Shown piece by piece: positions 1 through 33,024 of a stretch of 33,024 bases of DNA. Numbering within the stretch: position 1 is the first letter of the stretch; each line of letters starts with the position of its first letter. The DNA is from Thermodesulfovibrionales bacterium (GTDB lineage: Bacteria; Nitrospirota; Thermodesulfovibrionia; Thermodesulfovibrionales; UBA9159). Position numbers and translations under genes: made by a program. The stretch covers positions 1 to 33,024 of the forward strand of contig DASRZP010000030.1 in NCBI GenBank assembly GCA_035686305.1, read 5' to 3'. The notes beneath the pieces are model-generated. The model saw nothing but the letters and a program-made list of their open reading frames with translations, ran no database searches and was not told the DNA's origin.

Positions 1-65
1 ATGCCCGCTTCCCCCTCCTTCAGAATGCTTACAATCTGTTCCTCTGTATACCGCGTCTTCTTCAT
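1..65 (-). CDS. IS3-family transposase OrfA, N-terminal 21 residues only (partial)
   Basis: The start codon is at 63-65 on the minus strand, preceded by AAGGAGG at good spacing. The visible translation is MKKTRYTEEQIVSILKEGEA followed by G, then the window ends. This is the characteristic start of the helix-turn-helix OrfA of IS3-family transposases (consensus like MKKxRYTEEQIxxIL). OrfA binds the element ends and is fused to the DDE catalytic OrfB by programmed frameshifting in this family. Whether this copy is intact cannot be seen. Confidence 0.85.
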   Translation of the reverse strand, partial: MKKTRYTEEQIVSILKEGEAG

Positions 66-136
66 CCCTGCCTCCTTGTTCGAGTGTCCTATTATGCCAA
101 CACTCTACTTACAAGTGGCACATTTTTCGGGGGACA
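1..136 (-). mobile_element. End of an IS3-family insertion sequence (5' end of element, runs off left edge)
   Basis: The minus strand read from 136 begins TGTCCCCCGAAAAATG, a plausible terminal inverted repeat with the TG tip usual for IS3-family elements. About 70 bases later comes a strong ribosome binding site (AAGGAGG) and the start of a typical IS3 OrfA protein. The rest of the element lies beyond the window, so the second inverted repeat and the target duplication cannot be checked. The exact outer boundary at 136 is inferred from the TG/CA tip. Confidence 0.75.
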
Positions 137-168
137 GGTCCTAGCTTTTATATTTGCCAACGACACTA

Positions 169-870
169 TTATCCGAACAGACGCTCCCGATGAAGAGAGA
201 AGTTCTGGCCCCGGCTGGCCCCGTTAACCTGACGGAGCTTTTCACGGAAGCCTTCGATGGGCAAGAATGTATCGCAAACCGAGCGCAAGTAAGTGTAATG
301 TCTGCCTCGTTCACAAACGAACTCCATGAGGTTTACCCCTGCCGAGCTTAGTTGATCCGCAAGTTCCCCAGCGGTCTGCTTGTCTCGATCGCTCGCTTGC
401 CGGGTTGAGTACAGCGACGGGTCTGAGTTTGGATGATTGTGGAAGACCAAAACGGATCGGTAGCCGCCATTTACCGCCATTTGTTGAACATTCTGCAGAC
501 CAATTCCAAAATGAACCTGCGATCGATCCGGCCCTTTGTTGACCCACATTTTGTCGATGGTTTTGTTTCGCTCAAACGCTACTATGATCCATTCGTGCTT
601 CTTGTATTTCAGTCGCCCTGCGGCGAGAGCGGGAAACTCGAACAACTGTTCTGACATATTATAGACTGAACCATTTGCTGCCATACGCTTCTTAACCTCT
701 GCATTGACGGCGTATTCTCTTCTGTCGAACGTGTAATAGGAATCGATAGCCTTTGTTCTCCGCCGATCTGCTAACACTTGGACCTCATCCTCCGAAAGCG
801 GGCGGAGGTGGGCGAGAACAAAAATTGCAACTATGCCTAAGACTATTGCAAAAACGACCAGCAGGTCCAT
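169..870 (-). CDS. Membrane-anchored JAMM/MPN (RadC-like) metalloprotease-fold protein
   Basis: This is a 233-residue protein. Residues 3-21 form one hydrophobic N-terminal segment that should anchor it in the membrane. The C-terminal half carries a JAB/JAMM-type motif: FHNHP with H144 and H146, D150, then S160 and D163. The layout HxHP...SxxD resembles RadC-like MPN domains, in which the residues bind zinc for isopeptide or peptide cleavage, but the spacing between HxH and SxxD is several residues longer than usual. E100 or a nearby acidic residue could be the upstream catalytic glutamate. The start has AAGGA about 9 bases upstream. It stands alone between an IS end and a broken gene, so it is probably accessory. 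The substrate is unknown, and activity is not certain because of the altered spacing. Confidence 0.6.
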   Translation of the reverse strand: MDLLVVFAIVLGIVAIFVLAHLRPLSEDEVQVLADRRRTKAIDSYYTFDRREYAVNAEVKKRMAANGSVYNMSEQLFEFPALAAGRLKYKKHEWIIVAFERNKTIDKMWVNKGPDRSQVHFGIGLQNVQQMAVNGGYRSVLVFHNHPNSDPSLYSTRQASDRDKQTAGELADQLSSAGVNLMEFVCERGRHYTYLRSVCDTFLPIEGFREKLRQVNGASRGQNFSLHRERLFG

Positions 871-1014
871 GCCACTGTCCTTAATTATCTTCTTCGAAAG
901 CTGACGAATTAAATAGCCGCTGGTGAACAGTCAATTAAAAACCACGGATATCACCACTCGGATTGATTTTTTTGTACGCTGCCTTATTTCTTATTCTGAG
1001 GGGCAGGCATACCA

Positions 1015-1322
1015 TTAATTTTCTCCGATGCTCAGAATTGCACTGTTCATTTTATTCCAAAAGTCAAGTAACAGAACTTGCTCATTCTTGTAAAACGGCT
1101 CCATTAGAAAAGTGACTTTCCTTAATCTGCCAGTCTGGTGCGCCTCAGATGTGCGGAATTTGTCGTCAAAATCCGTTATTGTTTTCTCTATTTCAGCAAT
1201 TATTCCTTTAGGGATGATGGAGTTCTTTGGAGTAGCGTAGGCATCCACCAGTGGGCAAATGCCGGAGTTGTAAACCACAGAAGAATTGAGGCCCCTAGCG
1301 CGCTCATGATTTTCTTCTTCAT
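1015..1322 (-). pseudogene. Small exported protein gene split by a frameshift after the signal peptide
   Basis: An ATG at 1322 has an excellent ribosome binding site (AAGGAGGGAAG) and encodes a textbook signal peptide, MKKKIMSALGASILLWF-TTPAFA, but this frame runs into a stop about 17 codons after the likely cleavage site. The long downstream frame (ending TAA at 1015-1017) encodes about 80 residues with no start or ribosome binding site of its own and continues naturally from about 1250-1262. Joining them by one frameshift near the TTTGCCCAC stretch gives a periplasmic protein of roughly 100 residues. I do not recognise the mature domain. It could be a real inactivating mutation or a sequencing/assembly indel. 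Confidence 0.6.
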
Positions 1323-1916
1323 CTTCCCTCCTTATTCATGGTTAACCAGTTATTGGATAGTTTCCTCATAATATCAGAAAATTTTTAGGGTCGTCAATCC
1401 AAAACATCTACCAAGTTAACATGATCTATAAATAATCATTGGACCTTTGAAGTTGTTCAATACTCAAAGTGTGTTCTTAGAGAGTTAACCGTCTAATTCC
1501 CATTTCTACTCCATATTGTTGGATTATGTCCAAACGATGTTAGTTCCCAGGAACCTAAACTACGTCCTCCCCATCTGTATTGAACCAGCGCAGATTCTAC
1601 CACGATGCGACAGCCCACGAGACCAACTCAAAACGGCCTCATAAGGGTCATACTCATTACTCTTATACCAATCTGATTGAGGTCGAGTCTAGACCCTTAT
1701 TCTTTCCCTACCATCCTGAACAAATGCGTTTCCATCCTCGCCGCTGCGGGGGAGTACCTCTTGACTCTTGAAATGCAACCTGCGGGACTTCGTTTTTCCT
1801 CGGTCAAACAAAGCGAGCGTATGTATGTGAAGCAGGGAAATAGAACTCTGTTCAGGATTTGTTGGGTGATTATGTAAGGCGCGGAAAACTAACTTATTGA
1901 ACGGCAGGAAAGAGAA
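1323..1916. other. About 0.6 kb without a supported gene
   Basis: The stretch is relatively AT-rich next to 1330-1500 and then mixed. The short open frames in it (about 60-66 codons on the plus strand near 1580-1877) have no ribosome binding site or recognisable protein features. It lies between the broken exported-protein gene and the 3' end of tRNA-Asp. I see no repeat, tRNA-end copy or integrase in it. Confidence 0.5.
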
Positions 1917-1993
<77 letters not shown>

Positions 1994-2134
1994 AAGGAAG
2001 CGTCACATCGATTCATATTATCCAGATTTTCAGAAAAAAAAGCAACCGCTCACTGCTGTCCTTAGGCTGAAGGAAATGAGAACGTAACCTGTTATTGCTA
2101 TTCCTATCGGAAGCCAATTCTGGTAAACTCAGAT

Positions 2135-3121
2135 ATGTCCATCATCAGGGTCGAGAACGTCGTAAAGCGGTTTGGCAACATCACTGCGGTGAACGATATC
2201 TCTTTTGAGGTCGAAGAGGGTTCCATCTTCGGTTTTCTCGGCCCGAACGGAGCGGGGAAGACGACAACCATCAACATCCTCTGCACCTTGCTGGCTCCGA
2301 CATCTGGAAAGGCCTTCATCAACGGCTATGACTGCTCAAGGGAGCCCTCAAAGGTAAGAAAGTCGATCGGCCTTGTTTTCCAGGATTCGACACTCGATAA
2401 AGACCTGACGGCCTATGAGAATCTGATGTTTCACGCCTTCCTCTATGATGTCGGGAAGGATGAGCGGGGGGAGCGAGTCAAGGATGCCCTTAATTTTGTG
2501 GGACTGTATGACAGAAGGAATGATCTCATCAAAAAATTTTCCGGAGGCATGAAAAGGCGGCTCGAGGTGGCGCGGGGGCTTATCCATAGACCGAAGGTGC
2601 TCTTCCTCGATGAGCCGACACTTGGTCTCGATCCGCAGACAAGGACGAATCTCTGGGAGTTCATTGTCGACCTCCCGAGACAACATAGCGTGACGGTCTT
2701 CATGACAACGCACTACATGGAAGAGGCTGAGGTCTGCGACAGAATCGCGATCATCGATAACGGCAAGATCATTACCATGGGAACGCCGGACGAACTGAAG
2801 AAGACCATCGGCGGCGATGTCATCTATCTCAGGACGACGGACAACGAAAAGGCCAGGATCGAGATCGAGAGGTTGTTTAAGGTGGAGGTCTCGGAGAAGG
2901 ACAGTGAGCTCTTCCTCACGACAGTGAAAGGCGATGCATGCATACCTGAGATCATCAGGGCGATGGGGGAGACCGTGCTCTCTGTCAGGCTCCAGAGGCC
3001 GACGCTCAATGACGTCTTCCTGAAGATGACCGGCAAGGAGATCAGGGGCGAGGATGTCTCCTCTTCCGACACCATCAAACAGGCCGTCAGATCGTACCGG
3101 AGGAAACTTGATAGAGGCTAA
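2135..3121 (+). CDS. ABC-2 type exporter, ATP-binding subunit (DrrA/CcmA-like)
   Basis: This is a 328-residue nucleotide-binding subunit that would energise export of a drug, lipid or polysaccharide through the membrane partner encoded just downstream. Walker A is GPNGAGKT at residues 36-43, the ABC signature is FSGGM at 135-139, Walker B is VLFLDE at 155-160, and the switch histidine is H193 (TTHYMEE). The segment after about residue 220 resembles the C-terminal domain typical of daunorubicin-resistance type ATPases. The ATG at 2135 has only a weak ribosome binding site. The gene ends inside the start region of the permease gene, so the two should be translationally coupled. The transported substrate cannot be told from sequence. 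Confidence 0.92.
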   Translation: MSIIRVENVVKRFGNITAVNDISFEVEEGSIFGFLGPNGAGKTTTINILCTLLAPTSGKAFINGYDCSREPSKVRKSIGLVFQDSTLDKDLTAYENLMFHAFLYDVGKDERGERVKDALNFVGLYDRRNDLIKKFSGGMKRRLEVARGLIHRPKVLFLDEPTLGLDPQTRTNLWEFIVDLPRQHSVTVFMTTHYMEEAEVCDRIAIIDNGKIITMGTPDELKKTIGGDVIYLRTTDNEKARIEIERLFKVEVSEKDSELFLTTVKGDACIPEIIRAMGETVLSVRLQRPTLNDVFLKMTGKEIRGEDVSSSDTIKQAVRSYRRKLDRG

Positions 3122-3872
3122 TGCTGTCTACGTCCTCGTGGCGAGGGAATTCAAGAAATTTGTGCGGGAGAAGAGCAGACTCATCTCTACGATCGCAAGG
3201 CCGCTCATATGGCTCTTCCTCGTCGGAGGCGGCATGTCGAGACTCGTCGGACCGGGGATGGCGATGGGTGTCACGTACATGCAGTTCATATTCCCCGGCA
3301 TCCTCGGAATGACGGTACTCTTCAGTTCGATATTCTCTTCCATCTCGATTATCTGGGACAAGGAATTCGGCTTCATGAAGGAGATCCTCGTTGCGCCCGT
3401 ATCGCGGTTCTCCATCGTAATCGGAAAGGCGCTGAGCGGGACGCTCATCTCAGTCATCCAGGCCGCCATCATCCTCGCACTCTTCCCAGTTCTCGGCATT
3501 CATCTTGATGTTTCGGCAATTGTCTGGACCGTTCTCGTCTCTGTCCTCTTGTCGTTCTGTCTTTCGTCTTTCGGCATCGTCATCGCGACCTTTTATGAGA
3601 GCTTCGAGAGCTTCAGCGTCATCATGAATTTCATCGTCATGCCGATGTTCTTTCTTTCCGGGGCGATGTATCCCGTAAAGATGCTCCCGGAGATCTTAAA
3701 GATCGTGGCCCGTCTGAATCCCTTTACCTACGGCATCGATGCCCTGAAACACTCGGTCTTCGGGAACCTTGGGGTTTTCGATTTCTCGCTTCTTATGGAC
3801 GTCAGTGTCCTCGGTATTACGTCGGTGATCTTTGTTGCGATTGCGGGGTCTCTCTTTGAACGGAAGAAATAG
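3108..3872 (+). CDS. ABC-2 type exporter, membrane permease subunit
   Basis: This integral membrane protein has about six hydrophobic segments and the ABC-2 layout, including the conserved stretch MPMFFLSGAMYPVKMLP and the following NPFTYGIDALKHS, typical of DrrB/NodJ-like permeases. It forms the channel for the ATPase just upstream. I place the start at TTG 3108-3110 because GGAGG sits at 3099-3103 just before it and the protein then begins at the usual point before the conserved amphipathic helix. An in-frame ATG at 3054 would add 18 residues that do not look family-like and would overlap the ATPase by 68 bases. The stop codon TAG at 3870-3872 abuts the stop of the opposing gene with no gap. 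Confidence 0.88.
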   Translation: MIEANAVYVLVAREFKKFVREKSRLISTIARPLIWLFLVGGGMSRLVGPGMAMGVTYMQFIFPGILGMTVLFSSIFSSISIIWDKEFGFMKEILVAPVSRFSIVIGKALSGTLISVIQAAIILALFPVLGIHLDVSAIVWTVLVSVLLSFCLSSFGIVIATFYESFESFSVIMNFIVMPMFFLSGAMYPVKMLPEILKIVARLNPFTYGIDALKHSVFGNLGVFDFSLLMDVSVLGITSVIFVAIAGSLFERKK

Positions 3873-5570
3873 TCAGAGCCTTCCCGACCGTATGATCGAA
3901 ATGATGAGCCATATGCCGAGGATGAAGGCGAGGCCGAAGCTGGCGACCCCGAGAAGAGAAAAGCCGAATACCTGGGGCCCAACTCCGGTCGCGTGCATAA
4001 TGGCCGAGCTGATGAGGATGGCGCTGATGATCATGCCGAAGGAGACCCTGTTGCTCGACCGGTCCATATCCATGATGAATTTTTCGAGACCGATATGGGT
4101 CATCTTGATATGGAAGTCGTCCTTGAGGACCTTCCGCATGATCTGCTGCATCTGCTTGGGAAAGAGGACGACAAAGTCGCTCAGCTCAAGGGAGTGTTTG
4201 CTCACCTTCTCATAGATCTGCGCAGGGCTGTACCTTTTTCTTGCAAGTTTCGCAGCATAGGGTTCGAAGGCGACGAAGAAGTCAAAATGGGGATCGAGCT
4301 CCCTGCCGATGCTTTCGAGGATGAGGAGAGACTTGTTGATAAGGAGGAGATCGGAGGGTATCGTAAGCCGGTGTTTGAGGGCGACATGGGTGAAGGTATC
4401 GAGGTACTTCGCAAAGTCTATCTGCTGAAGGGTGAGACCGTAGAGGGGTTCGAGCATGTCGATGAGGTCCGACTTAAAGTCTCTTCTGAAGGCATCCATA
4501 TCCACATCCTTGGGAACGTAGCCGAGTTCCGTATACAGGTCGATCAACCGGTCGAAGTCCTTGTGGACGAAGGCGAGAAAGGTGTTCCCCATGGTCTGCA
4601 TCAAATCCGCTGAGACGTATCCGACGATTCCAAAATCCACAAAGCTGATCCTTCCGTCGGGCAGGACGAACATGTTGCCGGGATGAGGGTCTCCGTGGAG
4701 AAAACCGTCTTCCAGGACCATCTTGAAGTAGGCCTCGACCCCCACGCGTGCGAGTCTCTGCCGGTCGAGGCCGAGGGCCTCAATCTTTTGAATGTTGTCA
4801 ATTCTCACCCCCGAGACCCTCTCCATGACAAGGACCTTCCTTGTGACGAGTTCCTGATAGGCGCGGGGGATGTAGACATCAAGACTGGTCTCGAAGTTCC
4901 TTTTGAACCTCATACAGTTCCTGGCTTCGTTTACAAAGTCAAGCTCCTTCCTTATGGTCTTCGAAAACTCCTCAACGATACCGAGAGGGTTGAAGAACCT
5001 GCTCTCGGGAACGTACCTGTCGAGGAGACGGGCAAGGGCAAAGAGGATATTGATGTCCGTCTCTATCGTCTCTTCTATGCGCGGCCTCTGGATCTTGACG
5101 ATGACGTCGCTTCCATCGACAAGTCGTGCATAATGGACCTGGGCGATGGAAGCCGCCGCTACCGGTACGTCTTCGAACTCTTGGAATATCTCGGAGAGCG
5201 GCATCCTGAGCTCTTCTTCGATGATACGCTTTGCAGCGCTGACAGGGAAGGGCGGAACTTCATCCTGAAGCTTCTTGAATTCGTTGGCATACTCAGCGGT
5301 GATGAGGTCCGGTCGTGAGGAAAGGACCTGGGCGAGCTTTATGAATGTGGGGCCAAGCTCCCCAAAGGCGATTCTGAGCCGTTCCGGGATGGTCGGCCCT
5401 CTCAGTACAGGCCACTGCCCGAAGGACTTGAGTCTCTTCAGGAAAGGAATATACTTGCTGAGATGGATCTGGTCTATGAAACGGCCAAAACCATGCTTCA
5501 GGAATACGTTGACAACCTGTTGAAGTCTCCGCGCAGATTTGTACGTGCGCGTCAATCTGAAGAAGGCCAC
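3873..5570 (-). CDS. ubiB: UbiB/ABC1 (AarF) family atypical kinase
   Basis: This 565-residue member of the UbiB/ADCK family of atypical protein-kinase-fold ATPases supports quinone biosynthesis or membrane lipid homeostasis. Visible family marks are GPTFIKLAQ at 73-81 (the KxGQ motif, here KLAQ), the Ala-rich loop AAASIAQ at 138-144, the ATP-binding lysine K159 in VIVKIQRP, the catalytic-loop equivalent HGDPHPGN at 292-299 and DFG at 312-314. Two hydrophobic C-terminal segments (about 510-530 and 538-560) would anchor it to the membrane, as in the family. The gene follows the phasin-like gene with a 6-base gap and likely shares its transcript. The UbiB assignment is firm at family level. No other quinone genes except ubiX are in the window. 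Confidence 0.9.
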   Translation of the reverse strand: MAFFRLTRTYKSARRLQQVVNVFLKHGFGRFIDQIHLSKYIPFLKRLKSFGQWPVLRGPTIPERLRIAFGELGPTFIKLAQVLSSRPDLITAEYANEFKKLQDEVPPFPVSAAKRIIEEELRMPLSEIFQEFEDVPVAAASIAQVHYARLVDGSDVIVKIQRPRIEETIETDINILFALARLLDRYVPESRFFNPLGIVEEFSKTIRKELDFVNEARNCMRFKRNFETSLDVYIPRAYQELVTRKVLVMERVSGVRIDNIQKIEALGLDRQRLARVGVEAYFKMVLEDGFLHGDPHPGNMFVLPDGRISFVDFGIVGYVSADLMQTMGNTFLAFVHKDFDRLIDLYTELGYVPKDVDMDAFRRDFKSDLIDMLEPLYGLTLQQIDFAKYLDTFTHVALKHRLTIPSDLLLINKSLLILESIGRELDPHFDFFVAFEPYAAKLARKRYSPAQIYEKVSKHSLELSDFVVLFPKQMQQIMRKVLKDDFHIKMTHIGLEKFIMDMDRSSNRVSFGMIISAILISSAIMHATGVGPQVFGFSLLGVASFGLAFILGIWLIISIIRSGRL

Positions 5571-5576
5571 AAGGGG

Positions 5577-5903
5577 TTATCCTTTTTTCGGAGCTTCTCC
5601 TCCCGCAGCCTCCAACTTGCTGACACGTGCAGACAACGACTGGACATGCTGGTCAAGTTTCGAGAGGTCTTCCTTGCTCGGAAGGCTCATCATGTCCAGG
5701 GTCTTTGTCACCACATCATTGATACTTTTCGAGAACTGTTCCGTGCTCTTGTCGGCCTTATCGGTCCATTCCTTTACGAGCTTCGCTCCCTGTGATTCAC
5801 TGAGTTCGCCTTTCTTGACGAGTTCATCGATGAATTCCTTTACCTTCTCCTGCGCACCAAGACCTGCGAGCAATGCATTTCTCATGAGATCAAAGACCGT
5901 CAT
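5577..5903 (-). CDS. Phasin-like coiled-coil protein
   Basis: This small, highly charged 108-residue helical protein resembles the phasin-like proteins (PhaF/PhaI type) annotated as polyhydroxyalkanoate granule regulators. It has an amphipathic N-terminus (MTVFDLMRNALLAGLG), a helical body rich in Lys and Glu, and a C-terminal heptad region (DLSKLDQHVQSLSARVSKLE, about residues 79-98) likely to form a coiled coil. The ribosome binding site is strong (AGGAGG, 8 bases before ATG). In many bacteria such a gene sits next to ubiB, as here. No PHA synthase is in the window, so a role in granules is only a possibility. Confidence 0.7.
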   Translation of the reverse strand: MTVFDLMRNALLAGLGAQEKVKEFIDELVKKGELSESQGAKLVKEWTDKADKSTEQFSKSINDVVTKTLDMMSLPSKEDLSKLDQHVQSLSARVSKLEAAGGEAPKKG

Positions 5904-5987
5904 GAAGCACCTCCTGTAATTATTTTGTAGTAGGCAGCCGGAAGCGAGAGATGGAAGAGCGACGGGGAAGAGTGATATCCGGTCCTT

Positions 5988-8663
5988 TCATTCTCCGGCT
6001 CCGTGCTGCGTATTACCTCTGTTGTCTGCTCCCTGTAAACTTTTCTCAACTATATCGTACACTGATTCGAGCGCACTGTCCAGTTTCTCAAGGTTGCTCG
6101 TGCCGCCTTGCGCCATTTCCGCCTTGCCGCCACCTCTCCCTTGTGTCAGGGCTGAGACCTTCTTGAGGATCTCTCCGGCATTGAAACGGTCTGTCAGGTC
6201 TCTCGTGACCATCGTGAGTATCGATGCCTGGCCATCTTTTGCCGAAGCCATACAGATGATCCCCGAGCGCATCCTGTCTCTGATGTTGTCCGCAAGGACC
6301 CTAAGGTCCTTCTGTTCAAGACCGTCGACCCTGCAGGAAAGGACCAGGATCCCGTCAATCGATTTAGCCTTCTCGATCATCGATGATGAGTCTTTTGCAG
6401 CAGCCTTGAACTTAAAGGCCTCCAACTCCTTTTCAAGTGTCCTCATGTCTGCGAGGAGTCTCTCGATCCTGGCAGAAGCCTTGTCGGTCTTCAGGAGTTC
6501 ATTGATCCTCCTCAGTTCAGCGACCTTATCTTTCAGGAACCGGAAAGCCTCCCTGCCGGTCAACGCCTCTATTCTCCTGATGCCTGAGGCAACGCTGCCT
6601 TCAGAGACGATGACAAAAAACCCTATCTCGCCCGTCGCCTTGCAGTGGGTTCCTCCGCAGAGTTCCGAACTGAAACCCGGAACGCTCACGACGCGAACCA
6701 TCTCCCCATACTTCTCCCCGAAGAGTGCCGTCGCACCGGAATCTATGGCTGTCTTGATATCCGAGACAGAGGTTACAACCGGCAGGTTCTCGATGACCTT
6801 CTCCACGAGCCTGGTCTCGATGGTGGCCACTTCAGCATCGTCAAGGGACGAGAAATGAGTGAAATCGAAGCGCAGCCGCTCAGGAGATACCAGTGACCCG
6901 GCCTGCTTTACGTGGTCGCCGAGAACGGAACGGAGAATCTCATGGAGGAGATGGGTTGCCGTGTGGTTCTTCATGGTTGCCCTTCTCTTTTCGGCATCGA
7001 CGCGGCATTCGACCTTGTCCCATACACGGAGGAGACCCTTCCTGATCTTGACGACATGGGCGTGGAGCCCCTCAAGGGGCTTCTTGGTGTCGAGGACAAG
7101 GGCCCTGAAGTTCTGTCCCGTCATCTCTCCCGTATCTCCGACCTGGCCGCCGGATTCCCCATAAAAAGGGGTCCTATCGAGGAATATCTCGACCTCCATT
7201 CCCTCTGACGCCTCTTTCATGACCTTGCCTTCTCTCAGAATCGCCCTTATAACGGATTCTCCTTCGAGGGATTCATAACCGATGAACTCAGTCTTCCCGA
7301 CCTCCGACAAAAGCTCCCGGTATATCGATGCTACACCCTCTTCCTCGCCTACCCAAGAAGCCCTCGCCCTCTCCCTCTGTATCTCCATCTCCTTCAGGAA
7401 ACCCTCTTCGTCGATCATGAGGCCGTTGTCGGAGGCTATATCCCGGGCGAGGTCAAGAGGAAAGCCGAAGGTGTCGTACAGTTTAAAGAGCTCATTGCCT
7501 GGGATGGTCTTCAGGCCCGATTTTCTGAGGGAGCCTACGAGGTCATCCATGATCTTCATACCCTGTTCAAGGGTCCTCTCGAAACGCTCCTCCTCGACCA
7601 TGAGGATCCTCGATGAACGTTCTGTTTCGTCAGGCAGTTCGGGGTAGACACTTCCCATGGCAGACGATACAGAGTCAATCAACTGAAACAAAACGGGCTT
7701 CTCGATGCCGAGTAGACGGGCATGACGTGAGGCCCTCCTGATGATCCGCCGCAGGACGTACCCCCTCCCTTCGTTGGAAGGCATGAGTCCCTCTGACAGC
7801 AGGAACGCTATTGATCTGATGTGGTCTGCTATGATCCGTATGGAAGTATCCCTTTCGACGCTCCTGCCGTATTCCACGCCCGTACGCTCAGTAATGGCCG
7901 AAATGATCGGTGAAAAGAGGTCGGTATCGAAGTTGTTGAGTTTGCCCTGCAGGACGGCCGAGACCCTTTCGAGTCCCATGCCGGTGTCAATGCTCGGTTT
8001 TGGAAGGGGCGTGAGGGTCCCTTTTTCGTCACGGTTGAACTGCATGAAGACAAGGTTCCAGATCTCGAGGAACCTGTCGCAGTCGCATCCGACGGCACAG
8101 TCAGGCCTGCCGCAGCCCACGCCTTCTCCCTGATCGATGATAATCTCGGAACATGGTCCGCAGGGCCCTGTGTCGCCCATCTGCCAGAAGTTGTCCTTTG
8201 CGCCGAGCCGAACGATGCGCTCCGCAGGAATGCCCGTGAGTTCTCTCCAGAGTTTCTCCGCCTCATCGTCATTCTCAAAGACCGTCGCCCAGAGCCTCTC
8301 TTTCGGCAGCCTGAAACGCTCTATCAGAAGCTCCCACGCAAAGAGAATGGCGTCTCTCTTGAAATAGTCGCCAAAGGAAAAATTCCCGAGCATCTCGAAG
8401 AAGGTGTGATGCCGGGCTGTATGGCCCACGTTCTCTATGTCGCTGTGTTTGCCTCCGGCCCTCATGCATTTCTGGCATGAGGCGGCCCTTTTGTATGGGC
8501 GAGTCTCTTTACCGAGGAAGACGGACTTAAACTGGACCATACCTGCGTTGGTGAAGAGAAGGGTGGGGTCGCCCTTGGGAATCAACGGGGAACTCCTTAC
8601 GGGCTCGTGACCCTTCTCGCGAAAGAACTCAAGGAATGCAGACCGTATCTCGGCGCTTTTCAT
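5988..8663 (-). CDS. alaS: Alanyl-tRNA synthetase
   Basis: This 891-residue cytoplasmic enzyme charges tRNA-Ala and, through its editing domain, hydrolyses mischarged Ser and Gly. The N-terminal class II core is clear (RSSPLIP, TNAGMVQFK, RAASCQKCMRAGGKHSD-type motif). The editing domain carries the zinc/editing motif HTATH near residue 564 and CGGTHC near residue 668, and a C-terminal oligomerisation region with a Gly-rich segment (QGRGGGKAEMAQGG) follows. Length is normal for the family. It is the downstream part of the recA-pilT-recX run, the classic bacterial recA-recX-alaS neighbourhood, but is set apart by 115 bases that could hold its own promoter. Confidence 0.98.
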   Translation of the reverse strand: MKSAEIRSAFLEFFREKGHEPVRSSPLIPKGDPTLLFTNAGMVQFKSVFLGKETRPYKRAASCQKCMRAGGKHSDIENVGHTARHHTFFEMLGNFSFGDYFKRDAILFAWELLIERFRLPKERLWATVFENDDEAEKLWRELTGIPAERIVRLGAKDNFWQMGDTGPCGPCSEIIIDQGEGVGCGRPDCAVGCDCDRFLEIWNLVFMQFNRDEKGTLTPLPKPSIDTGMGLERVSAVLQGKLNNFDTDLFSPIISAITERTGVEYGRSVERDTSIRIIADHIRSIAFLLSEGLMPSNEGRGYVLRRIIRRASRHARLLGIEKPVLFQLIDSVSSAMGSVYPELPDETERSSRILMVEEERFERTLEQGMKIMDDLVGSLRKSGLKTIPGNELFKLYDTFGFPLDLARDIASDNGLMIDEEGFLKEMEIQRERARASWVGEEEGVASIYRELLSEVGKTEFIGYESLEGESVIRAILREGKVMKEASEGMEVEIFLDRTPFYGESGGQVGDTGEMTGQNFRALVLDTKKPLEGLHAHVVKIRKGLLRVWDKVECRVDAEKRRATMKNHTATHLLHEILRSVLGDHVKQAGSLVSPERLRFDFTHFSSLDDAEVATIETRLVEKVIENLPVVTSVSDIKTAIDSGATALFGEKYGEMVRVVSVPGFSSELCGGTHCKATGEIGFFVIVSEGSVASGIRRIEALTGREAFRFLKDKVAELRRINELLKTDKASARIERLLADMRTLEKELEAFKFKAAAKDSSSMIEKAKSIDGILVLSCRVDGLEQKDLRVLADNIRDRMRSGIICMASAKDGQASILTMVTRDLTDRFNAGEILKKVSALTQGRGGGKAEMAQGGTSNLEKLDSALESVYDIVEKSLQGADNRGNTQHGAGE

Positions 8664-8778
8664 AATCTGTTTATCCCTCCCAGAACATGGTTGAAGGATG
8701 AAGATTCACGATGCCCTGGGCAAAAGAAGAGGTCGTGAACCTCACCGTGATCATCATCCAATCGTCATTGACGAGCGA

Positions 8779-9123
8779 CTACTTTGTTATTCCCGGTTCT
8801 GTCGAGACAATCTCTGTCAGTTTGCCGTCGGTGAAATACAGCCTTGTCTTAAAGAATCCCATCATCCGAGAGTATACCCATTCCTCCCGCTGCTTCCCGT
8901 CTTCAGTGAGCGCGAGGGGGATGACTTCTGAGGGACTACCCCATGCGTACCTGACCTGCTGAAAGGTCATTCCCGTGGCTATTGAACCGTCCTCTATCTG
9001 TTCCCGGACTGCGGGTGGATAGTCCTTGATCTCGTCGGCAGAATACCGCACCGCCGTCGAACAGCCCGGAGAGGACCAGAGGCTTATCAGGACAAGCACC
9101 GCGATACAAGAAGCCCTCTTCAT
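8779..9123 (-). CDS. Small lipoprotein, SmpA/OmlA (BamE)-like fold
   Basis: This is a 114-residue protein with a lipoprotein signal sequence (hydrophobic residues 7-17, lipobox SPGC with the acylated Cys at 21). The mature part contains GMTFQQVRYAWGSPSEV and a following beta-rich segment (EEWVYSRM, RLYFTDGKLTEI), the pattern of BamE/SmpA-OmlA domain proteins, in which G-M-x-x-x-x-V-x-x-x-x-G-x-P starts the fold. A periplasm-facing, membrane-anchored location is expected. Its ATG overlaps the recX stop by four bases (ATGA). The exact role, including whether it works with a Bam complex, is unknown. Confidence 0.75.
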   Translation of the reverse strand: MKRASCIAVLVLISLWSSPGCSTAVRYSADEIKDYPPAVREQIEDGSIATGMTFQQVRYAWGSPSEVIPLALTEDGKQREEWVYSRMMGFFKTRLYFTDGKLTEIVSTEPGITK

Positions 9124-9716
9124 AGAACGTCCTCCTTGCGCCTGAATGGTTTTAAGACCTCAATGATTGTTTCCATGGAATAGCCCTTGCGGTAAAGAGC
9201 AGCGTAGAGTCGTCTCGTGATCTCACCGGTGGGATAATTATGCAGGAATCTTATCTTCTTTTCTATCAGTTTCTGCGCCGTTGCCCTTTCATCGCTGTCC
9301 TTGAGCGTCTCGTCAATGATCTCTCCGGGTATCCCTCGCCCCTTCAAGTAATTCCTTGTGCCGGAAACGCTGAGCTTTCTTGATTCCTCTGCGTATCTCT
9401 TGAGAGAAGATGCGAGTTTCCTGTCGTCCAGAAGACCATAGGAGAGGAGATCGCCGATTGCCGATTCGATCTCGGATTCACGGTACCCCTTCATCTTCAT
9501 CTTTTCCCTCATCTCCTTTTCGCTTCTCCCCCGATAGCTCAGGAGCCGGTATGCAAACTGGAGTGCCGACGGTTTTTTGAAGGATGGAGAAAGGCCTCTC
9601 TCGCGACCCTTTGACGGAGGTGAAGAGAGCGATCGTCCTACAGCACCTCGGCCCTTGAGAATATTCTCCCTTGTGCCTTCAGAGGGAGCAGGAGATGCCG
9701 GAGCATGTTCCTTCAT
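9120..9716 (-). CDS. recX: RecX family regulator of RecA
   Basis: This 198-residue protein has a helical RecX core from about residue 48 to the end: LQFAYRLLSYRGRSEKEMREKMKMKG, then YGLLDDRKLASSLKRY and the repeat-like third motif ending in GYSMETI. RecX proteins bind the RecA filament groove and limit its activity. The first 45 or so residues are low-complexity (Pro, Ser, Arg) and unlike the family, so the true start could lie further in. The ATG overlaps the pilT stop by four bases and the gene ends in a four-base overlap with the lipoprotein gene. It shares an operon with recA, its target, though pilT lies between them. Confidence 0.88.
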   Translation of the reverse strand: MKEHAPASPAPSEGTRENILKGRGAVGRSLSSPPSKGRERGLSPSFKKPSALQFAYRLLSYRGRSEKEMREKMKMKGYRESEIESAIGDLLSYGLLDDRKLASSLKRYAEESRKLSVSGTRNYLKGRGIPGEIIDETLKDSDERATAQKLIEKKIRFLHNYPTGEITRRLYAALYRKGYSMETIIEVLKPFRRKEDVL

Positions 9717-10858
9717 GTATTGAATCTTTCGATTTCTATCCCGGACTGCTTGGTCCCTAACGGGGATTCGAGGGTCAAGTCACTGGTTGAATGGACACCC
9801 TTGACTTTAAGGATAAAATCATCAGGGTTCGATGCCCTCCTCAATGCCTCCTCATAGGTTACAAGTTCCGACGTATAGAGGGAGAAGACAGACTGGTCAA
9901 AGGTCTGCATCCCGTAGTGGATCCTGCCCTGTGCGATCACATCGGGCAGGAGTTTTGTCTTGTCAGGGTCGAGGATGCAGTCCTTGATCGTTGCGGTTGC
10001 GACAAGGACTTCAACAGCAGGTACTCTGCCCTTTCCGTCGGACTTCGGCAAGAGTCTCATCGAGATGATCCCCTTGATGACGGAAGACAACTGTATCCTC
10101 ACCTGCTTGTGCTGATAGGGAGGGAAGACCGCTATGATCCTGTTGACGGTCTCCGCGGCGTCAACGGTGTGGAGCGTGCTGAATACGAGATGCCCGGTCT
10201 CGGCAGCTGTGAGGCCGGTCTGTATAGTCTCAAAATCGCGCATCTCGCCGACGAGGATCACATCCGGGTCCTGCCTCAGGGCAGAGCGCAATGCCTTTGC
10301 AAAGGATTCAGTATCACTTCCGATCTCCCTCTGATTCACGATGCTCTTTTTGTCCCTATGGAGGTATTCGATAGGGTCCTCGATGGTGATGATATTGCTT
10401 GTCCGGTTCATGTTGATATAGTCGATCATCGCTGCGAGGGTAGTGGACTTACCGCTTCCCGTTGTTCCTGTGACAAGGATGAGACCTCTGTCTTCAAGTG
10501 ACAGCTTCTTCAGTACCTCGGGAAGGTAGAGTTCTTCGAAGGTTGGGATCTTCATCGGAATGACCCTCAGCACGATGCCGATCGTTCCCCTCTGGATAAA
10601 GATGTTGCACCTGAATCTCCCAAGTCCGGGCACACTGTAAGCAAGGTCGATTTCATTCTTCTTCTTAAAAATCTCCCTCTGTCCGGGACTCATGACGCCG
10701 AAGGCCATCTTCATTGCGTCCTGCTGCGAGATCCTCCCCTCAGCAGGCAAGGGATTCAGTTCTCCTGCAATCCGCAGGATGGGCGGGGATCCGACTTTGA
10801 TATGGAGGTCCGATGCCTCGTAGGACATTGCGGTTTGAAGGAGGTCGTTTATTTCCAT
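9713..10858 (-). CDS. pilT: Type IV pilus retraction ATPase PilT
   Basis: This 381-residue hexameric secretion ATPase powers pilus retraction at the inner membrane. Walker A is GTTGSGKST at 131-139, Walker B is ILVGEMRD at 201-208, and the PilT-type histidine box AETGHLVFSTLHT is at 219-231. The N-terminal domain (LHIKVGSPPILRIAGEL) is typical of PilT rather than PilB. It is somewhat longer than the usual 345-370 residues, with a C-terminal tail past about residue 355. It starts two bases after the recA stop and overlaps recX by four bases, so it is embedded in a DNA-repair operon. No other pilus gene is in the window. Confidence 0.93.
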   Translation of the reverse strand: MEINDLLQTAMSYEASDLHIKVGSPPILRIAGELNPLPAEGRISQQDAMKMAFGVMSPGQREIFKKKNEIDLAYSVPGLGRFRCNIFIQRGTIGIVLRVIPMKIPTFEELYLPEVLKKLSLEDRGLILVTGTTGSGKSTTLAAMIDYINMNRTSNIITIEDPIEYLHRDKKSIVNQREIGSDTESFAKALRSALRQDPDVILVGEMRDFETIQTGLTAAETGHLVFSTLHTVDAAETVNRIIAVFPPYQHKQVRIQLSSVIKGIISMRLLPKSDGKGRVPAVEVLVATATIKDCILDPDKTKLLPDVIAQGRIHYGMQTFDQSVFSLYTSELVTYEEALRRASNPDDFILKVKGVHSTSDLTLESPLGTKQSGIEIERFNT

Positions 10859-10860
10859 GG

Positions 10861-11859
10861 TTATTTCCTGTTCCTGATATGTTCGAATATCTTCTGCTGA
10901 ATGGCCTCAGCCGTTTCAGGGTTGTTTCTCAGGTATTCTTTCACGTTTTCCCTTCCCTGGCCGATCCTCGTCCCGTTCAGGCTATACCAGGCGCCTGATT
11001 TTTCTACGATCCCTTGTTCAACGCCGAGGTCGACAAGCTCTCCCACCCGTGATATCCCCTCGTTAAAATAGATGTCAAATTCGGCCTGTTTAAAGGGAGG
11101 GGCGACCTTGTTCTTTACGACCTTTACCCTCACTCTGCCGCCTATGGTCTCCTGGTTTTCCTTGATATTGTCAATCCTTCGTATATCGAGGCGCATGGAA
11201 GAATAGAACTTCAGTGCATTTCCTCCCGTAGTCGTCTCAGGATTACCGAACATTACACCGATCTTCATCCGTATCTGGTTGATGAATACGACCGTTGTGA
11301 GGGATTTCGATATTGCGGCGGTAAGCTTTCTCAAGGCCTGGCTCATGAGGCGCGCCTGGAGGCCGGGCAGGGAATCGCCCATATCGCCCTCTATTTCTGC
11401 CTTTGGAACCAGAGCGGCAACGGAATCGATAACAATGATGTCGACGGCGCCGCTCCGGACAAGGGCCTCTGCCACCTCGAGTGCCTGCTCTCCGGTATCG
11501 GGCTGGGAAACGAGGAGATCCTCGACCTTAACGCCGAGTTTGCCTGCATAGGCTATGTCGAGGGCATGCTCAGCGTCTATAAACGCCGCCACGCCACCTG
11601 CCTTCTGTGACTCTGCGATCGCATGGAGGGCGAGGGTCGTCTTTCCCGATGACTCAGGACCATAGATCTCGATGACCCTTCCTCTCGGGTACCCTCGAAT
11701 GCCTGTCGCTATGTCAAGTGTCAGGGAGCCCGTTGGTATTGCCTGGATGCCTTCCGCGACGTCAGCCGCCCCAAGCTTCATGATCGAGCCTTTGCCAAAG
11801 CTCCGCTCGATCTGGGAGATTGCCATCTCCAGGGCTTTCATCTTGTCCTTATTCGTCAT
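10861..11859 (-). CDS. recA: RecA recombinase
   Basis: This is a 332-residue ATP-dependent strand-exchange protein, also the co-protease for the SOS response. Walker A GPESSGKT is at residues 67-74; the segment [31 protein letters not shown] in the DNA-binding loops is canonical. I choose ATG 11857-11859 because GGGAGG lies 5-6 bases upstream and the protein then starts [14 protein letters not shown] like other RecAs. An in-frame GTG at 11880 would add seven residues that are really the ribosome binding region. No clear SOS box was found in the short gap to thpR, and the gene may be read from further upstream. Confidence 0.97.
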
Positions 11860-11908
11860 TGAACCTCCCTCTTTGCTCACAGATTATGCTCCTTCCTTTT
11901 CTGTTTAT

Positions 11909-12472
11909 TCACGATGCAAGTTTGAACTCTGCTATGGCTGTATATTCAGCACCCTTTGGCTTCAGTTCACTCTTCATAAGCGAAAATGATCGGACTTCTA
12001 TGATACCAAAATTTCTCTCTTTCAGTGGTTCTAGTGCAGTGAGAAGGGTGTTCACACCCCTTGGACTTCTTACCCTACCAATGGTAAGATGAGGAGAGAA
12101 TGCCCTATCTTCTCTATTAACATCGAGAGTTATAATATTTTCTTCAACTGATTCTTTAAGTTTTCTCAGTCCTTCAAAATCATGGATGTCTATCCAGATG
12201 ACCCTTGGCCTTCTTGCATCAGGGAAGAGACCGACTCCAGAAAGGCCAAGGGAAAATGGTCTAAAAGAAGCGGAGATTTCGGCCAGCCTATACTTCATCT
12301 TCTGAATGAGATCTTCAGGCGTATGCCCTATAAATTTAAGGGTTATATGAAGGTTCTCTGGGGGGACCCACTTAATATCGGCATTAACCCTTTTGAGGTC
12401 TTCTATGGAGTTTGCTATATTCTTCTTGAGGGCCTCCTCAAGAGCGACGGCAATGAAGCATCTCACGCCCAT
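11909..12472 (-). CDS. thpR: RNA 2',3'-cyclic phosphodiesterase (2H phosphoesterase, formerly 2'-5' RNA ligase)
   Basis: This 187-residue two-histidine phosphoesterase hydrolyses 2',3'-cyclic phosphates on RNA and can ligate 2'-5' ends in vitro. Both signature motifs are present: HITLKF with H42 and HLTIGR with H128. Length and the N-terminal RCFIAVAL match the family. Its start lies ten bases inside the end of pncC, and recA follows 50 bases downstream, giving the pncC-thpR-recA order seen in several bacterial lineages. Confidence 0.94.
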   Translation of the reverse strand: MGVRCFIAVALEEALKKNIANSIEDLKRVNADIKWVPPENLHITLKFIGHTPEDLIQKMKYRLAEISASFRPFSLGLSGVGLFPDARRPRVIWIDIHDFEGLRKLKESVEENIITLDVNREDRAFSPHLTIGRVRSPRGVNTLLTALEPLKERNFGIIEVRSFSLMKSELKPKGAEYTAIAEFKLAS

Positions 12473-12951
12473 GTCTCGACAACCTCAGAGAGAAGTTGGA
12501 GCACGGAAAGAGCGGCCGAATGCTTGATCTCTTCCCTGGTGCCAGCGAATATCATGCCCCTGGAAGTCGTCTCTCTTTCCCAGTCGATGGCCATGTATAC
12601 AAGGCCGACTTTCTTGTCCTCAGCAGGATTTGGTCCGAGGTTGCCGGTTGTGGAGACCGAGAAATCCGTTCCCCTCTTCTCCCTTATCGCAATTGCCATG
12701 GCCCTTGCCGTCTCTTCACTTATGGCCCCAAAGCGCCTTATGAGCGATCTCCTGACACCGAGGAGCTTTATCTTGGATTCCGGCGAATAGCAGACTACCG
12801 AAGAATCAAAGAAATCTGAAGCTCCCGGCAGCTTCGTTATGAGATGAGCGATATACCCGCCTGTGCATGATTCTGCAACACTCAGACTCAGGCCGGAACC
12901 CCTAAACTGTGTATGAATCTTTTCGATTAATTCTGTGTCAGTAACTTCCAT
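12463..12951 (-). CDS. pncC: Nicotinamide-nucleotide amidohydrolase (CinA C-terminal domain, PncC)
   Basis: This 162-residue stand-alone CinA C-terminal domain deamidates nicotinamide mononucleotide to nicotinic acid mononucleotide in the NAD salvage cycle. The signature AESCTGGYIAHLIT is at about 26-39, with the later loop TGNLGPNPAEDKKVGLVYMA at about 102-121. The Gly-rich loop differs slightly from the usual GIAGPGGGT form. The N-terminal MoCF domain of full CinA is absent, as in E. coli PncC. It overlaps pgpA by 25 bases at its start and thpR by 10 at its end, so all three are tightly coupled. Confidence 0.92.
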   Translation of the reverse strand: MEVTDTELIEKIHTQFRGSGLSLSVAESCTGGYIAHLITKLPGASDFFDSSVVCYSPESKIKLLGVRRSLIRRFGAISEETARAMAIAIREKRGTDFSVSTTGNLGPNPAEDKKVGLVYMAIDWERETTSRGMIFAGTREEIKHSAALSVLQLLSEVVETWA

Positions 12952-13409
12952 ATCTGTAGGAGGATGTTTGTGTAGATCCCTGCCATCACATCATCCGCGA
13001 CGATCCCAAGGCCCCCCGACAGAAGCCCTTCAATCTGCTTTACGGGAGGTGGTTTTAGTATATCGAAAAACCTGAATAAAAGAAAGGCTGCAAGGTAGTA
13101 AACGGGGATGGTCGGCAGAAAGAGCACGGATACGGCATAGCCGATGAGCTCATCTATCACAATATGTCTGCTGTCCTTTTCATCAAGAAGCTTCTCAGCG
13201 TAGTGTGCAGATATCGTTCCCAAGACGATAAGGGGAAGGAGGAAGGAGATCGCAGTCTGGGTCTGTGGCTTAAAAAAGAGGAAGATGAGCATGGCCGCCA
13301 AGGAACCGAAAGTTCCCGGTGCTAAGGGGATAAAGCCGATGAAGCCGAGGGTGGCGATGTTTTTCAGGAGAGAAAGGGTTAGATAACTTTTGAAAAGGTT
13401 TCGAAACAT
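12927..13409 (-). CDS. pgpA: Phosphatidylglycerophosphatase A
   Basis: This 160-residue membrane enzyme removes phosphate from phosphatidylglycerol phosphate to make phosphatidylglycerol. Family motifs are PLAPGTFGSLAA near residues 27-38, the acidic stretch RHIVIDELIGY near 81-91, and FDILKPPPVKQIE followed by GGLGIVADDVMAGIY near 114-144. Four or so hydrophobic segments are visible. ATG 13409 has AAAAGGG just upstream, which supports this start although it lies 31 bases inside the end of the upstream STAND gene. The overlap is unusual and may result from a deletion that truncated the upstream gene. Confidence 0.93.
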   Translation of the reverse strand: MFRNLFKSYLTLSLLKNIATLGFIGFIPLAPGTFGSLAAMLIFLFFKPQTQTAISFLLPLIVLGTISAHYAEKLLDEKDSRHIVIDELIGYAVSVLFLPTIPVYYLAAFLLFRFFDILKPPPVKQIEGLLSGGLGIVADDVMAGIYTNILLQIWKLLTQN

Positions 13410-15283
13410 GCGGCCCTTTTGATGTCAAGCCTGTCAACAGTGCTGGTAATCAGGTCTCTTAGCGTATTTGTGTATCCTGATAGTATGAATGACTCACCTT
13501 TCTCGGTGATCAGGTCGGCCGCTTTGTCATAATTGCCGCCTGAGTACAGATGATGGAAAATCTTCTCCTCAAGGGTAGAATTAAACGTCTCTCTCCTCAG
13601 TGTTTGCAGATATTCAGCTGCCTTAAGGTGGATCTCACTCTTGTTTTGGAGCCTCTGATAGCAGAACTCCCTGATAAGTGGATGTGTGCTGTAGAGGTTG
13701 CCAGATCGGGAACGGGTGATCATCTTCTTATCGTAAAGCCTATGGAGGGTTTCTGTAATGTCCTCGCCGTCGAGCTTTACGTCGTTCACTGCCACGTCGT
13801 TATAATACGTTTCGATCAAACGTCTTGCGTATTCAAGAGAATCTTCCTGAAGGCCCTCCAAAGGCACTGGTGCAACCCTTACACCAGCATCCGGCATTTC
13901 CCGGCTGAGCAGGACTATCCTGGCCCTCGACAACCGCCTTTCGGCGAACTTGAAAAAGGCCTTGAAAGAGGGGTCTATGACATCCTGAAAGTTGTCGAGA
14001 AAGATGGTCTTCCGGTCTCTCTCGATGAGGTCAGTGAAACCACTATATTTTGCGAGTTCGGTTTTGCTCTCTCCCTTAAGAACATCTGGATAGCCTGAGC
14101 AATCGATCAGTAAATCCAGCTTTGAATCCGGGACGCAGTCGAACCAGACGACTCGACCTCTTGGAGCAAATTCCTCTATGCATTTCGCGGCGAATTCTGT
14201 TTTGCCGATTCCTCCGAGGCCTTCAACGGATATGAAAGACGCAGGATAGAAGACCTTCTTGAATTTCTCGATTTCGTCCTTTCGTCCCGTAAAGATAGGG
14301 CTTGGCTTGGGAAAAACAGCGCAGTACAACCGGGCAGAGGTCTCTGCTTCCGATGTCTTCGGCATAGTTTGCAGTTCCTTTATGACATCATCGGGCGCGG
14401 ACCTCTTAAGACCTGTTTTATCAACCTTCTCGTCAAACTGTATTGTGGATTCCAGGTGCAGAAGACCTCCGGTCGATCTGCTCATGATAGGGTTAACTCT
14501 CTCAATCTGTTTGTTAAGTTTTGCCTTGAGTTGCTCCCGGATCACTTCGGGATAGGTCTTTGCACTTTCTGGAAACCGAAGCGTAATTCTTACTATTCCG
14601 CTTTCGATGGCGACATAGTCAACATAGTGGTGCTTGAACCAGTGCGTTAATGAATAGGTTGACGGATTGAATTTTGACAGGTCGTTGAAATCCACTCTTT
14701 TGGTCTGAAGATCAAGTTCGTCAGCGATCATCAGGAGGGCAGTGAGCAGCTCTCCTCGAACTTTCCTGCCTTTTGGGGTTGCCGGGTCACTTTGAAACTC
14801 CGACACAACGGACTCGAAATAGTCAGTGGAATGGCCTTTTGCAACGCGCGCAATGACGGGGAGATACTCCTCGTCTATGTTCGGCAGATGGAAGTCGTCC
14901 CTTGTAAGATAAGGCTGGACCCTCTTAAGAATTATGTTATAGCTCGCGTCAGCGTGTCTTCTTCGTATCTCTTCATATTCTTTCTCCGTCAAACGGTCTA
15001 TGGAGATGTCGTCAACCTTAAGGAACTGCATTCCAATATCATGGAGGTATGCTGCCGCGAGGAGAATAAACAACTCGTGTTCATTAAGGAAATGCTGATG
15101 ATTTTCCAGTGGCTTGAGGATTTGACCCAAGAGATGGATTACCTCTTCAGAATGATCGCAGTTATGATTGGTAAACCAGGGAAGTAATTTGTCTTTCCAA
15201 ATCTCGGTGCAAGATTTCTTAATGTCTTCCAGGCAACTAAAGAGGGAGGGGTTTTTTGATCTTAGTATTCCTTCTAGATCCAT
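13379..15283 (-). CDS. HD-domain / STAND-type P-loop NTPase fusion protein, probably shortened at the C-terminus
   Basis: This 634-residue protein has three parts. Residues 30-240 form an HD-type phosphohydrolase with plausible metal ligands H44, H81-D82 (YLHDIGM), H110, H151 and D188 (IADELD); the pattern resembles the HD-CE type found with HSP90/STAND proteins in bacterial conflict systems. Residues 325-500 are a STAND/AAA-like NTPase: GRKDEI, Walker A GLGGIGKT at 355-362, Walker B TIFLDNF at 426-432, sensor LLSR near 458. A winged-helix region follows, but the protein ends where a TPR-like sensor array would normally begin. It starts with a good AGAGG site 24 bases after the HEPN gene. Sensing-triggered HD activity on nucleotides is inference. 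Confidence 0.75.
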   Translation of the reverse strand: MDLEGILRSKNPSLFSCLEDIKKSCTEIWKDKLLPWFTNHNCDHSEEVIHLLGQILKPLENHQHFLNEHELFILLAAAYLHDIGMQFLKVDDISIDRLTEKEYEEIRRRHADASYNIILKRVQPYLTRDDFHLPNIDEEYLPVIARVAKGHSTDYFESVVSEFQSDPATPKGRKVRGELLTALLMIADELDLQTKRVDFNDLSKFNPSTYSLTHWFKHHYVDYVAIESGIVRITLRFPESAKTYPEVIREQLKAKLNKQIERVNPIMSRSTGGLLHLESTIQFDEKVDKTGLKRSAPDDVIKELQTMPKTSEAETSARLYCAVFPKPSPIFTGRKDEIEKFKKVFYPASFISVEGLGGIGKTEFAAKCIEEFAPRGRVVWFDCVPDSKLDLLIDCSGYPDVLKGESKTELAKYSGFTDLIERDRKTIFLDNFQDVIDPSFKAFFKFAERRLSRARIVLLSREMPDAGVRVAPVPLEGLQEDSLEYARRLIETYYNDVAVNDVKLDGEDITETLHRLYDKKMITRSRSGNLYSTHPLIREFCYQRLQNKSEIHLKAAEYLQTLRRETFNSTLEEKIFHHLYSGGNYDKAADLITEKGESFILSGYTNTLRDLITSTVDRLDIKRAACFETFSKVI

Positions 15284-15307
15284 AAAACCTCTTGAAATGA
15301 TCGTCCG

Positions 15308-15709
15308 CTATTCATTTTTTCCAATTAGAGAATTAACGGACTCTATAAATCCCTCGGCCTGTTCAAGCCAGTCTTCCACCTGCCCTTTTTCGAAACTAAC
15401 GAGTTCGAGATAATCGCCTCTTTGGCGCGCTTCAAAAAGCTCATCATACAAAAGCCCATGCTCTCGATTTAGGATTCCAGGCTTAATGAAGTTCCGATGA
15501 AAGGCTGCTCTGATGCCGGAATGCTTCCTGAATTTCAGATTGTTTTGGAGGAGAAGTGCACTTACAATATAGAAACAGGAATAATAAATTCGGTTTACCG
15601 CAAAGGAGAGGCGGCCGGCCTTCAGTTCATCATCTGCGGATTCAAGAGACTCTGTTGACTTGCCTATCCAATAATCTATTACGTCATCTCTATTTCCGTG
15701 GTGTTTCAA
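15308..15709 (-). CDS. HEPN-domain protein, partner of the MNT nucleotidyltransferase
   Basis: This 133-residue all-helical protein is of the COG1895-like HEPN type: AVNRIYYSCFYIVSALLL at 37-54, then RKHSGIRAAFHRNFIKPGIL at 61-80 and DELFEARQRGDY at 89-100. HEPN proteins paired with MNT proteins act as toxins (often RNases) whose partner neutralises them. The classical RNase motif R-x4-6-H is not clearly present; the nearest is R67-x3-H71, so ribonuclease activity is doubtful. It starts at TTG 15709 in a TTGA overlap with the upstream gene, so translation is coupled. It could instead be a substrate-binding partner, as in HI0073/HI0074. Confidence 0.85.
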   Translation of the reverse strand: MKHHGNRDDVIDYWIGKSTESLESADDELKAGRLSFAVNRIYYSCFYIVSALLLQNNLKFRKHSGIRAAFHRNFIKPGILNREHGLLYDELFEARQRGDYLELVSFEKGQVEDWLEQAEGFIESVNSLIGKNE

Positions 15710-16041
15710 AGAGGAATTCCTTCCTCCTCGATGAAATCATGGATAGGCAATACTGAGATAACGCCTCTTTGCCACTCGTCTTCAGAAACGATGAAAACGC
15801 TAAGGTTGCTTTCATACCTTAGATTTATATCAAACACTTTCAGTATGATGGTACGCCTTATGTCCTCGCTAACAGCGCAAGGCAATTTTATGAGAAGATC
15901 TATGTCCGATTCCTCATCTGCCGTTCCCTTTGCCTTAGACCCAAAGACTATGAACCTTGAAAGGGGCCAACTAGATCTGAGAAAGGCAATGAGTTCATCC
16001 AAGCCTTCTTTCTCGTTTTCAGCAAGGCTTAACGTTGCCAT
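15706..16041 (-). CDS. MNT-type minimal nucleotidyltransferase (antitoxin-like)
   Basis: This 111-residue protein has the polymerase-beta-fold signature: FIVFGSKAKGTADEESDIDLLI at about 30-51, with the GS motif and paired Asp residues DxD (SDIDLL) that bind the metal and NTP. MNT partners of HEPN toxins inactivate them by adenylylation or binding. The ribosome binding site GGAGG is 6 bases upstream. It is the first gene of a probable MNT-HEPN-HD/STAND transcript. A small perfect inverted repeat, TTACATTGTAA at 16065-16075, lies 25 bases upstream and could be an operator, though this is weak. Confidence 0.88.
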   Translation of the reverse strand: MATLSLAENEKEGLDELIAFLRSSWPLSRFIVFGSKAKGTADEESDIDLLIKLPCAVSEDIRRTIILKVFDINLRYESNLSVFIVSEDEWQRGVISVLPIHDFIEEEGIPL

Positions 16042-16362
16042 AGGAACCTCCAGTTAGTTCATACTTACATTGTAATATATGATCCCTTGTTAAGAATAGA
16101 ATCATAATGATTTTCGATAATTTTACTGGTAATGTCAAGTGACGCTTGAGAATTCCGGTGGCTTCCATGAAGAATTGCAAGTGGGGAGACATGGGGTGAT
16201 GATTGCTTCTCCTTACGGATTGTTAGGGATTGTTCAAAAGAGGAGTCCCTGCAAACGGGAATGACGGAGTAAGGTCTCCTCTTGAGCGTTCAGAAACAAA
16301 AAAATACCGTAGCAGTTCAACACTGATTAAGAGAAGCAAAAAGAATCTGGAAGCTTTGCTCT
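16042..16362. other. About 320 bp intergenic, no gene seen
   Basis: The part next to the MNT gene is AT-rich and should hold its promoter; TTACATTGTAA (16065-16075) is a perfect 5+1+5 inverted repeat. Further right, 16245-16275 holds TCCCTGCAAACGGGA, an imperfect hairpin followed by ATGACGG, which resembles small dispersed intergenic repeats. No second copy was noticed in this window. Confidence 0.4.
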
Positions 16363-16782
16363 CTATACCTCAACGATCCTGTAGCTGAAGGTTATCTTTG
16401 CAGAGCCTTCGATCGTCGCTTTTACCGAGCAGTACTTCTCCATGGAGAGTTCAACAGCCCTCTTGACGGCCTCTTCAGATATTTTACTGCCGGTGACAAC
16501 AAACTCCATGGTGATATCGGTGAACCTTTGAGGATAAGTTTCGGCCTTTTCTCCCTTGATATTGATCTCAAGCCCCCTGACCTCCTGCTGCTTCTTCTTC
16601 AGGATTGAGACTACATCCATGCCTGAACACCCGCCGAGTCCGATGAGGAGGAGTTCCGTCGGCCTGACCGCCGTATTGCTTCCTCCAAACTTCGTATCAC
16701 CGTCCATTACCAGGGCATGACCCGATGATGCCTCACCAACAAACTGAAGTCCGTCTACATACTTGACTCTTGCTTCCATCAT
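16363..16782 (-). CDS. OsmC/Ohr family (YhfA-like) thiol peroxidase-fold protein
   Basis: This 139-residue protein has both conserved redox cysteines of the OsmC family: C52 in GLGGCSGMDVV and C118 in KYCSV. OsmC-fold proteins reduce organic hydroperoxides or act as related thiol-dependent enzymes in the cytoplasm. The sequence is of the OsmC/YhfA type rather than Ohr. The start has AAAGGAGG about 8 bases upstream; the second codon is also ATG. It lies 30 bases downstream of the YmdB-like gene on the same strand. Confidence 0.9.
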   Translation of the reverse strand: MMEARVKYVDGLQFVGEASSGHALVMDGDTKFGGSNTAVRPTELLLIGLGGCSGMDVVSILKKKQQEVRGLEINIKGEKAETYPQRFTDITMEFVVTGSKISEEAVKRAVELSMEKYCSVKATIEGSAKITFSYRIVEV

Positions 16783-16813
16783 GAATAATTCCTCCTTTCA
16801 TCGTCGATTCCTG

Positions 16814-17593
16814 TCACGGGTGAGTAAGCTGCAACCGCTGTATTGCCAGAGTCTTGCCGGTCTTGTCTTCTATCTCGAGGGCTACTGCTGAAAAAATCCC
16901 TGCGCCCTTTCCGATCTCAAATTTCATCGGCATCTGGTGGAGAAACCGCTCTATTATCTGTTCCTTCTCAATGCCGATCACAGAGACAGCCGGTCCGGTC
17001 ATGCCGACATCTGTTATATAAGCAGTTCCGCCGGGGAGAATCTTCTCGTCAGCGGTCTGTACATGGGTATGGGTCCCTAAGACAGCGCTGACCTTCCCGT
17101 CCACATAATAGCCGAAGGCTATCTTTTCGGATGTTGCCTCTGCATGAAAGTCCACAATGATGCAGGCTGTTTCGGAGCGCACTCTTTCGATTTCAGCCAT
17201 GCCCGTCCTGAAGGGACAGTCAATACTTGTCATGAACACCCTTCCCTGAATATTCATCACGGCGATCTTTGTGCCGTTGATTGTGACAAGAACGCTGCCA
17301 TACCCCGGGACTCCCGGAGGATAATTCAGAGGCCGCAAGACCCGATGTTCCTTTGAGAGAAAAGGAAGGGATTCCTTTTTGTCCCAAACGTGGTTTCCGG
17401 TTGTGATGACGTGCACTCCGCAGTTGAAGATCTCCTCAGCCACCGACTCGGTGATGCCGAAACCGGCTGCTGAATTTTCACCATTCGCGATGACGAAATC
17501 GATCTTGTATCGCGACACGACAGGCGGGAGGAGCGCCTTGATGACCGTTCTTCCGAGCCTGCCGACGATGTCGCCTATGAAAAGGACTTTCAC
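16814..17593 (-). CDS. YmdB family metallophosphoesterase
   Basis: This 259-residue calcineurin-like phosphoesterase is of the YmdB (TIGR00282) family. Metal-binding residues are visible in GDIVGRLGR near residue 7, ANGENSAAGFGIT near 36-48, TTGNHVWDKKE near 64-74, and GTHTHVQTADE near 172-182, followed by TDVGMTGP. In Bacillus subtilis YmdB is a cyclic-nucleotide phosphodiesterase affecting developmental choices and works with RNase Y. It follows rny on the same strand with a gap of about 140 bases, the usual order. The start is GTG 17593. Confidence 0.92.
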   Translation of the reverse strand: MKVLFIGDIVGRLGRTVIKALLPPVVSRYKIDFVIANGENSAAGFGITESVAEEIFNCGVHVITTGNHVWDKKESLPFLSKEHRVLRPLNYPPGVPGYGSVLVTINGTKIAVMNIQGRVFMTSIDCPFRTGMAEIERVRSETACIIVDFHAEATSEKIAFGYYVDGKVSAVLGTHTHVQTADEKILPGGTAYITDVGMTGPAVSVIGIEKEQIIERFLHQMPMKFEIGKGAGIFSAVALEIEDKTGKTLAIQRLQLTHP

Positions 17594-17732
17594 GCAAGAA
17601 ACCTCATAAAGAAGCTAACCTTTAGTTTCACCTGGCAATTTCACGTGGAGCAGCGTTTCCCGAGAGGGCAATAGGTTCAGACCGGGATTGAAAGATCATT
17701 AACCTTACGCCAACCGGTCCGTACGTCAATCC

Positions 17733-19295
17733 CTATTTCGCATATTCCACAAATCTCGATTCCCTGATGACTGTAACCTTGATCTGTCCGGGGTAAGTCA
17801 GCTCTGATTCTATCTTTTTCGAGAGGTCTCTTGATAGAACGGAGGCCATGTCGTCCGTAACGTCATCGGGTTTCACGATGATCCTGACCTCTCTCCCTGC
17901 TTGAATCGCATAACATTTCTCGACACCCTTGTATGACATAGCCATCTGCTCAAGCTTCTCAAGCCGTTTGAGGTAGTTCTCGATGCTCTCTCTCCTCACC
18001 CCAGGTCTTGCAGCCGACAGGGCATCTGCTGCTGCAACGAGGGCAGCCTCGACAGTGGCTGGCTCCCCTTCGCCGTGATGGACCTGGATGGCGTTGACGA
18101 CCTTGCTGTTTTCTCCGTATTTTTTCGCTATATTTGCACCGATCTCCTGATGGGAGCCTTCAACTTCATGGTCAATGGCCTTCCCGATGTCATGGAGGAG
18201 CCCACCTCTCTTGGCGAGTTTAATATCGACAGCAAGTTCGGCCGCCATCATTCCGGCCAGGTATGCAACTTCCCTCGAGTGCTGGAGCATGTTCTGCCCG
18301 TAAGACGTCCTATATTTGAGTCTGCCGAGAAGCTTGAGGAGTTCCGGATGTATTCCTGAAAGGCCAAGATCAAATATTGCCTTTTCCCCCTCCTCCTTAA
18401 TAATGGCATCAACCTCTTTCTTGACCTTGTCGACGATCTCCTCGATCCGGGATGGATGGATCCTGCCGTCGGTTATGAGTCTCTCAAGAGCAAGACGGGC
18501 CACCTCTCTTCGCACCGGGTCAAAGGCAGAGAGCGTAACGAGTTCAGGGGTGTCATCTACGATGAGGTCTACCCCTGTTGCGGCCTCGAGGGCACGGATG
18601 TTTCTGCCTTCTCTTCCGATAATCCTCCCTTTCATCTCATCATTGGGAAGGCTGACTGCCGCCACCGTTCCATCGGCGACGTAGTCGCTGGCATACCGCT
18701 GGATAGCAGCGCTCACGATCTCCTTAGACTTTTTCTCAGCGAGCTCCTTTGCCTCGTCTTCTATCCTCTTCGCAAGCTTTGCAGAATCGAAACGCGTCTC
18801 CTCTTCAACCCTTCTCAGGATCTCCTGGCGGGCCTCTTCTGCCGACGTACCGGCGATCTTTTCCAGAACGGTCAATTGTTCCCTAATGATCTGGTTGTAG
18901 TGGTCTTCTCTGTCCCGAAGGGCCCTTTCCCTCGAAATGTACTCCTTCTCTCTTTTTGTGAGCTCATGCTCCCTCTTCTCGATCTGGTCTGACTTTCTTT
19001 CTAAGGCCTCTTCCTTTTGCCGGTGCCTTCTGTCAAGCTGATTGAGCTCATGTCTTCTATCCCGTATCTCCTTTTCAGCCTCTGATTTGGCCTGATACAC
19101 AAGATCTTTTGCTTCAAGAGCGGCCTCTTTCTTCATGGCCTCAGCCGATTTCTTTGCCTCCTCGATGAGGTCATCTCTTTCTTTTTGGAGCGATAATCTC
19201 TGATTTCGCATCGAATACCGATAGAGAAGGCTTAAGAGCGCGCCGAGCGCGAAACCGACGGCGATCGCGATGAGAAGGTATTTTATATCGAGCAT
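17733..19295 (-). CDS. rny: Ribonuclease Y
   Basis: This is a membrane-anchored endoribonuclease that initiates mRNA decay. The order is N-terminal transmembrane segment (residues 4-24), long charged coiled coil to about 190, KH RNA-binding domain with [15 protein letters not shown], and HD domain with [18 protein letters not shown] and HHGE, then a C-terminal domain ending in VEYAK. I take ATG 19295 (MLDIKYLL) because AAAGGGGG lies about 10 bases upstream and the membrane segment then starts at once, as in the family. An ATG at 19316 adds seven residues and lacks a ribosome binding site. The protein is 520 residues, the normal length. Confidence 0.96.
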
Positions 19296-19540
19296 TGGAC
19301 GTGGTCCCCCTTTCATGGCATTTTTGAGGGCAGGGGGCGGATCTGACTTACTACGCTTCTGTAAGGATTACTGCGGCGCGTTTGTCGTATGGAGTCGCGA
19401 CGGAACGGCAGGGGAAGGAGAAGATCTCTTGAAGCGGATCCCCCAAAACACGCCTGATGCGGACGGTCCCGTTGACTCAGCGATTCTTTTACTCTCTATA
19501 GTCCTTACAAGAAGCAATGCCGTAAGAAAAATCAACCGAA
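19296..19540. other. About 245 bp leader between 6S RNA and rny
   Basis: No gene is supported here. The open frames that cross it on either strand have odd composition and also run through the 6S RNA. It probably holds the rny 5' leader or promoter on the minus strand. No strong terminator follows the 6S RNA, so the RNA may be processed from a longer transcript. Confidence 0.4.
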
Positions 19541-19725
19541 TAAGCCCGCCCTGCCGTGCAGGAGAAAAATTAGATCCGCCTATAAAATAGGTGGGTGTCC
19601 TGAAGGAGTCATTAGGCTTCTGAGCAGCTTGCTCAGCATGCACACCGATCTCCTTACTCGTACTCCCAAAAGATCTAATTTGCCGGATCAACTCTTTCGC
19701 CTTTCACGCGCAGGGCAGGCAAGCT
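19541..19725 (-). ncRNA. ssrS: 6S RNA
   Basis: 6S RNA binds the housekeeping sigma-factor form of RNA polymerase as an open-promoter mimic. On the minus strand, outer arms GCCTGCCCTGC (19720-19710) and GCAGGGCGGGC (19554-19544) pair with one wobble, and inner arms AAATTAGATC and GATCTAATTT pair perfectly around 19673-19682 and 19566-19575. The apical part has GGTGTGCATGCT, a 7-bp hairpin (CTGAGCA, loop AGC, TGCTCAG), then AGAAGCCTAA, and later GGACACCCACC. E. coli 6S has the same order: GGUGAGCAUGCU, hairpin, AGAAGCCUUAA, GACACAUUCACC. Length (about 185) fits. A location beside rny fits too. Ends are approximate by about 10 bases. Confidence 0.88.
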
Positions 19726-19762
19726 ACCCTCTTTTGCGAGCCTTCGGCTCACTGCTATTATT

Positions 19763-19792
19763 GTTATAACAGAAACGGTATCTATTGAGCAA
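19763..19792 (-). promoter_or_regulatory. Probable sigma-70 promoter of 6S RNA
   Basis: On the minus strand TTGCTC (19792-19787) and TATAAC (19768-19763) are separated by 18 bases. Transcription would begin near 19755, about 30 bases before the paired 6S core, with a small GAGCC/GGCTC hairpin between. The match is moderate and no data fix the start. Confidence 0.45.
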
Positions 19793-19893
19793 GAGGGAAA
19801 AGATCCGTCAGAACCGTTCAGATGATGGGATGTGGTCTCCAGGAACTTAAAGGAGGTATGGCCCCTCATGTTCACCAATCAGTCATCGGACGA

Positions 19894-21213
19894 TCAGTTC
19901 GTGATCAGCCTGTACTTGCCGGTCTTCTCATCCACCTGCAGGTCATCGACCTCTACAATGTCGAACGTGACGTTGTCCATCTCCTTTTGTCTGAGGATCT
20001 CCTGTAACTTCAATCGGATGTCCCGAAACACGTCTTCCTTCTCCTCTTGGCGAAGGCCCCTTGCGAGACAAGCCCTGAACAAGAAGGATGACCTGCTCAA
20101 GAGCCGGATTTGAAAGCGACGCAGGTTCCTGACATGCAACTCGACGATGACGATGGGAGAGATGAAATCCTCGCTGCCCTGACGATTCGTGAAAACGAGT
20201 GCCTGTTCCATTCGACCGATGATGTTTTTGACCTTTGTATAGGGGAGGGGCCAATCGGCATCAGGCATCTGTTGAAGAACGTCGTCCATGCGGTAACGTA
20301 TGAGCGGTAAAGTCCTGTTAAAGAGATTTGTCACACATGTATGATTGGGATGAAGTTCGAAGATCAGATCGTCTTCAAGCAGATACATGCCTTCGTTCAG
20401 CGGGTGCGTTATGGCCATAAGCATGTGTTCGGTGCTGTCATAGAGGTTCAGCAGATGGCCCGGAAAGGCTTTGAGTATGATGTCGCGGGTGTCCGGGCTG
20501 AGCGGCTCGCCTCCGCTATACGTGAAGGATGGAGATACCCTGAGTTCTCCAGCCAGCTGCTTGTGGGCGAGCATGAGAAGACAGGAAGGATAGCCGCTCA
20601 GGATATGAGGCTTCAGGGCATTGAGGCGGTCGAGGACGGGTTGCAGTGAACCGTTGATCTCGAAGACCTCTGCGCGATAGAGGAACTTCAGCAATGAACG
20701 CCGGAGCGTGAGAAACTGGGTGACGCCTGCAAAGTGGCCCTGCGTTGCGCCGAAGTAGGCGGCCCTCAGCTTCCGGAACGGGAGCGATCGAAGTCGAGAA
20801 AATTGTGCGTATCCCCGTGCCCAGTCACTCTGAGAATAGACGAAGTATCCGATCTCCCCAGATGATCCTGATGTATGGAGGACGACGAAGTTCCTTCGGA
20901 AGAGTTCACAGGGATCGTTGGACCGGGAGAGAAAATCCGCAATTCCCTCTTTGGTGATTGCGGGAGCAGTGACAATATCGTTAAAGTTCTCCATGAGAGT
21001 GCTTTTTGTCAGGACTGGGAAGACTTCGGGAACGCAGGTACGGACATCGATGCCCTGTTCGGTGATGATCCGAGCATAGTACGGTGACCGACGTCTTACG
21101 AACCCGACGAACCGGCGGAATTTTCCGAGACGGTGTTCCGACAATTCCTGCGGCGTCCGGCGCTCATTCCTTCGGAGTTCACGGTATTTCAGCAGGAGTA
21201 ATGGTATATTCAT
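19894..21213 (-). CDS. PaaK/CapK-like adenylate-forming enzyme
   Basis: This 439-residue protein belongs to the phenylacetate-CoA ligase / coenzyme F390 synthetase type of adenylate-forming enzymes (COG1541-like). Motifs are HTSGSSGE at 113-120 (AMP/ATP-binding P-loop), TYSGGEPLSPDTR at 231-243, YDSTEH at 258-263 and LIRYRMDD near 304-311, followed by the small C-terminal domain. Such enzymes activate a carboxylate as acyl-AMP and often pass it to CoA or another acceptor. There is no paa, F420 or capsule gene beside it, so the substrate is unknown. AAGGG sits upstream of ATG 21213. It appears to be a single-gene unit before the 6S gene. Confidence 0.78.
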   Translation of the reverse strand: MNIPLLLLKYRELRRNERRTPQELSEHRLGKFRRFVGFVRRRSPYYARIITEQGIDVRTCVPEVFPVLTKSTLMENFNDIVTAPAITKEGIADFLSRSNDPCELFRRNFVVLHTSGSSGEIGYFVYSQSDWARGYAQFSRLRSLPFRKLRAAYFGATQGHFAGVTQFLTLRRSLLKFLYRAEVFEINGSLQPVLDRLNALKPHILSGYPSCLLMLAHKQLAGELRVSPSFTYSGGEPLSPDTRDIILKAFPGHLLNLYDSTEHMLMAITHPLNEGMYLLEDDLIFELHPNHTCVTNLFNRTLPLIRYRMDDVLQQMPDADWPLPYTKVKNIIGRMEQALVFTNRQGSEDFISPIVIVELHVRNLRRFQIRLLSRSSFLFRACLARGLRQEEKEDVFRDIRLKLQEILRQKEMDNVTFDIVEVDDLQVDEKTGKYRLITN

Positions 21214-21380
21214 TCGCGCCCTTCGTATCGTGCGTCTCGAAGAGATAGGCTATTTTGCCAATCGGCCTTGCCGCAAGAGCGTCATCCGTCGTTGCTGCCC
21301 GACCGTCGGCAAGAGCGCCGACTAATAAAATATAAAGAGATTATATCTTGATTACAAAGCACGGTTCAGTTCAGGTGCTT

Positions 21381-22772
21381 TCACAACGTTAGAATCCTGG
21401 GGAACGTCACCTTTGCTGAAGTTCCCCGATGGCCTACCCTGTCCTCGATGGAGACACATGCTCCATGCGACGTCGCGATCTCCTTCACAATAGACAATCC
21501 CAAGCCGCTACCGGCAATGCTGTTGCCCAAAATCCTATAGAACCGTTGAAAAACAGCTTGTTTCTCCTCAAACGGTATTCCGGGACCATTATCCTCTACC
21601 GTTAGGATGACAGACCCTTCGGTTTCCTCGATCCTTGTCGTTACCGTGCTTCCGGTCTGCGAGTACTTGATGGCGTTATCGATAAGATTATCGATCAACA
21701 TCCTGATGCGAATGACATCGCCCTTTACCATTATCGGCAGTTCAGGCCCTTCGTAGCCGATGTCCACGTCTCTTTTCAAGGCAGAAGACACCCACTCCTT
21801 GGTAGTTTCCCTAAGAAGTTCGGCAAGATCAAGGGGCTTCAGATTCAACGTTTCCCGGGCGCCGGACTCGACCTGTGCAAGGGTCAGCATTTGGTTTACA
21901 AGACGAATCGCACGATCGGCACTGGTATCGATCAGGGTGAGGGTCTGCTGTAGGTCTGCGGGATCCGACTGTCTCTTGGCCAGATCCGTGTGAACCTTGA
22001 GACCGGAAAGAGGGGTTCTGAGCTGATGGGCTGCGTCAGCGATAAATCGTTGCTGGGCTTCAAGGGTCTTCCCCAATCGCGCCATGAGGTCGTTGATCTC
22101 ATGAATAATCGGACGAACTTCCTGAGGGGTACTGCTCTCTTCCAATGGGCTGAGATCTCTATGTGAGCGGGTAGCTATTTCCTTTCTCAGCATCGCCAAA
22201 GGAGACAGCCCTCTGCCAATACCAATCCATACGACGATACCGGGAAGCACGAACAGCAAGATTTGGGGCAACACCATTGTCGCAATGATCTTGCCGGCCA
22301 GTTTGGTCCGCTTGTTAAGCGTCTCTGCGACTTGGATTATGACAGTCTGGTCAGACGGTAACCCCGGCAGGAGAAAAGGGAGCGCAGCGATGCGAACTCT
22401 TCGTCCCCGGAAGGTGTCATCACGAACTGATGAGTTTCCCGGGTTCATCGCTGTATCGGGAATTGACAGGCCGGGCTCTCCTGATAGCAGTGTCCTGTCT
22501 CTTCTGACCACACTGTATGAGATCGAGTCTAGTTCGTCTGAAAGAAATATCTTTAGGGCAGAACTCGGCAGGTTTAATAATGCCTTGCCTCCCTCACCTG
22601 TTATTTGATCGGCAAGGTCATGCGCAGAGTCAACAAGAGCATAATCATAGGCCTCATTCACAAACCGACGAGCAAGAAAATACATGATACCGGTATTCAA
22701 AATCCAAAGGGCCAGCATGGGGAAGAGGAGCCAGACGAGAAGTTTGCGGCGGAGCGTGACCGGTCTATTCAT
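21381..22772 (-). CDS. Sensor histidine kinase (QseC/TctE type)
   Basis: This is a 463-residue inner-membrane kinase. Transmembrane segments are at about 11-33 and 164-184 with a periplasmic sensor of about 130 residues between, then a HAMP-like linker and the HisKA motif DAAHQLRTPLSG with phosphoacceptor H249. The ATPase domain shows DNLIDNAIKYS, VEDNGPGIP and GSGLGLSIVKEIA. The start is ATG 22772, which overlaps the regulator stop by eight bases (ATGAATAG); an upstream in-frame start at 22838 would overlap the regulator by 74 bases and add an unlikely leader. The sensor domain resembles those of TctE/QseC kinases, but the signal is unknown. Confidence 0.93.
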   Translation of the reverse strand: MNRPVTLRRKLLVWLLFPMLALWILNTGIMYFLARRFVNEAYDYALVDSAHDLADQITGEGGKALLNLPSSALKIFLSDELDSISYSVVRRDRTLLSGEPGLSIPDTAMNPGNSSVRDDTFRGRRVRIAALPFLLPGLPSDQTVIIQVAETLNKRTKLAGKIIATMVLPQILLFVLPGIVVWIGIGRGLSPLAMLRKEIATRSHRDLSPLEESSTPQEVRPIIHEINDLMARLGKTLEAQQRFIADAAHQLRTPLSGLKVHTDLAKRQSDPADLQQTLTLIDTSADRAIRLVNQMLTLAQVESGARETLNLKPLDLAELLRETTKEWVSSALKRDVDIGYEGPELPIMVKGDVIRIRMLIDNLIDNAIKYSQTGSTVTTRIEETEGSVILTVEDNGPGIPFEEKQAVFQRFYRILGNSIAGSGLGLSIVKEIATSHGACVSIEDRVGHRGTSAKVTFPRILTL

Positions 22773-23448
22773 CTTTCGGATCGGTCGGCTGGTCCAACAT
22801 ATATCCGAGACCGCGGACCGTGCGTATGATAATCCCACTGCCGACCAATTTCTTCCTCAGGCGATGAACATACACCTCAACGGCGTTATCACTGATATCG
22901 CTATCCCAATCGCAAAAGCCTTTCACAATTTGTCCTTTGCTTACCACGCCTCCCGGCCGTCTCAGTAAGGTTTCCAAGACTGCTATTTCCCGGGCGGAAA
23001 CCCCCAAGGCCTTACCCCCTAGCGTAACACGTTGTGCCTTTATGTCGAGACACAAGGAGCCGAGACAGAGCTCATCGCTGTTTTTGCTGTAAACTCGCCT
23101 CATGAGGGCCCTGACCCGGGCAGTGAGTTCGGGAAGATCAAAGGGTTTCGCAAGATAATCATCGGCCCCGAGATCCAGTCCCTTGACACGGTCCTCCAAT
23201 GAGCCCCTCGCTGTCAAAATCAACACAGGGATACCGGATTTTCGTTGGCGCAGGCGCTGCAAGACCTGAAAACCATCCATTCGAGGTAACCCGAGATCAA
23301 GGATCACGAGATCATGTATCTCCTGGTGTAACAGATTGTCGGCGTCATCGCCGGTGGTCAGGCAATCCGCCGTGTACCCTGCATTCCTCATGGACCGCAG
23401 GAGACCGTCTGCCAACACGTTGTCATCTTCTACAATCAAAATGCGCAC
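22765..23448 (-). CDS. OmpR/PhoB-family response regulator
   Basis: This 227-residue regulator has a receiver domain with D8-D9 acidic pair, phosphoacceptor D51 (LVILDLGLPRMDG), T79 and K101, and a C-terminal winged-helix DNA-binding domain (AREIAVLETLLRRPGG, then DNAVEVYVHRLRKKL and VRGLGYML). It is of the QseB/TctD type, matching the kinase encoded immediately downstream, with which it overlaps by eight bases. The start is GTG 23446-23448. Targets are unknown; the divergent glycosyltransferase gene and the palindrome at 23607-23620 are candidates. Confidence 0.95.
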   Translation of the reverse strand: MRILIVEDDNVLADGLLRSMRNAGYTADCLTTGDDADNLLHQEIHDLVILDLGLPRMDGFQVLQRLRQRKSGIPVLILTARGSLEDRVKGLDLGADDYLAKPFDLPELTARVRALMRRVYSKNSDELCLGSLCLDIKAQRVTLGGKALGVSAREIAVLETLLRRPGGVVSKGQIVKGFCDWDSDISDNAVEVYVHRLRKKLVGSGIIIRTVRGLGYMLDQPTDPKDE

Positions 23449-23606
23449 GGGATTTATCCAGTAAGGTTCGTGTAAGGTTTCCTTCCTATAATATCACAAT
23501 GAGAATTCATTCAGGGGCCTTTAAGCTCGAGAGGAGGGCCTTTGCAGTTGCCATGCAGAACTATCTTACCCGAATTGGGGATTCCTTAAAGATCTATTTT
23601 GGACAA

Positions 23607-23620
23607 GTATGAGCTCATAC
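23607..23620. promoter_or_regulatory. 14-bp perfect palindrome in the divergent intergenic region
   Basis: GTATGAGCTCATAC is a perfect palindrome in the 229-bp gap between the response regulator gene (minus) and the glycosyltransferase gene (plus), about 23 bases upstream of the latter's -35. It is a plausible operator, but no regulator is identified. Confidence 0.4.
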
Positions 23621-23642
23621 ATGAGCCAAAACAATGGTGTGT

Positions 23643-23672
23643 TTGAAATTAAGGTCGGTTGCTGCTTATAAT
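23643..23672 (+). promoter_or_regulatory. Strong sigma-70-like promoter for the GT87 gene
   Basis: TTGAAA at 23643-23648 and a perfect TATAAT at 23667-23672 are 18 bases apart. The predicted transcription start is about 23679, on top of the annotated ATG at 23678-23680. This implies either a leaderless message or a start further in, such as TTG 23696-23698, which is preceded by TAAGGAA. Confidence 0.6.
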
Positions 23673-23677
23673 CGCTG

Positions 23678-24844
23678 ATGGTAAATAAGGAATCATTGTA
23701 TCTGAACATCGGTTTTTCTTTATGGGCGCTAACTGTTCTGATTATTTGTATTCTTGTCTTTATTGCCCCGCTGACGCATACTGTAGTTCCCGTTTACCAT
23801 GAGGCCGTTGAAAGATGGGGAGCCTCAAAATCCCTGTATACTGACACAGCAAATTATAGGTATTTCTATTTTCCTCAGTTTGCATTAATTTTTAGTCCGT
23901 TTCATTGCGTGCCTATGCCTTTTAGTGATATTCTCTGGCGTATATTTGAAGCAGGGTTACTGGTTACGGGCATGTGGAAAATGGTCAAGCTGTTACCTTC
24001 ATCCGATAAGGAATCTTTCTTCTTATGTATGTCACTCGTTGTACTCACTCCATGTATTGGAGCTATGCGTAATGGTCAAGCTAACGTATTGTTTGCAGCT
24101 TTAATGGTTTACTCTATTGTCGCTCTTGCCCAATCTCGGTGGTGGCCTGCTGCTGTATTTATGATTTTTTCACTTGCTGTTAAGCCTATTGGGCTGGTGC
24201 TCATCTTGTTGGCTGTTATCGTGTATCCCTTGACAATTTGGAGGCTTGTAATCGGACTGTGTATTTTTCTTCTTCTCCCTTTCCTGTTTGCTGATTCCTC
24301 ATATGTCTTCTCCCAGTATCAACAATCCCTTTCATACCTGCTTTCTTCTTCCTTAACCGCGGAATATCGTTTTTCAGATTTGAATGGTCTTCTGCGGTCA
24401 CTTGGAATCGGCCTCACCGGGACGGTGTCGCAAAGCATAAGGATTATAGCTGGAATTTTATTTGCGGGATTATGGTGGAAAGGCTCTAAACAAATGTCAG
24501 AACCTGAACGTTCATTCCTTCTTCTTGGATTAACAGGTTCGTATCTTATGCTGTTTAATCCGATGACCGAGGGAAACAGTTATGTTATTGTTGCTCCAAG
24601 CATTGCATACTATGCCATCTATTACCTGAAAGATAAGGTCAATCCGAAATTGGGATGGAGTTTGGTCTTTATGGGATTGTCAATTGGTCTTCTCCCCGAA
24701 CTGCTTCGACCATTCGTCAACTACTTAGGTTTATGGTGGCATCCTCTAATGATGATATTTTTTTTAATATTTCTGAGCTATAAAAGTTTAGTGAGCAGCC
24801 CATCCGAAAAAAAGATTCAGGCTACACAGGTATCGGGATACTGA
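23678..24844 (+). CDS. GT87-type polyprenyl-phosphate sugar glycosyltransferase (DUF2029), multi-pass membrane protein
   Basis: This 388-residue protein has about 9-10 hydrophobic segments, an early periplasmic-loop acidic region (YHEAVERWGASKSLYTDTANYRYFYFPQFALIFSPF), RNGQANVLFAALM at about 130-142 and LAVKPIGLVLILLAV at about 165-179, the pattern of GT87/DUF2029 mannosyltransferase-like enzymes. These use lipid-linked sugar donors on the outer face of the inner membrane. Base composition is markedly AT-richer than neighbouring genes, which suggests acquisition. It has its own promoter and is followed at once by a deacetylase remnant, both typical of glycan loci. Confidence 0.75.
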   Translation: MVNKESLYLNIGFSLWALTVLIICILVFIAPLTHTVVPVYHEAVERWGASKSLYTDTANYRYFYFPQFALIFSPFHCVPMPFSDILWRIFEAGLLVTGMWKMVKLLPSSDKESFFLCMSLVVLTPCIGAMRNGQANVLFAALMVYSIVALAQSRWWPAAVFMIFSLAVKPIGLVLILLAVIVYPLTIWRLVIGLCIFLLLPFLFADSSYVFSQYQQSLSYLLSSSLTAEYRFSDLNGLLRSLGIGLTGTVSQSIRIIAGILFAGLWWKGSKQMSEPERSFLLLGLTGSYLMLFNPMTEGNSYVIVAPSIAYYAIYYLKDKVNPKLGWSLVFMGLSIGLLPELLRPFVNYLGLWWHPLMMIFFLIFLSYKSLVSSPSEKKIQATQVSGY

Positions 24845-25030
24845 ACAAAATCTATATCTATTCCGGACATGAAGCAAAAACTCTTCTTGAGCACGGGGAA
24901 GTACTTGTGGACATCTCCGACACTGTGGAGAAGAAGAAGGAGGCATTGGCAAGATATAGGAGCCAACGTTCTTCAAGAAACTGGATCGAGACAATTCGGC
25001 AATTCCTCATGTTCAATTTTCAGAGGTGCT
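24844..25030 (+). pseudogene. C-terminal remnant of a PIG-L/LmbE family deacetylase
   Basis: Directly after the GT87 stop an open frame reads KIYIYSGHEAKTLLEHGEVLV then DISDTVEKKKEALARYRSQ. This matches the conserved end of PIG-L/LmbE zinc N-acetylglucosaminyl deacetylases, where VDIS/T-D...K..AL..H.SQ is a signature before the last helix. There is no start codon with a ribosome binding site, and the catalytic N-terminal zinc motif (PHPDD) is missing, so only the last 50 or so residues survive. The frame happens to continue into tatA, so a fused reading from GTG/ATG 24907 is not meaningful. It suggests a deletion between the GT87 gene and tatA. Confidence 0.65.
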
Positions 25031-25083
25031 GTTATAATAGAAAGGGAAATATCGACAGGATATATCGAGAGGAGGCGAAGCGT

Positions 25084-25296
25084 ATGTTTGAAGGACTTTT
25101 TCAACCGATGCATATTATAATTATACTCGCTATTGCATTGGTAGTATTCGGGCCTGGGAAACCGCCGGAGCTTGGCAAGGGACTTGGCAAGAGCATAAGG
25201 GAGTTTAAGAAGGCCATGTCTGGTGATGAGAAAGATCCGGTCTTAGAAGTTAAGCAAGGAGGTTCGTCTCGGAACGTGTCCGAAAAGGAGGCGTAA
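25084..25296 (+). CDS. tatA: Twin-arginine translocase subunit TatA
   Basis: This 70-residue protein has one N-terminal membrane helix (MHIIIILAIALVVFGP, about residues 9-24), the FGPGKPPELGKGLGKS hinge and amphipathic helix of TatA/E, and a charged tail. TatA oligomers form the pore of the Tat system, which exports folded proteins. ATG 25084 has GAGGAGG 8 bases upstream. A longer in-frame start at 24907 would add the deacetylase remnant and is rejected. No tatC is here. The Tat-dependent hydrogenase encoded at the right end would need this system. Confidence 0.93.
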   Translation: MFEGLFQPMHIIIILAIALVVFGPGKPPELGKGLGKSIREFKKAMSGDEKDPVLEVKQGGSSRNVSEKEA

Positions 25297-25395
25297 TAAG
25301 ATTATCGGCAGGGGAAGAGGCTGCAGGGTGCGAGAGCCCTCTGAATGAGAGCTTCCGTTTCAACGGATGTAGGACACGATACAGGATGCATTGAG

Positions 25396-25941
25396 ATGCC
25401 ACGATGTCGAAAAGTTTTCCTCGGAGTTGTCATATTGTTGCTGTTTCCAGCCGGCTACTTCGTCTTTCTATGGGAACAGGGCAATTTTCATCAAATTACG
25501 GCAGGTGAAGCCTATCGGTCGGCTCAGCTCAGCGGGGATGAGTTTGCTTACTATATCAAGAAATATCATATCAGGAGCATATTGAATCTTCGCGGAGAAA
25601 ACAGGAATGAGCGGTGGTATGAAGACGAGATAAAAGTCAGCAAAGATTATAACATAATGCATTATGATATACCGTTATCGGCAGACAGGGAGCCGGCTGA
25701 AGAACACGTTCAGAAACTTTTGGCGATTTTTAAGACCGCACCCCGTCCGATATTGATCCATTGCAAGGCGGGCTCAGACAGGTCGGGACTTGTCGCCGCG
25801 ATGTGGAAGGTAATCGTTGATAAAGAGAATAAGGCAGAGGCCGGTAGGCAGCTGTATATCTTTTACGGGCACGTTCCGATTGGAGGGACGTCGGCGATGG
25901 ACAATTTTTTCCAGGAGTGGAAACCGCCGGCGCCTGATTAG
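25396..25941 (+). CDS. Membrane-anchored dual-specificity/tyrosine phosphatase-like protein
   Basis: The protein has about 181 residues. One transmembrane segment follows the start (VFLGVVILLLFPAGYFVFLW), then QITAGEAYRSAQLSGDEF and IRSILNLRGE, typical of the DUF442/Siw14-like phosphatase fold, and the catalytic P-loop HCKAGSDRSG with the CX5R pattern. The likely general acid is in DIPLSADREP. The catalytic domain should face the periplasm. The start is uncertain: ATG 25396 puts the membrane segment right at the N-terminus, while ATG 25345 adds 17 unhelpful residues; neither has a good ribosome binding site. The substrate (phosphotyrosine, inositol phosphate or glycan phosphate) is unknown. 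Confidence 0.82.
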   Translation: MPRCRKVFLGVVILLLFPAGYFVFLWEQGNFHQITAGEAYRSAQLSGDEFAYYIKKYHIRSILNLRGENRNERWYEDEIKVSKDYNIMHYDIPLSADREPAEEHVQKLLAIFKTAPRPILIHCKAGSDRSGLVAAMWKVIVDKENKAEAGRQLYIFYGHVPIGGTSAMDNFFQEWKPPAPD

Positions 25942-25978
25942 TGAAACGCATTGAATAACCATTCGATACTGTGAGGTC

Positions 25979-26563
25979 TCAAGTGCATTTTGCCTTCCGC
26001 TTCTCGCGCAGATAGTGAACCATCCAGAGGATTCCTCCGATAAGAAGAATCCCGATGATGACTTCCATTTCATAGCGCCTGATGTCTTTCATTACAATCT
26101 CAAGGGTGGTGCCGAAGAGATAGCCCCCTGCAGAAACGAGGACCGCCCAGAGCGCCGCACCGACAGCGTTCAGAATAATGAAGCGGCTCGCCTTGATCCG
26201 CTGGTTGCTGCCGATGACAATAGGAGTAAGAATGCGGATTCCGTAGACGAACCTGAATCCCAGCATAATGAGGTCGTGGTAACGCGCAACGATGAGATGA
26301 ATTTTTTCAGCACGGCAGTGCCATCGGGGATGACGTGCGAGGAGATCTCTGCCGCGTGCCCGCCCCACGAAATAAAAGACCTGGTCTCCAGAAAAACTCC
26401 CGATCAAAGCAATCGCCATCACGAGAGGCAAGCGGAGATATCCCATATGTGCAGCAAGCCCACCAATAATTAAGATCGTTTCGCCTTCAAAGAAGGTGCC
26501 GATGAGCAATGCGGCATACCCGTATGTCCGAATAAGGTGTTCAAGTGTTGCTGGTGACAGCAT
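25979..26563 (-). CDS. DedA family membrane protein
   Basis: This 194-residue integral membrane protein has the DedA/SNARE-associated domain: FEGETILIIGG at about 25-35, an Asp in GSFSGDQVFYFVGRARGRDLL (about 55-75) and FRFVYGIRILTPIVIGSNQ (about 103-121) with the conserved Arg and Gly residues. DedA proteins are flippase-like transporters for undecaprenyl phosphate or phospholipids. It converges with the phosphatase gene, with a 37-base gap. Confidence 0.9.
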   Translation of the reverse strand: MLSPATLEHLIRTYGYAALLIGTFFEGETILIIGGLAAHMGYLRLPLVMAIALIGSFSGDQVFYFVGRARGRDLLARHPRWHCRAEKIHLIVARYHDLIMLGFRFVYGIRILTPIVIGSNQRIKASRFIILNAVGAALWAVLVSAGGYLFGTTLEIVMKDIRRYEMEVIIGILLIGGILWMVHYLREKRKAKCT

Positions 26564-26714
26564 CGCAGCCCTATTATACCGAACGAAGGCACAAGACGCC
26601 GAGGCGCGAGGGTGTGTCCAGGGGTGGGTATCTCATTTTGCCTCCTTTATGGACTCTGTGAAGCGAAATGGTTTCGGAAGAGTTGAGGGAGAGACCGGCC
26701 AGACTCGACAGAGA

Positions 26715-27518
26715 TCAGGAAACAATGATGCCGGCGTACCCGACAACATGATCGTAATCGCCGCTTGTTTCTCCCGACGTGGCATACTGTATGAGCTTAG
26801 CCCTCTTTGCACCGAGGGATTTTACTGCAAAAAGCATGATTGTTGCCGGCAGGTACCCGCACATGGTGATACGCTCTTCTTCGACGGTGCGGTAAAGTCC
26901 TTCGGGATCGAGGGAGAGAAGCATGTCTATGGCCATCCTATCCTTTTTCCGTGCCGTTTCATCAGAGACATAATGGCTCATGTCGGAACTTGCCACAATA
27001 ACAACAGAAGAAGAAATTTCCTGAACGGAGCGGGCAATGCCCTCCCCGGCCGATCTGCATTCATCGAGCGATGCCGACATCACCGTCAGGGGTACAATCC
27101 GTGATTCTTTCGAAAGGTAGGTTATAAAGGGTAACTGAACTTCGAGAGAATGCTCAAAAAGGTGGGCCTGCGTGTCACTGGAGATGACAGGTACGTTCGA
27201 AAGGATCCTCCTGGCAAGCTTTTCGTCAACGGAGAGCACGCCTGTCGGAATCTCCCATTCGCCGTGGGTCATCATGGCCATCCTCGAGCCGAGGCCGGTA
27301 TGATTTGGGCCGATTAAGAGGAAGATTTCAGGAACTGCGATAAGGGAATAGACCGCGCCGGCCACCGACCCCGAATAGATAAGGCCTGCGTGGGGACAGA
27401 GCACACCAAGAGCGGTCTCTCTCACGACATGCTGAAGGACATACTTCTGCACCTGGTGGGTCAGTTTTGCTGAAGAGCCCTGGTAAAACTGACCGGCCAC
27501 TGCCGCTATTCTCCTCAT
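26715..27518 (-). CDS. amrB: AmmeMemoRadiSam system protein B (MEMO1 family)
   Basis: This 267-residue protein of the MEMO1/AmrB family resembles extradiol dioxygenases. Visible motifs are VAGQFYQGS near residue 7, CPHAGLIYSGSVAGAVY at 41-57 (the conserved PHAGxxYSG), IGPNHTGLG at about 69-77, FEHSLEVQLPF at about 121-131 and SSDMSHYV at about 177-184. In many genomes it belongs with AmrA and a radical SAM enzyme; neither partner is in this window. The function is not established biochemically. A hairpin with a U-rich tail separates it from the Cys-rich gene upstream. Confidence 0.93.
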   Translation of the reverse strand: MRRIAAVAGQFYQGSSAKLTHQVQKYVLQHVVRETALGVLCPHAGLIYSGSVAGAVYSLIAVPEIFLLIGPNHTGLGSRMAMMTHGEWEIPTGVLSVDEKLARRILSNVPVISSDTQAHLFEHSLEVQLPFITYLSKESRIVPLTVMSASLDECRSAGEGIARSVQEISSSVVIVASSDMSHYVSDETARKKDRMAIDMLLSLDPEGLYRTVEEERITMCGYLPATIMLFAVKSLGAKRAKLIQYATSGETSGDYDHVVGYAGIIVS

Positions 27519-27542
27519 GTGTCCCCATGACGAAGAAAGAAA

Positions 27543-27578
27543 CAGGAAATGAGGAGAAAGGCCTTCTCCTCTCTCCTG
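27543..27578 (-). terminator. Possible intrinsic terminator downstream of the Cys-rich protein gene
   Basis: On the minus strand GAGGAGAA pairs with TTCTCCTC around a short loop, with outer CAGGA/TCCTG arms, and is followed by TTTCTTTCTTCG. It lies 16 bases past the stop of the gene at 27594-27836 and just before amrB. The tail is not uninterrupted T, so efficiency is uncertain. Confidence 0.5.
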
Positions 27579-27593
27579 TCAAAATGACGAACC

Positions 27594-27836
27594 TTACTTC
27601 CTAACAGCCTTCATCAACCGTTCGTACTTCTCCGTGCCGACACATTCCCTTGCTGCAGGGCACCACTGAATGCAGGTGGTGCCGATCTCCCGGGTAATGC
27701 TCTTGCCGCAGCCTTTGCAGACCGTATCAACTTCGTCGGTCCAGATCTCATTCCTGAAGTCGCACCAGTAACAGGTGATCTCTTCCGGAGATGGACTTCT
27801 GATCTCTTTGCTTCCCGGACATCCTTCCTTAATCAT
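27594..27836 (-). CDS. Small Cys-rich zinc-ribbon-like protein
   Basis: This 80-residue protein has eight cysteines: C6, C22, C25 (CYWC), C40, C43 (CKGC), C55, C59 and C65. The CxxC pairs should form a zinc ribbon, and the last three cysteines (TTCIQWCPAAREC) a second site. Similar short proteins of unknown role occur in sulfate reducers and Nitrospirota, where they are sometimes attached to HD phosphohydrolases. No ribosome binding site precedes ATG 27836; an AT-rich -10-like TAAAAT lies just upstream, so leaderless translation is possible. Function unknown. Confidence 0.7.
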   Translation of the reverse strand: MIKEGCPGSKEIRSPSPEEITCYWCDFRNEIWTDEVDTVCKGCGKSITREIGTTCIQWCPAARECVGTEKYERLMKAVRK

Positions 27837-28127
27837 ACTTTTATTTTAGCAGATTTTCTTGAAAGCGCTATGACATACATCATAATCCAAGAAAACGCCG
27901 TCAGAAGAACACACTTTCACTCCGGACGCTCGATTTCTGCCGTTCTAGGTTCATTCTCATGCACCCGTGAAACTCGCCCTGCGGGCTCAGACACTCACAG
28001 GTGCTGACGCTTCGTTTCACGAAGAACGGCAACGAAATACGAGCAAAGTCTTCAAGTCTGCTCTTCCAACCGTCGAAAGCAGATTACCAGAAGGATGGGA
28101 AAGGGGGGAATGATGGCATGATATCTT
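27837..28127. other. About 290 bp intergenic with small hairpins, no gene
   Basis: It contains GCCC-TGC-GGGC and CTTCGT-TTC-ACGAAG hairpins around 27978-28025 but no open frame with support and no recognised RNA family. It separates the hydrogenase operon (ending at ubiX) from the Cys-rich gene. Confidence 0.4.
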
Positions 28128-28721
28128 CTACGTCCCCCACCTCCTGAAGAGATCATGTTCAAGGTTGAAAGAGTCGAGAATCTTGGCGGTCACGAAATCG
28201 ATGATATCATCGAGGTCCTTCGGCTTGTGATAGAATGCAGGGATAGGCGGCGCTATCGTTACACCGAGTCTGGAGAGTTTCAGCATATTCTCCAGGTGTA
28301 TCGCGCTGAGGGGCATCTCCCTGGGGGAGAGGAGAAGCTTTCTGCCCTCCTTTATCGCCACGTCAGCGGCCCGTTCAACGAGGTTGCTTGCATGTCCCCC
28401 TGCAATGCCGGCCAGGGTCTTCATGGAGCACGGAACGATAAGCATCCCATCGTTTTTGAAAGAACCGCTCGACGGCGGGGCGGCAAGATTATTGTCATGG
28501 TAATAGTAAACCCTGTCCGAACTGAGATAGATCCTAATCTTTTCTTGGACCTCTCCCTCGCTCGCCCCTTCCCAATCGATTCCCGTCTCATGTCTGATAA
28601 TCGAAAAGGATTGTACGGAGACGATGAAATGAACTTCAGCGGACCGGACAAGGTACTGGAGGAGCCTGATGCCGAAGATGGAACCGCTTGCACCAGAAAG
28701 CCCCAGGACGTATCTCTTCAC
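28128..28721 (-). CDS. ubiX: Flavin prenyltransferase UbiX
   Basis: This 197-residue enzyme attaches a dimethylallyl group to FMN to make prenylated FMN, the cofactor of UbiD-type decarboxylases. Motifs are GLSGASGSIFGIRLL at about 8-22 (FMN binding), VPCSMKTLAGIAGGHASNLVERAADV at about 96-121 and the substrate loop LLLSPREMPLSAIHLENM at about 129-146. It is the last gene of the hydrogenase operon and overlaps hypC by four bases (ATGA). No ubiD is in the window. Its presence in a hydrogenase operon is curious and may only reflect shared expression. Confidence 0.94.
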   Translation of the reverse strand: MKRYVLGLSGASGSIFGIRLLQYLVRSAEVHFIVSVQSFSIIRHETGIDWEGASEGEVQEKIRIYLSSDRVYYYHDNNLAAPPSSGSFKNDGMLIVPCSMKTLAGIAGGHASNLVERAADVAIKEGRKLLLSPREMPLSAIHLENMLKLSRLGVTIAPPIPAFYHKPKDLDDIIDFVTAKILDSFNLEHDLFRRWGT

Positions 28722-28963
28722 TCGCAGAACTCAGCCCTGAACTCTTCGGTTTCACAGAGCTCCCTCAGAAGACGATGGGCCTCCAACCCTGCTTCGCGGT
28801 CGATCTTCTGGATCGCGAAACCGGCATGGACGATGACAAAATCACCGACCCTCACTTCTTCCGGAAGGAGGAGAAGACTTACTTCCCTCCTGGCCCCTGA
28901 CACATCGATCGAGGCCATCCTGTCATTTATGCTGATAATTTCTGAGGGGACCGCAAGACACAT
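28718..28963 (-). CDS. hypC: Hydrogenase maturation chaperone HypC
   Basis: This 81-residue chaperone delivers the Fe(CN)2CO group with HypD to the hydrogenase large subunit. The start is placed at 28963 so the protein begins MCLAVP; Cys2 is the essential HypC residue and must be N-terminal. A GTG at 28975 would put it at position 6. The OB-fold pattern VGDFVIVHAGFAI near 48-60 is typical. It begins inside the last 37 bases of hyaD and overlaps ubiX by four bases. Confidence 0.92.
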   Translation of the reverse strand: MCLAVPSEIISINDRMASIDVSGARREVSLLLLPEEVRVGDFVIVHAGFAIQKIDREAGLEAHRLLRELCETEEFRAEFCE

Positions 28964-29424
28964 GCTACTTTCCACTCCTCCAAAGATTTGACAGCGAGGT
29001 CGATCACATCTTCCATAATAGCACGAATGGGCTCTGTCATGGTAAGTCCGAGTTCAAGGGATTGCGGCTGGATCCCGATGAGGCGAATCTTCGATGGTTT
29101 CATGTCAAGCAATTTTGCAGCAAAGAGGAGGTCAGAGAGCCCGATATGGTGCACCGAGAGCTTTGTGAAGAGCTGTGAAGGGATATTATCGTCTTCGAGA
29201 ACACCGATATGGGCTGGTTCCTTTCTGAAATCGACGGCGTCGATGAGGAGGATCTTGTCTTTCCCTTCTAAGAAATGGAGAAGGTCAAGGCCCAGCGTCC
29301 CACCATCAAGGATCTCCGGCTCCGGAGAAAAGGTATACCGTTCCTTCATGGTGTTGACGACATGGACCCCGATCCCTTCGTCCGTCAAGAGTATGTTTCC
29401 GAGACCTATGACCAGTATGGACAA
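28927..29424 (-). CDS. hyaD: Hydrogenase maturation endopeptidase (HyaD/HybD type)
   Basis: This is a protease of about 165 residues that removes the C-terminal peptide of the large subunit after nickel insertion. The family start ILVIGLGNILLTDEGIGVHV is clear, and the nickel-sensing residues are the acid in TDEGIG, D in ILDGGTLGLDLL and H in HHIGLSD. I place the start at TTG 29422-29424 because upstream codons only overlap the cytochrome gene and do not resemble the family; GGAGG lies 12 bases upstream, rather far. It should cleave HyaB after H554 (see hyaB). Confidence 0.92.
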   Translation of the reverse strand: MSILVIGLGNILLTDEGIGVHVVNTMKERYTFSPEPEILDGGTLGLDLLHFLEGKDKILLIDAVDFRKEPAHIGVLEDDNIPSQLFTKLSVHHIGLSDLLFAAKLLDMKPSKIRLIGIQPQSLELGLTMTEPIRAIMEDVIDLAVKSLEEWKVACVLRSPQKLSA

Positions 29425-29431
29425 TGTGCCG

Positions 29432-30076
29432 TCATTCCTCCATATTCTTGTAACCGCTGAAGATCGAGCTCGTGAGGCCGTTCCGCTCGACGATATCATT
29501 GTGCCAGGAGATGTAGACGTGGATGATCGTAAATGCGACGATGATCCACAGCACGCAGTGATGGATCAACCGTACGGTCCCGGTACTCATGAAAGAGAAA
29601 AGCCATCCGCCCGCAACGGTCATGAGCCACCCACCACCATGGGTCTCGGAAAAGAGGGCAAACCCCGTCAGGATCTCGATAACGAAGACGATGAAGAGGG
29701 TGAAGTAGGTCAGCCCTGCCATGCCGGTATGACCAGGGGAGTGGGGCAGATCATCTTTGAGGAAGGCATAGAACAACGCCGTGTCGATGGTATTCTTCCA
29801 GCGCGCGGCGTTCACAAAGATGAACTGGTTCATCCTCGCGTACTTGTTGCCCGCAAACCACCAGTAGATCCTCACGAGAAAACTCACGACAAACACATAG
29901 GCCGAGATGAAGTGGATGTACCGCATCTTGGCCATAATGAACTGATTCTCTCTGACAGCATGGATGAAGGGTGCCCCGATATAGAACCCGGTGACCGAGA
30001 GCATCACGATGGCGACGACATTCACCCAGTGCGTCAATCGAACCGGAAACTCCCAGACATACAGTGCCTTTGTCAT
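29432..30076 (-). CDS. hyaC: Hydrogenase b-type cytochrome subunit
   Basis: This is a 214-residue membrane diheme cytochrome b that links the periplasmic hydrogenase to the quinone pool. Four transmembrane helices are visible at about 18-38, 53-75, 122-143 and 168-190. Histidines suited to bind the two hemes are H16 (RLTHW), H55 (RYIHF), H172/H173 and H186, the family pattern. It starts 9 bases after hyaB. Together with the Tat signal of HyaA it indicates an uptake enzyme feeding electrons into quinones. Confidence 0.95.
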   Translation of the reverse strand: MTKALYVWEFPVRLTHWVNVVAIVMLSVTGFYIGAPFIHAVRENQFIMAKMRYIHFISAYVFVVSFLVRIYWWFAGNKYARMNQFIFVNAARWKNTIDTALFYAFLKDDLPHSPGHTGMAGLTYFTLFIVFVIEILTGFALFSETHGGGWLMTVAGGWLFSFMSTGTVRLIHHCVLWIIVAFTIIHVYISWHNDIVERNGLTSSIFSGYKNMEE

Positions 30077-30085
30077 GGCCGCCTC

Positions 30086-31795
30086 CTAGGTTACCCTTAC
30101 CTTGATGATCTCATCGCGCTCTGCATCGACAACGTGGATCGCGCATGCCATGCAGGGATCGAAGGAATGGATGGTCCTCAGGATCTCCAGGGGCTTGTTC
30201 GGATCTTTCAACGGGGTGCCGACCAAGGCAGCTTCATAGGGGCCCCTCTGTCCCTTTGCGTCCTTAGGAGAAGAGTTCCATCCGCCGGGGACAACACACT
30301 GATAGTTCGCGACCTTGCCGTCTTTGATCACCACCCAATGACCGAGTGCGCCGCGCGGCGCCTCGTGGAAGCCGAAGCCCTTTGCCTCTTTGGGCCATGA
30401 AGAGGGTTCCCATTTCTCAGGGTTATGGATGCGGAAGTCTCCGGCCTTGATCTTTGCCGCCAGATCGCCGATCCAGACGGGAAGCATCTCAGCGGTCACG
30501 AGAGTCTCGATACCCCTTGCAGCGGTCCGTCCGAGCGTCGAGAAGAGCGCTTCCGGCCCAACTCCAAGCTTCTGGAGGACCATCGTGACCACTTCCTTAA
30601 TCCGCTTATGGCCTGAGGCATAGGCGATGAGCATCCTCGATAGGGGACCAACCTCTGTCGAAAGCCCGTCATAGCGAATACCCTTGACCCAGCTGTACTT
30701 CTTGTTCGTGTCGAGAAATTCGTAGGGCGGTTTCGGACCAGTGTAGTTGGGGTTCGTCTCACCGTCCCATGGATGCTTTGCCTTTTCGTCGCCGTCACTG
30801 TACTTGTACCAGGCATGGGCAACATCCTCGGTGACCTTCTTGTGCTCGACAGGCTCAACCTTTGCCAGATTCTTGGCCCTGATAAAGCCTGCAGGCAGCC
30901 AGGTGTTCGTCGTGTTACTTACATTGTCGTTCTGGAACTCGCCATAGGAGAGGTAATTGCCGACCCCGGCCCCGATGCCGGCCCATTCCTTATAGAAGGA
31001 TGCCACAGCGAGGAGATCAGGGATATACACCTTCTCGACAAAGTCAAGGGACTTCTTGGCAACCTCGTTCATGAAGGCGATGCTTCCGGCATTGATGGCA
31101 TTCTGACTATTGGGGTCAACGGGAATGGCCATCCCTCCCACGAGCCAGGTCTGGGGATGGGGGTTCTTCGCGCCGAGGAGGGCCTGCATCCTGATGACGT
31201 CCCTCTGCCAGTCCAATGCCTCGAGGTAATGGGCTACCGCCATGAGGTTCGCCTCAGGAGGAAGTTTGTATTCAGGATGTCCCCAATATCCGCTGGCGAA
31301 GATGCCGAGCTGTCCGCTCTCGACAAGGGCCTTCACCTTGCCTTGGACGGCTTTGAAATAGGTCGGCGAGGAGTTCGGCCAGTCGGATATGGATTGCGCA
31401 AGACCTGCGGTCTTCATAGGATCGGCCTTCAATGCGCTGACGACGTCTACCCAGTCCAGGGCATGGAGGTGGTAAAAGTGTATGACATGGTCCTGAACGT
31501 ACTGGATGCCGTTGATAAGGTTCCTGATGATCCTTGCGTTGTCAGGGATTACTGCGCCTACTGCATTTTCCACGGCTCTCACGGAGCACTGTGCGTGGAC
31601 CGTTGTTCAGACCCCTCATATTCGCGAGACAAAGGCCCAGCACTCCCGCGGATCCCTCCCTACCACGATATTCTCGATGCCCCTCCACATGGTGCCCGAT
31701 GACCAGGCTTCTGTGACCTTGCCGCCGTCAACCTGCGCCTCGATTCTCAGATGTCCTTCGATCCTTGTTATCGGATCAATCGCGATCTTTGCCAT
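30086..31795 (-). CDS. hyaB: [NiFe(Se)] hydrogenase large subunit with two in-frame TGA codons at the L1 nickel motif (candidate double selenoprotein)
   Basis: The gene should start at ATG 31795, which has AGGAGG 6 bases upstream and gives the classic [20 protein letters not shown]. The open frame is then broken by TGA at 31618-31616 (residue 60) and 31609-31607 (residue 63), and is otherwise intact to residue 569. The two TGAs replace precisely the cysteines of L1: RI-TGA-GV-TGA-TTVH instead of RICGVCTTVH. The L2 motif DPCMACAIH keeps C548 and C551, and a 15-residue tail after H554 is the expected protease target. The likely reading is Sec at both sites, helped by a hairpin at 31570-31598. 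A naive call starts at GTG 31582 and loses the L1 motif. The enzyme oxidises H2 in the periplasm with hyaA and hyaC. A nonsense-mutated pseudogene is the alternative. Confidence 0.88.
31570..31598 (-). promoter_or_regulatory. SECIS-like hairpin for UGA readthrough in hyaB
   Basis: In the mRNA CCACG (31598-31594) pairs with CGUGG (31574-31570) and GCUC pairs with GAGC, closed by the 5-base loop CGUGA with GU in it; CACAGU forms a one-sided bulge. The loop starts 24 bases after the second UGA and 33 after the first, inside the 16-37 range described for bacterial SECIS elements. G is the second loop base, as the model asks. Coding constraints limit it, so it is a candidate only. Confidence 0.55.
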
Positions 31796-31823
31796 TCTTT
31801 CTCCTCCTTTTTATCCCGCGTAG

Positions 31824-32912
31824 TTATTTCTTCTCTTCTTTGTGGGGCGTGCCCTTGATCGCCCTTCCGACAGCATGGATTGCTACGCCCGCTGCCGCTG
31901 CAGCAGCGACGCCGAGACCGATCTTGTCCGCGCTCGTCTGATATCCCGCACCCGGTACGTTCTCAAGCCTTTTGTAGATGGGTCCGAAGACGTCCCAGTT
32001 GTCGTTTGCAGCGCAGGCGATGCAGCCGTGTCCTGCCTGGACAGGCCAGCTCGTTCCGGTGTTGTATTTCACCGTCGGGCAATTGTAATGAGCCTCGGGT
32101 CCCTTACAGCCCATCTCATAGAGGCACCAGCCTTTCCGGTGTCCTTCATCACCCCACTGACGGACAAACTGTCCTGCGTCGAAATGGGCGCGCCTCTCGC
32201 AGTTGTTGTGGATGATCTTGCCGTATCCAAAGAGCGGACGGTGCTGTGCATCGAGGGCGGGGAGCGTTCCAAAAGTCAGGTAGTGGACAATTGTCGCCGT
32301 TGCATTTTCAGGATTATGAGCGCAGCCCGGGATATTGACATAAGTTATTCCAGGGACGGCTGCTCCTGTGCCTACCGCGCCGGTCGGGTTCGGCTTGGCG
32401 CTGGCGATGCCTCCCCAGGACGAACAAGAACCGACATTGATGGTAAAGGCGGCGTTGCCGCAGACTTCTTTGGCGATCTCTAAGGCCGTTCTCCCTCCGA
32501 TCGTACAATAGACACCGCCGTCTTTCGTTGGGATCGCACCCTCAACAATCGCGATGTACTTCCCTTTCTGGTTCTTCACCACGTCCTGGAGGGCCTTCTC
32601 GGCGCTCTTTCCTGCGCCTGCCATGATCGTCTCATGATACTCCAGGGAAATCACATCGAGGACGATCTCTGCAATCGTCGGTTTGGTGGCACGGAGGATC
32701 GCCTCTGAGTCCCCTGCGCAATCCTGGAATTCGAGCCAGACAACATAGGGCTTCTGCTTCTTCTCAAGGGCCTCGACTATCTGGGGGACAAAAGAAGAAG
32801 GCAATGCCAGGGTAGCTGCCATGGCAGTGCAGAACCTCATGAAATCCCTCCGTGAGACGCCTTTCCTAGCGAGACTTTCTGCAATACTTGAGCCATCATC
32901 AAATGTGCTCAT
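31824..32912 (-). CDS. hyaA: [NiFe] hydrogenase small subunit with Tat signal; Asp replaces one proximal-cluster Cys
   Basis: This 362-residue iron-sulfur subunit has a Tat signal SRRDFMRF at 20-27, a following hydrophobic run, and a C-terminal membrane helix at about 331-349. The proximal cluster motif reads DCAGDSEAI: C65 is present but D68 stands where the family has Cys (CxxC), while C163 (GSCSSWGG) and C197 (IPGCAHNP) remain. Distal ligands are H235, C238, C263, C269, and medial C278, C297, C300. Start at ATG 32912 gives the Tat signal close to the N-terminus; ATG 32984 is rejected because it extends beyond. It is the first gene of the operon, 28 bases ahead of hyaB. Confidence 0.95.
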   Translation of the reverse strand: MSTFDDGSSIAESLARKGVSRRDFMRFCTAMAATLALPSSFVPQIVEALEKKQKPYVVWLEFQDCAGDSEAILRATKPTIAEIVLDVISLEYHETIMAGAGKSAEKALQDVVKNQKGKYIAIVEGAIPTKDGGVYCTIGGRTALEIAKEVCGNAAFTINVGSCSSWGGIASAKPNPTGAVGTGAAVPGITYVNIPGCAHNPENATATIVHYLTFGTLPALDAQHRPLFGYGKIIHNNCERRAHFDAGQFVRQWGDEGHRKGWCLYEMGCKGPEAHYNCPTVKYNTGTSWPVQAGHGCIACAANDNWDVFGPIYKRLENVPGAGYQTSADKIGLGVAAAAAAGVAIHAVGRAIKGTPHKEEKK

Positions 32913-32952
32913 ACGTATTCTCCACCTCCCTTTCCTGATGATTTGAGATGAT

Positions 32953-32976
32953 AAGATTTCTCTTCCCCGAAATCTT
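32953..32976. promoter_or_regulatory. 8+8 bp inverted repeat in the hydrogenase operon leader
   Basis: AAGATTTC and GAAATCTT form a perfect inverted repeat with an 8-base spacer, located between the predicted -10 and the hyaA ribosome binding site. It could be an operator for a dimeric repressor or a small leader hairpin. No regulator gene is identified. Confidence 0.4.
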
Positions 32977-32984
32977 CTAGCCAA

Positions 32985-33013
32985 AGGTTATCAAAGAAAC
33001 CGTACCTTGTCAA
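32985..33013 (-). promoter_or_regulatory. Probable sigma-70 promoter of the hydrogenase operon
   Basis: On the minus strand a perfect TTGACA (33013-33008) is followed after 17 bases by TAACCT (32990-32985), a moderate -10. Transcription would start near 32978, giving a leader of about 65 bases before hyaA that contains the inverted repeat. Confidence 0.5.
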
Positions 33014-33024
33014 GAAGATTTTAT

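Follow-up and report, generated by a model that had tools for sequence, protein, structure and literature searches.

In group 1h [NiFe] hydrogenases a specific aspartate coordinates the proximal [4Fe4S] cluster (PMC7174314), and a survey published in 2014 reported, at the same position, Cys-to-Asp in Geobacter and Cys-to-Asn in Nostoc punctiforme (PMC4070099). The A. macleodii hydrogenase was still measurably active with every natural substitution tried in that survey, C81D and C81N included (PMC4070099). The enzymes of Roseiflexus, with which the present enzyme will be compared, belong to group 1f (PMC6776052).

A second class of described systems is that of the [NiFeSe] hydrogenases (D. baculatum and D. 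vulgaris HysAB; Frh/Vhu), in which Sec is one of the ligands that the large subunit provides to the Ni site, as is probably also true of the enzyme described here. The Sec of the UxxC motif in the known [NiFeSe] hydrogenases sits in L2. A 2026 review of prokaryotic selenoproteins lists no Sec-containing [NiFe] large (alpha) subunits other than those whose UxxC motif has a single Sec (PMC13188914). We have found no description of Sec in L1 of [NiFe] hydrogenases in the open-licence literature that we searched, which is not proof of absence.

The window, that is, the whole stretch of 33,024 nucleotides analysed, contains the hydrogenase genes listed in Table 1. HyaA, which begins with ATG, belongs to the [NiFe] hydrogenase group 1 small subunits on the basis of its score of 420.6 bits against NCBIfam TIGR00391 (cut-off, 179.5), and it has a Tat signal. 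With HyaB it would form a membrane-anchored, Tat-exported group 1 uptake hydrogenase, passing electrons to the b-type cytochrome. The L1 context of HyaB reads RI-U-GV-U-TTVH and its L2 is an ordinary DPCMAC, and the sequence-only reading was right that both L1 Cys positions are in-frame TGA codons. HyaB is not of the [NiFeSe] type with Sec first in an L2 DPUxxC, because its L2 is DPCMAC and its score against NF045518 is 392.5, with a cut-off of 780. The known [NiFeSe] enzymes have one Sec, in UxxC (PMC13188914), whereas the HyaB family has one or two Sec codons, located in L1. Standard gene calling would start hyaB at GTG 31582 and lose the L1 motif, and therefore such enzymes may be scored as truncated in surveys. 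The genome of the window has a second, split PF00374 match without TGA (L005, on contig C136).

Table 1. Features recognised in the window, with positions counted from its first nucleotide
Feature	Position	Strand	Description
hyaA	31824..32912	(-)	Small subunit of a [NiFe] hydrogenase (362 aa) with a Tat signal and an anchor-like stretch at the C-terminus
Cys65	32718..32720	(-)	Proximal ligand 1, invariant
Asp68 codon GAC	32709..32711	(-)	Position 2 of the proximal-cluster C-x-G-C motif
Cys163 (GSC)	32424..32426	(-)	Proximal ligand 3, invariant; ligand role by alignment with known small subunits
Cys197 (IPGC)	32322..32324	(-)	Proximal ligand 4, invariant; ligand role by alignment with known small subunits
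hyaB	30086..31795	(-)	Large subunit of 569 aa, with read-through of two in-frame TGA codons
TGA codon 60	31616..31618	(-)	First L1 Cys position (RI-U-GV-U), probable selenocysteine
TGA codon 63	31607..31609	(-)	Second L1 Cys position, probable selenocysteine
SECIS-like hairpin	31570..31598	(-)	Within hyaB, downstream of both TGAs
hyaC	29432..30076	(-)	Ni/Fe-hydrogenase b-type cytochrome (TIGR02125)
hyaD	28927..29424	(-)	Hydrogenase maturation protease family, TTG start
6S RNA (Rfam RF00013)	19539-19724	(-)	

Residues 62-71 of HyaA are F-Q-D-C-A-G-D-S-E-A, and in alignments to the solved structures of D. vulgaris Miyazaki F and E. coli Hyd-2, D68 shares a column with the second Cys of their C-T-G-C. 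The proposal that Asp stands here in place of a proximal-cluster Cys, made from DCAGDSEAI, is thus borne out, and so is the accompanying description of CTGCSE as standard and CTCCSE as oxygen-tolerant, since Hyd-2 has CTGC and both Hyd-1 and the R. eutropha MBH have CTCC. The remaining proximal Cys and the medial and distal Cys positions are all intact in HyaA, so that only residue 68 differs. Because the other cluster Cys are kept and the residue-68 column is Asp or Asn in 124 of 129 HyaA-type rows, Asp68 is neither a chance occurrence nor a lone error. The oxygen-tolerant six-Cys [4Fe-3S] signature of group 1d (CTCC and a second extra Cys) is absent from HyaA in the alignment columns concerned, where Gly67 and Gly168 stand at the positions at which the group 1d references carry Cys. 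Of the 124 rows of the Asp/Asn clade, 114 have Cys151 (32462-32460), where most Cys-68 enzymes have Ala or Gly; this near-invariant Cys may be a clade marker or a structural partner. We have also repeatedly seen a C-C-G-N proximal motif with Cys66 and Asn68 (L050, L095, L180, L198, L205, L208 and others), whose Cys66 could act as an alternative ligand.

The precedent in Ralstonia, which had been named for group 1h, lies in the same alignment column as Asp68 of HyaA (CDGDS and CAGDS, respectively). The group 1h small subunit used for this comparison is an entry of the R. eutropha megaplasmid pHG1 that is mislabelled HypE, and we have confirmed its identity with PDB chain 5aa5_A (HofK). HofK of Ralstonia/Cupriavidus necator (actinobacterial-type group 1h, PDB 5AA5) thus shares the Asp, in C-D-G-D as against C-A-G-D in HyaA, but it has no Tat signal, belongs to a different operon and is 24% identical overall. 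This identity does not indicate close kinship, HofK being also the weakest of 43 PDB matches, and since HyaA belongs to another clade than HofK, the shared Asp is either convergent or very old. Much nearer are the group 1f enzymes of Roseiflexus and Acidobacteriota, which in the rows compared show 58% identity in the small and 61-67% in the large subunit and likewise have a non-Cys residue 68 and Cys151; unlike HyaA and HyaB, these rows have Asn at 68 and a Cys L1 (CxxC) throughout. The Asn68 of the sampled Roseiflexus and Acidobacteriota rows is replaced by Asp in the window, and the wider clade of the window has both residues. On the basis of the precedents in group 1h, Geobacter and N. punctiforme, Asp68 is therefore a known type of substitution.

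By analogy with group 1h, Asp68 most likely ligates iron, and the proximal cluster would then be held by Cys65, Cys163, Cys197 and most likely Asp68, as a 3Cys-1Asp [4Fe-4S] cluster. A rather unlikely alternative is that residue 68 fills a gap without being a ligand and that the proximal cluster is [3Fe-4S], as all three clusters of Huc (group 2a) are judged to be from the density, from EPR and from the residue in the fourth coordinating position (PMC10017518). The free interchange of Asp and Asn in HyaA-type enzymes and the Asn at the same position in the group 2a-type enzyme of N. punctiforme (PMC4070099) are consistent with such a cluster; against it, the group 1h Asp at the identical position is described as coordinating a [4Fe4S] cluster (PMC7174314), and Asp retains a negative oxygen ligand. 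Either a 3Cys-1Asp [4Fe-4S] or a [3Fe-4S] cluster would change the potential of the first relay. With the favoured Asp-ligated [4Fe-4S] cluster, Asp68 would be likely to shift both the potential and the oxygen behaviour of this first relay cluster. The genome of the window has two full-length matches to the heme-copper-oxidase family, one further short match and a dsrA homologue; these make oxygen exposure plausible, and the enzyme may be tied to oxygen tolerance in this organism.

The sequence-only reading had further proposed that the Asp and the altered L1 ligands form a co-evolved, unusual electron path, and had suggested placing the enzyme in a class phylogeny and examining whether Asp68 and the L1 UGA pair occur in the same clade. 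Public genomes supplied 80 relatives, and both the phylum and the class were searched genome by genome. After dereplication 130 enzymes remained, and for each locus we read the small-subunit residue, with residue 68 defined by alignment column, and both L1 residues. Among the HyaA-type enzymes of this set, Asp68 occurred with UxxU in 42, with CxxU in 5 and with CxxC in 7 enzymes, Asn68 with UxxU in 29 and with CxxC in 26, and Cys68 with CxxC in 5. The Hyd-2-type enzymes, all with Cys68, comprised 8 with CxxU, 2 with UxxU and 3 with CxxC, and the three references each had Cys68 and CxxC. The proximal residues and L1 states therefore occur in all main pairings, except that no enzyme of the HyaA-type clade has Cys68 with Sec. 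Asp68 with an ordinary Cys L1, the very occurrence in sister enzymes that had been named as grounds for treating the two features as unrelated, was found in seven sister rows (L029, L034, L158, L164, L068, L070 and L091). Three of these (L091, L068 and L070) come from MAGs labelled Acidimicrobiia and Desulfuromonas, far from Nitrospirota.

After removal of the trait columns, the concatenated subunits were used for a quick, unrooted maximum-likelihood tree, in which some rows are long. The enzyme of the window lies among Nitrospirota enzymes with Asp and UxxU and adjoins the Roseiflexus/Acidobacteriota clade, a non-Cys residue 68 being common to both. Nearby Asp rows have CxxU or CxxC, either reverted or retained (L027, L018, L158, L164, L029 and L034), and everywhere else in the Sec clade the rows switch back and forth between Asn and Asp. 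By parsimony, Asp and Asn have been exchanged at least 10 times among the Sec rows, and the L1 state has changed at least 7 times among those with Asp. In 9 independent Asp/Asn contrasts (starred branches) the L1 state was the same in 8.5 on average, and in 6 independent Sec contrasts the D/N-versus-Cys state was the same in 5.8 on average, so the two traits do not change together.

It is thus very improbable that the proximal Asp and the altered L1 ligands co-evolved as a single unusual electron path. What speaks for this proposal is that all 91 Sec-L1 rows of the HyaA type carry Asp or Asn, and none Cys; set against it are 33 Asp/Asn rows with a Cys L1, the UxxU and CxxU found with CTGC in the Hyb-type clade, and the tree contrasts without joint change. 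The proposal consequently does not hold, Asp being found with Cys L1, Asn with the UGA pair and UGA with CTGC. An unlikely, although less remote, explanation is that Asp/Asn served as a permissive background: in this lineage L1 Sec could arise only once thiolate loss had shifted the cluster, and the covariation has since disappeared. The Asp or Asn in every Sec row of the HyaA clade would fit this explanation, as would the wide occurrence of D/N without Sec in lineages that branch off outside the Nitrospirota clade with Sec, but the Hyb-type clade acquired L1 Sec with CTGC, and there is only one origin on a D/N background. Since Sec occurs on an Asp/Asn background here and on a Cys background in the Hyd-2-type enzymes, we regard the two features as neighbours, not as a co-evolved pair. 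Of the two traits Asp/Asn is the more widely distributed; L1 Sec nests in part of it and occurs also in a separate Cys-68 lineage.

This separate lineage is a Hyd-2-type enzyme (hybOABC order) of the same Nitrospirota class, which has CxxU or UxxU in L1 together with a standard E-C-T-G-C small subunit. Its gene order, assigned by eye from the sequences, is small subunit, HybA-like, HybB-like and large subunit, and is common to group 1c Hyd-2 (hybO-hybA-hybB-hybC); E. coli Hyd-2 itself has Cys in L1, whereas its relatives in this second clade have CxxU or UxxU with a normal CTGC. As read from these codons, the L1 Sec of the Hyd-2-type enzyme is an origin independent of that in the HyaA type. 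The loci concerned are L173+L243, L175+L247, L167-L171, L174 and L232-L236.

The UGAs in L1 of HyaB are probably selenocysteine codons. The pattern TGA-GGN-GTN-TGA-ACN-ACN-GTN-CAY was present in 71 of the 396 genomes of the phylum, representing 49 of 170 genera and all belonging to the class of the window, and a reversed control of this pattern was present in none of the 396. Conservation downstream of the TGA pair spans the full length of the large subunit. The genome of the window has selB and a tRNA-Sec above threshold; no tRNA-Sec was found at the selB locus, the gene being located on another contig. SelB was above the cut-off in 31 of 33 tested genomes with Sec in L1 and in 10 of 17 with CxxC enzymes (Fisher p 0.004, for genomes that are related and in part incomplete).

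The SECIS-like hairpin has an upper part GCUC-CGUGA-GAGC (31587-31575) and a lower helix CCACG/CGUGG (31598-31594 with 31574-31570), and its loop lies 23 nt past the second TGA and 32 nt past the first. Codons 69-73 are near-frozen in the UGA genes (Val72 is GTG in 89 of 90, Arg73 is AGA in 79 of 90) and variable in the Cys genes; the 21-base stretch has just 20 distinct sequences among about 90 UGA genes, as against 40 in the Cys genes. Two different stems are possible beneath the [C/G]GUGA loop, and 15 of the 20 UGA sequences form all six pairs of one or the other, compared with 7.6% of synonymous shuffles; full pairing is found in 4 of the 40 Cys-gene sequences. The two stem types differ through paired changes on both sides. 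In the window and its nearest kin, 4 of the 6 generic-stem positions are paired, and these sequences have a 4-bp upper stem and the distinct CCACG/CGUGG lower helix. Taken as a whole, the region does not fold more stably than its synonymous shuffles (minimum free energy, mean z 0.10 for the HyaA-type UGA set), and the case for a SECIS therefore rests on the specific hairpin and the frozen codons. At hyaB, Rfam scans, in which bacterial SECIS elements are poorly covered, gave no RNA above threshold, whether a known SECIS or of another kind. The locus thus appears to have what is expected of a bacterial selenoprotein gene, namely in-frame UGA at Cys positions, a downstream SECIS-like hairpin, SelB and tRNA-Sec.

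That the TGAs are ordinary stops, arising from gene decay or sequencing error, so that the Asp would belong to the partner of a dead enzyme, is extremely improbable. The standard code does end hyaB at codon 60, and ORF callers would begin at the downstream GTG mentioned above; opposed to this are TGA-x-x-TGA exactly at both Cys codons in the 71 genomes, the full-length conservation beyond the TGAs, selB and tRNA-Sec in the genome, and a hairpin frozen at synonymous sites. We have rejected the sequencing-error or pseudogene reading of hyaB on the basis of the class-wide TGA pattern and the empty reversed control.

We have good confidence in the combined reading, namely that Asp68 is inherited and a likely ligand in a group 1 uptake enzyme and that the L1 Sec is separate, nested and not co-evolved with it. 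A large clade that includes group 1f and the Nitrospirota family appears to have exchanged the proximal Cys for Asp or Asn, with frequent interchange between the two, and the L1 selenocysteines would have arisen in the same class of bacteria as a distinct, nested innovation. It is also likely that there exists a [NiFe] family with Cys in L2 and with selenolates for both L1 ligands, of which one is a terminal ligand of Ni and the other bridges Ni and Fe, with two separate origins in one Nitrospirota class and, in the present lineage, a non-Cys proximal cluster. The surprising part of the locus is this L1-Sec [NiFe] family, with Sec at one or both positions and in two lineages, and not Asp68.

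Asp68 extends a known substitution to a further lineage. The thiolate at proximal position 2 has been lost in many hydrogenases, Asp and Asn being interchangeable. Natural enzymes with Asp and CxxC, Asp and UxxU, Asn and UxxU, and Cys and UxxU separate two variables that are otherwise confounded, and make it possible to test individually how the proximal ligand and how selenium in L1 affect oxygen tolerance and bias. With Sec in L1, known [NiFeSe] chemistry would reach the bridging position as well.
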